From Actinokineospora sp. NBRC 105648 (GTDB lineage Bacteria; Actinomycetota; Actinomycetes; Mycobacteriales; Pseudonocardiaceae): DNA of 64,000 bases. Numbering within the stretch: the first letter of the stretch is position 1; every line of letters starts with the position of its first letter. Positions 1 through 64,000 of this stretch are shown piece by piece. The stretch is from contig NZ_BSTR01000008.1 of assembly GCF_030269645.1 (NCBI RefSeq), positions 1-64,000 of the forward strand. The letters run 5' to 3'. Under the pieces are notes generated by a model. That model did not search any database. It saw only the letters and a list, made by a program, of their open reading frames with translations, and was not told the DNA's origin. The translations under genes were made by a program, and so were the position numbers.

Positions 1-105
1 ATCAACCGGCTCAAACGTCACCGTGGGGTGGCCACCCGCTACGACAAACTCGCCGTCCGCTACGAGGCCACCGTCCACATCGCTGCCATCAACGAATGGC
101 TCTGA
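1..105 (+). CDS. IS5-family transposase, C-terminal end (cut by window edge)
   Basis: Thirty-four codons and a TGA are visible. They read as the C-terminal tail typical of IS5-group transposases of actinobacteria, with HRGVATRYDKLAVRYEAT followed by an INEWL end. In this family the stretch follows the DDE catalytic core, which lies outside the window, so I cannot tell whether the element is intact. No terminal inverted repeat or target duplication could be identified just downstream, but a perfect palindrome begins 19 bp after the stop codon. Assignment rests on recognition of the tail sequence. Confidence 0.75.
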   Translation: MNRLKRHRGVATRYDKLAVRYEATVHIAAINEWL

Positions 106-114
106 CCCACTTCG

Positions 115-232
115 ATACAGGCCCTAGGGGCCCTTGAGGTCAAGGGCCCCTAGAGCACCGCGGTGGCGAAAAAAGGGCGGGTGAAGGGTATCCCCACCAC
201 ACGGCAAGTTTAGCGGCACTCCTCCCCCACAC
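115..232. repeat. Palindrome plus possible degenerate copy of the 140-bp inverted-repeat element
   Basis: A perfect 14-bp inverted repeat with a 2-nt centre lies at 124-137 / 140-153 (arm ctaggggcccttga). The sequence after it, to about 232, keeps the order of motifs of the two elements at 38287 and 38525: ggcccctaga, then gcgggtg..aagggtatcc.ccacc, then tttagcgg and a C/T-rich end. The palindrome is seen directly. Membership in the same family is inference from short matches. Confidence 0.5.
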
Positions 233-357
233 GAAGCGAGTCCACTAGATCGAGCATCCGTAGCGGGACTTGCGTACCAGCGAGAGTGGTTGTAGAGATT
301 AAGAGCATTCAAGGATTGAGAGCATTCAAGATCGGGGCGGTGGGGTTGGAGCGGTCG

Positions 358-891
358 ATGTTCGACTTCGGTGTTCGGGCTGAGGCCGTTGAGATCGGTG
401 CGGTTGTGCCGGGGGACGAGTTGGTCGTCGATGCTGACGTGGTGATGGATCGGGGGTTCACCCTTCCCGTGCCACCCACGAGCGCCTGGCCGTGGTTCGC
501 GCAGCTCGGCAAGAACCGGGCCGGTTGGTACCTCCCCCGCTGGGTTGAGGCTGTGTTGCCCGTGCGCCGTCGTGCCCTTCGTCGGATCGATCCCGCTCTG
601 CAGGTGCTCGTGCCCGGTGACGTGATCGACGACTGGGGTGGTGCTGGTGCGACTTTCGAGGTGGTCAGGCATGAGGCGCCGGGGGTGATCGTGTACTGGT
701 CGGTTCGGGGTCGGGTCCGGTTCAGTTGGGTGATCCTGTTGACCGCGCGGGCGGGCCAGGCCACGAGAGTCCACTTGCGACTGCGGATCGGTGGTGTCCG
801 GCGGCGGTGGCTGGTGGAGTACGGCGGCGGACTCTTCGACCTCTTGACCGTCGCGGGGCTGGCCGCCGGCCTTCGCGAGCGGGTCACCTGA
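358..891 (+). CDS. SRPBCC-fold family protein
   Basis: A 177-residue protein. The block PGDELVVDADVVMDRGFTL followed by a W-P-W-x-x-Q-L-G motif and AGWYLPRWVE matches actinobacterial SRPBCC / polyketide-cyclase-like proteins, which form a hydrophobic ligand-binding helix-grip fold. No enzyme activity can be inferred. I prefer the ATG at 358, which has GGAG six bases upstream, over an in-frame GTG at 286, which has no good ribosome binding site and would add a non-conserved N-terminus containing a duplicated 'agagcattcaag' tract. The gene ends 45 bp before a methyltransferase in the same direction, so co-transcription is possible. Confidence 0.6.
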   Translation: MFDFGVRAEAVEIGAVVPGDELVVDADVVMDRGFTLPVPPTSAWPWFAQLGKNRAGWYLPRWVEAVLPVRRRALRRIDPALQVLVPGDVIDDWGGAGATFEVVRHEAPGVIVYWSVRGRVRFSWVILLTARAGQATRVHLRLRIGGVRRRWLVEYGGGLFDLLTVAGLAAGLRERVT

Positions 892-936
892 ATTTTGACT
901 ACGAATCGAGGGGGCTTGGGTGGGTAGTGTGGCTTG

Positions 937-1716
937 GTGAGTGATGACACTGGGGTGTTTGACGCGGCATTGACCGGGTGGCGGGCGTGGCAGGAAAGCC
1001 CTTGGGGGCGACTGCGTTATACGTTGGCGGAGGTGAATCTAGGGCGACACCTCGGTGCCGACGCTTCTCGAGTGTTGGACCTGGGTGGCGGCGATGGCGG
1101 TGACGCGGTGCGGCTGGCCGAGCGAGGGCATCACGTCACGGTTGTCGACTATTCCTCGGCGATGATCTCGGCCGGGATTGAGCGGGCGGCTCGGGCCGGT
1201 GTTTCGGAGCGGGTCGCCTTTGTCGAGGCTGATGTGTCCGAGATGCCTCGGGAGATAGTCGAGGGGCAGTTCGACGTGGTGCTCTGCCACAACCTGGTGC
1301 AGTACGTGGACGACACCGTCGCGACTCTCGCTGCCGTGCTGGCGCCGTTGCGGGCGGGTGGGATCTTCTCGGTGATGGCCATCAACCAGCACTCTGCGCC
1401 GTTGGCCCTCGCGGTTCGCGAGTTGGACCTGGGTGCCGCGCTGGCGGCGTTGGGGACCGATCAGGCCCGGACAGCGACGTTCGGCACCGGGATCACCCTG
1501 CACACCGCCGAAGGCATCGGGGCCGCGCTCAGTGGACTCGGGGGCACGGTCCTCGCGCACTACGGGATCCGCAGCTTCTGCGACTACATCACCGACGACG
1601 ACCGCAAGCACGACCCCGACTTCTTCGCCGAGCTCGAGAAGCTGGAGCTGGCCGTCACCAACCGATTCCCCTACCCGCACACCGCCCGGATGTTCCAGCT
1701 CGTGGGGCGGGTCTGA
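937..1716 (+). CDS. Class I SAM-dependent methyltransferase
   Basis: A 259-residue Rossmann-fold methyltransferase. Motif I (RVLDLGGGDGGDAVRLAERG) is followed by an acidic strand (VTVVDYS) and a motif IV-like FDVVLCHNLVQYVDD, the arrangement of small-molecule class I enzymes. The substrate is not evident. The start is a GTG at 937; a TTG one codon earlier is also open. The N-terminal TGWRAWQESPWGRLRYTL is typical of a group of actinobacterial UbiE/Coq5-like methyltransferases of unknown substrate. The gene is probably translated from the same transcript as the SRPBCC gene 45 bp upstream. Confidence 0.8.
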   Translation: MSDDTGVFDAALTGWRAWQESPWGRLRYTLAEVNLGRHLGADASRVLDLGGGDGGDAVRLAERGHHVTVVDYSSAMISAGIERAARAGVSERVAFVEADVSEMPREIVEGQFDVVLCHNLVQYVDDTVATLAAVLAPLRAGGIFSVMAINQHSAPLALAVRELDLGAALAALGTDQARTATFGTGITLHTAEGIGAALSGLGGTVLAHYGIRSFCDYITDDDRKHDPDFFAELEKLELAVTNRFPYPHTARMFQLVGRV

Positions 1717-2349
1717 GCAGCGGCACCGCGCGCGAGGCCATGTCGGCCACCACCACGCCAAGTACTGGCCGGACCGGACGTGAACGACCGGGTCCAGAGC
1801 CACCGCGCTCGTGACGGCGCTCGGCGGCTGGTGCGGGTCGGTCGACCGGGGCCCGGTGTCAGTGCGCTTCGGGTCCACCACGCGTCGCGGGGTCGGCGAG
1901 CCACAGTTCGATGGTCGTCGAACCAGGGTGAACTGGGCGGCGCCCGCGGCTACCCGGCCTCCCGACGGGTGCGCCACCACGGGCGACTCCGTCCCGGGGG
2001 CCGGGTCCAGCCGGGTGCGGCCGGTTGTGCGCCGTCCGGACGCCGGTGACCACTCGGCTTCCGCTCCTCGGCGGCAGGCTGCTCGTCGGCGACCATTCGG
2101 CGACCGTTCGGCGATCACTCGGTCGGGTGAAATCCAGTCGAACTCCGGCCCTACCAAGGTCGTCCGGCGGCTGTCCGCGGGCCGGACTTAGCGCACATGA
2201 TCGGTACCTCAATCGATACAGTGCGCAGGACCACCCATGAGGTGTCTCACGGCTGGTTGGTTGGGTCACCACCGCCCTGACCGGGGGACTAGCCTGACCG
2301 GGGAGTGCGTTCAATACGAGATCGAGATGGATAGAGGCGAGAGCCAGCC
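1717..2349. other. Long leader / promoter region of kgd without a convincing gene
   Basis: There is no open frame with actinobacterial codon bias or a recognisable protein in these 633 bases; the frames that stay open translate to low-complexity Arg/Pro/Gly sequence. The region must carry the kgd promoter. I see an 11-bp tandem repeat (listed separately) but no confident -35/-10 pair. Confidence 0.6.
2086..2122. repeat. Three tandem 11-bp repeats upstream of kgd
   Basis: tcggcgaccat, tcggcgaccgt and tcggcgatcac follow one another directly and end in a further tcgg. The 11-bp period is about one helical turn, so the copies lie on one face of the DNA. They sit about 230 bp before the kgd start. 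A regulator-binding role is a guess. Confidence 0.55.
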
Positions 2350-5300
2350 GTGTCCAGTAGTCCTGCGTCACAGTTCGGTGCGAACGAGTGGCTCGTCGAG
2401 GAGATGTACGAGCAGTTCCTCGCGGACCCGTCGTCAGTAGACCCCGCATGGCACGACTTCTTCGCGGACTACAAGCCAACACCCCGGGCGGCGACCCAGG
2501 GTGCGGCCAAGGCCAAGACGGCGGCCGCGGGCGACACCTCGACGAGGTCGACCGCGACCAAGAGCGGCGCTCCGCCGGAGACCAAGACGAGCCCGAGCAG
2601 GCCGGGCGGACAGGCGGGTAGTGGACAGGCAGGCGGCATGACCAGCAACGGCCAGGCACCCGCGGTGAAGAACCCCCCGGCACCCGCCGTCGCCAAGACC
2701 ACCACGGCCACCGCCCCCGCCGCGCCCGCGAAGTCGGCCGAGGCGCCCGCGCCGCCGAACAACAAGGCGCCCGCCACGCCCGCCACCCCGGCCAAGTCCG
2801 GTGGCGAGGAGCGCAAGCCGCTGCGCGGCGCGGCCGCGGCGATCGCGAAGAACATGAACGCCTCGCTGGGGCTGCCCACCGCCACCAGCGTGCGCGCGGT
2901 GCCCGCGAAGCTGCTCGCGGACAACCGCATCGTGATCAACAACCACCTGAAGCGGACCCGCGGCGGCAAGGTCTCCTTCACCCACCTCATCGGCTACGCC
3001 ATGGTCCGGGCGCTCGAGGCGTACCCGAACATGAACCGGCACTACGCCGAGGCCGAGAACAAGGCGTTCGCGGTCACCCCCGAGCACGTCAACCTGGGCC
3101 TGGCGATCGACCTGCCGGGCAAGGACGGCTCGCGCAACCTGGTCGTGGCCTCGATCAAGGGCTGCGAGGGGATGTCCTTCCAGCAGTTCTGGCAGGCCTA
3201 CGAGGACCTGATCCGCAAGGCCCGCGGCGGCTCGCTGACCAACGACGACTTCGCGGGCACCACCATCTCGCTGACCAACCCCGGCGGCATCGGCACCAAC
3301 CACTCGGTGCCGCGCCTGTCGGTCGGCCAGGGCGCGATCCTGGGCGTCGGCGCGATGGAGTACCCGGCGCCGTTCCAGGGCGCCAGCGAGAAGACCCTGA
3401 TCGAGATGGGCATCAGCAAGATCATCACGCTGACGTCCACCTACGACCACCGGATCATCCAGGGCGCCGAGTCCGGCGAGTTCCTGCGCGAGATCCACCA
3501 CCTGCTGCTGGGTGAGGAGGGCTTCTACGACGACATCTTCACCTCCCTGCGGATCCCGTACGAGCCGATCCGCTGGATGGAGGACTTCGCCGAGGGCCCG
3601 GTCGACAAGACCGCCCGGGTGATCGGCCTGATCGACGCCTACCGCACCCGCGGGCACCTGATGGCCGACACCGACCCGCTGAACTACCGGCAGCGCAAGC
3701 ACGAGGACCTCGACGTCCTCTCGCACGGGCTGACCCTGTGGGACCTCGACCGGGAGTTCCCGGTCGGCGGCTTCGCGGGCAAGGAGCGGATGAAGCTGCG
3801 CGACGTCCTCGGCGTCCTGCGCGACTCCTACTGCCGCACCGTCGGCGTGGAGTACACCTACATCCTCGACCCGGCCGAGCGGCGCTGGATCCAGGACCGG
3901 GTCGAGGTCGCGCACGAGAAGCCCCCGGCGGCCGTGCAGAAGTACGTGCTGTCCAAGCTCAACGCCGCCGAGGCGTTCGAGACGTTCCTGCAGACCAAGT
4001 ACGTCGGGCAGAAGCGGTTCTCGCTCGAGGGCGGCGAGTCGGTCATCCCGCTGCTGGACACGCTGCTGGACAAGGCGGCCGAGTACGAGCTCGACGAGGT
4101 CGTCATCGGCATGCCGCACCGCGGTCGGCTCAACGTGCTGGCCAACATCGTCGGCAAGCCGATCTCGCAGATCTTCCAGGAGTTCGAGGGCAACCTCGAC
4201 CCGGGCCAGGCGCACGGCTCCGGCGACGTGAAGTACCACCTGGGCGCCGAGGGCAAGTACTTCCGGATGTTCGGCGACGGCGAGACCAGGGTGTCGCTGA
4301 CCGCCAACCCCTCGCACCTGGAGACCGTCGACCCGGTGCTCGAGGGCATCGTGCGGGCCAAGCAGGACCTGCTGAACAAGGGCGACGCCAGCGGCATCGG
4401 GTTCTCCGTGCTGCCGGTCGCGCTGCACGGCGACGCGGCCTTCGCGGGCCAGGGTGTGGTCGCCGAGACGCTCAACCTGGCCCTGCTGCGCGGTTACCGC
4501 ACCGGCGGCACGGTGCACGTCGTGATCAACAACCAGGTCGGCTTCACCACCGCGCCGGAGCACTCGCGCTCCTCGCAGTACGCGACCGACGTGGCGAAGA
4601 TGATCCAGGCGCCGGTGTTCCACGTGAACGGCGACGACCCGGAGGCCTGCTACTGGGTGGCGCGGCTGGCGATGGACTACCGGCAGACGTTCAACAAGGA
4701 CGTCGTGGTCGACCTGGTCTGCTACCGCCGCCGCGGGCACAACGAGGGCGACGACCCGTCGATGACCCAGCCGGGCATGTACGACATCATCGACACCAAG
4801 CGCAGTGTCCGAAAGGGATACACCGAGGCGCTGATCGGCCGCGGCGACATCTCCGTCGAGGAGGCCGAGAAGGCGCTGCGCGACTTCTCCAGCCAGCTCG
4901 AGCACGTGTTCAACGAGGTGCGGGAGCTGGAGAAGCACCCGATCTCGCCGAGCCCGTCGGTGGAGTCCGAGCAGCAGGTGCCGACCAAGCTGGCCACCGG
5001 CGTCGACCGCTCGGTGCTCGAGCGGATCGCCGACGCGCACGTCTCGCTGCCCGACGGCTTCACCGTGCACCCGCGGGTCAAGCCGGTGCTGGAGCGGCGC
5101 GAGAAGATGGTCCGCGAGGGCGGCATCGACTGGGCCTACGGCGAGCTGCTGGCGTTCGGGTCGCTGACCCTGGAGGGCCGCATGGTCCGCCTGGCAGGCC
5201 AGGACTCGCGCCGCGGCACGTTCACCCAGCGGCACGCGGCGATCATCGACCGCAAGTCCGGCCGGGAGTACCTGCCGCTGCAGAACCTGTCCGACGACCA

Positions 5301-6156
5301 GGGCAAGTTCATGGTCTACGACTCGGCCCTCTCGGAGTACGCCGCACTCGGCTTCGAGTACGGCTACTCGGTCGCCAACCCCGACGCGCTCGTGCTGTGG
5401 GAGGCCCAGTTCGGCGACTTCGTCAACGGCGCCCAGTCGGTGATCGACGAGTACATCTCCTCCAGCGAGGCCAAGTGGGGCCAGGTGTCCGACGTGGTCG
5501 TGCTGCTGCCGCACGGGCACGAGGGCCAGGGCCCGGACCACACCTCGGGCCGCATCGAGCGCTGGCTGCAGCTGTGCGCCGAGGGCTCGATGACGGTGGC
5601 CGTGCCGTCCACCCCGGCGAACTACTTCCACCTGCTGCGCAGGCACGCCCTCGACGGTGTGCAGCGCCCACTGGTGGTGTTCACGCCGAAGTCCATGCTG
5701 CGCAACAAGGCGGCCACCAGCCCGGTCGAGGACTTCCTCACCGACACCAGGTTCGAGTCGGTGATCGACGACCCGAGCAGCCCCGCGCCCGAGGGCGTGC
5801 GCAAGATCCTGTTCGTCTCCGGCAAGCTCTACTACGAGCTGGCGGCGGAGAAGGAGAAGCGCGGCGCCCAGGACACGGCGATCGTGCGCATCGAACAGCT
5901 CTACCCGGTGCCGCAGCGGAAGATGGGCAAGATCTTCGACCGCTACCCGAACGCCAACGACGTCCGGTGGGTCCAGGAGGAGCCGGCGAACCAGGGCTCC
6001 TGGCCGTTCTACGGCCTGGCCCTGCCGGAGCTGTTCGCCGACCGCCTCACCCGGATCACCCGGGTGTCGCGGCGCCCGATGTCGGCCCCGTCGGCGGGGT
6101 CGAGCAAGGTGCACGAGCTGGAGCAGCGGGCACTGATCGAGAAGGCGTTCGACTAG
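2350..6156 (+). CDS. kgd: Multifunctional 2-oxoglutarate decarboxylase / E1o-E2o fusion (Kgd)
   Basis: A 1268-residue cytosolic enzyme of the TCA cycle. It begins with the E1/KGD N-terminal helix ([15 protein letters not shown]), followed by an Ala/Pro/Thr linker (about residues 45-155). Next comes a lipoyl-less E2o succinyltransferase-like domain (about 160-400; [14 protein letters not shown]) and the thiamine-diphosphate E1o domain (about 415-1268; [13 protein letters not shown]). The fusion is the actinobacterial form, acting as 2-oxoglutarate decarboxylase and carboligase and as part of the mixed PDH/ODH complex; in mycobacteria it is inhibited by GarA. I chose GTG 2350 because the protein then matches the family N-terminus and a GAGGCGAGAG-like binding site lies upstream. 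A strong hairpin follows the stop codon. Confidence 0.97.
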
Positions 6157-6170
6157 TCGTTGCAGGATTT

Positions 6171-6208
6171 CCGGGGCCGCTGGGGTTACCAGCGGCCCCG
6201 GCCTTTTT
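6171..6208 (+). terminator. Terminator after kgd
   Basis: A 13-bp perfect stem (6171-6183 with 6189-6201, loop ggtta) is followed by cctttttgg. The T-run sits directly before the ribosome binding site of the next small gene, so that gene would be expressed by read-through or from a promoter inside kgd. Confidence 0.85.
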
Positions 6209-6221
6209 GGAGGAGTCTCGG

Positions 6222-6401
6222 GTGTACTTCACCGATCGCGGGATCGAGGAACTGGAACAGCGGCGCGGGGAGGAGGAGGTGACCCTGGCGTGGCTGGCTG
6301 ATCGGATGCGGGCTTTCGTCGACAACAACCCGGAGTTCGAGACCCCGGTGGAACGCTTCGCCACCTTCCTGGCACGCGACGACGACGAGATCGACGAGTG
6401 A
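6222..6401 (+). CDS. DUF6104 family small protein
   Basis: Fifty-nine residues starting MYFTDRGIEELEQRRGEEEV and ending in an acidic tail. This is the characteristic sequence of the actinobacterial DUF6104 family, which is commonly found just after kgd. It is predicted all-helical and cytosolic; its function is unknown. The start is GTG 6222 with GGAGG in the preceding 15 bases. The placement after the kgd terminator suggests regulated read-through. Its stop codon lies only 3 bp from the last stop codon of the decayed NACHT gene on the other strand. Confidence 0.85.
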   Translation: MYFTDRGIEELEQRRGEEEVTLAWLADRMRAFVDNNPEFETPVERFATFLARDDDEIDE

Positions 6402-6404
6402 GGT

Positions 6405-6864
6405 CTACCTATATTTGACATCGACTCCTGGGCCAAGCTTTTCAATGCCTCGATAGACCGAATTACGCCGAAGCCAAAGGGAGCCTCGCCAACCAGACAA
6501 ATTGGCGAGATCGAAGTTGTTAGGTGCATTATAGAAGCGAATGACGCCCAACCTTGCAATTTTGGTCAGCGGGGATAGATCCAAGCTCTCGAAGTTCTGA
6601 AGGTAGGGCCAGGGTCGGGGCCAGTTGTTCGGCGACCTGGTGGCCGATGCGGTCGACCAGGCTGGTCACCCTGACCCGCTGGAGTGGGCTGGCGAGCTCG
6701 GCGTCCACCAGCTCCACCAGCGTCGACCGCTGCTCCGCCCGCTTGGTCCGGCGCCGCATCCACCACTTCGCGCCGTGCGTCGCGACCGACGCGCCGACTT
6801 TCAGAGCCGCGCTCTCCAGACCCGTGATGACGGCCTCCCGTGACAGATCGAATGCTCTCCGTTG
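6405..6864 (-). pseudogene. Internally deleted NACHT-type STAND NTPase gene
   Basis: Two pieces of one protein lie in different frames. Reading leftwards from 6864, the frame encodes an N-terminal helical region (LESAALKVGASVATHGAKWW ... RVTSLVDRIGHQVAEQLAPTL) like the domain that precedes NACHT ATPases in actinobacterial STAND proteins. Around 6590-6620 the protein-like frame switches: from LQNFESLDLSPL to DLANLSGWRG and ...GPGVDVKYR, stop at 6405-6407, it reads as the C-terminal leucine-rich end of such a protein. The whole ATPase centre is missing, so a deletion of probably more than 1.5 kb joined the two ends out of frame. No clear start codon remains. Base composition around 6410-6560 is lower in GC than its neighbours. 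Assignment to the NACHT class is by pattern and is inference. Confidence 0.6.
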
Positions 6865-6897
6865 TCATCGGTGTCGGCCGCTGCACCGTTTCGTTGG

Positions 6898-8109
6898 TCA
6901 GCGGTGGGTGGAGACGGGTTGGGCCGCTGAGCTGGTGATACCGGGGACGACGCCGCAGATCACCAGGGTGGCTAGCGTTATGGCTACGGCGCAGTTCTCC
7001 AGTCTGGTGAGGTCTCGTTCGCCGGTGGGGGTTCGGAGGCGGGTGAACAGGCCGAGGAAGCCGCGTAGTGCCGTCATCCCGTTGACCGCCATCGCCAGTA
7101 CGGCGATGAGGGCCAGCGGGAGCGCGATCTCGGCCAGTAGGGCGTGGTCGTCGGCGAAGCCCGGCAGTAGCGGGAAACCCGCTAGGGCCAAGGCGAAGAG
7201 CACGTAGGCCACTGCTAGTCGCGGGGTGTTGGACAGGTCGCCGCTCGGGGTGGTGTAGGAGAGGGTGCCTCGGCGGGCGGCGAGCACGCCCGTTGTCATC
7301 GCCAGGCCAGCGGTGGCGACCAAGGCCGTCGGCCAAGCGGCGCCTGCCAGTGCCAGGCCGTTGGCGGCTATCACGAGATACGCGAGGGCTCGGTGAGCGT
7401 CAGTCTGGACCACGGCGAAGATCGCGGCGATCGCGACCGACAGCACCCCGATGACGGCGGATGTGTTGCCAGTAGGGGAAAGCAGGATCACCGGTGTGCT
7501 GAGGTAGGCCACGACGATCCCGATCGGCGCGCGGTCGACGAAGCGCGGGAACCACGCGTGGGCCGGGATGATCGCGAGTCGGATGGCCGCGCCGAGCAGG
7601 AGAGCGATCTCGCCTGCCAACCCCGGCATGACGGCGCCCACCAGGAACAGCACGACGGCCGGGACCTGGTACAGCGCGAACAGCCGGTCCAGGCCATCCG
7701 ATCTCCCGCGCAGACCAGACCACGTCAGCCACGTCGAGACGGCGATCAGGGCAGCGTCGAAACCGTTGTGCCGCACTGCCAGCAGCGCGCACGAGACCGC
7801 CACCAGCCGCAGGGCGCGGGCCAAGACAGCGGGTATGTGTGTCGCAAGTGGACTCATCGCGGCGATGAGCAGGCCCGCCAGGCTGATCGCCGTGCACGCC
7901 TGGGCGCCGGCACCCGGGCTCACCGCCAAGCCCACGACGTCGGCCACCCGCTCGGTCGGGAGGGCGATCGACAGCAGCGACAAGCCGACGGCAGCCGCCG
8001 CGCACCAGGTCGCGACTCGGCGGGCGGACCCGGGGTCGGGAACCCGGGCGACGACCTCCGCCGCCACCAACCACACCACGACCACGGCCAGCGGGGCCAG
8101 GGCGATCAC
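6898..8109 (-). CDS. Proton-conducting membrane subunit (NuoM/N-like), second DabB-type subunit
   Basis: A 403-residue polytopic membrane protein, nearly all hydrophobic helices. It keeps the ion-channel motif region of complex I / Mrp antiporter subunits (AIIPAHAWFPRFVDRAPIG, the 'HxWLPxAh' segment). It is much shorter than NuoL, NuoM or NuoN. The start GTG at 8109 overlaps the stop of the gene before it (GTGA), so translation is coupled. In this operon it probably joins the other NuoL-like protein to form the cation channel that powers DabA. An ordinary complex I subunit is unlikely because no other nuo gene is nearby. Confidence 0.75.
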   Translation of the reverse strand: MIALAPLAVVVVWLVAAEVVARVPDPGSARRVATWCAAAAVGLSLLSIALPTERVADVVGLAVSPGAGAQACTAISLAGLLIAAMSPLATHIPAVLARALRLVAVSCALLAVRHNGFDAALIAVSTWLTWSGLRGRSDGLDRLFALYQVPAVVLFLVGAVMPGLAGEIALLLGAAIRLAIIPAHAWFPRFVDRAPIGIVVAYLSTPVILLSPTGNTSAVIGVLSVAIAAIFAVVQTDAHRALAYLVIAANGLALAGAAWPTALVATAGLAMTTGVLAARRGTLSYTTPSGDLSNTPRLAVAYVLFALALAGFPLLPGFADDHALLAEIALPLALIAVLAMAVNGMTALRGFLGLFTRLRTPTGERDLTRLENCAVAITLATLVICGVVPGITSSAAQPVSTHR

Positions 8110-9338
8110 CGGGACACCGCCGGGTGGGCAGGCGGTCGCGTGCTGGACCGCCGGACCCAGCGTTCGCCCGCGGCGTCGAGGCCGCGCACCGCGCGGACCA
8201 GACCGCCGACCACCCGGTCCACCAGGAAGGCGTCGACGTAACCGCGTTCGAGGGCGAAGCGGTACAGCCACGCTTGGGCGCCGCGCGGCAGCAGCCAGTC
8301 GAAGTGCTTGCCGGTGCGGGGAAGTGGGGCGTTGAGGGCCTGTTCGAGGTGGTGGTGGTCGTGCAGCAGGCTCGGCGAGCGGAGGATCTGCGCGCTGCGC
8401 AGCGCGGCGTGGGCCAGCAGGTGGACCAGGGCGAGGACCTCGAGCCCGAGGCCGATCTCTACGAGCACCAAGGCGATCTGCGTCATTGACGCGTACGCCA
8501 ACGTGCTCTTGATGTCGGTCTGCGCGCGCCCGACGAGCGTCGCGAACACGGCCGTGACCACGCCGACCGCGACGACCGCTGAGCCATTGATCCCGTTGCG
8601 CAGCAACAGGTATGGTCCCAGGCTCACCGAGATGGCGCCGTAGCAGATCGCGCTGGACGGGGTCGGGCCCTCCATCGCGCGGGGCAGCCAGCCGCCGAGC
8701 GGGAACTGCGCGGACTTGCCGATCACCGCCCACAGCAACAGGAGTCCGACAGCCGTGTGGCTGCCGCCTCGGTGCTCCACGACCGCGGCGCCGACCAGGC
8801 CGATGTCGCTGACCCGGTAGGTGATGAACGCGCGCAAGCCGTGTGCGACTGGACCGTTGCGGTGGTGGAAGAACGCGATCAGCAGCGCGGACGCCAGGCC
8901 CGCGAGCTCCCAACCCACGATGAGCAGGTCGAGCGTCCCCGCCAGCACCACGAGCTCGACGGCCGCGACGAACAGCGCCAGCAGCAGGTAGAAGCGGCGG
9001 AACCCGGGGTCGCGGTGCAGGTAGCGCTGCGAGAACGCGCCGATGAGGCACCCGAGCAGGGCCGCCATCGTCGCCACCGGGATCGACAGCCAGTCAGCGC
9101 GCAGCCGCAGCGGGAAGTCGGCGAACCAGGTGCCCAACGACACCGCGATCGGTCCATCCACAAGGGACACAACCGCCATCCCGAGTCCCGACACCGCGGA
9201 CACCGCCGCGGCGAGGATCACCAGGTTCGACACCGCGCGCTCGCCCAACGGCCTTCCCGACCACAACACCAGTGCCAGCACGAAGACCGTCACCAGCGGC
9301 ACGGCCACGGCGGCGACGAGCAACACCTGCCCGCTCAC
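8106..9338 (-). CDS. dabB: NuoL-like proton channel subunit of a DAB inorganic carbon pump (DabB)
   Basis: A 410-residue membrane protein of the proton-conducting NuoL/MrpA/DabB family. Recognisable segments are WLSIPVATMAALLGCLIGAF, the helix VGWELAGLASALLIAFF and the channel motif GKSAQFPLGGWLPRAMEGPT. DabB couples ion flow to DabA, which hydrates CO2 to bicarbonate in the cytoplasm. The start is GTG 9338, overlapping the dabA stop by 4 nt; the stop overlaps the next gene's start in the same way. The protein ends in a soluble, Arg/His-rich tail (about the last 80 residues) that may contact DabA. Confidence 0.8.
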   Translation of the reverse strand: MSGQVLLVAAVAVPLVTVFVLALVLWSGRPLGERAVSNLVILAAAVSAVSGLGMAVVSLVDGPIAVSLGTWFADFPLRLRADWLSIPVATMAALLGCLIGAFSQRYLHRDPGFRRFYLLLALFVAAVELVVLAGTLDLLIVGWELAGLASALLIAFFHHRNGPVAHGLRAFITYRVSDIGLVGAAVVEHRGGSHTAVGLLLLWAVIGKSAQFPLGGWLPRAMEGPTPSSAICYGAISVSLGPYLLLRNGINGSAVVAVGVVTAVFATLVGRAQTDIKSTLAYASMTQIALVLVEIGLGLEVLALVHLLAHAALRSAQILRSPSLLHDHHHLEQALNAPLPRTGKHFDWLLPRGAQAWLYRFALERGYVDAFLVDRVVGGLVRAVRGLDAAGERWVRRSSTRPPAHPAVSR

Positions 9339-12040
9339 AACGCGTCCTGCGTGGCGGCGAAGACCGGCACCGGTAGCTCGATGGCGGCCATGACGTGCGC
9401 GCAACCGAGGTGCTCGCGCTTGCCCGCGTAGACGTCCGCGGAGCGCTCGACGACCGGGAAGTGCCCGGTTTCCGGCGTGTAGGGCTGGAAGGCGCCGTCC
9501 TGGAAGACGTTCATCTGGCCGTCGGAGTCCCACGAGACCAGCTGGACCCAGCCGTTGCCGACCAGCCTGCCCAGGTTCGCGTGCGCGGCGAGGATCGCCA
9601 GCAGCCGCGCGGGCGATGCCTCGACGACCAGCAGCAGTCGCACCGGTTCGTGGATCTCGACCATCTGCCAGGGCAACCCGGTGCGCAGGTCGGACGCGTG
9701 CCCGTCCATCACCCCGATCAGCCCGGTGATGTTGTGCGGCAGCTTGGTCCCGCAGCCGTAGCCCGCCGGGTCGATGTAGCTGAAGTAGTACTCCAGGTTG
9801 ATGCCCGCGCAGACCGGTCCGACCGCGAGCAGCAGCCCGGTGAGCAGCGCGTCGTCGGTGTCGGCGGCGGGGTCGTAGGAGACCAGGAAAGCGCGGCGGT
9901 CGAGGTAGAGACCGCGGGTGCGGGAGCGGCGGCCGACGACGCACACGGCGTTGGTGGCGTGGCCGTACTCCGGCCGGGGCTGGCCGAGGTCGACCGCGTG
10001 GGTCTCCGCGTGCGCGAGCGCGTCGGCGAGGGCCAGGTCGGTCGGCGCGGTCTCGAACCGGCGGCAGCGCTCGTGCGCGGCGAGCACGCATGCCTCGGCG
10101 AGGGCGAACTTGGCCGCTGCCAGAGGTTCCAGGTGGCTGGACGGGACCAGGTCCTCATCGAAGTAGGTCACCGAGTCGTCACAGGTGTTGTGGTACGCGC
10201 CGACGAACCAGGTGCCGTCGGGCAGGCCCAGTCCACTTCGGACGTCCGGGTGGTTGGCCATCGCGGCGAACGCCCGCGCGTTCGGCCCGCCCCGACCGCC
10301 GCCGGTCGCGCCGCAGTCGTGGGCGGACTCGTGCGGGTTGTTCATGCTCGAGGACCCGTGGCCCACCAGCAGGACTATCGGTGCGGGTGCGGCGAGAACG
10401 CCGGTGGTGCGCAGCACGTTCGCCACGATGGCGGTCATCTCGGCCACTGTGAAGCCGAGGTCGAGCCGGGTCGCGGGCGGCTTGCCGTCGAACCGGTGCG
10501 CCCAGTGCTGGGCCTGGCGCGGGAACAGGCAACGGCTGACCAGCGAGCAGAAACCCGCCACGCCCATGGCCAGGCTCAGCACGCCACCGCGGGCCAGGGT
10601 GCGGCTGCCCACCGAGACCAGGTGGGTCCAGCCCGCCCGGGCGCGCCGGGTGAACGCGCGCGTCGAGCCGATCGGCCGCTCCACCACGTCGTGCGTGGGG
10701 GTGATCACCACCGGGCACAGTGGAGTGGACTTGATGTCGTGCGCACCCCGGTAGTTCATCGCCACGCCGAAGAAGCCCGCGTAGCCGAAGGTCTCCACCG
10801 AGGGGCTGTTCTCCTCCAGGTGCCTGCGCAACGACTCCTCGCGCTCGTCAATGCAGAAGACAGCCTGGAACGCGGGTGCCTCGGTGACCTGAGTGGACAG
10901 TGCCTGGTGGGCGGCGAGCCCGTCGAGCACCCCGACGCGGTGCCTGCGCTCGTAGGCGGCGTGCAGCAGGCGCCTGCGCTCGATGCCGTCGCAGCCGCCC
11001 ACCACGGTCAGCCAGGCCGTCGGGTCGGTCGGCTCGACGCCGAGGATCTCGGCGAGCACGAACGCCTCATAGGCCAGCTCCAGGTCCGGCCGCGCGGTCA
11101 CCTCGACGACCAGGTGCGGGTCAGTCGTCGCCAGAACGTGCCTGGCGGCGAACACGTCGAGGACGAGCTGCACCGCCAGGTAGTCCACCAGCCGCGCGGG
11201 TGGCGCGGCCACCGGCGCGCGGTCGGGGCGCAGTTCCAGGTGGCGCACCATGCCCGCCCACCCGCGCAGCGACAGCAGGGTGGCCAGGACGGCCTCGCCC
11301 CACTCCGGCTCCGGCACCTCCAGCTCGGTCAGCGCCCAGGCGATGGTGCGCTCGGCGTCCCAGTCCCGGTGCGCCCGAAGGCACGCGGGCAGACCGCGCA
11401 GGAACCGGTCCGGCGGACCACCCGGCTTCCCATACAGGGCAACGAAAGCCGCGAGGAGCCCGCCGTCGCGCCCGGGCATCGGCCAGTAGGCGACGCCTTG
11501 GTCCAGGAACGCCGCGGTGAGCCGGATGAGCACCGGGTGGGCCAGTTGATCGGGGTCCACGCCGGTCGCCGCCAGCACGCGATCACGCGGGCGCGGCATG
11601 GGACCGGCCACCGGCACCACCCGTGGCGCGGCCTCGCGCAGGCAGTCCCACGTCACGCCCAGATCCGCGGATTCCGCCAGCAGCCAGGAAAGCGCGGCAC
11701 CACGCGGAACGTCGACGAGGTGGCGCAGCCGGAGTGCGTGGAACTCCCGGCGGGTCGGGCCGCCGGGCATGATCGGCGCGCCGTCGTCGGCGACCTCGGC
11801 GGCCACCACGGCGTCGATGTCGGCGTGGGTGATCCGACCGGAGCGCACGTGCCCGTGCAGTTCGGCCTCAGCCGGGAACGGCTCGGTGCCGAACAGCTCC
11901 CCCGCGCGCACCACGGCGTCGGCGAACGGCAGGTGCTCGAAGGCGTGCAGCGTGTTGTGGTGCACGAAGGCCTGCAGCGGTCCCTGCTCGGGCAGCAGCC
12001 CGGCGGCCCGCTCGACCAGCGGGCCGATCAGCCCGCTCAT
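9335..12040 (-). CDS. dabA: DabA-type CO2-hydrating subunit (DUF2309 / UPF0753)
   Basis: A 901-residue cytosolic-face protein of the DabA family, distantly related to beta-carbonic anhydrase. The zinc ligands of characterised DabA (Cys, Asp, His, Cys) can be assigned to C396 and D398 in the FCIDERE motif, H561 in VGHGSSSMNNPHES, and C576 in AHDCGA. With the NuoL-like partners it should trap CO2 as bicarbonate using an ion gradient. The ATG at 12040 overlaps the sulP stop codon (ATGA). The gene sits in a tight four-gene operon with an anion transporter, which fits a role in supplying bicarbonate for carboxylases such as acetyl-/propionyl-CoA carboxylase; no RuBisCO gene is visible. Confidence 0.88.
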   Translation of the reverse strand: MSGLIGPLVERAAGLLPEQGPLQAFVHHNTLHAFEHLPFADAVVRAGELFGTEPFPAEAELHGHVRSGRITHADIDAVVAAEVADDGAPIMPGGPTRREFHALRLRHLVDVPRGAALSWLLAESADLGVTWDCLREAAPRVVPVAGPMPRPRDRVLAATGVDPDQLAHPVLIRLTAAFLDQGVAYWPMPGRDGGLLAAFVALYGKPGGPPDRFLRGLPACLRAHRDWDAERTIAWALTELEVPEPEWGEAVLATLLSLRGWAGMVRHLELRPDRAPVAAPPARLVDYLAVQLVLDVFAARHVLATTDPHLVVEVTARPDLELAYEAFVLAEILGVEPTDPTAWLTVVGGCDGIERRRLLHAAYERRHRVGVLDGLAAHQALSTQVTEAPAFQAVFCIDEREESLRRHLEENSPSVETFGYAGFFGVAMNYRGAHDIKSTPLCPVVITPTHDVVERPIGSTRAFTRRARAGWTHLVSVGSRTLARGGVLSLAMGVAGFCSLVSRCLFPRQAQHWAHRFDGKPPATRLDLGFTVAEMTAIVANVLRTTGVLAAPAPIVLLVGHGSSSMNNPHESAHDCGATGGGRGGPNARAFAAMANHPDVRSGLGLPDGTWFVGAYHNTCDDSVTYFDEDLVPSSHLEPLAAAKFALAEACVLAAHERCRRFETAPTDLALADALAHAETHAVDLGQPRPEYGHATNAVCVVGRRSRTRGLYLDRRAFLVSYDPAADTDDALLTGLLLAVGPVCAGINLEYYFSYIDPAGYGCGTKLPHNITGLIGVMDGHASDLRTGLPWQMVEIHEPVRLLLVVEASPARLLAILAAHANLGRLVGNGWVQLVSWDSDGQMNVFQDGAFQPYTPETGHFPVVERSADVYAGKREHLGCAHVMAAIELPVPVFAATQDAL

Positions 12041-13656
12041 GACCGGCGCCTGCGGCGCAGCGCCTGCGGGTGCGCGGAGACCGGCTCCAGCTCGTCGAGC
12101 CCGGTGACGGTCAGCGTCGCGCCCGGCAGTTCCTTGGCCAGCTCGTCGAGGCGGGCCAGGAAGGTGTGGTCGACCACGGCCGCGTCGCGCACGTCGACGA
12201 CGATCTCGGTGACCCCCTCGTCCGCCTTGGCGATCTGCTTGCGCAGCGGCAGCAGCGCGGGGAAGACCGCCGCGCCGGGCACCCGGACGCGCAGCACGGA
12301 ACCGTCCCGGCTGACCTGCGGGCGCGGGCGGAAGAACGCGGGCAGCGGCACGCCGCGCGCCAGGTGCAGCACGATCTTGAGCGCCAGGCCGGTCCCGACG
12401 CCGACGAGCAGGTCGGTGGCCAGGGTGACGATCAGCGTGGTCAGGAACAGCAGCAGCTGGTCCCAACCGATCTTGCCGACGTGCACGAACTCGCGCGGCG
12501 AGGCCAGCCGGAAGCCGGTGTAGACCAGCATGGCGGCCAGCGCGGCGAGCGGGATCGTCTGCACCAGGCCCGGGATCAGCGCGACGAACAGCAGCAGGAT
12601 CGCGCCGTGGCAGACGTTCGACCAGCGCGACTTGGCGCCGGAGTCCAGGTTGGCCTTGCTGCGCACGATCTCCGAGATCATCGGCAGGCCGCCGATGAAC
12701 GCCGAGGTCAGGTTGCCGACGCCGATGGCGAGCAGGTCGCGGTTGAGGTCCGAGGGGCGCTTGGCCGGGTCCATCGCGTCGACGGCGAGCACGGTCAGCG
12801 TGGACTCGATCGACCCGATGAGCGCGAACATGACCACGTACTGCACCGAGGTGCCGCTGAACACCTGGGAGAAGTCCGGGAAGGTGATCGCGTCGAGCAG
12901 CGAGGCGGGCAGCCGGACCAGGAACTCCGGGCCGAGGTGGAAGGAGGAATCGGCGAACCGGTAGTCGTGCGCGCTGGACAGGTGCAGCGCCAGCCCGATC
13001 GGGATGGCCACGGCCAGCACGATCAGCGGCGCGGGCACGACCTTGCTCCAGCGGGCGCGCACGAACGGCAGCCCGAACAGGATCAGCAGCGCCAGCACGC
13101 CGATCAGCACGATGTAGGGGTTGGCGTGCGCGACGCTGTGCGGGATCTCGGCGAGCAGCCCGAGTGGGGTGTCCGCGGTGGGCTTGACCCCGAGCACCAC
13201 GTGCGCCTGCTTGGCGATGATGATCACGCCGATCGCGGCCAGCATGCCGTGCACCACCGACGGCGACATGGCCACGCCGATACCCGCGGCGCGCACCGCG
13301 GCGAACAGGATCTGCAGCAGCGCGGCGACCACCCCGACGGCCAGCGCGCGCCGGTAGCCCGCGACCAGGTCGCCCTGGCCCAGGTCGTGCACGGCCCCGA
13401 CGGCGATCACGATGAGTCCGGCAGCGGGTCCCTTGATGGTCAGCGGCGCACCGCCGAGCAGTCCGCCCAGAATTCCGCCAACAATGGCGGTGAGCACCCC
13501 GGCGATCGGCGGGAAACCGCTGGCCAGGGCAATACCGAGGCACAGCGGAAGTGCGATCAGCGAGACCAGGAAACCGGACTTCAGATCACCGACGGGGAAA
13601 CGTCTTGGCGGCGGGTCGGTGACATCGGAAAGCGGCTTGGCAATTTGTTCGGACAT
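12037..13656 (-). CDS. SulP-family anion transporter with STAS domain (probable bicarbonate importer)
   Basis: A 539-residue SLC26/SulP transporter. The N-terminal two-thirds holds the membrane domain (GFLVSLIALPLCLGIALASG, GLLGGAPLTIKGPAAGLIVI with the conserved 'GPtA' turn). From about residue 440 a cytosolic STAS domain follows (VTEIVVDVRDAAVVDHT). The family carries sulfate, bicarbonate or carboxylates. The neighbouring dabAB genes, with a 4-nt overlap, make bicarbonate the most likely substrate. Start ATG 13656 has AAGGATG upstream. A small hairpin (13690-13713) lies just before the binding site. Confidence 0.85.
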   Translation of the reverse strand: MSEQIAKPLSDVTDPPPRRFPVGDLKSGFLVSLIALPLCLGIALASGFPPIAGVLTAIVGGILGGLLGGAPLTIKGPAAGLIVIAVGAVHDLGQGDLVAGYRRALAVGVVAALLQILFAAVRAAGIGVAMSPSVVHGMLAAIGVIIIAKQAHVVLGVKPTADTPLGLLAEIPHSVAHANPYIVLIGVLALLILFGLPFVRARWSKVVPAPLIVLAVAIPIGLALHLSSAHDYRFADSSFHLGPEFLVRLPASLLDAITFPDFSQVFSGTSVQYVVMFALIGSIESTLTVLAVDAMDPAKRPSDLNRDLLAIGVGNLTSAFIGGLPMISEIVRSKANLDSGAKSRWSNVCHGAILLLFVALIPGLVQTIPLAALAAMLVYTGFRLASPREFVHVGKIGWDQLLLFLTTLIVTLATDLLVGVGTGLALKIVLHLARGVPLPAFFRPRPQVSRDGSVLRVRVPGAAVFPALLPLRKQIAKADEGVTEIVVDVRDAAVVDHTFLARLDELAKELPGATLTVTGLDELEPVSAHPQALRRRRRS

Positions 13657-13689
13657 CGACTCATCCTTGTTTCGGGCGCGACAGGACCA

Positions 13690-13713
13690 CCCCGACAGAT
13701 TTTTCGGTCGGGG
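13690..13713 (-). promoter_or_regulatory. Hairpin in the sulP leader
   Basis: ccccgac (13690-13696) pairs with gtcgggg (13707-13713). It lies between the small secreted-protein gene and sulP on the same strand, 34 bp before the sulP start. There is no T-run on the transcribed strand, so it could be an RNA processing or stabilising structure rather than a terminator. Confidence 0.4.
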
Positions 13714-13731
13714 CCCGTGCTCGGCGGAGGA

Positions 13732-14022
13732 TCAGTCGCGGCGCGGCGGCCCGCGCGCGGCCCAGGCCGCCCCGGGCACCTCGGCCGGGATCGGCCGGGG
13801 TCCGGTGGCGGCCAGGAACCGGCCGTGGCAAGGGGTTTCGCTGCCGGAGGGCGGCACAAGGTCGACGGTATTGTCAAGATCTTGCTCGATTACCGGGGAA
13901 TTCACCGCCCGTAAGGCGTACTCCGCGGATTCCTCGACAGGCGCGCACCGCGCGTGCGCGTGGCCGGGCAGCGGGGCGCCGAGGAGTGCCAGCGCGACGA
14001 GAACAACGGCGAGCGCGCGCAT
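13732..14022 (-). CDS. Small secreted protein upstream of sulP-dabAB
   Basis: Ninety-six residues with a clear Sec signal peptide (MRALAVVLVALALLGAPLPG, cleavage probably after AHA near residue 24). The mature part has two cysteines about 40 residues apart that could form a disulfide, and a Pro/Arg-rich C-terminus. I do not recognise the family. The ATG at 14022 has GGGGAGGGG just upstream, which is strong support for translation. It is 75 bp upstream of sulP on the same strand and likely leads the same transcript. A periplasmic partner of the carbon uptake system is possible but speculative. Confidence 0.6.
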   Translation of the reverse strand: MRALAVVLVALALLGAPLPGHAHARCAPVEESAEYALRAVNSPVIEQDLDNTVDLVPPSGSETPCHGRFLAATGPRPIPAEVPGAAWAARGPPRRD

Positions 14023-14218
14023 GACACCCCTCCCCAGAAATGGAAAGCCCGGATGACTGGTGATGATTCACAGAATTCGCCGTCGGTGGCGATCCAGGAC
14101 TTATCGATCATCTCGGGCGCGTGGAACCGCCGTCAAGGGGAAAGTATTCGCATTTAAACACAAAGTGACATACCACGTGGACCTGCCGGGTGGCTATGTC
14201 CTTTTTGCCGAATTAGCA

Positions 14219-14247
14219 CGGCCCCCGGCGCGTCGCACCGGGGGCCG
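14219..14247. terminator. Hairpin after the aldo-keto reductase gene
   Basis: Ten-bp GC-rich inverted repeat cggcccccgg / ccgggggccg with a 9-nt loop, 20 bp downstream of the reductase stop codon. It is symmetrical but lacks a strong T-run. Confidence 0.65.
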
Positions 14248-14266
14248 TTCGCGGATCGCGGGACTC

Positions 14267-15259
14267 CTACCAGGCGTAGGCCTCCGGCGCGGGCTTCGCG
14301 CCATTGGGTCCAGGTGCTGGGAAGAGCTCGTCGAGCTTGCCGAGGAACTCCTCGTCGAGGGTGATCTCCAGCGCGCGCAGCGAGCCGTCGAGCTGCTCGG
14401 CCGAGCGCGGGCCGATGATCGGGCCGGTGACCCCGTCCTGGGCCAGCAGCCAGGCCAGCCCGACGTGCGCCGGGTCCTCACCGAGGTCGGCGCAGAGCTT
14501 CTCGTAGGCCTCGATGACCTCGCGGTGCTCCTCCAGGCCCTCCTTGGACCGGCCCTGCACGCCGCGCACCGCGCCGCCCTCGCGCTGCTTGCGCAGCACA
14601 CCGCCGAGCAGGCCGCCGTGCAGCGGCGACCACGGGATCACGCCCAGGCCGTAGTGCTTGGCCGCGGGCAGCACCTCGAGCTCGACCCACCGGGTGAGCA
14701 GGTTGTAGATCGACTGCTCGGACACCAGCCCGAGGAAGTGCCGGGTCCGGGCCGCCTCCTGGGCCTGGGCCAGCTGCCAGCCGGCGAAGTTCGACGAGCC
14801 GAAGTAGAGCACCTTGCCCTGCTGGCGCAGGACGCTGAAGGCCTCCCAGACCTCCTCCCACGGCGTGTCCCGGTCGACGTGGTGCATCTGGTAGAGGTCG
14901 ATGTAGTCGGTCCGCAGGCGCTTGAGCGAGGCGTCGGCGGCCCGCCGGATGTTCAGCGCGGACAGGAAGGTCTCGTTGGGCCAGTCGCCCATGCTGCCGT
15001 AGAGCTTGGTGGCCAGCACGGTCTTCTCGCGCCGCCCGCCGCCCTGGGCGAACCAGCGCCCGATGATGTTCTCGGTGATCCCCTCGCCCTTCTGCCACCC
15101 GTAGACGTTGGCGGTGTCGAAGAAGTTGATGCCGTGCTCGTGCGCGCGGTCCATGATCGTGTGGCTGTCGGCCTCGGTGGTCTGCGGGCCGAAGTTCATC
15201 GTGCCCAGCACCAGCCGGGAAACCGAGAGGCCACTGCGGCCGAGGTGGGTGTACTCCAT
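14267..15259 (-). CDS. Aldo/keto reductase
   Basis: A 330-residue (beta/alpha)8 NADPH-dependent oxidoreductase. The catalytic tetrad is visible as Asp and Tyr in NFFDTANVYG, Lys in VLATKLYG, and His in YQMHHVD. The C-terminal GVTGPIIGPRSAEQLDGSL is the NADP-binding loop of the family. Sequence style matches the YakC/tas-like AKR13 group, which reduces aldehydes; the physiological substrate is unknown. Start ATG 15259 lies 101 bp from the divergent NACHT gene start, with a palindrome between them. Confidence 0.9.
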   Translation of the reverse strand: MEYTHLGRSGLSVSRLVLGTMNFGPQTTEADSHTIMDRAHEHGINFFDTANVYGWQKGEGITENIIGRWFAQGGGRREKTVLATKLYGSMGDWPNETFLSALNIRRAADASLKRLRTDYIDLYQMHHVDRDTPWEEVWEAFSVLRQQGKVLYFGSSNFAGWQLAQAQEAARTRHFLGLVSEQSIYNLLTRWVELEVLPAAKHYGLGVIPWSPLHGGLLGGVLRKQREGGAVRGVQGRSKEGLEEHREVIEAYEKLCADLGEDPAHVGLAWLLAQDGVTGPIIGPRSAEQLDGSLRALEITLDEEFLGKLDELFPAPGPNGAKPAPEAYAW

Positions 15260-15272
15260 GGTCCCAACCTAA

Positions 15273-15297
15273 CCCCGGAGCAGCTCCAGCTCCGGGG
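15273..15297. promoter_or_regulatory. Palindrome between divergent AKR and NACHT genes
   Basis: ccccggagc (15273-15281) and gctccgggg (15289-15297) form a perfect inverted repeat in the 101-bp divergent promoter region. It could be an operator shared by both genes or a short RNA hairpin at the 5' end of the NACHT transcript. Function is not known. Confidence 0.4.
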
Positions 15298-15360
15298 TGA
15301 AACGGGTCGGGTGGGAACACCGACAGTCGTACTGCGCACGACGAACAGGGGGAGCGGCGA

Positions 15361-18087
15361 GTGGAGTGGTGGTCCGACGCGTCGGCCGTCCTGGCGTCGG
15401 TGGTCGGCTTGGCCTTGAGCCTGGCGATGCTGTGGCGCGGGGTCCGCCTCCGTCTGAAGACCCGGGCGCGCAGGCCGGTGGACCCGTTCGGGGACCAGTA
15501 CCGCCGGTTCGTGCTGGAGACGCTGCGCTACGTCGACCTCAAGGGACTGCAGACCCTCAGCCACACCGGGCTCGAGCTGGACAAGGTGTACGTCGACGTC
15601 AGCCTGGTGCCCCAGGCACCCCAGCTGGTGGGCACCGCCGTCCTGGGACCGCTGCCCGCGACCGGGTCGGAACGGGCCCGGATCGAGTGGTTCCTTGACC
15701 AGCCCGGGCACCAGGTGCTCGCGGTGCTCGGCGGCCCGGGCAGCGGCAAGACCACACTGCTCCGGATGACCGCGCGCCAGGTCTGCCTGGGTGCCCGGGT
15801 ACCGGTCTTGCTCTACCTGCGCGACCACACCCGGGCGATCGTGGCGGGCGCGACGATGCCGGAGCTGGTCCGCACCCGGCTGGACCGGCACGCCGCGGAC
15901 GAGCCCGCGCGCTGGCTCGACGACAAGCTGGTCGCGGGCGAGTGCGTGGTCATGTTCGACGGCTTGGACGAGGTCGCCCGGCAGGAGGACCGCACGTCGG
16001 TGTCGGCGTGGGTGGAGCGGCAGGTGCAGCAGTACCCGGACAACGACTTCGTGCTGACCTCGCGCAGGCAGGGCTTCCTCGACGCGCCGGTCGCCGGGGC
16101 CAAGGTGCTGCAGGTGCTGCCGTTCACCGCCGAGCAGGTGCGCGCGTTCGTCCGGGGTTGGTACCGGGTGGTGGCCGCGCCCGGGTCCGGGGAGAGCTTG
16201 GACCGGGCATTGGAACGGTCGGCGGCCGACGCCGAGGACCTGCTGACCCGGTTGGACGCCGCACCGGCACTGGCGGACCTCACGGTCAACCCGCTGCTGC
16301 TCACCATGATCGCCACCGTGCACCGCTTCCGCGGCGCGCTGCCCGGCACGCGCGCGGACCTGTACCGCGAGATCTGCGAGGTCATGCTGTGGCACCGGCA
16401 GAAGGCGAAGAACCTGCCGACCGGTCTGGCCAGCACACACAAGCTGACCCTGCTGCGGGCGCTCGCCTGGCGGATGATGGACGCGGGCGTGCGCCAGCTG
16501 TCCCGGGCGGAGCTGACCACCGAGTTCAGCCAGTTGTTGCGCAGGTTGTCGACCGGGATGAACGCCGAGGAGTACCTGGCCGAGATCGTCTCCGACGGGC
16601 TGCTGGTGGAGTGGGAGAACGGGCAGTTCGCCTTCGCCCACCTGACCTTCCAGGAGTACCTGGCGGCGGCGCAGGTCCGGGAGAAGGGGCTGGTGGACGT
16701 CCTCGCCTGCGCGGTGGACGACATCTGGTGGCGGGAGACCATCCTGCTCTACACGGCCGCCTCGGACGCCGACCCGATCATCCGGGCGTGCCTGGGATCG
16801 CGCTCCCCGACCGCACTGTCGCTGGCGTTCGAGTGCCTCGGGGCGGGCACGGAGATGGCCGAGGGGCTGCGCGTCTCACTGGCGGAGCTCATCCAGTCCT
16901 CAGTGGATGGTTTGGGCGACCGGGCGCAGCGCCGCATGGTGGCCGCCGCCATGGCGAGCCGCCACCTGCACGACATGGTGACCACCAGTGGTGGTACCCG
17001 GGTCGGGCGCGAGCCGGCGCCGGAGATGCTGTACCGCCTCTACCTGGTCGACGCCGGGCGAGGCGGGACCCCGGTGCTCTCGCGGGCGGACGCCGCGGTG
17101 GTGCCCCGCGCCGAGGTGGCGGGGTTCCTGGCGTGGTTGGCCGAGCTCACCGGGGTGACCGGGCTGCGGCTGCCCACCGCGGCGGAGGTCGAGACGAGCG
17201 CTGACCGTTGGGGCACAACGCACCTGGCTTGGTCGCGGGCGCACGCCTCGGCAGAGGTCGTCCTGTGGAAACCACCGGGTGTCGACCCGGACAGCGTGTC
17301 CACCGGCGAGTTCATCGACACCCTCCGCGAGGATTTCGACTCGGGCGTGCTCGCCCGAGTCCTGGCGACGTGCTGGTACGGCCTGCCGGAACCACCACGG
17401 CCGAGGGTCTCCGACCGGCTGCCGTGGAACCGCGGCGGGGCGGCGGCCCAGGAGGCGTGGGGACTGCTCTACGACTCCGCCGTGACGAACACGGTCATCT
17501 CGGCGAGTACGGAGCTCACGGTGTTCGGCGCGGAGCCGACCGCCGCCGACCTGGTCAACTGCGACCGCGGATCGGTCCTTTGTGTACCGAAGGCGTTGGT
17601 GCGCTCGGGGTTCCTGGAGTGTTGGGGTATCGCGCTCACGAGCGCCGTGTTGGGCGAGCCGAACAGGCACCGCGCGGGTTTCCACGACCGGGTGGCGAGT
17701 GAGTTCGCCACCGGGGCCTGGCTGATCGACTGGACGCCCGAGGGCGTGGACCTGGCACACCTGCCCGCGATACTGACCGCCGTCCACCGGACCTTCCTCG
17801 AACAGGCGGACCACGACTGGGCCAGGACGGCCGGCCTGCGGCTGAACGCCTTGGCCCGTGGGCCGTTCGCCGGCGGGCTGGTGGACGCCGACGTGGCCGC
17901 GAAGATCCGACTGCTCGCGGTCGCGCTGGCGCGGGAGACCACGCGCGAGGTGCTGCAGGGCTACCTGATGAAGATCGCCGTGGGCATCACGCTGCTGGAA
18001 CGGCGGTGGGCGGGCGCGACGCCCATGCCCACCCTGGTCATCGCGGCGGACGCACCAGAAGGCCTGAGCGCCAGACCGCCCAGGTGA
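15361..18087 (+). CDS. Membrane-anchored NACHT-domain STAND NTPase
   Basis: A 908-residue protein with one N-terminal membrane helix (about residues 8-25), a basic stop-transfer stretch and then a NACHT ATPase. Walker A is [11 protein letters not shown] (about 123-133) and Walker B is [10 protein letters not shown] (about 196-205). The helical part of the NACHT module follows, with [19 protein letters not shown] and [12 protein letters not shown]. From about residue 560 the C-terminus is novel. A stretch with [11 protein letters not shown] near residue 600 resembles the RLPTEAEWE core of formylglycine-generating-enzyme-like sensor domains, but weakly. NACHT proteins of this kind act in bacterial anti-phage immunity. 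Start GTG 15361 has GGGGGAG upstream. The last 50 bp overlap hutI on the other strand. Confidence 0.85.
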
Positions 18088-19189
18088 GGGGGACGCCGGG
18101 GCGGTAGGCGAGGTGGGTGGCCGAGGGCGCGTCGAGCACGTGCAGGTCGGCGCGGGCGCCCGGTCGGATGACACCGATGTCGTTGCGGCGCAGCGCTTTC
18201 GCGCCTCCGAGCGTGGCGGCTCGGACGGCTTCTTCGACGGACATGCGCATCTGGAGCACCGCCGTGGCGACGCAGAACGCCATCGACGAGGTGTAGGACG
18301 AGCCGGGGTTGCAGTTGGTGGCCAACGCGACGGTGGCACCGGCGTCGAGCAGGGCTCGGGCGTCGGGCAGTGGTTGGCGGGTGGACAGGTCGCAGGCCGG
18401 GAGCAGGGTGGCCACGGTGTCGAAGCCGGCCAGCGCGTCCACATCGGACTTGGTCAGGTGGGTGCAGTGGTCGACGCTGGCGGCGCCCAGTTCCACGGCC
18501 AGCCGCACCCCCGGCCCGGCGCCGAGCTGGTTGCCGTGCACGCGCAGGCCCAGGTCGTGCGCGGTGGCGGCCTGGAGGACACGGCGGGACTGGGACTCGT
18601 CGAAGGCGCCGGTCTCGCAGAACACGTCGGCCCAGCGCACGTACGGGGCCACGGCGTCGAGCATCGGACCCGCCGCCAGCTCCACATAGGACTCCGCGTC
18701 GGCCCCCGGCGGGACCAGGTGGGCGCCGAGGTAGGTGACCTCGTCGACGTACTCGGCGGCGATGCGGGCCGAGCGGACCTCGTCCTCGACGGTCAGCCCG
18801 TAGCCGGTCTTGGTCTCCAGGTAGGTGGTGCCCTGCGACACGGCCTCGTCGACGTGCCTGCGCAGGACCGCGCGCAGCTCGTCGTCCGTCGCGGCCCGGG
18901 TGGCGTTGACGGTTGTGGCGATTCCGCCTGCGGTGTAGGGCTTTCCGGCCATCCGGGCGGCGAACTCAGCAGTGCGGTCACCTGCGAAGACCAGGTGCGT
19001 GTGGCTGTCGACCCAGCCGGGCAGGGCGGCGCGACCAGCCGCGTCGACCAGGGTGTCGGCGTCTGGGGCCTTCGCCGCCGGGCCGACCCAGGCGACTCGG
19101 TCGCGGTCGAGGACGACGGCGGCGTTGGACACCGTGCCGCGCTCGTCGTTGGTGGTCAGCTCGCCGATGTTCGTGATCAGGGTGCTCAT
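18038..19189 (-). CDS. hutI: Imidazolonepropionase
   Basis: A 383-residue amidohydrolase-fold enzyme. It hydrolyses imidazolone-5-propionate to N-formimino-L-glutamate, the third step of histidine breakdown. The metal site motif is [13 protein letters not shown]; further family segments are [22 protein letters not shown] and TNCNPGSS. It is the last gene of the hut operon; its ATG overlaps the hutF stop by 4 nt. Its 3' end overlaps the convergent NACHT gene by 50 bp, so antisense effects between the two are possible. Confidence 0.95.
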
Positions 19190-20481
19190 GCCCACGCCCT
19201 CTCGATCGCCTTGGTCAGCAGGCCGCCGACATCGCCCAGCACGTGCTCGCCCGAGCGGACGACCACCCGGCCGCCCACGACCACAGTGTCCACATCGGAT
19301 GCCGATGCGGTCAGCACTATCTGCTCTGCCAAGCTTCCCGCTGTTCGAACCGTGTCCGTGCGCACGGCGACGAGGTCCGCGGGTGCACCGACCTCGATCC
19401 GGCCCGCCTCGGGCCAACCGAGAGCGCGGTGCGCGGTCAACGCGGCCACCAATTCCGCGGGGGCGAACCGACCGCGTTTGCCGGTGCGGAGGCGTTCGCC
19501 GTGTTCCAGCGCCCGTGCCTCCGCGAGGGGGTCGACCACGGCGTGCTGGTCACTTCCCAGCGACAAGGGTGAGCCCGCGTCCACGAGTTCGCGGGCCGGG
19601 CCGATCCCGTCGGCCAGGTCGGCCTCGGTGGTGGGGCAGAAGCACGCGCCCGTACCGGAACCACCGAGTAGCGCGATGTCCTGGGGTGTCAGGTGAGTTG
19701 CGTGCACGGCGGTCGTACGCGGTCCCAGCGCTCCGGCCTCGGCGAGGAGTTGGGTGGGCGAGAGGCTGTAGGCCGCGAGGCAAGCCTCGTTCTCGGCGGG
19801 CTGCTCGGAGAGGTGGACGTGCAGCGGCCCGTCGAAAGCAGCCACAGTGGACAACTCGGCGCGGGGCACGGCGCGCACGGAGTGGATGGCCGCCCCGATG
19901 CGGAAGCCGTCGTCCGGGCGTAGTTCGGCGACCCGGGAGGCCCACGCATCGGCGTCGCCGTCAGAGAAACGTTGCTGGTCAGACGATATCGGCTCGCCGA
20001 TTCCGCCTGCCAGGTAACAGGTGTCGAGCAACGTGATCCGGATCCCCGCGTCCCGCGCGGCCTGGGCCAACGCATGGCCCATGGCATTCGGGTTGTCATA
20101 ACGGGCACCGCCAGGGGCGTGGTGCACGTAGTGGAACTCGCCGACACAGGTCACGCCCGCCAACGCCATCTCCGCGTACGCCGCTCGGGCCAGCTCCAGG
20201 TACGAATCCGGGTCCAGCCGCCCGGCCAGCTCGTACATCCGGTCACGCCAGGTCCAGAACGTGCCGCCACCGCCGTGGGTGCGACCGCGTAACGCCCGGT
20301 GGAAGGCATGTGAGTGCGCGTTGGCGAAGCCGGGGAACACCAGGCCCGGCAGAACGACCGCGCCAGCAGGCGCTCTATCCACAACGGACACCGAGGTGAT
20401 CTTGCCGGACGACTCGGTGACCAAGACCCCGTTGACGACTCCATCGGGCAGCCAGGCGGAAGCGCACCAGTAGGCGGTCAT
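19186..20481 (-). CDS. hutF: Formimidoylglutamate deiminase
   Basis: A 431-residue amidohydrolase that converts N-formimino-L-glutamate to N-formyl-L-glutamate and ammonia. Family features: [20 protein letters not shown] (metal site), [15 protein letters not shown] and [18 protein letters not shown]. Its presence shows that the five-step 'formylglutamate' branch is used rather than direct HutG formiminoglutamase. ATG 20481 overlaps the stop of the M20 hydrolase gene upstream; its own stop overlaps hutI. Translation is therefore coupled along the operon. Confidence 0.95.
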
Positions 20482-21668
20482 CGGGCCAGCGACTCCAGCA
20501 CGTCGGCGAGCGCCGTCACCCCGGCGGCGCAGTCGGCGTCCTCGGCGAACTCGGCGGGCGCGTGGCTGATCCCGGTCGGGTTGCGCACGAAGAGCATCGC
20601 AGTGGGCACGTGCGCGGCGAGGATCCCCGCGTCGTGGCCCGCACCGGTGGGCAGCGCCGGCACACCGCCGAGCACACCGGCCAATGAGTCGCGCAACACC
20701 GGGTCGAACACCACAGTGTCCCCATAGGACTCTTCAGTCATCGTCACCACGCAGCCCTCCTCCGCCGCGGCGGACTCGGCCGCGGCGGCGATCTCGGCGA
20801 CCACCGCCCGGGTCCGCGCGTCGTCGTCGGCCCGCGCGTCCAGCCAGAGGTCCACACTGGACGGGATGACGTTCGTGCCACCCGGGTTCGGCACCAACCG
20901 ACCGACGGTGGCCCGCGCGCCCTCGACCGCCAGGGCCGACCGGCGAACGGCCAGCACCACCTGGGCGGCCGCCACCATCGGGTCGCGCCGGTCCACCATC
21001 AGCGTGGCACCCGCGTGGTTGCCCTCACCGGAAACCGTGACGCGCCAACGACCGTGCGCCAGGATCGAGCTCGCCACCCCGACCGGGACGCCCAGGTCGA
21101 CCAGCCCGCGCCCCTGCTCGACGTGCAGCTCGACGAAGGTCCCGATCCGCTTCAGCGCCTCGGGATCACGCCCCACCCGGGCGGGGTCCAACCCGGCCGA
21201 GCGCATCGCCTCGGCCAGCGTCACACCGTCCGGATCGGACAGCCGCAGGGCCGCCGCGGGCTCGATGGCCCCGGCCAGCAGCCGTGACCCGAGGCAGGCG
21301 ACCCCGAACCGCCCGCCCTCCTCCTCGGCGAAAACGACCACCGCGAAGGGCTTCCCAGGCGTGAAACCCCGGCCCCGCAAGACATCCACGGCAGCCAGCG
21401 CCGACACGACACCGAGCGGCCCGTCGAACGCACCGCCGCCGGGCACCGAGTCGAGGTGGCTGCCGGTGACGACCGCGCCGTCGCCCGGGGCACCCCACCA
21501 CGCCCACAGGTTGCCGTTGCGGTCGCACTCCACGGCGAGCCCGCGGGCCTGCGCCTCGGCGGTGAACCAGGCGCGCAGCTCCAGCTCGGCCAGGTCGTAG
21601 CCGTGCCGGGAGAACCCGCCGCGGCGCGCGTCGACGCCGATGTCCTCGAGGTCGGCGAGCCCGGTCAC
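20478..21668 (-). CDS. M20-family amidohydrolase (allantoate amidohydrolase-like), probable N-formylglutamate hydrolase
   Basis: A 396-residue dinuclear-metal peptidase-fold enzyme of the AllC / beta-ureidopropionase group. Metal-ligand motifs are [32 protein letters not shown] and a final GISHAPAEF. Characterised relatives cleave N-carbamoyl or allantoate C-N bonds. Here it sits between hutU and hutF with 4-nt overlaps on both sides, and no HutG deformylase is in the operon. By position it should carry out the last step, N-formyl-L-glutamate to glutamate and formate. That assignment is inference; family membership is secure. Confidence 0.85.
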
Positions 21669-23326
21669 GGGCGGGCCATCGGGATGGCGACCCCGCGCTC
21701 GGCGGCGACCTCGTCGGCCCGGTCGTAACCGGCGTCCACGTGCCGGATCACGCCCATCGCCGGGTCGTTGGTCAGCACCCGCTCGATCTTCTGGCCCGCC
21801 AGCGCGGTCCCGTCGGCGACGGTGACCTGACCCGCGTGGATCGACCGGCCGATCCCGACCCCGCCACCGTGGTGGATCGACACCCAGCTGGCCCCCGAGG
21901 CGGTGTTCACCAGGGCGTTGAGCAGCGGCCAGTCGGCGATCGCGTCGGAGCCGTCGGCCATCGACTCGGTCTCGCGGTAGGGCGAGGCCACCGAGCCGCA
22001 GTCGAGGTGGTCGCGGCCGATCACCACCGGCGCGGACAGCTCGCCGGAGGCGACCATCTCGTTGAAGCGCAGGCCCGCGAGGTGGCGCTCGCCGTAGCCG
22101 AGCCAGCAGATCCGGGCCGGGAGCCCTTGGAAGGCAACGCGTTCCCGGGCCATCCGGATCCAGCGGGCCAGCGACTCGTTCTCCGGGAACAGGTCCAGGA
22201 TCGCCCGGTCGGTGGCGGCGATGTCGTCCGGTTCGCCGGACAGCGCCGCCCAGCGGAACGGGCCGCGCCCCTCGCAGAACAGCGGGCGGATGTAGGCGGG
22301 CACGAAGCCGGGGAAGTCGAAGGCCCGGTCGTAGCCGCCGAGCTTGGCCTCGCCGCGGATCGAGTTGCCGTAGTCGAAGACCTCCGCGCCGCCGTCGAGG
22401 AAACCGACCATCGCCTCGACGTGGTCGGCCATCGACTCGCGGGCGCGCTCGGTGAACTCGTCGGGCTTCTTCGCCGCGTAGTCGGGCCAGTCGTCGAGGT
22501 CCACGCCGCGTGGCAGGTACGCCAGCGGGTCGTGCGCGGAGGTCTGGTCGGTGACGATGTCGACCTCGACCCCGCGGCGCAGCAGCTCCGGCAGCACCTC
22601 GGCGGCGTTGCCGATCACGCCGACCGAGAGCGCCTCCCCCTCGCGCTTGGCGCGCTCGACCCGGGCGACCGCGTCGTCGAGGTCGAGCGCGAGCTCGTCG
22701 AGGTAGCGGTGCTGCACCCGCCGCCGGGCGCGTTCCGGGTCGGCCTCGACCACCAGCGCGACGCCGTCGTTCATCGTCACCGCGAGGGGTTGCGCGCCGC
22801 CCATGCCGCCCAGCCCCGCGGTGAGCGTGAGCGTCCCGCGCAGCGTGCCGCCGAACCGCTTCGCCGCCACGGCCGCGAACGTCTCGTAGGTGCCTTGCAG
22901 GATTCCCTGGGTACCGATGTAGATCCACGACCCGGCGGTCATCTGCCCGTACATGGTCAGGCCAGCGGCCTCCAGGCGGCGGAACTCGGGCCAGGTCGCC
23001 CAGTCGCCCACCAGGTTGGAGTTCGCGATCAGCACCCGCGGCGCCCACTCGTGCGTGCGCATGACGCCGACCGGCTTGCCGGACTGGACCAGCAGGGTCT
23101 CGTCCAGGTCCAAAGTGGTCAGTTCGCGGCTGATCGCCTCGAAGCTGGCCCAGTTGCGCGCCGCCTTGCCGGTGCCGCCGTAGACGACGAGGTCGTCCGG
23201 GCGCTCGGCCACCTCGGGGTCGAGGTTGTTGTGGAACATGCGCAGCGCGGCCTCGGTCTGCCAGCCGCGCGCGGTGAGGGTGTTGCCGCGCGCGGCGCGC
23301 ACGGGTCGGGGTCCGGGGTTGGTCAC
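21665..23326 (-). CDS. hutU: Urocanate hydratase
   Basis: A 553-residue NAD+-dependent enzyme that hydrates urocanate to imidazolone-5-propionate. Length and sequence are typical: [21 protein letters not shown] near the N-terminus, [10 protein letters not shown] as the nucleotide-binding glycine loop, and the conserved [10 protein letters not shown]. The GTG start at 23326 overlaps the hutH stop codon; the stop overlaps the M20 gene start. Confidence 0.97.
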
Positions 23327-24852
23327 GCGGTCCTCCCATCGACGGCGGCCAACAGGGCGCCGGAACGGACGAGCTCTTCAGCGGCGGCGATCTCGGGCGC
23401 GAGGTGGCGGTCCGGGCCGGGCCCGGGGACGCGCTCGCGCAGCAGCGCCACCGCGGCGGCGGTGGCCGGGGCCGGGGTCAGCGGGGCGCGCAGGTCCAGC
23501 GCGCGGGCGGCGGTCAGCAGTTCGATCGCCAGCACGGTGCCCAGCCCGTCGACCGCCCGGCGCAGCTTGCGTGCCGACGACCAGCCCAGCGACACGTGGT
23601 CCTCCTGCATCGCCGAGCTGGGGATGGAGTCGACCGAGGCGGGCGCGGCCAGCCGCTTGAGCTCGGCGACCACCGCGGCCTGGGTGTACTGGGCGATCAT
23701 GTGACCGGAGTCGACGCCCGGGTCGTGCGCCAGGAACGGCGGCAGGCCGTGCGAGCGGGCCACGTCGAGCATCCGGTCGGTGCGCCGCTCGGCCATGCTC
23801 GCCACGTCGGCCAGCGGGATGGCCAGGAAGTCCAGCGCGTAGGCGACCGGCGCGCCGTGGAAGTTGCCGTTGGACTCGACCCGGCCGTCGGCCAGCACGA
23901 CCGGGTTGTCCACAACGGAGGCGAACTCCCGGTCGGCGACGATCTCGGCGTAGGCCACGGTGTCCCGCGCGGCGCCGTGCACCTGCGGCGAGCAGCGCAG
24001 CGAGTAGGCGTCCTGCACGCGGGTGCAGTCCGGCCCGCGGTGGCTCGCGACGATCGGCGAGCCCTCGAGGTAGGCGGCCATCCGCGCGGCGGAGTGCCCC
24101 TGCCCGGGGTGCGGGCGCAGGGCGTGCAGGTCGGCGGCGAACACCCGGTCGGTGCCCAGCAGCGCCTCGACACTCATCGCCGCGGTGAGGTCGGCGACGT
24201 CGAACAGGGCGCGCAGGTCGGTGATCGCCAGCGCCAGCATGCCGAGCATGCCGTCGGTGCCGTTGATCAGCGCCAGGCCCTCTTTCTCAGCCAGCGCAAC
24301 GGGTTCCAGCCCGGCCTGGGCCAGCGCGTCGGCGGCCGGGCGGAGTTCGCCGCCCACCCGCACCTGCCCCTCGCCCATCAGCGCCAGGGCGACCGCGGAG
24401 AGCGGGGCGAGGTCACCGGAGCAACCGAGCGAGCCGTACTCGTGCACCACCGGCAGGATCCCGGCGTTCAGCAGGCCGGCATAGGATTCCACTGTGGACT
24501 GACGAACGCCGGTGTGACCGCTGGCCAGGGTGCGCAGGCGCAGCAGCATCAGCGCGCGCACCACCTCCGGCTCCACCTCGGGACCGGCCCCGGCCGCGTG
24601 CGAGCGGATCAACGACCGCTGCAACGCCGCCCGCCGCTCAACCGGGATGTGCCGCACGGCGAGTGCCCCGAACCCGGTCGACACCCCGTAGGTCGGCTCG
24701 ACCGCGTCGGCCAACCGCTCGATGTGCGCCCGCGCCCGCGCCACCCCGGCCAGCGCCGACTCGGTCAGCACCACCCCGACCCCGCCCCGCGCGACGGCGA
24801 CGACCTGGTCCCTGGTCAACGGGCCGCCGTCGATCCGAACTCGTTCCTGCAT
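23323..24852 (-). CDS. hutH: Histidine ammonia-lyase
   Basis: A 509-residue enzyme that deaminates histidine to trans-urocanate. The MIO prosthetic group forms from the tripeptide in [13 protein letters not shown]; here it is Cys-Ser-Gly, as I recall for streptomycete enzymes, instead of the usual Ala-Ser-Gly. Other family motifs are [28 protein letters not shown] and [10 protein letters not shown]. It is the first gene of the operon. ATG 24852 is 54 bp downstream of a perfect palindrome that matches a HutR operator. Confidence 0.97.
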
Positions 24853-24906
24853 GCCCCCATCACAGCGCCCGGGGGCGCGGCGCACGACCCGGGATCGGGT
24901 GACACT

Positions 24907-24922
24907 GTCTGGTATCCCAGAC
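24907..24922. promoter_or_regulatory. HutR-like operator upstream of hutH
   Basis: gtctgg-tatc-ccagac is a perfect palindrome with 6-bp arms, 55 bp before hutH. Its 14-bp core TCTGGTATCCCAGA closely fits the motif TCTGwwATwCCAGA that I recall for the IclR-type activator HutR of Corynebacterium resistens. An IclR gene lies at 29155. I did not find a second copy before that gene. Confidence 0.7.
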
Positions 24923-24939
24923 TGAGGCGGCGGAGCTGC

Positions 24940-25001
24940 GCTGGTCCTCCGGACTTGGGCGCTGGTCCTCGGGCCTGGGCGTTGGTCCTCCGCGCCTGGG
25001 T
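24940..25001. repeat. Three tandem ~21-bp repeats
   Basis: Units at 24940-24960, 24961-24980 and 24981-25001 share the pattern g(c/t)tggtcctc.g..c(c/t)tggg. They sit upstream of the hutH operator on the side away from the gene. No function is evident. Confidence 0.6.
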
Positions 25002-25200
25002 ACAGCTGGCCCCGCCTGTGGACAACTTGCCCGCAAGGCGGCGCTCTTGTCGGTGCGCTGTCGTAGTGTGGAAATGGGGGCTGCTCGGGTGGATCAATGC
25101 TCGCCTTGGCCGCCTGCGGACACCTAGACGCCACGGGGATAGCTGCGGCCGAACGTGCCTCACGTAGGGGCTGGGCGCGGGCGCCCCCGGGGTCCCTGCT

Positions 25201-25220
25201 TCCCCTACGCCAAGTGTGAC
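25201..25220 (-). repeat. 20-bp dispersed repeat, copy 1
   Basis: These 20 bases (ending ccaagtgtgac) are the exact reverse complement of 60509-60528. The copy directly abuts the palindrome that starts at 25222. The flanking C/G-rich sequence also matches partly (cagggA beyond the repeat). Confidence 0.7.
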
Positions 25221-25221
25221 A

Positions 25222-25280
25222 ACGGGCTTGTCGTGCTTGTCAAGGCGGGAAAGATGCCTTGACAAGCACGACAAGCCCGT
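25222..25280. repeat. Long perfect palindrome (25-bp arms)
   Basis: The arm at 25222-25246 (acgggcttgtcgtgcttgtc...) is perfectly complementary to 25256-25280, with a 9-nt loop gggaaagat. It lies 224 bp past the end of the sigma-partner operon and 370 bp before hutH, both on the minus strand. There is no terminal T-run, so a plain terminator is not the best explanation. See findings. Confidence 0.9.
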
Positions 25281-25503
25281 GTTTTGGGCTGCGTATGGGA
25301 TGCAGGGGCGGGAGTGGTTGCCGGGGGGCGTTGTGGCTGCCGGGGGCAGTTGGTGGGGGTGGGCGGTATAGCAAAGAACGAGCATGGAAATAGCGGCAAG
25401 GGTAAGGCGAAGTGCGCGAGGTCTGGTGCGAGGGGGAAATGGGCGAGGACAAGGGCAAAGGAGACGTGGGTAATGGCAAGGGGCGAGAGCGCCTTGCCCT
25501 TGG

Positions 25504-27051
25504 TCAGTGGTTCAGCCAGGTCGCGGTGCGCAGGCCGATCCGGACCGTCTCGGCGATTCTCACGATGTCGGCCCGGGTGGTTGGGTCGTCGGCGTTGGTG
25601 CCCACGTAGTGCACCGTCAGTGACCACCGGCCCAGGTCGACTCGGAGTTCGCTGGTGTACCCCGGCTGCTGGGACAGCTGTGCGGGCCTACCAAGCACGG
25701 TCAGCGGTTGGCCCCCCGGCAGTTCTTCGTGCCGGGGGGCCAACTCGACCCGCAGGTAGTCCGCCGCACCGGGGCGGTTGGCGGTGATGCTCGCCAACGG
25801 CCCGGTGGCGGCCCGCTCGACCCCCAGGACGAGCGGGCGCATTCCGGCGGGCAGGAACCCGAACCGGGCGGCGACCACCAGCGGGTCGGATCGGTCCCGA
25901 CTCACCGACCGCCCGATGCGCAGGGCGGTATCCGGTCCGTCCGGGAGACCGCGCACCTGCAACTGGACGGTGGTGATCGAGTCGAGGGGGTAGGTCAGGA
26001 CGGTGGCGCGGCCGGTGGCGTCCTGACCCACGCGGCCGGGCATGCCGTTGACCTCGGTGGTGACTGGGTGCTCGACCGCGACCCGCCACGGCGACGTCGC
26101 CTGGCCGGCGGGCTCGGCCAGCAGGGTGATCGACTCCTGCCCCGCCCGCGCCGACTGGCGCGCCCACACCCGGCGCACCGCGGTGCCCTCGGCGGTGACC
26201 TCGCGGACCTGCTCGGTGAAGCCGTCGGGCAGCCAGCGGACACCCAGGACCGACATGACCCGCACCGGCGCGGACAACGTCGCGGCACCCATCCCGGTGA
26301 AGCTCGCCCGGTCGGCGCGGGGGAGCTGGAGGAAGAACGGCGTGACCAGCAGCAACACCGCCACGGCAAGGGCGACCACCAGGGGCGGTTTGGGGCTGTG
26401 CTCCACCGGCTGACCTGGCCAGGTCAGCCGCACCCGAGCCCCGCGCCCACAGTCGCGGTGACTGCTGTCCCCGACATCGCCTGCCGAGTCGGGCTGGTGC
26501 CCAGCGGTCGGGTCGAGCGGGCAGGACCGGCCAGACTCCCGGAACCGGTCGACAATGAACCGCACCCGGCCCCCACGCCCACCATCGCCGCCTAGGTGAC
26601 TGCTGTCGCCTGCCGGTACGGGCTGGTGCCCAGCGGTCGGGTTGGCCGGGCAGGACCGGGCCGACACGCGAAACCGGTCGACAATGAACCGCACCCGGCC
26701 CCCACGCCCACCGTCGCCGTCAAAGTGGCTGGTGTCCCCGATATCGCATGCCGAGTCGGGCTGATGCCCAACGGTCGGGGAAGACCGGGCGGACACGCGA
26801 ACCCGGGCGGCAAGACGGGACAAGCCGCGCACGCGGCACCGGTCAGTCTGGCGCGACAAACCACCGCTCACCAGGCGGAACTGGAACACGGCACGCCAAC
26901 GCCGACCGCCCACCAGGCGAGGTTGGTCGGACAGCCTGGGCAACCGCGCGAGCCACAACACCGCGGCCACCGTGGCCGCCGGGTCGGGGGCCCGGTCGGC
27001 GTGGTCGGCGACGGCGTCGCGGATCAGCGCCTCGAGCTCCTCGGTCTTCAC
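25504..27051 (-). CDS. Single-pass membrane protein paired with a SigE-family sigma factor, containing an in-frame minisatellite
   Basis: A 515-residue protein with a short cytosolic N-terminus (VKTEELEALIRDAVADHADR), then an Arg/Gly-rich region of three in-frame repeats (about residues 70-200; each with RVRFIVDRF), then one membrane helix (PPLVVALAVAVLLLVTPFFL) and an external domain of about 270 residues. The GTG start overlaps the sigma gene stop (GTGA). The layout sigma factor plus coupled membrane protein suggests an anti-sigma or sensor role, but no zinc anti-sigma HxxxCxxC motif is present. The paralogue at 27608 has the same N-terminus and domain plan without the repeat insert. Confidence 0.7.
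   Translation of the reverse strand: MKTEELEALIRDAVADHADRAPDPAATVAAVLWLARLPRLSDQPRLVGGRRWRAVFQFRLVSGGLSRQTDRCRVRGLSRLAARVRVSARSSPTVGHQPDSACDIGDTSHFDGDGGRGGRVRFIVDRFRVSARSCPANPTAGHQPVPAGDSSHLGGDGGRGGRVRFIVDRFRESGRSCPLDPTAGHQPDSAGDVGDSSHRDCGRGARVRLTWPGQPVEHSPKPPLVVALAVAVLLLVTPFFLQLPRADRASFTGMGAATLSAPVRVMSVLGVRWLPDGFTEQVREVTAEGTAVRRVWARQSARAGQESITLLAEPAGQATSPWRVAVEHPVTTEVNGMPGRVGQDATGRATVLTYPLDSITTVQLQVRGLPDGPDTALRIGRSVSRDRSDPLVVAARFGFLPAGMRPLVLGVERAATGPLASITANRPGAADYLRVELAPRHEELPGGQPLTVLGRPAQLSQQPGYTSELRVDLGRWSLTVHYVGTNADDPTTRADIVRIAETVRIGLRTATWLNH
26458..26850 (-). repeat. Three in-frame tandem repeats inside the sigma-partner gene
   Basis: Units begin at 26458, 26596 and 26725 (gtg.ctg.tgtc...). 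The spacings of 138 and 129 bp are both multiples of three. The second unit lacks 9 bp near its start. All copies carry gtcgacaatgaaccgcaccc, which on the coding strand gives RVRFIVD. The third unit decays toward 26850. Confidence 0.85.
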
Positions 27052-27557
27052 AGTGCCTCCATGACGCGGTCGACCTGGGTGGCCGCGGCGCGCAGGGCGG
27101 CCAGGGCGCGCGAGACGTGGCTGCGGGCGGTGGCCTCCGAGCAGCCCAGCTCGCTCGCGATCTCGGCGAACGACCGGTTGGCGTAGTAGCGCAGCACGAC
27201 GGCCGCGCGCTGCTTGCGGGGCAGCCGGGCGATCCCGGCGAACACGGCCTGCCGCTCGTCGACCGCGTCCGTCGGGTCGTCCAGCGGCGGGCTGAAGGCG
27301 TCCATGCCCCCGTGCGGGACCATCACGTCCGAGGCGGCGCGGCGCCGTCGCCAGGAGAGGAACTCGTTGGTGACCATGCGGTTGACGTAGGCGACCGGCG
27401 AGTCGAGGGTGACGATCCGCGGCCACCGCTGCTGCGCGCGCAGCAGCACGTTCTGCACGATGTCCTGGGCCTGGTGGGGATCGCAGGTCAACGCCGTCGC
27501 GTACCGCAGCAGAACACCGGTCCGGTCGCGCACGAACTCCTCGAAGCTGCTCGACAC
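27048..27557 (-). CDS. SigE-family (ECF) RNA polymerase sigma factor
   Basis: A 169-residue group 4 sigma factor. Region 2 reads LRYATALTCDPHQAQDIVQNVLLRA and ...NRMVTNEFLSWRRRR; region 4 reads LPRKQRAAVVLRYYANRSFAEI and then an HTH GCSEATARSHVSRALAAL. It belongs to the SigE-like actinobacterial subgroup usually coupled to a single-pass membrane protein. ATG 27557; its stop overlaps the partner's GTG. It is 50 bp downstream of the paralogous pair and probably in the same transcript. Confidence 0.9.
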   Translation of the reverse strand: MSSSFEEFVRDRTGVLLRYATALTCDPHQAQDIVQNVLLRAQQRWPRIVTLDSPVAYVNRMVTNEFLSWRRRRAASDVMVPHGGMDAFSPPLDDPTDAVDERQAVFAGIARLPRKQRAAVVLRYYANRSFAEIASELGCSEATARSHVSRALAALRAAATQVDRVMEAL

Positions 27558-27607
27558 TCGGCCCCCTCTCGCGCAGACAACGCCGCAAGAGTGCGGAATG
27601 TGGAGTC

Positions 27608-28591
27608 TTATGGCCTAAGTCCCATCCACGGCGCGGGCGGCGTGTCGCCGATTCCCACCGTCTCCGCGACTCGGATGAGATCCTCGGGCCCGAGTGTCGA
27701 GGCCGACCGCTCGTCCTGGGCGCGCGCGACCAGCCAGCGGTCACCGCCGAGGTCCACGAACAGCTTGACGTCGTGCCCGCCGAAGACGGGCGGCGCCAAC
27801 GAGAAAACCTGCGCGGGTCTGCCCCGTACGGTGACCGGGTCGCCGTAGCGCTCGGGCAGTGGCGCGGGCACGACGTCCAGCACGACCGTGAACGGCCCCC
27901 GCAGGGTCATCGACATCGCCGCGTCGGCCGCCGTGGTGCCGTGCACGGCGATGTCGCGCAGCTCGAACCCGGCGGGCGGCACCAGGGCGGTGGACAGCAG
28001 GTCGGACCGGCCGGCCGACACCGACTCGGCGACCCTCAGCAGTTCGCCGCCCGCGAGGCCGGTGGACTGGGCGTCGAGCTGGTACTGGCGGGAGTCGGCC
28101 GACCAGCCCAGGATGACCACGTCCGTGCCGTCCCCGGACAGCCACGCGGGATGCCCGTTGACCTCTACGTTCGCCACCGGGGCACCGGGCGGGGTGTTCG
28201 GCCCCGGGTCGCCGAGCAGGTAGGAGAAGGTCAGCAGCTGCCCGCTGTCCGGTGCTTCACCCGTCCGGGCGAAGGTCCGGTACTGGCTGCCGTCGAACTT
28301 CCGCCCGCGGGAGCGCTCGGTGAACTCCGGCGGCAGCCAGGTGGGGCCACTCGTCATGGGGGTGTCGAGGCGGTCGGCGGTCGGACCGGTGTCGCCTGGG
28401 GGAAGCACTGGCCGCGGCCAGCCCACCCACAGGACCACCGGCAGCACCACGATGGCCAGCGCGACGCCGATCAGCACGCGCCGCCGCGCCTGGTTCCCCC
28501 CCGCGAGGCGAACAGCCCCGGCAGCGGGCGCGCGGGTCGCCATCAGGCGGAGGCTCTCGCGCAGGAGGCCGTCGAACTCCTCGGTCTTCAC
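27608..28591 (-). CDS. Single-pass membrane partner of the upstream SigE-family sigma factor
   Basis: A 327-residue protein. Short cytosolic N-terminus (VKTEEFDGLLRESLRLMATR), one membrane helix (VLIGVALAIVVLPVVLWVGW), then an external domain of about 260 residues ending RVAETVGIGDTPPAPWMGL. The N- and C-terminal signatures (VKTEE..., DI/DLIRVAETV.IG) match the downstream paralogue at 25504. It is likely an anti-sigma or signal-receiving partner. GTG 28591 overlaps the sigma stop (GTGA). Confidence 0.7.
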   Translation of the reverse strand: MKTEEFDGLLRESLRLMATRAPAAGAVRLAGGNQARRRVLIGVALAIVVLPVVLWVGWPRPVLPPGDTGPTADRLDTPMTSGPTWLPPEFTERSRGRKFDGSQYRTFARTGEAPDSGQLLTFSYLLGDPGPNTPPGAPVANVEVNGHPAWLSGDGTDVVILGWSADSRQYQLDAQSTGLAGGELLRVAESVSAGRSDLLSTALVPPAGFELRDIAVHGTTAADAAMSMTLRGPFTVVLDVVPAPLPERYGDPVTVRGRPAQVFSLAPPVFGGHDVKLFVDLGGDRWLVARAQDERSASTLGPEDLIRVAETVGIGDTPPAPWMGLRP

Positions 28592-29085
28592 AGCGCCTCC
28601 ATGGCACACGTCGCGGTGAACTGGGCGCGCAAAGTGGCCACGGCGCGCGAGATGTGGCTGCGCACGGTGACCGCCGAGCAGCGCAGCTCTTCGGCGATCT
28701 CGGCGTCGGTGCGGTTGTCGTAGTAGCGCAGGACCACCGCGGCCCGCTGCTTGCGCGGCAGCCGGGCGATGCCGGCCAAGAGCACCTCGCGGTCGTCCAC
28801 CCCGCCGGTGGGATCGGCCACCGCCGGGGTCAGCTCGGCGATGGCGGTGCTGGGGAACACCAGGTCACGGGTGCGCCGCCGCCAGGACAGGAACTCGTTG
28901 GTGACCATGCGCTTGACGTAGGCGGCGGGCAGGTCGACCCGCGAGATCCGGTCCCACCGCTGCTGCGCGCGCAACACCACCTCCTGCACGATGTCCTGCG
29001 CCTGGTGCGGGTCGCAGGTCAGCGTGGTCGCGTAGCGCAGCAGCGGATCGAGCCGCTCGGCGAGGAAGGCCTCGAAAGTGTCCAC
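28588..29085 (-). CDS. SigE-family (ECF) RNA polymerase sigma factor
   Basis: A 165-residue group 4 sigma factor, closely similar to the one at 27048 (shared LTCDPHQAQDIVQ, RMVTNEFLSWRRR, ARLPRKQRAAVVLRYY). I chose GTG 29085 because it gives the same length as the paralogue, VDTFEAFLAERL aligns with SFEEFVRDRT, and AGGGGA stands seven bases upstream. A longer frame starting ATG 29154 would overlap the iclR start on the other strand. The promoter must lie in the short region shared with iclR. Confidence 0.88.
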   Translation of the reverse strand: MDTFEAFLAERLDPLLRYATTLTCDPHQAQDIVQEVVLRAQQRWDRISRVDLPAAYVKRMVTNEFLSWRRRTRDLVFPSTAIAELTPAVADPTGGVDDREVLLAGIARLPRKQRAAVVLRYYDNRTDAEIAEELRCSAVTVRSHISRAVATLRAQFTATCAMEAL

Positions 29086-29154
29086 CGCGTCGTCCCCTGT
29101 CTTCGTCCTCCAACGCGCGGGGGCCGCTGGTTGTTGAGTCGTAGGCTGCGGCAT

Positions 29155-29937
29155 ATGGGTGACAGCAGCGACGTACCCGCGCTGCGGCGGGGGCTGGCCG
29201 TGCTGCGCCTGCTGGCAGGCCGAGCAGGCCCGGTGGCGGCGGCAGCGGTGGCGCGCGAACTCGGCCTGCCCCGTTCGACGACCTACCACCTGCTGGGAGA
29301 GCTCGTCGACGCGGGCTTCGTGACACACCTGCCCGAAGACCGCCGCTACGCATTGGGCGTGGCGGCGTTCGAACTCGGCTCGGCCTACCTCCGGCACGAC
29401 CCGCTGGAACGCCTGGCCCGACCAGTCCTGTCCCGGCTGATCGCCCGAACGGGTCACACAGCCCATTTGGGTGTCCTGCACGGACGCGAAGCGTTGTACC
29501 TGCTGCGCGAACAACCGGCCCACCCGCACACGGTGGTGACGGACGTCGGGGTGCGGCTACCCGCACACCTGCCCGCGTCCGGCCGGGCGATGCTGGCGCA
29601 CTTGCCCGCCGCCCAGGTGCGGGCCCTGTTCCCGGCCAGGTCGTCCTTTGTGGACAGAACAGGCCGGGGCCCGACCCACCTACCCGCCCTGCGCGGCGTC
29701 CTGACGGTGGAACGCCGTCGCGGCTGGGCCGTCGAGGACGGCTACGTGACCCCGGGTTTCGCCTCGGTGGCGGCGGCGGTGCTGGACCACACCGGTCACC
29801 CGGTGGCCGCGATCAGCACGACGTTCCGGCACACGTGCCCGACCGAGGTGGAATGCGGGGAGCACTGGCCAGACCTGGCCGAGGAGACCCGCCGGGCGGC
29901 GGTGGAGCTGAGCGGCCGGATCGGCGGCCAGAAATAA
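29155..29937 (+). CDS. IclR-family transcriptional regulator, probable HutR
   Basis: A 260-residue regulator. N-terminal winged helix (ALRRGLAVLRLLAG ... LGLPRSTTYHLLGELVDAGF) and a C-terminal IclR effector domain (LGVLHGREALYLL ... GRAMLAHLPAAQVRAL). IclR-type HutR activates hut genes in Corynebacterium resistens. The operator at 24907, 4 kb away, matches that motif, so this gene is a good HutR candidate; other targets cannot be excluded. ATG 29155 has only a weak binding site. It diverges from the sigma operon with 69 bp between the starts. Confidence 0.8.
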   Translation: MGDSSDVPALRRGLAVLRLLAGRAGPVAAAAVARELGLPRSTTYHLLGELVDAGFVTHLPEDRRYALGVAAFELGSAYLRHDPLERLARPVLSRLIARTGHTAHLGVLHGREALYLLREQPAHPHTVVTDVGVRLPAHLPASGRAMLAHLPAAQVRALFPARSSFVDRTGRGPTHLPALRGVLTVERRRGWAVEDGYVTPGFASVAAAVLDHTGHPVAAISTTFRHTCPTEVECGEHWPDLAEETRRAAVELSGRIGGQK

Positions 29938-29938
29938 C

Positions 29939-29971
29939 CGGAAGCCCCCGCCACCGAGGCGAGGGCTTCCG
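29939..29971 (+). terminator. Hairpin after the iclR gene
   Basis: cggaagccc (29939-29947) pairs with gggcttccg (29963-29971) starting 2 bp after the stop codon. It lies between convergent genes and may serve both. Confidence 0.7.
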
Positions 29972-29998
29972 TTGTGCGACTACGACTTGACTGCGCGA

Positions 29999-30181
29999 CT
30001 AGGACTTGACGTGCGCGACGAGCGCCGCGAACCCGGCGGCGGACACCGCCACCGGCTGCCCGGCGGGGAACTTGGAGTCCCGCACCCCAGCGACGCCACC
30101 GACCAGCGCCACCTCCACGCACTGGCCGTTGGCGCTGCTCTTGGAGCTCTTGCGCCAAACAGCCTGGGAGAAATCAATCAT
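29999..30181 (-). CDS. DUF397 protein
   Basis: Sixty residues: FSQAVWRKSSKSSANGQCVE, VALVGGVAGVRDSKFPAGQP, then AAGFAALVAHVKS. This is the standard DUF397 sequence of actinomycetes. Family members partner with Scr1/WhiJ-type XRE regulators and influence differentiation in Streptomyces. The ATG overlaps the stop of the DUF397 gene before it (ATGA). A 17-19-bp duplication at the 3' end repeats the last codons and the stop. Confidence 0.92.
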   Translation of the reverse strand: MIDFSQAVWRKSSKSSANGQCVEVALVGGVAGVRDSKFPAGQPVAVSAAGFAALVAHVKS

Positions 30182-30384
30182 GACTGGCCCCTAGGCCCAG
30201 TGGCCACGTGCGCGACCAAGGCCGCGAACCCGGGCCGGGACAACAGGACCGGCTCACCATCCGGGATCTTGGAATCCCGAACCGCGGCAGCGCCCGCCAG
30301 AAGCGCCACCTCAACACACTCACCATTGCCGCTGCTCTTGGAACTCTTGCGCCAAACAGCCTGAGACAAGTCGAAGTTGGTCAT
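30178..30384 (-). CDS. DUF397 protein
   Basis: Sixty-eight residues with the same core (LSQAVWRKSSKSSGNGECVE, RDSKIPDGEPV, FAALVAHV) as the next gene, from which it probably arose by tandem duplication. The ATG at 30384 is 13 bp after the Scr1-like regulator gene; its stop overlaps the second DUF397 gene. DUF397 proteins are small partners of the XRE/DUF5753 regulators; the molecular role is not settled. Confidence 0.92.
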   Translation of the reverse strand: MTNFDLSQAVWRKSSKSSGNGECVEVALLAGAAAVRDSKIPDGEPVLLSRPGFAALVAHVATGPRGQS

Positions 30385-30397
30385 GTCTGCTTCCTCC

Positions 30398-31204
30398 TCA
30401 CTCCACGCGGTGCGCCAACTCGGCCAGCAGGCTTGTCGAGCCCGCAGGACTCCTGGCGACCGCCCGCAGGTGATCGAAGATCGTCGTGTATCGGCGCACG
30501 TCGGCATCAGATTCCAGGAACAGGTCACCGGCCATGCTGTCGATGTAGATCAAGTCGGTGTCCATCGGGTCGTCGAAATCCATGAGCGCGAACGACCCTG
30601 GCATGCCTGCGTGCGCACCAGCAGCGTAATCGATCACCTGCAGGGTGACATTGGGCTGCGCGCTCACCTCGATCAGCCGATTGAGCTGGTCGCGCATCAC
30701 GCTCGGCCCACCGACGAGCCGGTGCAGGGCGGCCTCGTCGATGATCGCCCACAGTCGCAGGGGCAAGTCACCGACGAGGAGCCTCTGGCGTTCCATTCGC
30801 GCCTGCACTCGATCTTCCACATCCTGGGCGCCGGCCTGCGGCAGCACGCCCTGGACGACCGGCCGGGCGTAGGCTTCCGTTTGCAGAAGGCCGGGGACGA
30901 ACAGTGACTGGTAGTTGCGCAGAGAATGCGCTTCGGCCTCGAAGCTGATGTAGGCGGTGTACTCCTCGGGCAGGTCCGTGTGGAACGGCCGCAGCCAGCC
31001 CTGCTTGGTGGCGTCCTTGGACAGCTCCACCAACTGGGTCCGTTGCTCGCCCTGGGTGCCGTAGAGGTTCAGCAGCGACATCAGCGTGCGCATCTGCGGC
31101 TTGGCCCGGGCCGTCTCGATCCGGTAGAGCGTGACGTTGTTGATCCCGGTCTGCTCGGCGACGTCTTCCCGGCTCAGGTCCGTCGTCGCGCTCAGGCGGC
31201 GCAA
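30398..31204 (-). CDS. XRE-family regulator with DUF5753 (Scr1/WhiJ-like)
   Basis: At least 268 residues. N-terminal HTH (TDLSREDVAEQTGINNVTLY, RIETARAKPQ) and a C-terminal DUF5753 domain (FEAEAHSLRNYQSLFVPGLL, RLLVGDLPLRLWAIIDEAAL, YIDSMAGDLFLE). The TTG at 31204 is the only start I can place, but family-like sequence (RRAGRRLRRLAAEL) continues in frame for about 13 residues to near 31246, with no ATG or GTG. The true start may be a rare codon, or the gene may have lost its start. The family pairs with DUF397 proteins, two of which follow directly. Confidence 0.85.
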   Translation of the reverse strand: MRRLSATTDLSREDVAEQTGINNVTLYRIETARAKPQMRTLMSLLNLYGTQGEQRTQLVELSKDATKQGWLRPFHTDLPEEYTAYISFEAEAHSLRNYQSLFVPGLLQTEAYARPVVQGVLPQAGAQDVEDRVQARMERQRLLVGDLPLRLWAIIDEAALHRLVGGPSVMRDQLNRLIEVSAQPNVTLQVIDYAAGAHAGMPGSFALMDFDDPMDTDLIYIDSMAGDLFLESDADVRRYTTIFDHLRAVARSPAGSTSLLAELAHRVE

Positions 31205-31309
31205 CTCGGCCGCCAGTCGCCGCAGCCGGCGCCCTGCTCGGCGTGTGCCGAGGCGATCGCCTGACCGGCACCCGCCCGCGAACTCCCCGATCAGCGGGCA
31301 GAACCCGCC

Positions 31310-32044
31310 CTAGCTGGGCCACGTGTCGAACGGAGTGAGCTCGACGGTCACGAAGGGGGGTTCGTCGGCGAAGTCCGCGCTGATGCGGTCGGGCCGCCGT
31401 TCGCGCACGGCGGTGGCTTCCCCGCTCTCCTCCTGCCTACGCCGCTTGCCCGACGAGCCGAGGTAGGAGCCCGTCCAGTAGCAGATCCAGGCGCTGGCGA
31501 AGCCGTACAGGTACGTGAACGGGTTCGACGGCCCCTCCACCGCCATCGGGACGAAGAGCGTGAGGGGGATCGCCAGCCCCACGATCCCGTACACCTTGGC
31601 CCACACCTCCTGGGGCTTGCCGAGTTCGGCGTCGGCCAGGTCCGCGTCGGCGACGTGGCCGCCGAGGTGGACCATGGCGTCGGTCAGGTGGCGGGCGAGC
31701 AGCTCCGCCGCGGCCTGTTCGGTGAGTGCCGGATCATCGCGCCGGGCGTCGAACACCTTGACCAGGGCGGCGCCCAGGTAGACCCACAGCGTCCCCTCGA
31801 TCACGGTGTGGTTCTGGACGGCTCCGGTCCCCACCCGCCGGAGGAGCCGCACCGAGACCCCCGACGCCTTCCAGCGTCCCGCCCCGACCCGGCGCAGGAA
31901 GTCGCGGTAGGCGCCCATGTCCACCCGCAGCGAGGCGATGTAGGCGCGCGGGTCGAGGTGGCCACCACCGAACAGGTGCACCTCGGCCGACTCCGCACGG
32001 CCGGTCAGGTCGACCTCCACGACCTCGTCGACACGCTTGTCCAC
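31310..32044 (-). CDS. Two-helix membrane protein of unknown family (tandem paralogue 1)
   Basis: A 244-residue protein. N-terminus VDKRVDEVVEVDLTG, then SLRVDMGAYRDFLRRVG and a central domain; two membrane helices near residues 160-205 (IVGLAIPLTLFVPMAV; YLYGFASAWICYW); a basic patch; and a cytosolic tail ending ADEPPFVTVELTPFDTWP. The family is not recognised. The 5' neighbour is a paralogue 27 bp away sharing both ends. I chose GTG 32044, which has GGAGG five bases upstream, over an in-frame GTG at 32056. It precedes the Scr1-like regulator on the same strand. Confidence 0.7.
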   Translation of the reverse strand: MDKRVDEVVEVDLTGRAESAEVHLFGGGHLDPRAYIASLRVDMGAYRDFLRRVGAGRWKASGVSVRLLRRVGTGAVQNHTVIEGTLWVYLGAALVKVFDARRDDPALTEQAAAELLARHLTDAMVHLGGHVADADLADAELGKPQEVWAKVYGIVGLAIPLTLFVPMAVEGPSNPFTYLYGFASAWICYWTGSYLGSSGKRRRQEESGEATAVRERRPDRISADFADEPPFVTVELTPFDTWPS

Positions 32045-32071
32045 GCACGCCTCCACTCCAGCGGGACCGGG

Positions 32072-32815
32072 TCAGTGCTGACGGGGCCAGGTGTCGAAGG
32101 GAGTCAGCTCGACGGTCACGAACGGGGGCTCGTCGGCGTACTCCGCGCTCACCTGGTCCGGCCACCTCTCGTGCACCGTGCGCAGTTCCCCGCTCTCGGA
32201 CTGCGCTCGGAGCTGGAGCAGGTGCCCCAAGGACGCACCCAGCCCGTAGCCCATGAGCACGGCGAAGTAGGCGTAGCCGTAGGTGAGCAGGCCGACCAGG
32301 CTCAGCTCGCCCAGCAACGGGGTGAAGATCGCGAAGCCGATGACCGCCCCGATGGTCCCGAGCGCCCTGGACAAGATCCTCTGCGGCTTCGCCAGCTCCT
32401 CGGTCGAGGCCTCCCGGCCGCTGAGGTGACCGCCGAGGTGGATCATCGCGTCGGACAGGTCGCGGGCGAGCAGCGCGGCCCCGGCCGACTCGGTGAGCCC
32501 CGGATCGGCGCCACGGGCCTCGGACAACCGGACCAGGGCGGCGCCCAGGTAGATCTGCAAGGTCTCCCCGTGCACCTGGTGGCGGTGGACGACGCCCTCC
32601 CCCACCTCCCGGAACAACCGCACCGCGACTCGGGACGCCTGGCCGGGCAGCACCCCGAGTCGGCGCAGGAAGTCCCGGTAGGCCCCCATGTCCACCCGCA
32701 GCGAGGCGAGGTAGTGCGCGGGCTCGAGCGGCCCCTTGCCGAACAGGTGCGCCTTGGCCCACTGCGTACCGCCGGTGAGGTCGACCTCGACGACCCCGTC
32801 CACGCGCTTGTCCAC
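32072..32815 (-). CDS. Two-helix membrane protein of unknown family (tandem paralogue 2)
   Basis: A 247-residue paralogue of the next gene. Conserved elements: MDKRVDGVVEVDLTG, SLRVDMGAYRDFLRRLG, GETLQIYLGAALVRL, LARDLSDAMIHLGGHL, two hydrophobic helices (TIGAVIGFAIFTPLLG; LLTYGYAYFAVLMGYGLG) and the tail YADEPPFVTVELTPFDTWP. The middle and the helices have diverged while the two ends are nearly fixed, as if they bind a shared partner. It is the first gene of a probable five-gene operon with its paralogue, the Scr1-like regulator and two DUF397 genes. GTG start at 32815. Confidence 0.7.
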   Translation of the reverse strand: MDKRVDGVVEVDLTGGTQWAKAHLFGKGPLEPAHYLASLRVDMGAYRDFLRRLGVLPGQASRVAVRLFREVGEGVVHRHQVHGETLQIYLGAALVRLSEARGADPGLTESAGAALLARDLSDAMIHLGGHLSGREASTEELAKPQRILSRALGTIGAVIGFAIFTPLLGELSLVGLLTYGYAYFAVLMGYGLGASLGHLLQLRAQSESGELRTVHERWPDQVSAEYADEPPFVTVELTPFDTWPRQH

Positions 32816-32938
32816 CCACGCCCCCGTTCCCGCGAACCAGGGACCCAGTCCTACCAGTGATCATCCGCGGCCGAGGGCGGTTCGGCGCGCTGTCGCCCAC
32901 CTGCCGCACAGTGGTCCACACCACCCCTGGACATGGCG

Positions 32939-32970
32939 GGGCCCGCGCCACCGGGTGGTGGCGCGGGCCC
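32939..32970 (-). terminator. Hairpin after the osmoprotectant ABC operon
   Basis: A perfect 14-bp GC-rich stem, 32939-32952 with 32957-32970, and a 4-nt loop. It starts 15 bp after the stop codon of the binding-protein gene. No T-run follows. Confidence 0.8.
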
Positions 32971-32985
32971 GGTGAGCCGTGCGGC

Positions 32986-33915
32986 TCAGATGCCTGCCGA
33001 GGTCAGCCAGTCCTTGGCGACCTTCGAGGCGTCCGGCTTGTCCGGCGCGCTGAGCTTGCCGTTGAGCTCGATCAGCACCTCGGTGGTGAGCTTGGCCGAG
33101 ATGGCGTTGAGCACCTTCTTGACCGTGTCGTCGGCCTTGGCCTTGTTCACCAGCGGCACCACGTTCTGCGCGGCGAAGTTGGACTTCGGGTCGTCGAGCA
33201 CCACGAAGTCGTTCGCCTTGATCGACGGGTCGGTGGTGAACAGGTCGGCCGCCTGCACCGCCCCGGTCTTGAGCGCGTCGACGGTCAGCGGGCCGCCGAC
33301 GTCGAGCGACTTGTACTCCTTGACCTCGAGGTTGTAGCTCTCCTTGAGGCCCGGGAGGCCGTCGGCGCGCTTCTGGAACTCCGGCGGGCCGCCGAAGACG
33401 ACCGAGCCGGTCTTGGCCAGGTCCTCGATCGTCTTGAGGCTGAGCTTGCCTGCGGTCTCCTTGGTGACGACCACCGCGTCCTTGTCCTCGGCCGCCGACT
33501 TCTCCAGCACGGTCAGCTGCGCGGGCAGCTTGCCCTGCAGCGCCTGGTAGACCTCGTCCTCGGCGGTCTGCTTGGCGGTCTTGTCGATGTAGGTGAGCAG
33601 GGTGCCGGTGTACTCCGGGATCAGGTCGATGGACCCGTCCTGCAGGCCCGGGTAGTAGGTCTCCCGGCTGCCGATGTTGAGCTTCTTGGTGACCTTGACG
33701 CCGGTCTTCTCCAGGGCGGCCGCGTAGATCTCGGCGATCAGCGTGCTCTCCGGGAAGTTCGCCGAGCCGACGACGATGGTGCCGGTGGGCGCGGGTGATC
33801 CGGTCGCCGCGCCCGAGGTCTGGTTGTTGGCCAGCGGGTCCGACGAACCCCCGCACGCCGTCAGGGTCAGCGTGGCCGCCACCGCGGTCGCCACGCCGGC
33901 GAGTACGCGCTTCAT
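32986..33915 (-). CDS. opuCC: Osmoprotectant ABC transporter substrate-binding lipoprotein
   Basis: A 309-residue lipoprotein with signal peptide and lipobox LTAC (Cys about 21). The OpuAC-type domain contains GTIVVGSANFPESTLIAEIY, GLQDGSIDLIPEYTGTLL and FTTDPSIKANDFVVLDDP. It should capture glycine betaine, choline or related compatible solutes outside the membrane. It is the last of four genes; 30 bp separate it from the permease gene before it. Substrate specificity cannot be read from the sequence. Confidence 0.92.
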   Translation of the reverse strand: MKRVLAGVATAVAATLTLTACGGSSDPLANNQTSGAATGSPAPTGTIVVGSANFPESTLIAEIYAAALEKTGVKVTKKLNIGSRETYYPGLQDGSIDLIPEYTGTLLTYIDKTAKQTAEDEVYQALQGKLPAQLTVLEKSAAEDKDAVVVTKETAGKLSLKTIEDLAKTGSVVFGGPPEFQKRADGLPGLKESYNLEVKEYKSLDVGGPLTVDALKTGAVQAADLFTTDPSIKANDFVVLDDPKSNFAAQNVVPLVNKAKADDTVKKVLNAISAKLTTEVLIELNGKLSAPDKPDASKVAKDWLTSAGI

Positions 33916-33945
33916 CGAGGGTGTCTCCTTGGGTCGGTCGATCTC

Positions 33946-34656
33946 TCAGCTAGCACGGGAACGCCCGCGCGTCTTGGGTTTGCGCAGCCCCGGCGAGACG
34001 ACGAGCCACTGCACGCCGGAGAGCACCAGTTCCACCACGATGGCCAGCCCGGCGATGAGCACCGCGCCCGCGGCCATCTGGTCGTATTCCCGGAAGGCGT
34101 TGCCGTCGACCACGAACCGGCCCAGCCCGCCCAGCGACACCGCGGCCGCGATGCTCGCGGTGGCGATGACCTGCAGGGTGGCGGCCCGGATCGAGCCCAG
34201 GATCAGCGGCAGCGCGTTGGGCAGCTCCACCTTCCACAGGATCTCCCACTCGCGCATGCCCATGCCGCGGGCGGCGTCGACCACCGCTCGGTCGACGTTG
34301 CGGACCCCGGCGTAGGTGCCCGCGAGCAGGACCGGGACGGCCATCGACACCAGCGCGATCGTCAGCGCCTGCACCGCCAGCAGCACGCCCATCGCCAGCA
34401 CCAGCAGGATCAGCAGCCCCAGTTCGGGCAGCGCGCGGAAGGAGTTGACGATGCCGACGACCACGGTGCCGCCGCGGCCGGTGTGCCCGATGTAGGCGCC
34501 CAGCGGGATGGCGACCAGCGCCGAGACCAGGACGGCGAGCCCGGTGTACTGCAGGTGCTCGCCGAGGCGCTGCGGGATGCCCGCGATGCCGAGCGTGGTC
34601 TTCCAGTGGTCCGGGTCGGTCAGCCAGTCGACGACCTGGGTGAACACGTTGCTCAT
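33946..34656 (-). CDS. opuCD: Osmoprotectant ABC transporter permease
   Basis: A 236-residue permease with five or six helices (LAVLVSALVAIPLGAYIGHT; FRALPELGLLILLVLAMGV) and the EAA loop region (VDAARGMGMREWEILWKVEL-P-NALPLI) that docks the ATPase. The ATG at 34656 overlaps the stop of the other permease (ATGA); an in-frame start 30 bp upstream is possible but would increase the overlap. Confidence 0.92.
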   Translation of the reverse strand: MSNVFTQVVDWLTDPDHWKTTLGIAGIPQRLGEHLQYTGLAVLVSALVAIPLGAYIGHTGRGGTVVVGIVNSFRALPELGLLILLVLAMGVLLAVQALTIALVSMAVPVLLAGTYAGVRNVDRAVVDAARGMGMREWEILWKVELPNALPLILGSIRAATLQVIATASIAAAVSLGGLGRFVVDGNAFREYDQMAAGAVLIAGLAIVVELVLSGVQWLVVSPGLRKPKTRGRSRAS

Positions 34657-35306
34657 CGGCTGCCCCCCGGCCGCGAGCGCGCCCACGGTGTCAGCGCCCG
34701 GCCCGCGAGCGCGAGCAGCAGGTCGACCAGCAGCGCGAGCACGACGATCAGCACGATGCCGGAGATGATCTCCGGGTAGTTCGGCGGCGACTGCGCGCCG
34801 TGCAGCAGGAAGTAGCCCAGGCCGCCGACGCCGATGATCTGCCCGACGGCCACCAGGCTGATGTTGGACACCGCGGCCACCCGCAGCCCGGCGACCATGA
34901 CCGGGATGGCCAGCGGCAGCTCGACGGCGAAGAACCGGCCCACCGCGCGGTAGCCCATCGCGGTGGCGGCGGCGATGACCGGCTCCGGCACCGCGGCCAG
35001 CGCGTCGGCGATCGAGCGCACCAGCAGCGCCACGGTGTAGACGGTCAGCGCGACCTGCACGTTGAGCGGGTCGAGGATCTGGGTGCCGATGAGCAGCGGC
35101 ATCATCACGAACAGCGCCAGCGACGGGATCGTGTAGAGCAGCCCGGACACCGGCACCAGGACCAGCCGGGCGATCCGCCAGCGGTTGGCGGCCCAGCCCA
35201 GCGGCAGCGAGAGCAGCAGCCCGACGAGCACCGGCAGCAGCGCCAGCCGCAGGTGCTCCAGGCTCACCGTGAACAGCTCGTCGGCGTGGTCGGCGACCCA
35301 GTTCAC
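34653..35306 (-). CDS. opuCB: Osmoprotectant ABC transporter permease
   Basis: A 217-residue permease (VLVGLLLSLPLGWAANRW; LYTIPSLALFVMMPLLIG) with the EAA loop AAATAMGYRAVGRFFAVELP. The GTG start at 35306 overlaps the ATPase stop codon and its stop overlaps the second permease. The two permeases are paralogues and would form the heterodimeric channel. Confidence 0.92.
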   Translation of the reverse strand: MNWVADHADELFTVSLEHLRLALLPVLVGLLLSLPLGWAANRWRIARLVLVPVSGLLYTIPSLALFVMMPLLIGTQILDPLNVQVALTVYTVALLVRSIADALAAVPEPVIAAATAMGYRAVGRFFAVELPLAIPVMVAGLRVAAVSNISLVAVGQIIGVGGLGYFLLHGAQSPPNYPEIISGIVLIVVLALLVDLLLALAGRALTPWARSRPGGSR

Positions 35307-36433
35307 AGCGGCACCTCGCCCGCCTGCCGGGCCTTCGCCAGCGCCGCGAGCACCGACTCGGCGGTGACCGCGCCGACCAGCGCGCCCTCGCCGTCGACGG
35401 TGATGCCCAGCGCGGCGGGCGAGCTCAGCGCCGCGTCCAGCGCGGTGCGCAGCGAGCCCGCCTTGCCCTCGGCGTCGGCCACGTAGAGCGAGCCACCGGA
35501 GACCAGCCACTCGCGCCGGACCTGGCCCTCCACAGTGGACAAGGACACTTCGGACACCCAGCCGACCGGCCTGCGGGTGTCGTCGACCACCACCGCCCAG
35601 CCGCCTTCCAGGGCGCGGCGCGCTTCGTCCACTGTGGCGCCGAGGGCGACCGCGGCCACCGGCTTGACCTCGATCCCGTGCGCGGACAGGAATCCGAGCG
35701 CGCGGTAGCCGCGGTCGCGGCCGACGAAGGAGGCGACGAAGTCGTCGACCGGCTTGGCCAGCAGCGCCGAGGGCGAGTCGTACTGGGCCAGCTGCCCGCC
35801 GACCCGCAGCACCGCCACCTTGTCGCCGAGCTTGATCGCCTCGTCGATGTCGTGGGTGACGAACACGATGGTCTTGCCCAGCTCGGACTGCAGCCGCAGC
35901 AGCTCGTCCTGCAGGTCGTCGCGCACGATCGGGTCGACGGCGCTGAACGGCTCGTCCATCAGCAGCACCGGCGGGTCGGCGGCGAGCGCCCGGGCCACGC
36001 CGACGCGCTGCTGCTGCCCGCCGGAGAGCTGCCCGGGATAGCGCTTGCCCATCTCGGCGGGCAGTCCGACCGTCTCGAGCAGCTCGGCGGCCCGCTTGCG
36101 CGCGGCCGCCTTCTTGGTGCCCAGCAGGATCGGCACGGTGGCCACGTTGTCCAGCACGGAGCGGTGCGGGAACAGCCCGGCGTTCTGGATGACGTAGCCG
36201 ATGCCGCGCCGCAGCGCCGCGGCGGGCTGGTCGCGGATGTCCTTGCCGTCGAGCAGGATCGTGCCGGAACTGGCCTCGACCATCCGGTTGATCATGCGCA
36301 GGGACGTCGTCTTGCCGCACCCCGACGGGCCGACGAGAACGGTCACGCGCCCGTCCTCGATGGTGAGGTCGAGGTGGTCCACCGCCACCGTGCCATCGTC
36401 GTAACGCTTGGTCACGGCCTGGAACTCGATCAC
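35303..36433 (-). CDS. opuCA: Osmoprotectant ABC transporter ATPase with C-terminal CBS-like region
   Basis: A 376-residue ATPase. Walker A GPSGCGKTTS, signature LSGGQQQRVGVARALA, Walker B VLLMDEPFSAVDP, and switch His in FVTHDIDEA. About 110 residues after the ATPase domain resemble a CBS pair (GWAVVVDDTRRPVGWVSE; ALGITVDGEGALVGAVTAES), which in OpuA-type systems senses ionic strength or c-di-AMP. First gene of the operon, starting at GTG 36433; it diverges from the gene at 36716 across 282 bp that contain the promoters. Confidence 0.93.
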   Translation of the reverse strand: MIEFQAVTKRYDDGTVAVDHLDLTIEDGRVTVLVGPSGCGKTTSLRMINRMVEASSGTILLDGKDIRDQPAAALRRGIGYVIQNAGLFPHRSVLDNVATVPILLGTKKAAARKRAAELLETVGLPAEMGKRYPGQLSGGQQQRVGVARALAADPPVLLMDEPFSAVDPIVRDDLQDELLRLQSELGKTIVFVTHDIDEAIKLGDKVAVLRVGGQLAQYDSPSALLAKPVDDFVASFVGRDRGYRALGFLSAHGIEVKPVAAVALGATVDEARRALEGGWAVVVDDTRRPVGWVSEVSLSTVEGQVRREWLVSGGSLYVADAEGKAGSLRTALDAALSSPAALGITVDGEGALVGAVTAESVLAALAKARQAGEVPL

Positions 36434-36715
36434 TCGGGCCCCCCGGGTCGAGACGGCTCCTTGCCAGCCGTTGATCGCCCGACCTTAGCCCGAACGACTG
36501 ACACCGGCAGGCTGTTCCACCATATGACCGGGTGCTGACCAGGGGTACACCCCGGTTGTGCGAACGCTCACACCGGTGAACCGCGTGGCAGAGCGGTTTT
36601 GACCGGTGCGGAATCGGGCGTGCGGCCACCACCGTGCTCACCTGGCCGGCGGAATATCGTCCGCGCGCACCCCTGAGCCCACCAGGTCGACTGCCCTGCC
36701 TACGCTCCCTGGGTT

Positions 36716-38233
36716 GTGGCCGACTCCGTGACAGAATTCCTCACCGCCCGCCGGGCGCGCTCCCGACCGCTGCGCACCCTGGTCGGATTGCTCTGCACGG
36801 GCTGGCAACCACTCGACGAGCTGGTCAGGGTGTCCGCTGTGCCGCGCAGGACGGTCGAGGAGCTGCTCGCGTCGTTCGGCCAGGACATCGAGCGCGACCG
36901 CGGTTCGTGGCGGGTCGCGCCGTCCAAGGTGAACGGATATCGGAACCTGGCGACCCCGCCCGCGGAGGTCCCCGACGACACCCTGCGACCGGTCTTCGAG
37001 TCCTATCTCGCCGGTGTCCCCAGCCCGGCGCGCGCGTTGGACCACGTCCAGGCCGACGTCGACACCATGCTCCGTCGCGCCCGCTGGCTCGACGAGACCT
37101 ACCACCTCCCCGGCGCCCACCTCCTCTGCCTCGGCGACCACGACCTGACCGCGCTGGCGGCCTGCACCCGGCGCCCCGGCCTGTCGGCGACGGTGGTCGA
37201 CGTGGACGACCGGCTGTTGGCCTACATCGACGCCCAGGCGAAGGCAAAAGGTCTGGACATTCGCTGCCTGCACGCGGACTTCCGCTTCGGCCTGCCACCG
37301 GCGGCGGTCGGCAGCGCCGACCTGGTGTTCACCGACCCGCCCTACACACCGGAGGGCATGCGCCTGTTCCTGGCCCGCGCCGTGGAATCCCTGCGCGACC
37401 CGGACGGCCGCATCGCCGTGGCCTACGGCTACAGCGAGCGCAATCCCGTGCTGGGCCTGAAGACCCAGCAGGAGATCCTGCGCCTGGGCCTGGTGTTCGA
37501 GGCCGTGCTACCCGGCTTCAACAGATACCTGGGCGCCCAGGCCGTCGGCAGCGCCAGCGACCTGTACGTGCTGCAGCAAACGGCCCGCTCCTCCCGCCTG
37601 GCCGAGGCAGCCGTCCGCGAAGTGGTGGCGGGCATCTACACCCACGGCCCCCAGTCAGTGGAGTCCGGCGCAATCCCCGCGACCGCAATCGCGGACCTGT
37701 TGCGCCTCAGCACGGCCACGGCCCTGTCGAGTCCATCGTGGACAGACCCGATCCGCGCAAACGGCCCCACGGCCTACGACCTGACCGCCGACCCGGGCCC
37801 CTGGCTCGCCCGAGTCCTGCTGGCGGGCCCCGCCTTCCCGATCGGCGCGCTGGTCACCAACACCCACCCGGACGTCGCCGACCAGCGCGGACAACTGGCA
37901 CTGAAGTCCCTGGTGGCGGGCAAGTACACGCTGACCTTCCACCGCAGCGTGGGCGACGGCAAGCACACGGTGGTCATCGCGCAGCCCACTACCAACGGGG
38001 TTCGGGGGACCATCCTGTCCCGCGTCCACGGCAAACTGGAGAACGTCTGGCGAGAGGCACTGATCGCCACGACACCGGGGCTGACGAAGCGGGAGGCCCG
38101 GGAACAGGTGGCCGCGGCGGCACCGCACGCGAAAGACCTGGACCTGCGGCTGATCGACCTGCCCCTGCACCGGATCCAAGCCGTCCTGTCCACAGTGGAC
38201 AAGATTCAACCGGGTGGCGACGCTCAAGGGTGA
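36716..38233 (+). CDS. BpsA / DUF43-like aminopropyltransferase-fold protein
   Basis: A 505-residue protein. An N-terminal winged-helix-like part (ELVRVSAVPRRTVEELLASF) is followed by a Rossmann domain with LLCLGDHDLTALAA and LVFTDPPYTPEGM. The order winged helix, G-D-x-D, D-P-P-Y-T is that of the branched-polyamine synthase BpsA of thermophiles, where the motifs are GDDD and DPPYT. The C-terminal 200 residues (about 300-505) are extra and unassigned. The substrate here is unknown; the DPPY motif also occurs in DNA and RNA methyltransferases. A TACGCT -10-like box ten bases before GTG 36716 suggests a leaderless or nearly leaderless transcript. Confidence 0.65.
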   Translation: MADSVTEFLTARRARSRPLRTLVGLLCTGWQPLDELVRVSAVPRRTVEELLASFGQDIERDRGSWRVAPSKVNGYRNLATPPAEVPDDTLRPVFESYLAGVPSPARALDHVQADVDTMLRRARWLDETYHLPGAHLLCLGDHDLTALAACTRRPGLSATVVDVDDRLLAYIDAQAKAKGLDIRCLHADFRFGLPPAAVGSADLVFTDPPYTPEGMRLFLARAVESLRDPDGRIAVAYGYSERNPVLGLKTQQEILRLGLVFEAVLPGFNRYLGAQAVGSASDLYVLQQTARSSRLAEAAVREVVAGIYTHGPQSVESGAIPATAIADLLRLSTATALSSPSWTDPIRANGPTAYDLTADPGPWLARVLLAGPAFPIGALVTNTHPDVADQRGQLALKSLVAGKYTLTFHRSVGDGKHTVVIAQPTTNGVRGTILSRVHGKLENVWREALIATTPGLTKREAREQVAAAAPHAKDLDLRLIDLPLHRIQAVLSTVDKIQPGGDAQG

Positions 38234-38286
38234 ACCGGTGGACCTGCGAGCAAGGGTGAAGCAGTGAACTCGCGAACCCGCCAAGT

Positions 38287-38428
38287 GCCGGATTGGGTGG
38301 ACCTGTTTTGTCTGGGGAGAAAAGAGGCGCTAGCCTGGTTCCGGCGTGGGTGATCCCTTCCCCACCCGCTTCACCCCGGCGCCTCTTTTCTTAGGGGCCC
38401 CAGGCAAAACAGGTCCACCCAATCCGGC
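38287..38428 (+). repeat. 140-bp inverted-repeat element, copy A
   Basis: The outer arms (gccggattgggtggacctg... at 38287 and its complement ending at 38428) pair over about 30 bp with one or two mismatches. An inner pair, gaaaagaggcgc / gcgcctcttttc, is followed by a ~50-base loop containing cccttccccacccgc. The right arm has an extra taggggcc. No flanking target duplication is visible. Confidence 0.9.
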
Positions 38429-38436
38429 CATCCGCT

Positions 38437-38535
38437 GGAAGCCCGCTGTGGTGGTGGCCGGGTTCCGGCGCGGGGCCGGATTGGGCGGAAGCCCCCTGTG
38501 ATGGAGGCCGGGTACCAGCGAATGGCCGGATTGGG
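38437..38535 (+). repeat. 50-bp direct duplication between the two elements
   Basis: Two adjacent units starting ggaagccc at 38437 and 38487 (period 50) each run through ctgtg.tgg.ggccgggt and end in gccggattggg, the terminal sequence of the inverted-repeat elements. This suggests that partial element ends have been duplicated here. Confidence 0.7.
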
Positions 38536-38664
38536 TGGAGTGGCTTTGTTTGGGGCCCCTAAGAAAAGAGGCGCCGTGGGTAGAGCGGGTGGGAAAGGGA
38601 TACCCACCGCCTGGGCCAGGCTAGCGCCTCTTTTCTCCCCAAACAAAGCCACTCCACCCAATCC
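38525..38664 (-). repeat. 140-bp inverted-repeat element, copy B (opposite orientation)
   Basis: The reverse complement of this element follows copy A motif by motif, including ggctagcgcc/gaaaagaggcgc, gcgggtgggaaaggga and taggggcc. Its outer arms are perfect over about 28 bp (ggattgggtggagtggcttt and complement), yet differ from copy A at the same positions on both arms. Confidence 0.9.
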
Positions 38665-38847
38665 AGCACTCGGGCCTCGGGTCGGCCAAGTCCACCCTGG
38701 GGGTTCGGCCACCCGCGCAGGAACCCAACCGCCCCCGAGGTGGAAGTCAACCAGCCGGAGTTCGGGCAGCCCCGAGCTGGAGCTCAGCGACCGGAGCCAA
38801 CTGCCCGCCCGGCCACGCTGGGGCTCGGACCAGCGGCAAGCCGGAAC

Positions 38848-41400
38848 CTAGGCCCCGCTGGGGATGTGCACCGGGCCCAGCTTCAAGATCTCCCGGAACT
38901 CCCGTGCGGGCAACGGCTTCGACAACAGCCAGCCCTGGTAGGCGTCCACTCCGACGCCACGCAGGACGTGGAACTGGGTGGCGTTCTCCACGCCTTCGGC
39001 CACGCAGCTGCGGCCCATGGCCCGGGCCATGTCCACCAGGGCGCGGGCGACCGCGAAGTCCGAGGCGTCGGTGGCCACCCCGGAGACGAATCGGCGGTCG
39101 ATCTTGATGATCTGGGCCGGTAGTTCCTTCAGCCGGGCCAGCGACGAGTAGCCGGTGCCGAAGTCGTCCACGGCGAACCGGACGCCGCGTTCCACCAGTT
39201 CGGCCATCGCCTCACGGCTGCGGGAGGGCAGGTCGATCAGGCTGGTCTCCACCAGTTCCAGCACGACCCGGTCCCAGGCGATACCGGTGGCCGCGACGCA
39301 GGCCGAGACGACGTCGACGAACTCCGGGTCGCCCGGCACCAAGCCCGCCAGGTTGACCGCGATGCCGACGCTCGCGCCGAGGACCCCGCCGCACAGCTGT
39401 GGCCACTCGGCCGCCTCGGTGAAGGCCGCGCGCAGCACCCAGCGGTCCAGTTCGCCGAGCAGGTCGCCCTGTTCGGCGACCGGGAGGAAGTCGCCCGGTG
39501 CCAGCAATCCGCGCTCGGGGTGCGGCCAGCGCACCAGGGCCTCGGCCGAGAGCACTGTCCCGTCCGGGCCCACCACCGGCTGGTAGTGCAGCACCAGCTG
39601 GTCGTTCATGATCGCCTCGCGGAGCTGGCCCTCCAGCAGCATCTGGCTGTTGGCCGAGGCGATCAGTTTGTCGCTGGCCAGCGAGACCCGCCCGGTGCCG
39701 CGCGCCTTGGCCGCGAACATGGCCGCGTCGGCGTAGCGCAGCAGGTCGGCGCCGCTGGTCTCCGGGCCGCTGGGCACCGCCGCGCCGATGCAGGCCGACA
39801 CCCGCAGCAGCTGGTCGCGGACCGGGACCGCGGTGCGCAGCAGGCTCGCCGCCTGGTTGGCCAGGGCCTCGACCCCGCCCGCCTCCTCGACGTCGGAGCA
39901 GATCACCACGTACTCGTCGCCGGACATCCGGGCCACCGTGCAGCTCGGCGGCAGGCCGCGCTCCAGGCGCCGGGCCAGTGCGGTGATCAGCTCGTCGCCG
40001 ACATCGTGGCCGAGCGAGTCGTTGACCCGCTTGAAGTTGTCCACATCGCAGAACAGCAGCGCGATCCGCTCGTAGTCGCGGCCGCCGAGCAGCTTGCCCA
40101 GCAGCTCCTTGACCGCCGCCCGGCCGGGCAGCCCGGTGAGCTCGTCGTGGGTGGCCTGGTAGCGCAACCGCTCAGCGGCACGCCTGCGGTCGGTGACGTC
40201 GGCGAAGACCACCAGCCAGAACCGCTGGCCGTCGTCGGCGACCGACACCGTCGCGTTGAGCTCGCAGTAGACCGGCTTGCCCGCGGCCGTGGCCAGCACC
40301 CGCTGGCCGCTGTGGAACGAGTGCGACTCGCGGACCCGGCGGTGCTCGCGGTCGTCCGGGTGGGTCAGCTGCTCGGCGGTCGTCCCGCGCAGCCGCTCCA
40401 GGTCCATGCCCAGCAGCGAGCAGAGCGCGTCGTTGGCGTCGACCAACCGCTCGGCGTCGTCGAAGAGCGCGATGCCGACCGGGGTGATCGCCACCAGGTC
40501 GGTGAACCGCTTGCTGGAGCGCTGCATCCGGGTCTCGGTCGAGCGCTGCTCGGTGACGTCCTGCGCGGTGCCGATCATGATGTGCAGGTCGCCGTCGAGC
40601 CCGGCCGCCTCGCCGCGCACCCGGAACACCCGGCGCTTGCCGTCCGGGCGGATGACCCGGTGCTCGCACTCCACCGGCCGCCGGGTGCTCGCCAGCTCCT
40701 GCCAGCGCTGGTCGACCCAGCCGCGGTCGTCCGGGTGGACCAGCCGCAGGTAGTCGCTGTAGGTGATCTTGGAACCGGGCTCCAGGCCGCCGAGCTCGTA
40801 GAGCATCGAGGACCACAGGCAGTCGCCGGTCTCGGTGTTCCACTCCCAGGTGCCCAGCCGGGCCACCCGCTGCGCCTCGCGGAAGAGCCTGCCGTCCTGG
40901 CTCAGCTGCCGTTCCAGGGCGCGGAACTTGGTGAAGTCCTGCACCGTGCCGTGCACCCGCACGACCTGTCCACCCTGGTCGAACTCCGGCCGGGCGCGCA
41001 CCAGGTAGGTGCGCTCACCGGTGTCGTCGCGCACTTCCAGCTCGACCGGCTGCGAGGACCGCTGCCTGCCCAGCCGGAGTCGGAAGTCGGTCAGGACCGG
41101 GATGTCCTCGGGGTGCACCAGGGAGAGCAGGTCGGGCAGCGCGGCGCGCGCGGGCAGACCGCAGAGCCTGCGCAAACCGTCCGACAGGTATGCCTGGCCG
41201 GTGCGCACGTCGAGGGTCCAGCTGCCCATCCGGGCGATCCGCTGGGCCTCGAGGAGCAGGGCGCGCTCGGCCGCCGGGTCGTCCTCGACCGCGTCCGGCT
41301 CGGCCAGGTCGGGAGCCAGGACACGACCGGCGTCGACGTCGAACCCGCCGGTCGGCAGCCCGACCCGGGGTAGCCCGGCGCGCACGACATGCTCGGCCAC
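38848..41400 (-). CDS. PAS-GGDEF-EAL protein (cyclic di-GMP turnover)
   Basis: An 850-residue cytosolic protein. Three PAS domains (about residues 45-420), a GGDEF domain, then an EAL domain. The GGDEF signature is degenerate: MSGDEYVVICSD. The EAL domain keeps EALVRW, ELVET, DDFGTGYSSL, IKIDRRFV and AEGVE, so it should be an active c-di-GMP phosphodiesterase. The diguanylate cyclase half is doubtful and may serve as a GTP sensor. I chose GTG 41400, with GGAGGGA upstream, over TTG 41439. It is convergent with the BpsA-like gene. Confidence 0.92.
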   Translation of the reverse strand: MAEHVVRAGLPRVGLPTGGFDVDAGRVLAPDLAEPDAVEDDPAAERALLLEAQRIARMGSWTLDVRTGQAYLSDGLRRLCGLPARAALPDLLSLVHPEDIPVLTDFRLRLGRQRSSQPVELEVRDDTGERTYLVRARPEFDQGGQVVRVHGTVQDFTKFRALERQLSQDGRLFREAQRVARLGTWEWNTETGDCLWSSMLYELGGLEPGSKITYSDYLRLVHPDDRGWVDQRWQELASTRRPVECEHRVIRPDGKRRVFRVRGEAAGLDGDLHIMIGTAQDVTEQRSTETRMQRSSKRFTDLVAITPVGIALFDDAERLVDANDALCSLLGMDLERLRGTTAEQLTHPDDREHRRVRESHSFHSGQRVLATAAGKPVYCELNATVSVADDGQRFWLVVFADVTDRRRAAERLRYQATHDELTGLPGRAAVKELLGKLLGGRDYERIALLFCDVDNFKRVNDSLGHDVGDELITALARRLERGLPPSCTVARMSGDEYVVICSDVEEAGGVEALANQAASLLRTAVPVRDQLLRVSACIGAAVPSGPETSGADLLRYADAAMFAAKARGTGRVSLASDKLIASANSQMLLEGQLREAIMNDQLVLHYQPVVGPDGTVLSAEALVRWPHPERGLLAPGDFLPVAEQGDLLGELDRWVLRAAFTEAAEWPQLCGGVLGASVGIAVNLAGLVPGDPEFVDVVSACVAATGIAWDRVVLELVETSLIDLPSRSREAMAELVERGVRFAVDDFGTGYSSLARLKELPAQIIKIDRRFVSGVATDASDFAVARALVDMARAMGRSCVAEGVENATQFHVLRGVGVDAYQGWLLSKPLPAREFREILKLGPVHIPSGA

Positions 41401-41463
41401 GGCGCGTTCCCTCCACCCTCGAGTAGGCGGGTGGGGCAACGCTGCCGAGCATCCCGCCGGCTC

Positions 41464-42663
41464 TCAGGCTACCCCGTCCTCCTTCGCGGCCCGCGCGACA
41501 GCCGCCGCGACCTCGGGGGCGACCCGCGGGTCCAGGGCACTGGGCACGATCCGGTCGGCGGCGAGGTCGTCCTCGGCCACCGCGACGATCGCGTCCGCGG
41601 CGGCGAGCTTCATCCGCTCGGTGATCCGGCGGGCACCGGAGTCCAGCGCGCCGCGGAAGATACCGGGGAAGGCGAGCACGTTGTTGATCTGGTTCGGGAA
41701 GTCGCTGCGGCCGGTGGCCACGATCGCGGCGTGCCGGGCGGCGACCTCCGGGTGGATCTCCGGGTCCGGGTTCGACAGCGCGAAGACGATGGCGTCGGGA
41801 CCCATGGTGGCGACCAGTTCCTCGGGGACGGTGCCCGCCGAGAGCCCGACGAACACGTCGGCGCCGCGCAGCGCCTCGGCCTGGCCGCCGCGCAGGCCGC
41901 TGGTGTTGGTCACCTCGGCCAGCCGCGCCTTGATCGGGTTCAGGTTGTCCCGGCCGGAGTGGATGATCCCGCGCGAGTCCAGCAGGGTGATGTCACCCGC
42001 GCCCGCGGCCAGCAGGATCTTCGCGCAGGCGATGCCCGCCGCGCCCGCGCCCGCGATGACCACGCGCTGGCCCGCGATGTCCTTGTCCAGCACCTTGTTC
42101 GCCCCGCGCAGCGCGGCCAGCAGGACGATCGCGGTGCCGTGCTGGTCGTCGTGCATGACCGGGCAGTCCAGCGCCTCGATCAGCCGCTCCTCCAGCTCGA
42201 AGCAGCGCGGCGCCGAGACGTCCTCCAGGTTGACCGCGCCGAACGAGGGCCGCAGCCGCACCAGGGTCTCGACGATCTCGTCCACATCGGTGGTGTCGAG
42301 CACCAGCGGGATCGAGTCCAGGCCGCCGAAGGTCTTGAACAGCGCCGCCTTGCCCTCCATGACCGGCAGCGACGCGCTGGCGCCGATGTCGCCGAGGCCG
42401 AGCACCGCGGTGCCGTCGGAGACGACCGCGACCAGCCGCGAGGCCCAGGTGTAGCGGGCCGCGAGCGAGGCGTCCTCGGCGATCGCGCGGCTCACCTTGG
42501 CCACCCCGGGGGTGTAGGCGATCGCCAGCGAGCGGGGGTCGGCCAGCGGCTTGGTGACGGCGATCCCGAGCTTGCCGCCCTCGTGCGCGGCGAAGATCTC
42601 CTCGTCGGTGACGGGCTCGGTGCTCACGTCTGCGGTCCTCGGGTGCTCGTTCAGGGCGGTCAT
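41464..42663 (-). CDS. NAD(P)-dependent malic enzyme (short form)
   Basis: A 399-residue enzyme that decarboxylates malate to pyruvate. N-terminal malic domain with LAIAYTPGVAKVSRAIAED and NLEDVSAPRCFELEERL; substrate/metal motif CPVMHDDQHGTAIV; Rossmann glycine loop VVIAGAGAAGIACAK. It lacks the phosphotransacetylase-like extension of MaeB, and the length fits the short bacterial class. Cofactor preference is not decided. ATG 42663 has AGGAGGG six bases upstream. Confidence 0.95.
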   Translation of the reverse strand: MTALNEHPRTADVSTEPVTDEEIFAAHEGGKLGIAVTKPLADPRSLAIAYTPGVAKVSRAIAEDASLAARYTWASRLVAVVSDGTAVLGLGDIGASASLPVMEGKAALFKTFGGLDSIPLVLDTTDVDEIVETLVRLRPSFGAVNLEDVSAPRCFELEERLIEALDCPVMHDDQHGTAIVLLAALRGANKVLDKDIAGQRVVIAGAGAAGIACAKILLAAGAGDITLLDSRGIIHSGRDNLNPIKARLAEVTNTSGLRGGQAEALRGADVFVGLSAGTVPEELVATMGPDAIVFALSNPDPEIHPEVAARHAAIVATGRSDFPNQINNVLAFPGIFRGALDSGARRITERMKLAAADAIVAVAEDDLAADRIVPSALDPRVAPEVAAAVARAAKEDGVA

Positions 42664-43109
42664 GGACGTCCCTCCTGGGTCGCGCGCTGCGCTGGGGCAG
42701 GCGGGCTGTGGCGTGGCCGGGCGATACCTCGCCGGACGGTAGCTAGGAGTGCTGACACGGTGGTGTCCGACGACTGGCGGCGACTGGCGGGTGGTGGTCT
42801 TGGGGCTGCCCGGGCTGCGGGCCTGGCGCGGTGCGGACCGGTCCCCAGGGGTGGCGGGGGCGCGGCCGCGGCGGCGGCGGTGGGCACAGTCTGGCAGCAA
42901 CCGCGCGCGCGTGTCTGCGGTGGGGATCACATACCGGACACCTTTTTCCGCAGGTCAGAGCCGGTTTCCCAAGACGTCCGTCCGGTTTTCTAGGCTCGTG
43001 CTAGCGCTCGCTAACGTTTTCGCTGCGTGACGACGCGAGTGGGCACAGCTCGGCAACGCTGCCCCTGTCGCGCTGACCGCGCCCAGGGGTGCCCCCTACT
43101 CTTGGACCC
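42664..43109. other. Divergent promoter region, malic enzyme / rmlC-like gene
   Basis: There is no credible gene in 446 bases. The region includes the palindrome tagcg-ct-cgcta at 43002-43013, which has the shape of a TetR-type operator, and a TACTCT box eight bases before GTG 43110 that would give a leaderless transcript. Confidence 0.5.
43002..43013. promoter_or_regulatory. TetR-type palindrome candidate
   Basis: tagcg (43002-43006) and cgcta (43009-43013) form a perfect inverted repeat around ct, inside ctagcgctcgctaacg. TetR operators of actinobacteria often look like this. No tetR gene is adjacent, so the regulator would be encoded elsewhere. Confidence 0.4.
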
Positions 43110-43715
43110 GTGCAGGCGAGAGAGCTTCGCGTCCCCGACGCGTTCGAGTTCACCCCCAGAACCTTCCCCGACAGCCGGGGCGTGTTCGTCTCCCCCTTCC
43201 AGGGCGAGGCGTTCACCAAGGCGGTCGGCCACCCGATGCCGGTGGCGCAGACGAACCACAGCAGGTCCCGCCGGGGTTCCATCCGCGGCCTGCACTTCGC
43301 CGACGTCCCACCCGGACAGGCCAAGTACGTCTACTGCCCGCAGGGGGCGCTGCTCGACTTCGTCGTGGACATCCGCGTCGGCTCCCCCACCTTCGGCGCG
43401 TGGGACGTGGTCCGGCTGGACGCGGTGGACTTCCGGGCGGTGTACGTGCCGGAAGGCATCGGCCACGGCTTCGTCGCGCTGGAGGACGACACGGTGATCT
43501 CCTACCTCTGCTCGACCGGCTACAACCCGAGCGCCGAGCACGGCATCAACCCGCTCGACCCGGAGCTGGCCCTGCCCTGGGCGCCGGAGCTGGAGCCCCT
43601 GCTGTCCGAAAAGGACGAGGAGGCCCCCACCCTGGCCGAGGCCCGCGCGGCAGGCCTGCTCCCCACCTACGCCGAGTGCACCGCGCACTACGAGAAGCTA
43701 CGAGCAGGCTCTTAA
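43110..43715 (+). CDS. dTDP-4-dehydrorhamnose 3,5-epimerase-like protein
   Basis: A 201-residue RmlC-type cupin. Family segments: TPRTFPDSRGVFVSPFQGEA, RGSIRGLHFADVPPGQAKYV (the catalytic His lies in RGLHF), VYVPEGIGHGFVALED and YNPSAEHGINPLDPEL. It should epimerise dTDP-4-keto-6-deoxy sugars. The other rml genes are not in the window, so it could act in cell-wall rhamnose or in a secondary-metabolite sugar pathway. GTG 43110 follows a TACTCT box closely and lacks a binding site, consistent with leaderless expression. Its stop codon overlaps that of the convergent sodX by 2 bp. Confidence 0.9.
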   Translation: MQARELRVPDAFEFTPRTFPDSRGVFVSPFQGEAFTKAVGHPMPVAQTNHSRSRRGSIRGLHFADVPPGQAKYVYCPQGALLDFVVDIRVGSPTFGAWDVVRLDAVDFRAVYVPEGIGHGFVALEDDTVISYLCSTGYNPSAEHGINPLDPELALPWAPELEPLLSEKDEEAPTLAEARAAGLLPTYAECTAHYEKLRAGS

Positions 43716-43721
43716 AGAGCC
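43708..43721. terminator. Tiny shared hairpin at convergent stop codons
   Basis: ggctctt and aagagcc surround one A, and the two convergent TAA stop codons (rmlC-like gene 43713-43715, sodX 43712-43714) lie at its centre. It is symmetric for both strands. The stem is short, so termination activity is uncertain. Confidence 0.4.
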
Positions 43722-44059
43722 TTAGGCCCCTGCCTCAGGCCCTGGAGCCGCCGGGGCCGCGGCCACAGCCGCCACCGCACGACCGCGTGCACCCGCGCGG
43801 GCCCCAACGTCCGCGAGTCGGTCGAGCCGAACCGGTTGTCCCCCTCCACGTGCCACCCCCCGCCGACGGGCCGCACCGCGCGCTTGACCGAGAGCTGCCC
43901 CGGCCGCGCGTCCCAGGTGACCAGCACGATGTCACCCACCCGGGGGACCCCCCGACTGGCCAGCACGGTGTCCCCGTCGGCCAGCGCCGGCGACATCGAC
44001 GGCCCCCGCACCACCACCCGGCGCACCGGCATCCCGCCCAACGGACGTCCTGCGTTCAC
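43712..44059 (-). CDS. sodX: Nickel superoxide dismutase maturation protease
   Basis: A 115-residue S24/S26 signal-peptidase-like protease. The catalytic Ser is in VVRGPSMSPALADGD and the Lys in LSVKRAV; GDNRFGSTDSRTLGP is the conserved C-terminal box. It should remove the N-terminal propeptide of Ni-SOD so that His1 becomes free. The GTG at 44059 has GGAGG five bases upstream; an ATG at 44032 is a shorter alternative. It is divergent from sodN with 80 bp between starts. Confidence 0.9.
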   Translation of the reverse strand: MNAGRPLGGMPVRRVVVRGPSMSPALADGDTVLASRGVPRVGDIVLVTWDARPGQLSVKRAVRPVGGGWHVEGDNRFGSTDSRTLGPARVHAVVRWRLWPRPRRLQGLRQGPKAL

Positions 44060-44139
44060 GATCACCTCCACCTGCCACCACAGCATGCCCGGAGTAGGGT
44101 CGGCCACGTCGGAGCATCCCGTTTTGCCATGGAGGAACA

Positions 44140-44547
44140 ATGCGACTGTTGTCGCGCTTTCTCGCCCCGCGCCTGCAGGCCACCGCACACTGCGACCTCC
44201 CCTGCGGCGTCTACGACCCCGCGCAGGCCCGCATCGAGGCCGAGTCGGTCAAGGCGGTCCAGCAGAAGTACCAGGACAACGAGGACCCGGAGTTCCGCAC
44301 CCGCGCCATCCTGATCGCGGAGCAGCGCAGCGACCTGGTCAAGCACCACCTCTGGGTCCTGTGGACCGACTACTTCAAGCCCCCGCACTTCGAGAAGTAC
44401 CCGGACCTGCACGACCTGTTCAACCGCGCCACCAAGGCGGCCGGGGCCAGCGGCACCAAGGGCTCGATGGACCCGGCCACCGGCCAGGCCCTGCTGGACC
44501 TGATCGCCGAGATCGACAAGATCTTCTGGGAGACCAAGAAGGCCTGA
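44140..44547 (+). CDS. sodN: Nickel-containing superoxide dismutase
   Basis: A 135-residue precursor. Residues 1-16 form the propeptide (MRLLSRFLAPRLQATA), followed by the nickel hook HCDLPCGVYD, whose His1, Cys2 and Cys6 ligate nickel after cleavage by SodX. The remaining helical bundle (YQDNEDPEFRTRAILIAEQR; HHLWVLWTDYFKPPH) is typical. The enzyme is a cytosolic hexamer that dismutates superoxide. In actinomycetes expression follows nickel supply through Nur; I did not identify a Nur box. ATG 44140 has GGAGGAA upstream. Confidence 0.97.
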   Translation: MRLLSRFLAPRLQATAHCDLPCGVYDPAQARIEAESVKAVQQKYQDNEDPEFRTRAILIAEQRSDLVKHHLWVLWTDYFKPPHFEKYPDLHDLFNRATKAAGASGTKGSMDPATGQALLDLIAEIDKIFWETKKA

Positions 44548-44565
44548 GCACCAGTCGCCTGAACG

Positions 44566-44604
44566 GCGCCGACCAGCGGACCCCTCCGCCGGTCGGCGCT
44601 TTTC
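44566..44604 (+). terminator. Terminator after sodN
   Basis: gcgccgacc (44566-44574) pairs with ggtcggcgc (44591-44599), with an inner gcgga/tccgc pair and a cccc loop, followed by tttt. It is a full intrinsic terminator. Confidence 0.92.
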
Positions 44605-44609
44605 TTTAC

Positions 44610-44800
44610 CCCGCACACCTCCACTCGCCCCCCGCTCACCCTTCGCACCTCCCGGTCGCCCCCCCCCAACTCACGCCTCACACCTCCCGGTCCGCCCCCG
44701 ACTCACCCCTCACACCTCTCGGCCGGGCCCTTATTCCCCCTCGCACCTCCCAGCCAGCACCCTCCATCCCTTCACACCCCCACCTCTTTCATTCCCTCAA
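44610..44800. repeat. Degenerate C/T-rich tandem repeats
   Basis: The motif cacctccc(g/a)g recurs four or five times at 30-35-bp spacing (first near 44648), each preceded by a ctcac(c/g)c-like stretch. The period drifts, so this is an old repeat. Two copies of tttcattccctcaat follow near 44790. Confidence 0.55.
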
Positions 44801-44896
44801 TTCTTTCATTCCCTCAATCCCCGCCCAACCGCCGCCCGACAACGCTCCCCAACCACATCGGCGCCCACTCGCCCCCTTCCCTCAATACCGGCCGCC

Positions 44897-44989
44897 TTTA
44901 ACGCGGGCAGGGCGCTGTCAAGGGTGGAGCGCAGCGGAATCGCGCAGCGACGCCGAAGGCGCCCTTGACAGCGCCCTGCCCGCGTTAAA
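44897..44989. repeat. Long palindrome with 28-bp perfect arms
   Basis: 44897-44924 (tttaacgcgggcagggcgct...) is perfectly complementary to 44962-44989. The 37-base loop (44925-44961) contains gcgcag twice and ggcg...cgcc-type complements. It sits between convergent genes, well past the sodN terminator. Confidence 0.92.
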
Positions 44990-45022
44990 CACTCGCGGCC
45001 AGAGGGAAGCCCCCGCCGCTAA

Positions 45023-45077
45023 ACCCAGACGGCAACACCCAGACGGCAACACCCAGACAACAACACCCAGGCGGCAC
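45023..45077. repeat. Four tandem 14-bp repeats
   Basis: acccagacggcaac occurs exactly at 45023 and 45037, then as acccagacaacaac at 45051 and acccaggcggcac at 45065. It lies just outside the end of the MBL gene. Confidence 0.85.
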
Positions 45078-45109
45078 CAAAGAACACCCCAAGCGACACC
45101 AAGAAAGGA

Positions 45110-45829
45110 TCACAACGACACCACCACCCCCTCACCAGCAGCCAACACCACCCCCGAAAACTCCCCACCCGCAGCAGCGACAGCCAACCCACGATCATTC
45201 CCCGGCCAGAAGTGCGTCAGCATCAACCGCTGAGCCCCAGCCGCCGAAGCCGCCCGACCAGCCTCGACCGCGGTCATCAACTGCCCGTCGGGCCGCCCGG
45301 GCCGATCAGTCGCCTCCACGATGAACAGGTCCGCACCACGACCCAACTCCGCCAACAGCGGCGTGGGCCCGGTATCCCCCGTATAGGCGACCACCACCCC
45401 ATCGGCGACAAGACGCACCCCCGCATTGGGCACATAATGCGGCAGCAAAACGCTGGTCAGCGCGAACGGCCCCACCTGATAATCACCCGGCAATTCCCGC
45501 ACGTCGAAGACCGCGCGCAAATCAACCTCGGGCTCCAACCCACCCAACCGCTCCAACACCCCGGGCGGGCAGTACAACGGCAACCGCGGCTCCCGCATCC
45601 CGCCGTAGAGCCGCATCCGGAACAGCCCGTGCAGGTCGATGCAGTGATCAGGGTGCTCGTGCGTGATCACCACGGCGTCCGGCACCCCGTGCGCCAAGAG
45701 CCGGGGCAACGTCGAATACCCCAGGTCGAGCACGACCCGGAAGCCATCCCACTCGAGCAGGAACCCGCTACAGGCACGCCCGGGTTCCGGATAGGCCCCG
45801 CAACTGCCGAGCACGGTGAGTCGTCGCAT
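45110..45829 (-). CDS. Metallo-beta-lactamase-fold hydrolase
   Basis: A 239-residue MBL-fold protein. Metal motif TH-E-HPDH (VVITHEHPDHCIDLHGLF), AYTGDTGPTPLL and a late LTHFWPGND. The N-terminal MRRLTVLGSCGAYPEPGRAC is like RNase Z-type MBL proteins, but it lacks an obvious RNase Z exosite. The substrate is unknown. The start ATG 45829 has a GGGGG tract upstream. Divergent from the histidine phosphatase gene (61 bp). Confidence 0.85.
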   Translation of the reverse strand: MRRLTVLGSCGAYPEPGRACSGFLLEWDGFRVVLDLGYSTLPRLLAHGVPDAVVITHEHPDHCIDLHGLFRMRLYGGMREPRLPLYCPPGVLERLGGLEPEVDLRAVFDVRELPGDYQVGPFALTSVLLPHYVPNAGVRLVADGVVVAYTGDTGPTPLLAELGRGADLFIVEATDRPGRPDGQLMTAVEAGRAASAAGAQRLMLTHFWPGNDRGLAVAAAGGEFSGVVLAAGEGVVVSL

Positions 45830-45890
45830 GCCCCCAGCATCCCCGCCGGGCACCCCCAGCGGCGCCGGGCCGGAGACCTAGGATCGGCGC

Positions 45891-46442
45891 ATGACGGTCT
45901 ACCTGCTGCGCCACGGGCCCACCGAGTGGTCGGAGAACGGTCGGCACACCGGACGCACCGACCTCCCGCTGACCGCCGACGGCGAGGACAAGGCCAGACA
46001 GGCCGGTGCGGTGCTGCGGGCCCTCGGCGCGCGGGGCCGGGTCTACGCCAGCCCGCGGACCCGGGCGCTGCGCACGGCCGAGCTGGCCGGGCTCACCGTG
46101 GACGAGGTCACCGAGGACCTCGCCGAGTGGGACTACGGCGACTACGAGGGCCTGACGACCACCACGATCCGGGAGACCGTGCCGGACTGGACCGTCTGGA
46201 CCCACCCCTGCCCCGGTGGCGAGACCGCCGGGCAGATCACCGAGCGGGCCAACCGGGTGATCGCCAACATCACCGACGACGCGATCCTGGTGGGCCACGG
46301 CCACTTCAGCCGGGTGCTGATCGCCGCCTGGATCGGCCAGGCCGCCGAGTTCGGTGTCCACTTCGGACTCGAAGCCGCCGGGGTGAGCACCCTCGGCGAC
46401 GAGCGCGGGGTGCCCCAGATCGTCCGACTCAACCAGCACTAG
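45891..46442 (+). CDS. Histidine phosphatase family protein (acid phosphatase / PGM-like)
   Basis: A 183-residue phosphatase. The catalytic signature LLRHGPTEWSENGRHTGRTD supplies the phospho-His; the second His is in ILVGHGHFSRVL; the acid/base is in LAEWDYGDYEGL. The substrate is not known; cofactor-dependent mutase activity is unlikely at this length. It is 11 bp upstream of a GNAT gene and likely co-transcribed. Confidence 0.9.
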   Translation: MTVYLLRHGPTEWSENGRHTGRTDLPLTADGEDKARQAGAVLRALGARGRVYASPRTRALRTAELAGLTVDEVTEDLAEWDYGDYEGLTTTTIRETVPDWTVWTHPCPGGETAGQITERANRVIANITDDAILVGHGHFSRVLIAAWIGQAAEFGVHFGLEAAGVSTLGDERGVPQIVRLNQH

Positions 46443-46453
46443 AGGAGAACACC

Positions 46454-46930
46454 GTGCCAGACCAGCGAGTCCGCCGCATCACCGAGTCCGATGTGGACGC
46501 CGTGGTCGGCCTGGTGCACGAGCTCGCCGACTACGAGCGCGCACCGCAGGAGTGCCACCTGAGCGCCGACCAGCTGCACGCGGCGCTCTTCGGCGGCAGT
46601 CCCGCGCTGTTCGGGCACGTGGCCGAGCTCGACGGGCAGGTCGTCGGCTGCGCCCTGTGGTTCCTGAACTTCTCCACCTGGCGCGGCACGCACGGCATCT
46701 ACCTCGAAGACCTCTTCGTCAGCCCGGCCGCGCGCGGATCGGGCCTGGGCAAGGCGTTGCTGCTCGAACTGGCCGAGGAGTGCGCGCGGCGCGGCTACCA
46801 GCGCCTCGAGTGGTCCGTGCTGGACTGGAACGAGCCCGCCATCGGCTTCTACCGCTCCCTCGGCGCCATCCCGATGGACGAGTGGACCGTCTACCGCCTC
46901 ACCGACGGCGCCCTCAAGGCCCTCGGCTAG
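46454..46930 (+). CDS. GNAT acetyltransferase, diamine/thialysine acetyltransferase-like
   Basis: A 158-residue GNAT. Acetyl-CoA motif YLEDLFVSPAARGSGLGKAL and C-terminal WNEPAIGFYRSLGA with DEWTVYRL, the pattern of spermidine/thialysine N-acetyltransferases (SSAT2-like). GTG 46454 has AGAGGAGA upstream. The adjacent phosphatase gene shares the transcript; a functional link is not evident. Confidence 0.85.
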   Translation: MPDQRVRRITESDVDAVVGLVHELADYERAPQECHLSADQLHAALFGGSPALFGHVAELDGQVVGCALWFLNFSTWRGTHGIYLEDLFVSPAARGSGLGKALLLELAEECARRGYQRLEWSVLDWNEPAIGFYRSLGAIPMDEWTVYRLTDGALKALG

Positions 46931-46938
46931 AGGTCTGG

Positions 46939-47415
46939 CTACAGGTCCCGGTACATGACGTGCACCGGCACGCGGCCCAGGGTCGCGTGCCGGAAGGCGC
47001 CGGGGATGGTCGCGACCACCTCGAACCCCAGCGACCGCCACAGCCGGACCGCGCCGGTGTTGGTCGAGACGACCGCGTTGAACTGCATGCCCGTGTACCC
47101 GGCGGCCCGCGCGGCGTCGAGGACGTGCCCGGCCAGCGCGCGCCCGATGCCGCGCCCGGCGTGGTCCGGGTCGACCATGAACCCCGCGTTGGCGACGTGG
47201 TCGCCCAAGCCGGGCTGGTTCGGCTTCAGCAGCGCGGTGCCCACGACCACGCCGCCGTCCTCGACGACGAACACCGCGCCCGCCATCCAGGCCCGCTCAG
47301 CGGCGTCCTGGTCGGTGGCCGGGTCCCACATGTAGGTCTCGCCGGTGGCCACCACCCGGTGCCACAGCGGCCAGATCAACGGCCAGTCCGCCGCCGACGC
47401 CTCGCGGATCAGCAC
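46939..47415 (-). CDS. GNAT acetyltransferase
   Basis: A 158-residue GNAT. Acetyl-CoA loop FMVDPDHAGRGIGRALAGHV, then QFNAVVSTNTGAVRLWRSLG and HVMYRDL at the end, the usual layout of phosphinothricin-acetyltransferase-like small GNATs. The substrate is unknown. GTG 47415 shares one base with the stop codon of the upstream membrane protein gene, so the two form an operon. The 3' end is 8 bp from the convergent GNAT gene. Confidence 0.85.
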   Translation of the reverse strand: MLIREASAADWPLIWPLWHRVVATGETYMWDPATDQDAAERAWMAGAVFVVEDGGVVVGTALLKPNQPGLGDHVANAGFMVDPDHAGRGIGRALAGHVLDAARAAGYTGMQFNAVVSTNTGAVRLWRSLGFEVVATIPGAFRHATLGRVPVHVMYRDL

Positions 47416-47819
47416 TACTCGCCCCGGTAGTCCTCGCCCTGGGCCCACGCGTTGGTCGCCGGGCGCAGCAGCAGCACCAGGACCACCAGGCACACGACCG
47501 CCACCGGCGCGCCGATCTCCGGGCGCCCCGAGGGCCCGATCGCGTACCAGGACACCCCTAACAGCAGGACCTGCAAGACGATCGACGGACTGCGCGCCCA
47601 GTGCTTGCCGAGCAGCAGCCCGATGCCGCACGCGAGCACCCCGGCGGTCAGCACGGCGAAGTACGCGGCCTCGCCGTAGACGTTCCCGCCGGTGACCGCG
47701 TCCCCGGCCAATCCCCTGACCAGCAACAACACCGTGAACCCGAGCGCGGTCAGGCCCTGCAGCCCGACCAGGGCGCCCGCGCCGAGGACGGTGCGCGGGG
47801 CGGTGGAGGAGAGTCGCAC
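47415..47819 (-). CDS. Four-helix membrane protein
   Basis: A 134-residue hydrophobic protein with four predicted helices (VLGAGALVGLQGLTALGFTV; YFAVLTAGVLACGIGLLLG; SIVLQVLLLGVSWYAIG; PVAVVCLVVLVLLL). No family function is known to me; similar short integral proteins are common in actinobacteria. Start GTG 47819. Confidence 0.75.
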   Translation of the reverse strand: MRLSSTAPRTVLGAGALVGLQGLTALGFTVLLLVRGLAGDAVTGGNVYGEAAYFAVLTAGVLACGIGLLLGKHWARSPSIVLQVLLLGVSWYAIGPSGRPEIGAPVAVVCLVVLVLLLRPATNAWAQGEDYRGE

Positions 47820-48107
47820 GACGGCCCTTCGTCAGAGGCGGCTGGCTAGCGCACGATGACCCTGCGTGCACACCGCCGATGGTATGCCACCCGGACGGCC
47901 GGTCGTGCGGCGTCGCCGAGCGGTGCATGATCGGCGGTGTCACTTCCTCGCGGATCGACGGGACAGACGGTCGTCTGGGTGCACTCGTCGTGATGGGGCC
48001 GACCGAAGGGAACTCGATCACGACCGGTTCGACCCGCACGACCGGATGACCCCCGTTCGGGGAGGGCGACGGCGAGAGCCGCCCACCGGCCGGCTTACCC
48101 TCGGGTA

Positions 48108-49040
48108 ATGCGCGCTGTCCTCGTGGTGAACCCGCAGGCGACCGCGACCACCCCGGCCGGTCGCGACGTGCTGGCGCACGCGCTGGCCAGCCAGGTGAAG
48201 CTCGAGGTGGTCGAGACCGACTACCGGGGGCACGCGCTGGCCGCCGCCGCGCAGGCCGCGGTGGACGGCGCCGACCTGGTCGTCGCGCACGGCGGCGACG
48301 GCACGGTCAACGAGGTGGTCAACGGCCTGCTGGCCACCGGCCCCTCGGCGGTCACGCCGATGCTCGGTGTGGTGCCCGGCGGCTCGGCCAACGTCTTCGC
48401 CCGCGCGCTCGGCCTGCCGCGCAACCCGGTCGAGGCGACGCACCTGCTGCTGCGCGCGCTCGAGGAGGGCCGCGGCAGGCGGGTCGGGCTGGGCCGGGTC
48501 GACTCCGGCGGCCAGGCCGCGCACCGCTGGTTCACCTTCAACGCGGGCATGGGCTGGGACGCCGACGTGGTCGCCGACGTGGACCGCAAGCGCGGCAAGC
48601 GAACCGGCCCGTCGCTCTACGCCCGGGTGGCGGTCGCCCGCTACGCCCGACCGGGCTACCGCAGGCCGGACCTGACCGTCGAGATCCCCGGCGAGGACCC
48701 GATCACCGGGCTGCGGCTGGCCTTCGTGTCCAACACCGACCCGTGGACCTACCTGGGCGCCCGCCCGATCCACCTCAACCCGGGCTGCTCCTTCGAGAAG
48801 GGCCTGGGCCTGTTCGGCCTGCGGACCCTCGGCGTGCCCACCGTGCTCCGGCACTTCCGGCAGGCGCTGAGCGACAGCGGCCGCCAGCGGGGCCGCAACC
48901 TGGTCCGCCGCGACGATGTTGCGCAGATCACGGTCACTTCTTCCGAGCCGATTCGCCTGCAGTGCGACGGGGATCTGATCGGTGAGCGCACCCGGGTGGA
49001 GTTCTCGGCCGTCGCGGACGCGCTGACCGTGGCACTCTGA
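48108..49040 (+). CDS. Diacylglycerol kinase family lipid kinase
   Basis: A 310-residue DagK/YegS-type lipid kinase. Nucleotide motif VVAHGGDGTVNEVVNG and GVVPGGSANVFARALG, then FNAGMGWDADVV and the C-terminal LQCDGDLIGERT. It phosphorylates a lipid with a free hydroxyl; the exact substrate is not known. It is commonly next to whiB1 in actinobacteria. The ATG at 48108 follows a TACCCT box within eight bases and has no binding site, so it may be leaderless. The 288 bases upstream hold no other feature that I recognise. Confidence 0.9.
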   Translation: MRAVLVVNPQATATTPAGRDVLAHALASQVKLEVVETDYRGHALAAAAQAAVDGADLVVAHGGDGTVNEVVNGLLATGPSAVTPMLGVVPGGSANVFARALGLPRNPVEATHLLLRALEEGRGRRVGLGRVDSGGQAAHRWFTFNAGMGWDADVVADVDRKRGKRTGPSLYARVAVARYARPGYRRPDLTVEIPGEDPITGLRLAFVSNTDPWTYLGARPIHLNPGCSFEKGLGLFGLRTLGVPTVLRHFRQALSDSGRQRGRNLVRRDDVAQITVTSSEPIRLQCDGDLIGERTRVEFSAVADALTVAL

Positions 49041-49157
49041 TCACCGCAGTTCCGAACGGGTGAGCGCACTGCACCCAGGCGGGCGGTCCAGACCAGTCGG
49101 GGCCGTGATCAAATCGTTGCCCTCCGCAGCCACGGGGCGCTGACCTGTCACTTTCGG

Positions 49158-49171
49158 GTGAGGTCACTCAC
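49158..49171. promoter_or_regulatory. CRP-type site 1 upstream of whiB1
   Basis: GTGA-ggtcac-TCAC is an exact half-site match for CRP (GTGA-N6-TCAC). If the TTGACA at 49189 is the -35 box, the site centres near -59, a class I activator position. Confidence 0.6.
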
Positions 49172-49188
49172 CGGGCGGAGAACAACCC

Positions 49189-49217
49189 TTGACATCCGCG
49201 CAGTTCGTGAAAGCATT
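49189..49217 (+). promoter_or_regulatory. Candidate whiB1 promoter
   Basis: TTGACA at 49189-49194 is followed after 16-17 bp by aagcat/agcatt as a poor -10 box. The predicted start is near 49224, leaving a ~65-base leader before whiB1. The -10 overlaps CRP-type site 2. Confidence 0.5.
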
Positions 49218-49220
49218 CAC
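49207..49220. promoter_or_regulatory. CRP-type site 2 upstream of whiB1
   Basis: GTGA-aagcat-TCAC, again an exact half-site match. It overlaps the candidate -10 box, where binding would be expected to repress. Confidence 0.6.
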
Positions 49221-49289
49221 AAGCACCCCGACGACCGGATGACGACTAGTGGCGCGTCTAAGCGCGCCCGATGCGAGGAGCAAGCAGAA

Positions 49290-49544
49290 ATGGACTGGCG
49301 CCACCGCGCGGCCTGCCGTGACGAGGACCCGGAGCTGTTCTTCCCCGTGGGGACAAGCGGTCCGGCGATCCTGCAGGTCTCCGAGGCGAAGGCCGTTTGC
49401 CACCGCTGCCCCGTCGCCTCCAACTGCCTGTCATGGGCGCTCGAGAGCGGCCAGGACGCTGGCGTTTGGGGCGGTATGAGTGAGGACGAGCGTCGCGCGC
49501 TGAAGCGCCGCAACGCCCGCACTCGGGCACGCAGCAACGCCTGA
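49290..49544 (+). CDS. whiB1: WhiB1, iron-sulfur transcription factor
   Basis: An 84-residue WhiB protein almost identical in pattern to mycobacterial WhiB1: MDWRHRAACRDEDPELFF, cysteines at 9, 37, 40 and 46 (CHRCPVASNC) that bind a [4Fe-4S] cluster, the GVWGGMSEDE turn, and a basic C-terminus RRALKRRNARTRAR. In mycobacteria it is essential, binds the SigA C-terminus and responds to nitric oxide. ATG 49290 has GAGGAGC upstream. Neighbours (lipid kinase, pdtaS, biotinyl protein, rsrA-sigR) follow the mycobacterial order. Confidence 0.97.
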   Translation: MDWRHRAACRDEDPELFFPVGTSGPAILQVSEAKAVCHRCPVASNCLSWALESGQDAGVWGGMSEDERRALKRRNARTRARSNA

Positions 49545-49569
49545 GCTTAAAAACCGCGTAAAGACCGCG

Positions 49570-49605
49570 GAAGCCCGGCACCGAATTGATTCGGTGCCGG
49601 GCTTC
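49570..49605. terminator. Bidirectional terminator between whiB1 and pdtaS
   Basis: A perfect 16-bp stem (49570-49585 with 49590-49605, loop ttga) followed by tgcgttt. It lies 25 bp after the whiB1 stop and 36 bp before the pdtaS stop. Confidence 0.92.
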
Positions 49606-49641
49606 TGCGTTTACCAATGGTATTGGCTGTTTACCAATCGC

Positions 49642-51159
49642 TTACCGCCGGTGCGACAGCGGAACGCGCAACACCGCTTCGGTTCCGCCCGCGTCGCGCC
49701 TGCGCAGTGACAGCGTGCCGCGCAGCTCCGACTCGACCAGGGTCCGCACGATCTGCAGGCCCAACCCGTTGGTCCGCTCCAGCGAGAACCCGGCGGGCAG
49801 GCCGCGCCCGTCGTCGGCGACGACCACGTCGAGCCACCGGGCCGAGCGGGTCGCGGTGACCACGACCTCGCCGGAGTTGCCCGGCGGGTAGGCGTGCTCG
49901 ACGGCGTTCTGGGTGAGCTCGGTCAGCACCATCACCAGCGGCGTCGCCGTCTCGGCGGCCACCACGCCGAACTGCCCGCTCTTGCGGACCTTCACGTGGC
50001 TCTCGGCCACCGCGACGTCACCGACTATCGGGATCACCTTGTCCACCAAGGCATCCAGGTCGACCCGCTCGTCCACAGAGGTGGACAGCGTCTCGTGCAC
50101 CATGGCGATCGCGGCCACCCGGCGCACCGACTCGGCCAGCGCCTCCTTGGCCTCCGGGCTGTTCGTCCGGCGCGACTGCAACCGCAGCAGCGCGGCCACG
50201 GTCTGCAGGTTGTTCTTCACCCGGTGGTGGATCTCGCGGATCGTCGCGTCCTTGGACAGCAACGCGCGGTCACGCCTGCGCACCTCGGTGACGTCGCGGC
50301 AGAGCACCAGCGCCCCCGCCGCCTTGCCACCGGGCCGCAGCGGCAGCGCGCGGAACAGCACCGCCGCCCCGCGCCGCGACTCGGCCTCGGTGCGCATGCT
50401 CGGCTGGCCGTCGAGCGCCAGCAGGATCCGCTGCGCCACCTCGGTCGCGTCGAACGGGTCGCCGATCAGCGACCGGGTCAGCGGCGCGAGCCGGACCCCG
50501 ACCAGGTCGGAGGCGTGGCCCATCCGGTGGTAGGCCGAGAGCGCGTTCGGGCTGGCGAAGACCACCGCGCCCGCGGGGTCGAGCCGGATCAGGCCGTCAC
50601 CCACCCGTGGACTGGTGTGCACGTCCGGTGACGGCTCGGTGGTCGGGAAGGTGCCGTCGGCGACCATCTGGCACAGGTCCCCCGCGATCCCCAGGTAGGC
50701 GATCTCCAGCGCGCTGGGCACCCGGGGCACCGCCAGGTTCGTCTCCCGGGACAGCACCGCGACGACCTCGCCGCCGGAGGTGACCGGGATGGCCTCGCGG
50801 CGCACCGGCACCCCCAGGTACCAGCGCGGGTCCTCCTCGCGGCAGATCCGCCGCTCGGCGGTGGCCCGGCGCAGCTGCGGGTGCTCGTCGACGTCGGTGT
50901 GGCTGGCGACGACGTCCTCGGGGTGCGCGGTGGGCCCGGTCGTCGGCCGCGCCTGCGCCACGCAGATGTAGCGCCGCCCGGCGTCCTGCGGGGGCAGCGG
51001 CGTGCCGTCCTGGCCCGCGGTCTCGGGGACCCAGAGCAGGAAGTCGGCGAAGGACAGGTCGGAGAGCAGCTGCCACTCCGCGACCACGGTCTGCAGGTGG
51101 TCGACGGCACCGCCGGAGAGCCCGGTGTGCTCGGCGAGCAGGTCAGAGAGCGTGGACAC
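49642..51159 (-). CDS. pdtaS: PdtaS-type sensor histidine kinase
   Basis: A 505-residue soluble sensor kinase. N-terminal GAF-like domain (about 10-150), PAS domain (about 185-300), HisKA_2 phospho-acceptor HHRVKNNLQTVAALL, and an ATPase with LTQNAVEHAY, ADDGRGLPAGF and NGLGLQIV. It is the orthologue, by sequence and by place next to whiB1, of mycobacterial PdtaS (Rv3220c). PdtaS phosphorylates the ANTAR antiterminator PdtaR and responds to nitric oxide and copper. No membrane helix is present. GTG start at 51159. Confidence 0.93.
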   Translation of the reverse strand: MSTLSDLLAEHTGLSGGAVDHLQTVVAEWQLLSDLSFADFLLWVPETAGQDGTPLPPQDAGRRYICVAQARPTTGPTAHPEDVVASHTDVDEHPQLRRATAERRICREEDPRWYLGVPVRREAIPVTSGGEVVAVLSRETNLAVPRVPSALEIAYLGIAGDLCQMVADGTFPTTEPSPDVHTSPRVGDGLIRLDPAGAVVFASPNALSAYHRMGHASDLVGVRLAPLTRSLIGDPFDATEVAQRILLALDGQPSMRTEAESRRGAAVLFRALPLRPGGKAAGALVLCRDVTEVRRRDRALLSKDATIREIHHRVKNNLQTVAALLRLQSRRTNSPEAKEALAESVRRVAAIAMVHETLSTSVDERVDLDALVDKVIPIVGDVAVAESHVKVRKSGQFGVVAAETATPLVMVLTELTQNAVEHAYPPGNSGEVVVTATRSARWLDVVVADDGRGLPAGFSLERTNGLGLQIVRTLVESELRGTLSLRRRDAGGTEAVLRVPLSHRR

Positions 51160-51181
51160 GCGACTCCCAGGGGTTCGGCTA

Positions 51182-51397
51182 CTACTCCAGCACGGCGATC
51201 AGGTCGTGCTCCTGCACGACGTCGCCCTCTTTGACGGCCAGCCTGGTCAGCCTGCCACCGCCCTCGGTGAGCACCGGGATCTCCATCTTCATCGACTCGA
51301 GGATCACCACGGTGTCACCCTCGGCTAACCGCTCACCCTCGCGCGCGACCACGTTGAGCACGTTGGCCACCATCTCGGCGTGGATCTCCTGCGCCAT
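51182..51397 (-). CDS. Biotin/lipoyl attachment domain protein (TB7.3-like)
   Basis: Seventy-one residues forming one biotinyl domain with the biotin lysine in ESMKMEIPV. It matches the single-domain biotinylated protein TB7.3 (Rv3221c) in length and in gene order beside pdtaS. It may be a carrier for an acyl-CoA or related carboxylase, though the physiological partner is not established. ATG 51397. Confidence 0.93.
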   Translation of the reverse strand: MAQEIHAEMVANVLNVVAREGERLAEGDTVVILESMKMEIPVLTEGGGRLTRLAVKEGDVVQEHDLIAVLE

Positions 51398-51519
51398 CCG
51401 CTGCCCCTTTTCGCCCTGGTGCTGCCCGATCCAATCCAACCACGACCGGGGCCTGGCAAAACCCCTAACCACGACGTGGCAAAATCGTCGGCTCAAGCCA
51501 AAGCCAGCAGGAGGCACCG

Positions 51520-51594
51520 ATGTCGAAGCGCGCCCGCAAGCGTCGCGACCGCAAGAAGGGTGGCGCGAACCACGGCAAGCGCCCCAACGCCTGA
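51520..51594 (+). CDS. Ribosomal protein bL37
   Basis: A 24-residue very basic peptide: MSKRARKRRDRKKGGANHGK then RPNA. It matches the actinobacterial large-subunit protein bL37 first seen in mycobacterial ribosome structures. A consensus AGGAGG stands seven bases before the ATG and a strong terminator follows within 20 bp, so it is a self-contained transcription unit. It is placed between the biotinyl protein and rsrA-sigR genes. Confidence 0.88.
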   Translation: MSKRARKRRDRKKGGANHGKRPNA

Positions 51595-51610
51595 GCACCA
51601 GCTCCGCGTA

Positions 51611-51652
51611 CGCGAACAGGCCCCGGCACACCCGTGCCGGGGCCTGTTCGCG
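51611..51652 (+). terminator. Terminator after bL37 / rsrA
   Basis: A perfect 19-bp stem, 51611-51629 with 51634-51652, loop accc. Located between convergent bL37 and rsrA; no T-run, but a very stable hairpin. Confidence 0.88.
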
Positions 51653-51674
51653 TATTGGCTGGCTGGCGTGCTGG

Positions 51675-51980
51675 TCAGTCGCGCTCGACGGTGGTGCGGG
51701 TGATCTCGATGTTCACCCCGCCGTGCTCGATGACCGTCTTGCGGATCGAGGCGCGCAGCCGGTCGCGGAACTCCTCCGGCGCCTGGTCGCCGCCGCACTT
51801 GCGGGCGAGCAGGACCTTGAGGTGCTCCTCGATGCCGTACTGCTCCAGGCACGGGCTGCACTCGTCCAGGTGCCGCTGCAGCGTCGCGCGGCGGGTGAGG
51901 TCGCACTCCTGGTCGAGGAAGAGCCACACCTCGCCGAGCACGTCGCCGCAGTCGGTCTCGTGGTGGTTGCCGCAGCTCAC
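51675..51980 (-). CDS. rsrA: Zinc-containing redox-sensitive anti-sigma factor (RsrA/RshA)
   Basis: A 101-residue ZAS-family anti-sigma factor. The zinc/redox motif is H-x3-C-x2-C in [13 protein letters not shown], with an additional N-terminal Cys in [11 protein letters not shown]. Under disulfide stress these cysteines oxidise, zinc is lost and SigR is released. The GTG start overlaps the sigR stop codon (GTGA), ensuring equimolar synthesis. Confidence 0.95.
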
Positions 51981-52582
51981 GACCCCGCCACCTCCCGGAC
52001 GAACCCGCGCTCGCGGGCCACCCCGGCGAGCAGGTCGCGCAGCTGGCGCCTGCCGCGGTGCAGGCGGGACATCACGGTGCCGATCGGCGTGCCCATGATC
52101 TCGGCGATCTCCTTGTAGGCGAATCCCTCGACGTCGGCGAGGTAGACCGCCAGCCGGAACTCCTCGGGCAGCTGCTGCAGCGCCCGCTTGACGTCGTCGT
52201 CGGGCAGCAGGTCCATCGCCTCGACCTCGGCCGAGCGCAGCCCGCTGGAGGTGTGGCTCTCGGCCTTGGCCAGCTGCCAGTCGGTGATCTCGTCGGTCGG
52301 CGACTGCAGCGGCTGGCGCTGCCGCTTGCGGTAGCCGTTGATGTAGGTGTTGGTGAGGATGCGGTAGAGCCAGGCCTTGAGGTTGGTGCCCGCGGAGAAG
52401 GACGCGAAGGCGGCGAACGCCTTGAGGTAGGTCTCCTGGACCAGGTCCTCGGCGTCGGCGGGGTTGCGGGTCATCCGCAGCGCGGCGGAGTAGAGCTGGT
52501 CGAGCAGCGGCATGGCGTCGCGCTCGAACCGCTCCCCGCGCGCGGCGGCGGACTCGGCACTCTTGGCTTCGGTGCGGGGCAC
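51977..52582 (-). CDS. sigR: ECF sigma factor SigR (SigH), thiol-oxidative stress
   Basis: A 201-residue ECF sigma factor. Region 2: [46 protein letters not shown]; region 4: [40 protein letters not shown]. It controls thiol-oxidative and heat-stress genes with RsrA. The GTG at 52582 has AAAGGAG four bases upstream. The frame is open 50 codons further to GTG 52732, which lies just downstream of a SigR-type promoter; this would give an extended form like SigR-prime of Streptomyces. Confidence 0.95.
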
Positions 52583-52732
52583 CGCGCTCCTTTCGGGTGC
52601 GCGCGCACCCGTGTCGAGGTGCGCATAGGGCTTCACCGAGCTTACGCGGATCGGGCGCGGCAGGCTGTTGGCCGAACCACCCGCACGACGTGAACTCGGC
52701 CGCTTCGTCTCGGTGATCTCCTGGGTGAGCAC
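52583..52732 (-). CDS. sigR: N-terminal extension of SigR (alternative start, SigR-prime)
   Basis: Fifty in-frame codons from GTG 52732 ([20 protein letters not shown]...) leading without a stop into SigR. They would be translated only from the stress-induced transcript. In Streptomyces coelicolor the equivalent 55-residue extension makes SigR unstable and closes a feedback loop. Reading this one as functional is inference. Confidence 0.65.
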
Positions 52733-52741
52733 ACTGGCTTG

Positions 52742-52768
52742 AACACGGCGGACGCGATCGGCATTCCC
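52742..52768 (-). promoter_or_regulatory. SigR-dependent promoter (autoregulatory)
   Basis: On the minus strand GGGAAT (complement 52763-52768) is followed by exactly 18 bases and then GTT (complement 52742-52744), the SigR/SigH consensus. The expected transcription start, six to eight bases past GTT, falls within about four bases of GTG 52732. Confidence 0.85.
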
Positions 52769-52784
52769 CCTCTAGCCTGTCCCC

Positions 52785-53261
52785 GTGGCAGGACGAGGAA
52801 CCCCGGCGACGGCACTGCTGGCCAAGCAGAAAGTCGCCCACACGCTGCACTCCTACGACCACGACCCCCGGCAGCCGTTCGGCCTGGAGGCCGCCGCCGC
52901 GCTCGGCGTCACCCCCGATCGGGTGTTCAAGACGCTGCTCGCCGAGGTCGACGGGGTGTTGACCGTGGGCGTGGTCCCGGTCGACGCCCAGCTGGACCTG
53001 AAGGCGCTGGCGGCCGCGGTCGGCGGCAAGAAGGCGCGGATGGCGGACGTGGCGGTGGCCGAGCGCACCACGGGGTACGTGGCGGGCGGCATCTCGCCGC
53101 TGGGTCAGCGCAAACGCTTGCGGACGGTGGTGGACACCTCGGCCCAGGCCTTCCCGACGATGTTCTGCTCCGGCGGGCGGCGCGGGCTGGAGATCGAACT
53201 GGCGGCGGACGACCTGGTCACCCTGGTCGGCGGCAGCACGGCCGACATCGCCGCCCGCTGA
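52785..53261 (+). CDS. ybaK: YbaK/EbsC Cys-tRNA(Pro) deacylase
   Basis: A 158-residue trans-editing enzyme that hydrolyses mischarged Cys-tRNA(Pro). Characteristic segments are HSYDHDPRQPFGLEAAAALG, RVFKTLLAEVDG (the key Lys), and GGISPLGQRKRLRTVVDTSA. GTG 52785 follows a TAGCCT box by nine bases, so the transcript may be leaderless. Its start is only 16 bp from the -35 element of the divergent SigR promoter. Confidence 0.92.
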   Translation: MAGRGTPATALLAKQKVAHTLHSYDHDPRQPFGLEAAAALGVTPDRVFKTLLAEVDGVLTVGVVPVDAQLDLKALAAAVGGKKARMADVAVAERTTGYVAGGISPLGQRKRLRTVVDTSAQAFPTMFCSGGRRGLEIELAADDLVTLVGGSTADIAAR

Positions 53262-53371
53262 CCCTCGGAGCGCTCCACGACCCGCGCCGCTCCGCGAAAA
53301 CTCGTTGGCGGACCACGACGGCCACTGCTACTTTTCCGGCAGCCGTGCTGGAGACCGAGGAGGTGGTACCC

Positions 53372-53422
53372 GTGAACGTATCGACATGGGTGCTCCCCCA
53401 CGGGGTCACGGCCGGGCGGTAG
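53372..53422 (+). CDS. 16-residue leader peptide upstream of the alpha/beta hydrolase
   Basis: A complete small frame, VNVSTWVLPHGVTAGR and TAG, with a strong GAGGAGGTGG binding site ending six bases before its GTG. A TTGGCG-N18-TACTTT promoter lies at about 53305-53334. The stop codon abuts a hairpin that can cover the next gene's start. The peptide is not recognised; small size means the call rests on the binding site and layout. Confidence 0.55.
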   Translation: MNVSTWVLPHGVTAGR

Positions 53423-53467
53423 GTCGTCCGGGAGCGCCGTCAACGCGCACTCCCGAAAGGCACGACC
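53422..53467 (+). promoter_or_regulatory. Hairpin masking the hydrolase start (possible translational attenuator)
   Basis: ggtcgt (53422-53427) can pair with acgacc (53462-53467), and cgggag (53429-53434) with ctcccg (53450-53455), plus cgc/gcg inside. This places the AAAGG binding site of the hydrolase in an internal loop and pairs the bases up to its ATG. A ribosome on the last codons of the leader would open the stem. Confidence 0.55.
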
Positions 53468-54193
53468 ATGGAATTCACCTCCGAACAGCGCTTCGACGAC
53501 GGTGTCCTCGAACGCGGGTTCACCCTCGGCGACGTCCCCGGCATCCTGTGGACGCCCGGTTCCGCGCCCGCCCCGCTGATCCTGCTCGGCCACCCCGGCG
53601 GACTGTCCAAGATGTACCCCCGGCTGTCGGCCCGGGCCCGGCACGCCGCGGCGGAGGGCTACGCCGCGGCCACCATCGAGCTCCCCGGCAGCGGTGACCG
53701 GCCCCGTTCGCCCGCCACCGACGAGGCCCGCGCCGACCTGCGCCGGGCGCTGGCAGCAGGCGAGACGGTCACCGACGACATCGTCGACCGGCTCGTCCTC
53801 CCGCTCGTCGACAAGGCGGTCCCGGAGTGGCGGGTCACCCTGGACGCCCTCCTCGCGCTGCCCGAGATCGGCGGCCCGGTCGGGTTCGCGGGTGGGGTGA
53901 TCGCCATCGCCGTCCGGCTGGCGGTGGTCGAGCCGCGCATCGCCGCCGCCGTGCTCTTCGCCGGGAGTTTCGTGCCCCGCGCCACGTTCGACGAGGCCCG
54001 GCAGGTCACCATCCCGCTGCAGGTCCTGCTGCAGTGGGACGACGAGGGGAACGACCGGCAGATGGCCCTGGACCTGTTCGACGCCTTCGGTACCAAGGAG
54101 AAGACGTTGCACGCCAACATGGGCGGGCACACCGGCGTCCCGCAGTTCGAGGGGGACGAGGGGAACCGGTTCTTCGCCCGGCACCTGAGGTGA
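53468..54193 (+). CDS. Alpha/beta hydrolase family protein with altered nucleophile motif
   Basis: A 241-residue alpha/beta hydrolase of a dienelactone-hydrolase-like actinobacterial group. PLILLGHPGGLSKMYPRL is the oxyanion region; LQWDDEGNDRQMALDLFDAF carries the acid; NMGGHTGVPQFEGDE carries the His. The nucleophile elbow reads GPVGFAGGV, with Ala where a Ser is expected (G-x-S-G-G). Either the protein is catalytically inactive or another residue acts. Its start is controlled by the leader and hairpin just upstream. Confidence 0.75.
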   Translation: MEFTSEQRFDDGVLERGFTLGDVPGILWTPGSAPAPLILLGHPGGLSKMYPRLSARARHAAAEGYAAATIELPGSGDRPRSPATDEARADLRRALAAGETVTDDIVDRLVLPLVDKAVPEWRVTLDALLALPEIGGPVGFAGGVIAIAVRLAVVEPRIAAAVLFAGSFVPRATFDEARQVTIPLQVLLQWDDEGNDRQMALDLFDAFGTKEKTLHANMGGHTGVPQFEGDEGNRFFARHLR

Positions 54194-54245
54194 GGCCGGT
54201 CCGCCAAGCAGGCAGCCGGTAGGAGCTGCCTGCCAGGACGCCGCT

Positions 54246-54276
54246 CATCGAGGACGGGCCCCGGCCCTCCTCGATG
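54246..54276. terminator. Hairpin between convergent hydrolase and phzF-like genes
   Basis: catcgagga (54246-54254) pairs with tcctcgatg (54268-54276), with an inner gggcc/ggccc pair and one bulged C. It lies between two convergent stop codons. Confidence 0.75.
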
Positions 54277-54310
54277 GCGGTGCCCGGCCCGCGCTTCGGC
54301 GAGAGCAGGC

Positions 54311-55141
54311 TCAGAGGGGGACGGCCGTGCCGCTCACGTGGATGCCCGAGCCCGGGTCCGACGGGATGGTCACCGTGATCACGCCCGGCCTGCCCATGTC
54401 GTCACCCTGGTGGATGGTCAACGCCGCGGGCGACTCCACGAGCCCCAGCTCGCGCAGGTACCCGCCCAACGCCGCCGCGGCGGCGCCGGTCGCCGGGTCC
54501 TCGACGACCCCGCCGGGCGGGAACGGGTTGCGGGAGTGGATCACCGTGTCGGACTCGCGGTAGACCAGCTGGATCGTCGTCCAGTCCTGGGCGGCCATCA
54601 GCTCTTGGAGTACCGGGAAGTCGTAGTCCAAGTCCGCCAACCGTTCCCGAGAACCCGCGGCGATGATCGGGTGCCACGCGCCCGCGTACGCGACGCGCGG
54701 AGGCAGCGCCGGGTCCAAGTCCGTCGCCGACCAGCCCAACGCGGCCAAGAGGTCCGCGAGAGCGTCCAACGGCTTGGTCTTGGGCGGCACGCTCACCAGT
54801 GTCGCCGTGTAGATCCCGCCCTCGGTCTCGCTAGTGCTCACCTCGACCAGCCCCGCGCGGGTGCGCAGGCGCAGCGGGCCCGCGCCGTGCGCGGTGGCGT
54901 ACGCGATCGAGGCGGCGATCGTGGCGTGGCCGCAGAACGGGACCTCCGCCAGCGGGCTGAAGTACCGCACGTCCAGGTCACCGTCGGGGCGGGGCACCAG
55001 GAACGCCGACTCGGAGTAGCCCACCTCCGCCGCGGCGGCCAGCAGCTCGGCGTCCGGGACGCCGGTCGCGTCCAGGACCACGCCCGCCGGGTTGCCGCCT
55101 GCCGGGTCGGCGCTGAAGGCCGTGTATCTCAGGATCTCCAC
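54311..55141 (-). CDS. PhzF family isomerase/epimerase-like protein
   Basis: A 276-residue protein with the twin hot-dog-like fold of PhzF. Diagnostic segments: FSADPAGGNPAGVVLDATGV, GYSESAFLV (catalytic Glu), YFSPLAEVPFCGHATIAAS and EDPATGAAAAALGGYL. PhzF itself isomerises DHHA in phenazine synthesis, but no other phz genes are present, so the substrate is unknown. ATG at 55141. The rsgA gene ends 12 bp upstream on the same strand; co-transcription with aroA-rsgA is likely. Confidence 0.92.
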   Translation of the reverse strand: MEILRYTAFSADPAGGNPAGVVLDATGVPDAELLAAAAEVGYSESAFLVPRPDGDLDVRYFSPLAEVPFCGHATIAASIAYATAHGAGPLRLRTRAGLVEVSTSETEGGIYTATLVSVPPKTKPLDALADLLAALGWSATDLDPALPPRVAYAGAWHPIIAAGSRERLADLDYDFPVLQELMAAQDWTTIQLVYRESDTVIHSRNPFPPGGVVEDPATGAAAAALGGYLRELGLVESPAALTIHQGDDMGRPGVITVTIPSDPGSGIHVSGTAVPL

Positions 55142-55153
55142 GAGCGCATCATG

Positions 55154-56164
55154 TCAGTCCTCGGTCCCCGCCTTCGAGGCCAACAACCGGCGCAGGGACT
55201 CCAGCCTGCCCGGGGTGGCGGTGCCCTCGGCGACCATGGTGTCCAGGTAGCAGTCCGGGTCCTCCGGCGGCCCCTGGTGCCCGCAGCCGGGCGGGCACTC
55301 CTCGGCCGCGGCCACGAACTCCTCGAACGCCGAGACGATGTCGTTCGGCTTGATGTGGGCCAGGCCGAACGAGCGGATGCCCGGGGTGTCCACCACCCAG
55401 CCGCCGCCCGGCAGCGGCAGCGCGACCGCCGAGGTCGAGGTGTGCCGCCCCTTGCCGACACCGCTCACCGCGGCCGTCGCGCGGAAGGCGTCGGGCACCA
55501 GCCGGTTGACCAAAGTGGACTTCCCGACGCCGGAGTGGCCCACCAGCGCGGAAACCCGGTCGGTGAGCCGCGCGCGCAGTTCGTCGGGCTCGGTGTCGCG
55601 CCGGGTGACCACCACCGGCAGGTCCAGCTCGGCGTACTTGGCCAGCAGCGGCGCCGGGTCGGCGAGGTCGGACTTGGTCAGGCAGAGCACCGGCGCCAGC
55701 CCGCCCGCGAACGCCGCGACCAGGCAGCGGTCGATGAACCCGGTGCGCGGCGGCGGGTCGGCCAGCGCGCAGACGATCATCAGCTGCTCGGCGTTGGCGA
55801 CCACGACCCGCTCGAAGGCGTCGGTGTCGTCGGCGGTGCGGCGCAGCACGCTCGCGCGGTCGGCCACCCGCACGATCCGGGCGAGGGTGTCCGGGTCGCC
55901 GCTGGTGTCGCCGACGATGTCCACCTGGTCGCCGATGACGACCGGGGTGCGGCCCAGCTCGCGGGCCCGCATGGCGACCACCAGGTGCCCGGGGTCCCGG
56001 TCGACCGCGCAGGTCCAGCGGCCCCGGTCCTTGCCGACCACCATGCCGGTGACCGCGTCCGCGTGCTCCGGGCGGCGCTTGCTGCGTGGCCGGGTGCCCT
56101 TGCCCGGGCGCACCCGGACGTCGGCCTCGTCGAGCCTGCTCCAGTCGCCGCGCCGGGAGCCCAC
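55154..56164 (-). CDS. rsgA: Ribosome small subunit-dependent GTPase A
   Basis: A 336-residue circularly permuted GTPase for 30S maturation. An OB-fold (about 35-105) is followed by motifs in the permuted order: G4 CLTKSDLA, G1 VGHSGVGKSTLVN, G3 VVDTPGIRSFG. The zinc knuckle is ECPPGCGHQG...DC. The GTG start at 56164 is adjacent to the aroA stop (56166), the usual actinobacterial aroA-rsgA pair. Confidence 0.95.
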   Translation of the reverse strand: MGSRRGDWSRLDEADVRVRPGKGTRPRSKRRPEHADAVTGMVVGKDRGRWTCAVDRDPGHLVVAMRARELGRTPVVIGDQVDIVGDTSGDPDTLARIVRVADRASVLRRTADDTDAFERVVVANAEQLMIVCALADPPPRTGFIDRCLVAAFAGGLAPVLCLTKSDLADPAPLLAKYAELDLPVVVTRRDTEPDELRARLTDRVSALVGHSGVGKSTLVNRLVPDAFRATAAVSGVGKGRHTSTSAVALPLPGGGWVVDTPGIRSFGLAHIKPNDIVSAFEEFVAAAEECPPGCGHQGPPEDPDCYLDTMVAEGTATPGRLESLRRLLASKAGTED

Positions 56165-56165
56165 G

Positions 56166-57434
56166 TCAGCGCGTCTCGGTGAGCATGTCGGCCCACCGGG
56201 CGGGGAAGTCGGGCATCGTCTTGGCGGTGGTGCCGATGTCGTCGACGGCCACACCCTCGACGACCAGGCCGATGATCGCGCCGGCGGTGGCCATCCGGTG
56301 GTCGGCGTAGGCGCGCCACGGGCCGCCGTGCAGTGGCACCGGGCGGATCGCCAGCCCGTCCTCGGTCTCGGTCGCGTCGCCGCCGAGCGCGCTGATCTCG
56401 GCGGCCAGCGCGGCGAGCCGGTCGGTCTCGTGCCCGCGCAGGTGCGCGACGCCGCGCAGCCGGGACGGCCCCTCGGCCAGGGCGGCCAGCGCGGCGACGG
56501 TGGGGGTGAGCTCGCCGACGTCGTGCAGGTCGATGTCCACACCGGACAGCCGGGCCGGGCCGCGCACGGTGAGCGCGCCGTCGACGAGGGTGACCTCGGC
56601 GCCCATCCGGGACAGGATGTCGCGGATGGCGTCGCCGGGCTGCGTGGTGGCCGAGGGCCAGCCGGTGACCGTCACCTCGCCGCCGGTGACCGCGGCGGCG
56701 GCCAGGAACGGCGTCGCGTTGGACAGGTCCGGCTCGACGACCCAGTCGACCGCGGCGACCGGGCCCGGCTCGACCCGCCAGGTGTGCGGCTCGGCGTCGT
56801 CCACCTCGACGCCCGCTGCGCGCAGCATCTGCACGGTCATCTCGATGTGCGGCATGGACGGCACGGGTTTCCCGTCGTGGTGGACGGTCAACCCCTTGTC
56901 GTAGCGGGCACCCGAGAGCAGCAGGCCCGAGACGAACTGCGACGACGCGGAGGCATCGATGGTGACCGTGCCGCCCGCGATCCCGCCGGTGCCGTGCAGG
57001 GTGAACGGGAGCGCGTCGCCGTCGACCACCGCGCCGACGGCGCGCAGGGCGTCCAGGACGGTGTCCATCGGCCGCTCGCGGGCCCGCGGGTCGCCGTCGA
57101 ACCGGATCTCGCCGTCGGCGAGGACGGCGGCGGGCGGCACGAACCGCATGACCGTGCCCGCCAGGCCGCAGTCGACCTCCGCCGGGCCGCGGAAGCCGCC
57201 GTGGGCGCCGACGCGGACCGTGGCACCGTCGACCTCGACCGGCACGCCGAGCGCGCGCAGGGCGCCGGTCATCAGATCGGCGTCGCGGCCCTCCAGCGCG
57301 CCCGACACGGTGCTGCGCCCACCGCTGAGGGCGGCCAGCACGAGGGCTCGGTTCGTGATCGACTTGGATCCGGGCACGGTCACGGTGGCGCGCACGGGGG
57401 TCTGGGCGACGGGGGCTGACCAGGGCTGCGGCAT
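56166..57434 (-). CDS. aroA: 3-phosphoshikimate 1-carboxyvinyltransferase (EPSP synthase)
   Basis: A 422-residue enzyme of the shikimate pathway. Motifs: [69 protein letters not shown] and [15 protein letters not shown]. The PEP-binding site sequence LAGTVMRF places it with class I enzymes; the usual GNAGT is replaced by GLAGT. ATG at 57434, 100 bp from the divergent HMCES-like gene. Confidence 0.96.
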
Positions 57435-57534
57435 GTGGTCAATCCTCCCGCACCAGGGCCCCGCGTGGGCTACCGGCTCGCCACTGCCGGTCCCGCATGT
57501 CACGATTCGAGCACACCCGGGAGGTGGAGAGACC

Positions 57535-58299
57535 TTGTGCGGCAGGTACGCGGCCGCGAAGGACCCCGCGACGCTGGCCGCGGAGTTCGACGCGATCGAC
57601 ACGATGGGAGACCAGGCACCCGACCTGGACTACAACGTCGCGCCCACGAAGAACGTGGTCACCGTGGTGCAGCGGCACCCCCGCGACGCCGACGGCGCGG
57701 TCGACCGGAGCACCACCGAGCGCACGCTGCGGGTGATGCGGTGGGGCCTGGTCCCGGCCTGGGCCAAGGACTCCGGCGGCGGCGCCAAGATGATCAACGC
57801 CCGGTCCGAGACCGCCGCCGGGAAGCCCGCGTTCAAGAAGTCGCTGGCCGAGCGCCGCTGCCTCATCCCGGCCGACGGCTGGTACGAATGGCGCCGGGAC
57901 AAGACCTCGAAGCAGCCGTTCTTCACCACCCCGCGCGACGGCGGCAGCCTGGCGATGGCCGGCCTGTGGACCACCTGGCGCGACCAGGACGACCCGGCGA
58001 AGCCGATCCTGATCACCTGCGCGGTGCTCACCACCGACGCGGTCGGCCCGCTGGCCGAGGTCCACGACCGGATGCCGCTGCTGCTGGGCCGCGACGCGTT
58101 CGCCCGCTGGCTCGACCCGGACTCGCGCGAGGTCTCTGAGCTGCTCGCGCCGCCGTCCCTGGACCTGGTCGACGCACTGGAGATTCGGCCGGTGTCGCAG
58201 GCGGTCAACAGCGTGCGCAACAACGGCCCCGAGCTGCTCGAGCCGCTGGCGGCAGTGGCCGACCTGGACGCGCCCGACCTGTTCAGCGGGCGCCCGTGA
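57535..58299 (+). CDS. SOS response-associated peptidase-like protein (HMCES/YedK)
   Basis: A 254-residue SRAP protein that crosslinks to abasic sites in single-stranded DNA. After Met removal the catalytic Cys2 ([14 protein letters not shown]) is exposed; Asn in DYNVAPTKN, Glu in DGWYEWRRD and His in [10 protein letters not shown] complete the site. I place the start at TTG 57535, because only this start puts Cys at position 2; GGAGGTGGAGAG lies just upstream. Its stop overlaps the next hydrolase gene (GTGA). Confidence 0.93.
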
Positions 58300-58907
58300 C
58301 CAAGACCGAGATCGACACCCCGCACGGCCCGGCCCGGGCCGAGCTGCACTGCGCTCCCGAGGGCCGTGCGGGCCTGTTGCTCGGTCACGGCGCCGGCGGC
58401 GGCATCGAGGCCCCCGACCTGGTAGCCGCGACCCGCGGCGCCACGGCGGCGGGCGTGCACGTCGCACTGGTCGAACAGCCGTACCGGGTCGCGGGCAGGC
58501 GCGCGCCCGCCCCCGCGACCCAGCTCGACACCGCGTGGCTGGCCGTGGTGGAACACCTGTCGGCGCTGTGGTTCGACAACCTGCCCCTGGTGTTCGGCGG
58601 CCGGTCCTCCGGCGCGCGCGTGGCCTGCCGCACGCACGCCGACGGCGAGGCCGTCGGCGTGCTCTGCCTGGCGTTCCCGGTGCACCCGCCGGGCAAGCCG
58701 GAGAAGAGCAGGCAGTCCGAACTGGACGCGGTCACCGTGCCGACGCTGGTCGTGCAGGGGCAGAACGACCCGTTCGGCCAGCCCGCAGCCGGGCACCTGC
58801 GGGAGATCATGAGCGTGCCCGGCGACCACTCGCTCAAGCGCGAGCTCCCCGTCCTCTCCCGCACCGTCGAGGAGTGGCTGCACCGGATCCTGCGCCCACT
58901 CGACTGA
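58296..58907 (+). CDS. KANL3/Tex30-type alpha/beta hydrolase
   Basis: A 203-residue alpha/beta hydrolase. LLLGHGAGGGIEAPDLVAAT is the oxyanion loop and LVFGGRSSGARVACR the nucleophile elbow (G-R-S-S-G). Acid and base fall in VVQGQNDPFGQP and VPGDHSLKR. This dienelactone-hydrolase-like family is common in actinobacteria; its substrate is unknown. The GTG overlaps the HMCES-like stop, so the pair is translationally coupled and might share a DNA-damage or stress link. Confidence 0.88.
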   Translation: MTKTEIDTPHGPARAELHCAPEGRAGLLLGHGAGGGIEAPDLVAATRGATAAGVHVALVEQPYRVAGRRAPAPATQLDTAWLAVVEHLSALWFDNLPLVFGGRSSGARVACRTHADGEAVGVLCLAFPVHPPGKPEKSRQSELDAVTVPTLVVQGQNDPFGQPAAGHLREIMSVPGDHSLKRELPVLSRTVEEWLHRILRPLD

Positions 58908-59014
58908 CCCGCCAGACCTGGACGAAGTGGACGGACTCGCCGCCGGGGAGAACCCCGCGGGCGCCCCACGCGTCCTACCGGTCGAACACACAAACATTCG
59001 AGGGGAACACACCC

Positions 59015-59857
59015 ATGGCGTTCACCGGTAAGACGAAGCTGCTGACCGCGGTCGCGGTCACGGCTCTCTCGCTCACCGCGTGCAATGGTTCGTCCACGTC
59101 GGCACCGTCCACTTCGGCACCGACCTCGTCCGCGCCCGGCACGGGCACCGCGGACGCCACCGACGCGGGCCAGAGCGGGTTCGACACCCTCAAGAGCCTG
59201 GCCGAGGCGGTCAAGCAGAAGAGCACGAACTCCAAGGCCGTGCACGTGAAGTTCACCGGCAGTGCCGGTGGCGCGGAGCTCAACGGCGACGGCGACCTCA
59301 GCTTCGGCGCCCAGACGGCCATGCAGATGTCGATGGTCACCCCCGAGGGCACGATCACCACGCGGTTCGTCGACAACGCGATCTACGTCAAGACCCCGCA
59401 GCCGCTCCAGCCGGGCAAGCCGTGGCTCAAGCTCGACCTCAGCGGCGACAACCCCCTGGCCAAGACCCTGAACGGCTCCCTGGACTCGCTGAAGAACGCC
59501 GACCCGAGCAAGTCCCTGGGCCAACTGGTCACGGCGGGCAAGATCACCGCGGTCAAGCCGGAGCAGATCGACGGCCGGCAGGCCACCCACTACTCGATCA
59601 CGGTCGACGTCACCAAGATCAAGGCAGCCGACCTGGGCCTGGACTCGGAGGCGGTTGCCCAACTGGAGCAGTCGGGCGTCAAGACCTACCCGGTCGAGGT
59701 CTGGGTCAACTCCGACGACCTCCCGATCCGCTACATCACCGAGATCCCGGCGGCGGGCACCACCGCCAAGATCCAGGCCGACTACACGAACTGGGGCAAG
59801 GCGGTCGACGTCTCGGCCCCGCCCGCCGCCGAGGTCGCCACCCTCCCCGGCAGCTGA
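59015..59857 (+). CDS. LppX/LprAFG-family lipoprotein
   Basis: A 280-residue lipoprotein: signal peptide with lipobox LTAC (Cys 23), a Ser/Thr/Pro-rich linker (to about 50), then a LppX-LprG-type domain (FDTLKSLAEAVKQKSTNSKA; GDLSFGAQTAMQMSMVTPEG; VEVWVNSDDLPIRY). In mycobacteria these proteins carry lipids or glycolipids across the periplasm. ATG 59015 has GAGGGGAA upstream. A single-gene unit with its own terminator. Confidence 0.88.
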   Translation: MAFTGKTKLLTAVAVTALSLTACNGSSTSAPSTSAPTSSAPGTGTADATDAGQSGFDTLKSLAEAVKQKSTNSKAVHVKFTGSAGGAELNGDGDLSFGAQTAMQMSMVTPEGTITTRFVDNAIYVKTPQPLQPGKPWLKLDLSGDNPLAKTLNGSLDSLKNADPSKSLGQLVTAGKITAVKPEQIDGRQATHYSITVDVTKIKAADLGLDSEAVAQLEQSGVKTYPVEVWVNSDDLPIRYITEIPAAGTTAKIQADYTNWGKAVDVSAPPAAEVATLPGS

Positions 59858-59872
59858 AGCCCGGACAACGCC

Positions 59873-59907
59873 AGTGCCCCCGGCCGAGTGGATCGGCCGG
59901 GGGCACT
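59873..59907 (+). terminator. Terminator after the LppX-like gene
   Basis: A perfect 15-bp stem, 59873-59887 with 59893-59907, loop gtgga. It lies 15 bp after the stop codon. Confidence 0.88.
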
Positions 59908-59974
59908 GCGCTGTCCAGGCCGGTTTCGGCCATGATGCACGGGCCAGCCCCGCCAGCCGAACGGATGCCACCAG

Positions 59975-60181
59975 GTGAACGAGCACCCGCCCGAAGAAGA
60001 GGACGACGACGACGTCCCCGGCCAGCTGCAGACGATCTGCCCCTACTGCGGAGGCGGCGGAATGGTCGCGGACCCGAAACACGCGATCATCGGCGACTCC
60101 CCCCGAACGATCGACAACGGCCGATCATGCCCGCACTGCAAGACGGTCGGCCACTTCCCGGACATCATCCCGCCGGTCTGA
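59975..60181 (+). CDS. Small zinc-ribbon-like protein
   Basis: Sixty-eight residues with an acidic N-terminus and two knuckles, ICPYCGGGGMV and SCPHCKTVGHF, 25 residues apart, which together would bind one zinc. No catalytic domain. Short proteins of this type in actinobacteria have no assigned role. Start GTG 59975 lacks a strong binding site. Confidence 0.75.
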   Translation: MNEHPPEEEDDDDVPGQLQTICPYCGGGGMVADPKHAIIGDSPRTIDNGRSCPHCKTVGHFPDIIPPV

Positions 60182-60571
60182 GCCTGATGTGCTGGTGGAG
60201 GTCGGGGCGCCGGTGAGGAGGCGAGCACGCGGTAGCCGTCGAAGCGGACCATCGCGGCCAGCTGGCGGACCACCTGCAGGACCCACCTCGGCCACCTCGA
60301 CCCACGGCCCTGGTAGCGCCGGGATTCCCTCGACCCAGCCACACCACCCAGCGAACACCGCCTCGGCTGTTCCCGGCCGCTCCGCCCGACTCCACCAGCC
60401 CCGCAAGCTCCACCGCTCCCCCAACTCCAGCAGCCGACAGCTCCGCCTGCCACCGACCTGGCAGCGGCCCCCCAACCCACCCCCAGACCACTCCGCCCCC
60501 CGCCCGTAGTCACACTTGGCGTAGGGGATTCAGGGAAACGCAAGGGATCCGGGAACCACCAAACCCAGACC
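60182..60571. other. Non-coding stretch with one dispersed repeat copy
   Basis: In these 390 bases I see no gene; open frames on both strands are low-complexity Pro/Ser/Arg or Gly/Trp. The copy of the 20-bp repeat shared with 25201 lies at 60509-60528, close to the end of pruA. Confidence 0.6.
60509..60528 (+). repeat. 20-bp dispersed repeat, copy 2
   Basis: gtcacacttggcgtagggga, the exact reverse complement of 25201-25220. Bases after it (ttcaggga) partly match the other copy too. It lies 43 bp past the pruA stop codon. Confidence 0.7.
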
Positions 60572-62200
<1,629 letters not shown>

Positions 62201-62279
62201 CGTGTGGCTCGCCTCCCTGGGACTCGGCATCGACTTGCATGGCGACGGTGAGCCTGGTCGGGACTCGCCCGCTCACCTC

Positions 62280-62302
62280 GTACATCCTGTCATGGGATGT
62301 AC
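62280..62302. promoter_or_regulatory. Palindrome upstream of pruA
   Basis: gtacatcc (62280-62287) and ggatgtac (62295-62302) around tgtcatg. It is in the 108-bp gap between the DUF6912 gene and pruA, 80 bp before the pruA start. It could be an operator for a proline-responsive regulator or a terminator for the preceding operon. Confidence 0.5.
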
Positions 62303-62308
62303 ACCCGG

Positions 62309-62812
62309 CTACAGCAGCTCCAGCACGAACGGCAACTCCTGCGGGGCGTACCAGGCCAGCTCGTGGTCCTCGGCGTCGCCGAGCACGAACTCCGCGTCCG
62401 GGTCGCCCAGGTCGGCCTCGTCGATGACCGCGGCGGCGGCCCGCACGGCGGTCTCGGCCTCGGCGGTGTCCAGGTGGATCGCGGCGATCGCGGCCAGCGG
62501 GACCGGGCCCGCCAGCTTGACCACCGCGTAGTCCAGGTCGGACCGCAGCAGCACGTCGTCGACGTCGGCGGAGACCACGGCCCGGCGCATCAGCACCTCC
62601 GGGTCGGCGGCCGCCTCGGTGCCCAGCAGCCGCAGCGAGGCCTTCGCCGCGTCCAGCATGGCCGCGTACTCCAGTTCCTCGTCACCGCCGGTGGCGTAGG
62701 ACTCGCGCAGCGCGGGGGTCAGCGCGAACGCGGTGTTGCTGATCGCGGCCAGCTCGCCGTCGGAGTTCAACGTCCGCAGCATGGCCACCGTCGCCGGTAC
62801 GTACACCCTCAA
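62309..62812 (-). CDS. DUF6912 family protein
   Basis: A 167-residue soluble protein starting MRVYVPATVAMLRTLNSDGE, with RRAVVSADVDDVLLRSD and a C-terminal HELAWYAPQELPFVLEL. This matches actinobacterial DUF6912; function unknown. The start is TTG 62812, four bases after the stop codon of the acyltransferase gene, so it is translated from that transcript. Confidence 0.8.
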   Translation of the reverse strand: MRVYVPATVAMLRTLNSDGELAAISNTAFALTPALRESYATGGDEELEYAAMLDAAKASLRLLGTEAAADPEVLMRRAVVSADVDDVLLRSDLDYAVVKLAGPVPLAAIAAIHLDTAEAETAVRAAAAVIDEADLGDPDAEFVLGDAEDHELAWYAPQELPFVLELL

Positions 62813-62816
62813 CTCA

Positions 62817-64000
62817 TCACGCTCTCACGGTCGTCAGCAGTTCCTCGACGGACTCTTCCAGCATCCGCGCCAGCGCGTCCACGTCGGACATCGCGGTGCG
62901 GTCGCCGGTGAGACCGAAGTACACCCCGCCGTCGTAGGAGGTGACCCCGATCGCCAGCGGCTGGTTCCTGGTCAGCGGCATGACCGGGAACATCTCGGTC
63001 ATCCTGGCGTTGCCCGCGTAGAGCGGGATCTGCGGCCCCGGCACGTTGGTGACCACCAGGTTGAAGATCCGCCGCGAGAACGACGCCGCCGCCCGCGCGC
63101 CCAGCGAGTGCAGGGTGGGCGGGGCGAACCCGCCGACCCTAAGCAGCGCCGAGGCGGCCACCGAGCGGACCGAGTCGTTGTGCGCGCGCAGCGCGTGCCC
63201 GACGTGCTGCAGCCGGACGAACGGGTTGGGCTCGCCGACCGGCAGGTCGACCAGCTGCGCGGTGACCTTGTTGCCCAGCATGCCGGGCACTGTCCCATCG
63301 GCCTCCTCGTCGCGCACGGCGAGCGGGACCAGCGCGCGGACCGCGGTGGAGGAGGTGAGCTGCTGGCCGCGGGAGAGCAGCCACGCGCGCAGCCCACCGG
63401 TGACCACGGCCAGCACGACGTCGTTGACCGTGCCGCCGTGTCGCGCCCGCACCGACCGCAGGTCGTCGAGCCGGGCCCGGGAGACCGCGTACAGCCGCGC
63501 CTTGGACACCGGGGCGTCGAGCGGACCGCCCGGCGCGGGCCGGGCGGCCAGGCCGATGGCCGAGACCACGGTGGACACCACGCCCACCACCTTCTGCGTG
63601 GTGGCCAGCGCGTCGCCGACCGCGGCGCGCACGTTCTCCACGACCTCGCGGGGCCGCTGGACGGTCTCGGCGACCGCGTCGATCACCAGCCGGGTGGGGC
63701 CGGGCAGCCTGCGCGGGATCCACGGCTCCTCGGCGGGCTGGTCGGGGGTCTGCGGGCCCGCCTCCAGGATGACCTGGCCGAAGTCGATCGTGCGGACGCC
63801 GTCGACCAGGGCCAGGTGCGTCTTGGTGATCAGCGCGACGTGCCCGCCCGCCAGGCCCTCGACCAGGTAGGCCTCCCAGAGCGGGCGGGACTGGTCGAGC
63901 GGGCGGGCCAGCAGCCTGCCGACCAGGTCGAACAGCTGCTGGTCGCTGCCCGGGCGGGGCAGCGCGGAGCGGCGCACGTGGTAGTTCAGGTCGAACCCCG
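62817..64000 (-). CDS. Wax ester synthase/diacylglycerol acyltransferase (WS/DGAT), 5' end beyond window
   Basis: About 394 C-terminal residues of a WS/DGAT protein. The visible part begins FDLNYHVRRSALPRPGSD. The active-site region is TKTHLALVDGVRTIDFG: relative to HHxxxDG, only the first His is present and the second is Leu. Also typical are NDVVLAVVTGGLRAWLLSRG, LVVTNVPGPQIPLY and a C-terminal GLTGDRTAMSD. The protein would esterify diacylglycerol or fatty alcohols at the membrane, if active. It is followed closely by the DUF6912 gene. Confidence 0.85.
   Translation of the reverse strand, partial: GFDLNYHVRRSALPRPGSDQQLFDLVGRLLARPLDQSRPLWEAYLVEGLAGGHVALITKTHLALVDGVRTIDFGQVILEAGPQTPDQPAEEPWIPRRLPGPTRLVIDAVAETVQRPREVVENVRAAVGDALATTQKVVGVVSTVVSAIGLAARPAPGGPLDAPVSKARLYAVSRARLDDLRSVRARHGGTVNDVVLAVVTGGLRAWLLSRGQQLTSSTAVRALVPLAVRDEEADGTVPGMLGNKVTAQLVDLPVGEPNPFVRLQHVGHALRAHNDSVRSVAASALLRVGGFAPPTLHSLGARAAASFSRRIFNLVVTNVPGPQIPLYAGNARMTEMFPVMPLTRNQPLAIGVTSYDGGVYFGLTGDRTAMSDVDALARMLEESVEELLTTVRA

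Follow-up and report, generated by a model that had tools for sequence, protein, structure and literature searches.

ERIC/RU-1, Correia/NEMIS and RUP are non-coding repeats of 100–200 bp that occur in many intergenic copies and carry terminal inverted repeats; their transcripts are predicted to form long stem loops, and the enzyme that mobilises them is mostly unproven (PMC2229807). The hairpin elements of Actinokineospora described here are similar to such MITE-like repeats in size, lack of coding sequence, many intergenic copies and terminal inverted repeats. They differ from them in being GC-rich, with no TA ends and no target duplication, and in having covarying arms of 31–44 bp, a one-sided bulge, a strand-specific tolerance of G.U pairs and inverted neighbour pairs. 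Of the features by which MITEs are recognized, short length, absence of coding sequence, terminal inverted repeats and many intergenic copies are present, and target-site duplication was not found. With regard to an autonomous relative with the same ends, a DUF222 gene lies between inverted hairpins in another genus (g20); none was found in Actinokineospora.

REP and BIME repeats, which are accompanied by RAYT, are palindromic and extragenic; the units often come as inverted pairs and are thought to move in trans as a folded single strand. The Actinokineospora hairpins are likewise palindromic, extragenic and often arranged as inverted pairs, but the unit is several times longer and a Y1 transposase was not found in 14 of the 16 genomes of the genus. 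In integron attC sites one strand is folded, its arms vary but stay complementary, and the unpaired bases are confined to one side. The hairpins resemble them in the arms, the one-sided unpaired bases and the folded strand, yet at the loci seen they are dispersed and do not form gene-cassette arrays. A further likeness is to the REP13E12 and DUF222 genes of actinobacteria; a DUF222-family gene stands beside hairpins in g20 and g57 only among the loci compared, a weak match in g53 apart. The hairpin family is taken to work like REP and MITE families. Membership in neither is claimed, since a target duplication and, in this genome, a RAYT were looked for and not encountered.

The locus lies in a 64,000 nt stretch of the Actinokineospora sp. 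NBRC 105648 genome (contig NZ_BSTR01000008.1, positions 1–64,000), referred to as the window. The repeat to which it belongs fills intergenic space in high copy number across an actinomycete genus, and Rfam gave no match at gathering score in the 10 loci searched, 53 kb from outside the window. It provides a large natural set of covarying sequences for a hairpin that seems to be mobile, and it opens to test how small bacterial hairpin repeats spread without a resident transposase, and whether DUF222 proteins act as mobilising enzymes.

Hairpins A and B and their copies in the genome

Element A is 142 nt long and is located on the forward strand at 38287–38428. Its outer arm (P1) comprises 38287–38317 on the 5′ side, with GGGG at its end, and 38398–38428 on the 3′ side, with CCCC at its start. 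The inner arm (P2) comprises 38318–38330 on the 5′ side (AGAAAAGAGGCGC) and 38379–38391 on the 3′ side, and a conserved 3′ bulge, TAGGGG, remains unpaired at the P2/P1 junction (38392–38397). Element B (143 nt, 38525–38667) is on the reverse strand, in opposite orientation to A. Read in element orientation, its outer arms are at 38637–38667 (5′) and 38525–38555 (3′), its inner arms at 38624–38636 (5′) and 38562–38574 (3′), and its TAGGGG bulge, CCCCTA on the forward strand, at 38556–38561. In both elements the outer arms are 31 nt each and 97 % complementary, and the inner arms are 13 nt each, 100 % complementary and 48–49 nt apart. Two 50 bp direct repeats, 82 % alike and assigned to neither strand, are found between A and B (38437–38536), and a partial copy of a sister subfamily, III, is located at 141–256 on the reverse strand.

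A preliminary description of this region had placed two inverted repeats in opposite orientation between convergent genes, with outer arms complementary over about 28–30 bp. Coordinates and neighbouring genes agree with this: a forward-strand gene with a BpsA_C domain ends upstream of A at 38233, and a reverse-strand gene with PAS/GGDEF/EAL domains (38848–41400) lies beyond B. The start given there, 38287, is accurate; the end, 38664, falls three bases short of B. The difference between the arms of A and B that had been pointed out is real, with ggacctgttttg and caaaacaggtcc in one element facing ggagtggctttg and caaagccactcc in the other, matched on both arms. The absence of a reading frame is accurate in that our own gene caller predicted no gene in the gap holding A and B, but mechanical calling does give ORFs, of 113 and 117 aa, that run across them. 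Folding z-scores were −11.9 for A and −11.4 for B, reached in 0 of 200 shuffles each, and 10 mononucleotide shuffles of the window contained no hairpin of 20 or more pairs; A and B are therefore not chance structures. MicroRNA models of Rfam gave six matches to the window hairpins, with E-values down to 5e-6, but at 21–42 bits against gathering scores of 86–197, and these were set aside as matches to generic long hairpins.

The assembly searched comprises 8.43 Mb in 149 contigs. An initial DNA search, in which 40 of 141 candidates were scored, returned at least 54 matches, reverse-strand self-matches included, and the stretches around matches yielded 48 strong and 27 weaker copies, 75 in all once redundancy was removed. 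A covariance model, R1, was built from 47 of the 48 strong copies, one half copy being dropped, and a second model, R3, representing subfamily III with its other inner arm, from 22 of the 27 weaker ones. On the whole genome R1 found at least 89 distinct places by hand count, at least 68 of them scoring 150 bits or more. R3 found at least 150 matches, all of 150 bits or more, at places other than those of R1. The genome accordingly contains, as a lower bound, at least 218 strong copies of a hairpin family of about 140 bases, which bears out the expectation of further copies. The architecture within this genome is a P1 of about 31 bp, the 3′ bulge, a P2 of 9 or 13 bp and a variable loop.

Several contigs of this assembly (G000) end in or beside hairpin copies (for example C77:56–193, C64:112–249, C1:162–300 and C9:162–299), and the repeat probably breaks the assembly at these ends. 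Additionally, tandem repeats of about 30 nt (CCGCAGCGGATAGGCCG) precede subfamily III hairpins in the NBRC 105648 genome (L021, upstream of 16634; L033:19583–19673).

Paired arms and bulge

Covariation was assessed on 47 full copies, 46 of them distinct, over a structure of 44 pairs and 2023 cells. Standard pairs make up 99.8 % of the cells, against a shuffled mean of 92.6; 16 pairs show two-sided changes and 132 cells double changes, and none of these three values was reached in 500 shuffles. The number of further pair types was equalled by 62 of the 500. When the partner is shifted by one base, pairing falls to 49–52 %; shared ancestry is kept in these slid partners, and the shuffles do not remove it. 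Likewise, subfamily III is 99.8 % paired, with two-sided changes in 11 pairs, and 34 copies from across the genus are 99.6 % paired, with 23 of the 31 outer pairs changed on both sides. The covariation of arms across copies that the preliminary description had anticipated is thus apparent. One double transversion, from C-G to G-C at column 4, is found in 20 of the 47 copies.

The outer-arm pairs of 136 oriented Actinokineospora elements comprise 3941 Watson-Crick pairs, 157 G.U, 7 A.C and 17 other mismatches; orientation was set by the bulge, five hairpins that could not be oriented were omitted, and at least one element is counted twice, as A. diospyrosa entered the sample under its name and again as G015. 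Because copies share ancestry, each column and pair type was also counted once in the three deepest sets, which gave a G.U to A.C ratio of 19:3 (binomial p 0.0009). The ratio is 40:1 where the neighbouring genes run with the element and 26:3 where both run against it. Among 39 distinct hairpins from outside the genus there are 6 G.U pairs, 6 A.C pairs and 19 other mismatches, and given this lack of asymmetry the one-strand claim is limited to Actinokineospora. The preliminary description had offered either maintained pairing, as an RNA hairpin or DNA cruciform, or correction of one arm against the other. A double-stranded cruciform or a correction blind to strand would be symmetrical, so that a one-strand fold, as RNA or single-stranded DNA, fits the asymmetry within the genus better. 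Selection on one folded single strand of either kind is thus likely to keep the arms complementary. In this form the earlier interpretation is supported; to it are added the size of the family, its spread over genus and family, the turnover of its sites and the DUF222 neighbourhood in other genera.

In 34 aligned Actinokineospora copies the bulge GGGG does not vary. As read from the sequences, the inner arm varies by species, and within the genus the bulge GGGG is kept, as are the GGGG/CCCC top of the 5′ stem and parts of that stem. In the parsed hairpins from outside the genus, stem end, bulge and partner take two main states. The first, GGGG / AGGGG / CCCC, is found in 10 distinct hairpins and in 3 more with a shorter AGGG bulge; the second, GGAG / AGAGG / CTCC, in 27 distinct hairpins from two genera. 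No mixed state was found among the readable hairpins outside the genus, a set from which 14 of 54 parsed rows were dropped as parser artefacts and to which the hairpins of g8 and g53 do not belong. Both states are present in a single genome, G181. The stem end and its partner pair by construction of the parse, but the bulge does not. That the bulge changes with the stem may reflect a base triple or an alternative pairing; an intramolecular triple helix was considered as a possibility, with the reservation that the bulge meets the stem without a linker.

Placement, turnover and spread

None of 138 elements overlaps a gene predicted by our own caller by more than 60 bp. In 60 stretches from relatives, convergent gaps (29 kb in all) contained 16 elements, codirectional gaps (69 kb) 12 and divergent gaps (29 kb) 2; about 10 of the stretches had been picked around known matches, so these densities are of use only for comparing gap types with one another. 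Neighbours within 700 bp form 18 inverted pairs and no direct ones among 159 elements. Single elements between codirectional genes are sense in 20 cases and antisense in 17, and a hand count in G014 gave no replication-strand bias (37 vs 39, with the origin assumed at position 1). The flanks of subfamilies I and II are C-rich and T-poor. Four consecutive T residues within 20 nt after the hairpin were found in none of 46 I/II copies, none of 17 copies from relatives and 3 of 22 subfamily III copies. The T run directly after the hairpin that marks an intrinsic terminator is absent from the 46 copies of the window's own subfamily. A direct tandem array of three hairpins in the same orientation, spaced 268–269 bp apart, occurs in G005 (L059:640–1322), an exception to inverted pairing that lies outside the set of 159.

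R1 matched 15 of 16 Actinokineospora genomes (the exception is G012). In the rest of the family it matched 1 of 21 genomes, and in the rest of the order none of 24. Named records of the genus are A. diospyrosa, A. inagensis and A. terrae. Across the 15 matched genomes the arms are species-specific while the architecture is shared. Of 150 family genomes sampled with a broader model, R2, 28 gave matches, several of them at E-values close to the threshold. These genomes represent 10 of 46 genera; 22 of the 28 belong to nine genera other than Actinokineospora, and the hairpin layout is recognizable in the sequences read from other genera. A literature search, largely without subscription papers, recognized no published description of this repeat.

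Four hairpin sites of the A. diospyrosa group were compared with the syntenic gaps of up to three relatives, and all 10 comparisons were without a detected hairpin. Seven of these empty gaps measure only 1–143 bp; the other three, at the G011 site, measure 573–1232 bp and were scanned only. Two further sites were left out of the comparison, G015 6967, which is another repeat, and G004 86562, whose orthologous neighbours have two genes between them. The window pair is absent from the site list, as the hairpin finder may fuse an inverted pair into one large hairpin and did so here. In 15 of 15 relatives, the 1.5 kb that follow the orthologous BpsA_C gene contained no detected hairpin of the family; a palindrome in one of them (L115, +888) was rejected as a family member and reads as coding sequence. 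A separate repeat with 40 bp arms (CGCGTGGTTCCTGGCCG type) occurs in several Actinokineospora genomes (L150:1904–2071, L140:4743–4913 and G015:C3 at about 6968–7133).

Letter-identical copies, chosen for their tied scores, include a 142 nt hairpin at 10 loci in G014 and a 139 nt hairpin at 7 loci in G006. Beyond 30 nt the flanks of these copies are at 25–32 % identity. The first 30 nt of the left flank are at 69 % (G014) and 53 % (G006), a weak left motif, and the right flank of the 10 G014 copies is already at 37 % in its first 30 nt. Five identical copies in G098 have near flanks in common on both sides, the first 30 nt on the right being at 90 % identity. In A. diospyrosa the flanks are common to copies over a tapering 250–500 bp, with left and right modules in differing combinations. 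These flanks are themselves repeats, with modules of about 68 nt upstream and, by reading, of about 40 nt downstream and a third kind beyond, so the moving unit may exceed the hairpin. Such partly conserved flanks also mean that recombination between copies, and not transposition, may spread the hairpins. The lack of a target duplication noted earlier holds, no exact match of 4–12 bases being found across the ends of 46 and 22 copies from the NBRC 105648 genome and 17 copies from two relatives; a single 3-base match occurs among the 17, where 0.7 are expected. C-rich repeats of about 68 nt stand in tandem before the hairpin at A. diospyrosa loci (L108:2087–2291), and other repeats of that species, containing TGTGGACAA, which resembles a DnaA box, are located about 300–500 nt after the hairpin at loci such as L082 and L084.

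On balance, and with moderate confidence, A and B are read as copies of a non-coding hairpin repeat that is dispersed over the genome and likely mobile; selection on one folded single strand, RNA or DNA, likely keeps its arms complementary. Empty related sites and identical copies in unrelated surroundings were counted for mobility; counted against this reading were the lack of a mobilising gene found in the genus and of a target duplication, the partly conserved flanks, the absence of strand asymmetry outside the genus and the unmatched G012. Copies would be made via the folded plus strand by an enzyme acting in trans, paired arms could drift over such copying cycles into new subfamilies, and insertions may persist mainly in convergent 3′ gaps, where they would do least harm. 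A possible but unlikely alternative is an RNA useful to the host at gene 3′ ends (a terminator, RNase processing site or barrier to convergent transcripts), selected at each site and occasionally duplicated. The position of all 138 elements outside predicted genes, the richer convergent gaps, the very stable fold, the strand-specific G.U tolerance and the C-rich, T-poor flanks of subfamilies I and II would all suit such a role. Orientation nevertheless does not track transcription (20 sense vs 17 antisense), the G.U bias persists in antisense elements, the compared sites are not conserved between species, and the four-T counts (0/46, 0/17 and 3/22) do not favour a terminator. One site in G005 carries the element together with a small hairpin, and in the relatives the site carries a similar small hairpin that ends in a short T-rich stretch.

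Ectopic gene conversion among older repeats could have spread the family in place of transposition, which we regard as rather unlikely. The tapering 250–500 bp flanks and recombined modules of A. diospyrosa, the common near flanks in G098 and, by reading, the recombination of arms and loop types between pairs in L028 and L043 are consistent with it. Same-site gaps down to 1 bp in relatives speak instead for newly inserted DNA (or its loss) and not for conversion of an old copy, and the right flanks of the 10 letter-identical G014 copies, whose first 30 nt already show 37 % identity, argue against it too. Arm-to-arm correction, in which one arm is rewritten from the other during template switching or hairpin repair and no function is involved, is improbable and already weakened. 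It would explain near-perfect pairing and the many two-sided changes that are double transversions needing no G.U step, as at column 4 (20/47). Being blind to strand, however, it does not account for the excess of G.U over A.C within the genus, nor for bulge and stem-top features that are also conserved across species.

Candidate mobilising enzymes

Y1 (RAYT) transposases were found in 2 of 16 genus genomes and not in the NBRC 105648 genome or 13 others, and a RAYT/IS200 driver for the genus was rejected on the 14 genomes without one. Reverse transcriptases are present in 3 of 16 genomes, including NBRC 105648 with three matches; occurrence in only these three argues against reverse-transcribed spread as a common driver. 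No protein family is enriched beside the hairpins: among 417 neighbours the largest cluster has 8 members, an ABC transporter component by reading. DUF222 genes occur in 2 of 16 Actinokineospora genomes, the single one in NBRC 105648 is not beside a hairpin, and loci of 3.9 kb around the DUF222 genes of the genus contained no hairpins. A DUF222 driver in Actinokineospora is not supported on these grounds.

DUF222 proteins are abundant in actinobacteria and are not known to have an established role. In g20 and g57, a DUF222-family gene lies within 1.5 kb at 19 of 19 hairpin loci (two of which are one site); at 24 loci from seven other genera and the NBRC 105648 genome there is none. The hairpins of g20 genomes are arranged as inverted pairs about 1.4 kb apart. 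In G095, 13 pairs were counted by hand among 29 matches, and 13 of 13 enclose a gene similar to DUF222 proteins; in G145 all 5 pairs fetched enclose a DUF222-like gene, in one case with the gene in two pieces. Three g20 proteins that were scanned are 380–415 residues long, and Pfam reports DUF222 only; by reading, their C-terminus appears to carry an HNH-like motif. The DUF222 protein is the leading candidate for the mobilising enzyme in g20 and g57, as judged from its position beside the hairpins. A more speculative and doubtful extension is that a new class of actinobacterial mobile element exists, in which a DUF222-HNH nuclease would move units ending in strand-specific hairpins. Each hairpin would be locked by the bulge, in which G or A would follow the two stem strands through a base triple or an alternative pairing. 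The hairpins of Actinokineospora would be stripped, highly amplified descendants of this element. In G069, a genome of g53, the gene inside an inverted pair about 1.4 kb apart (L270:757–2100) matches the g20 DUF222 proteins only weakly, at 27.7 bits.
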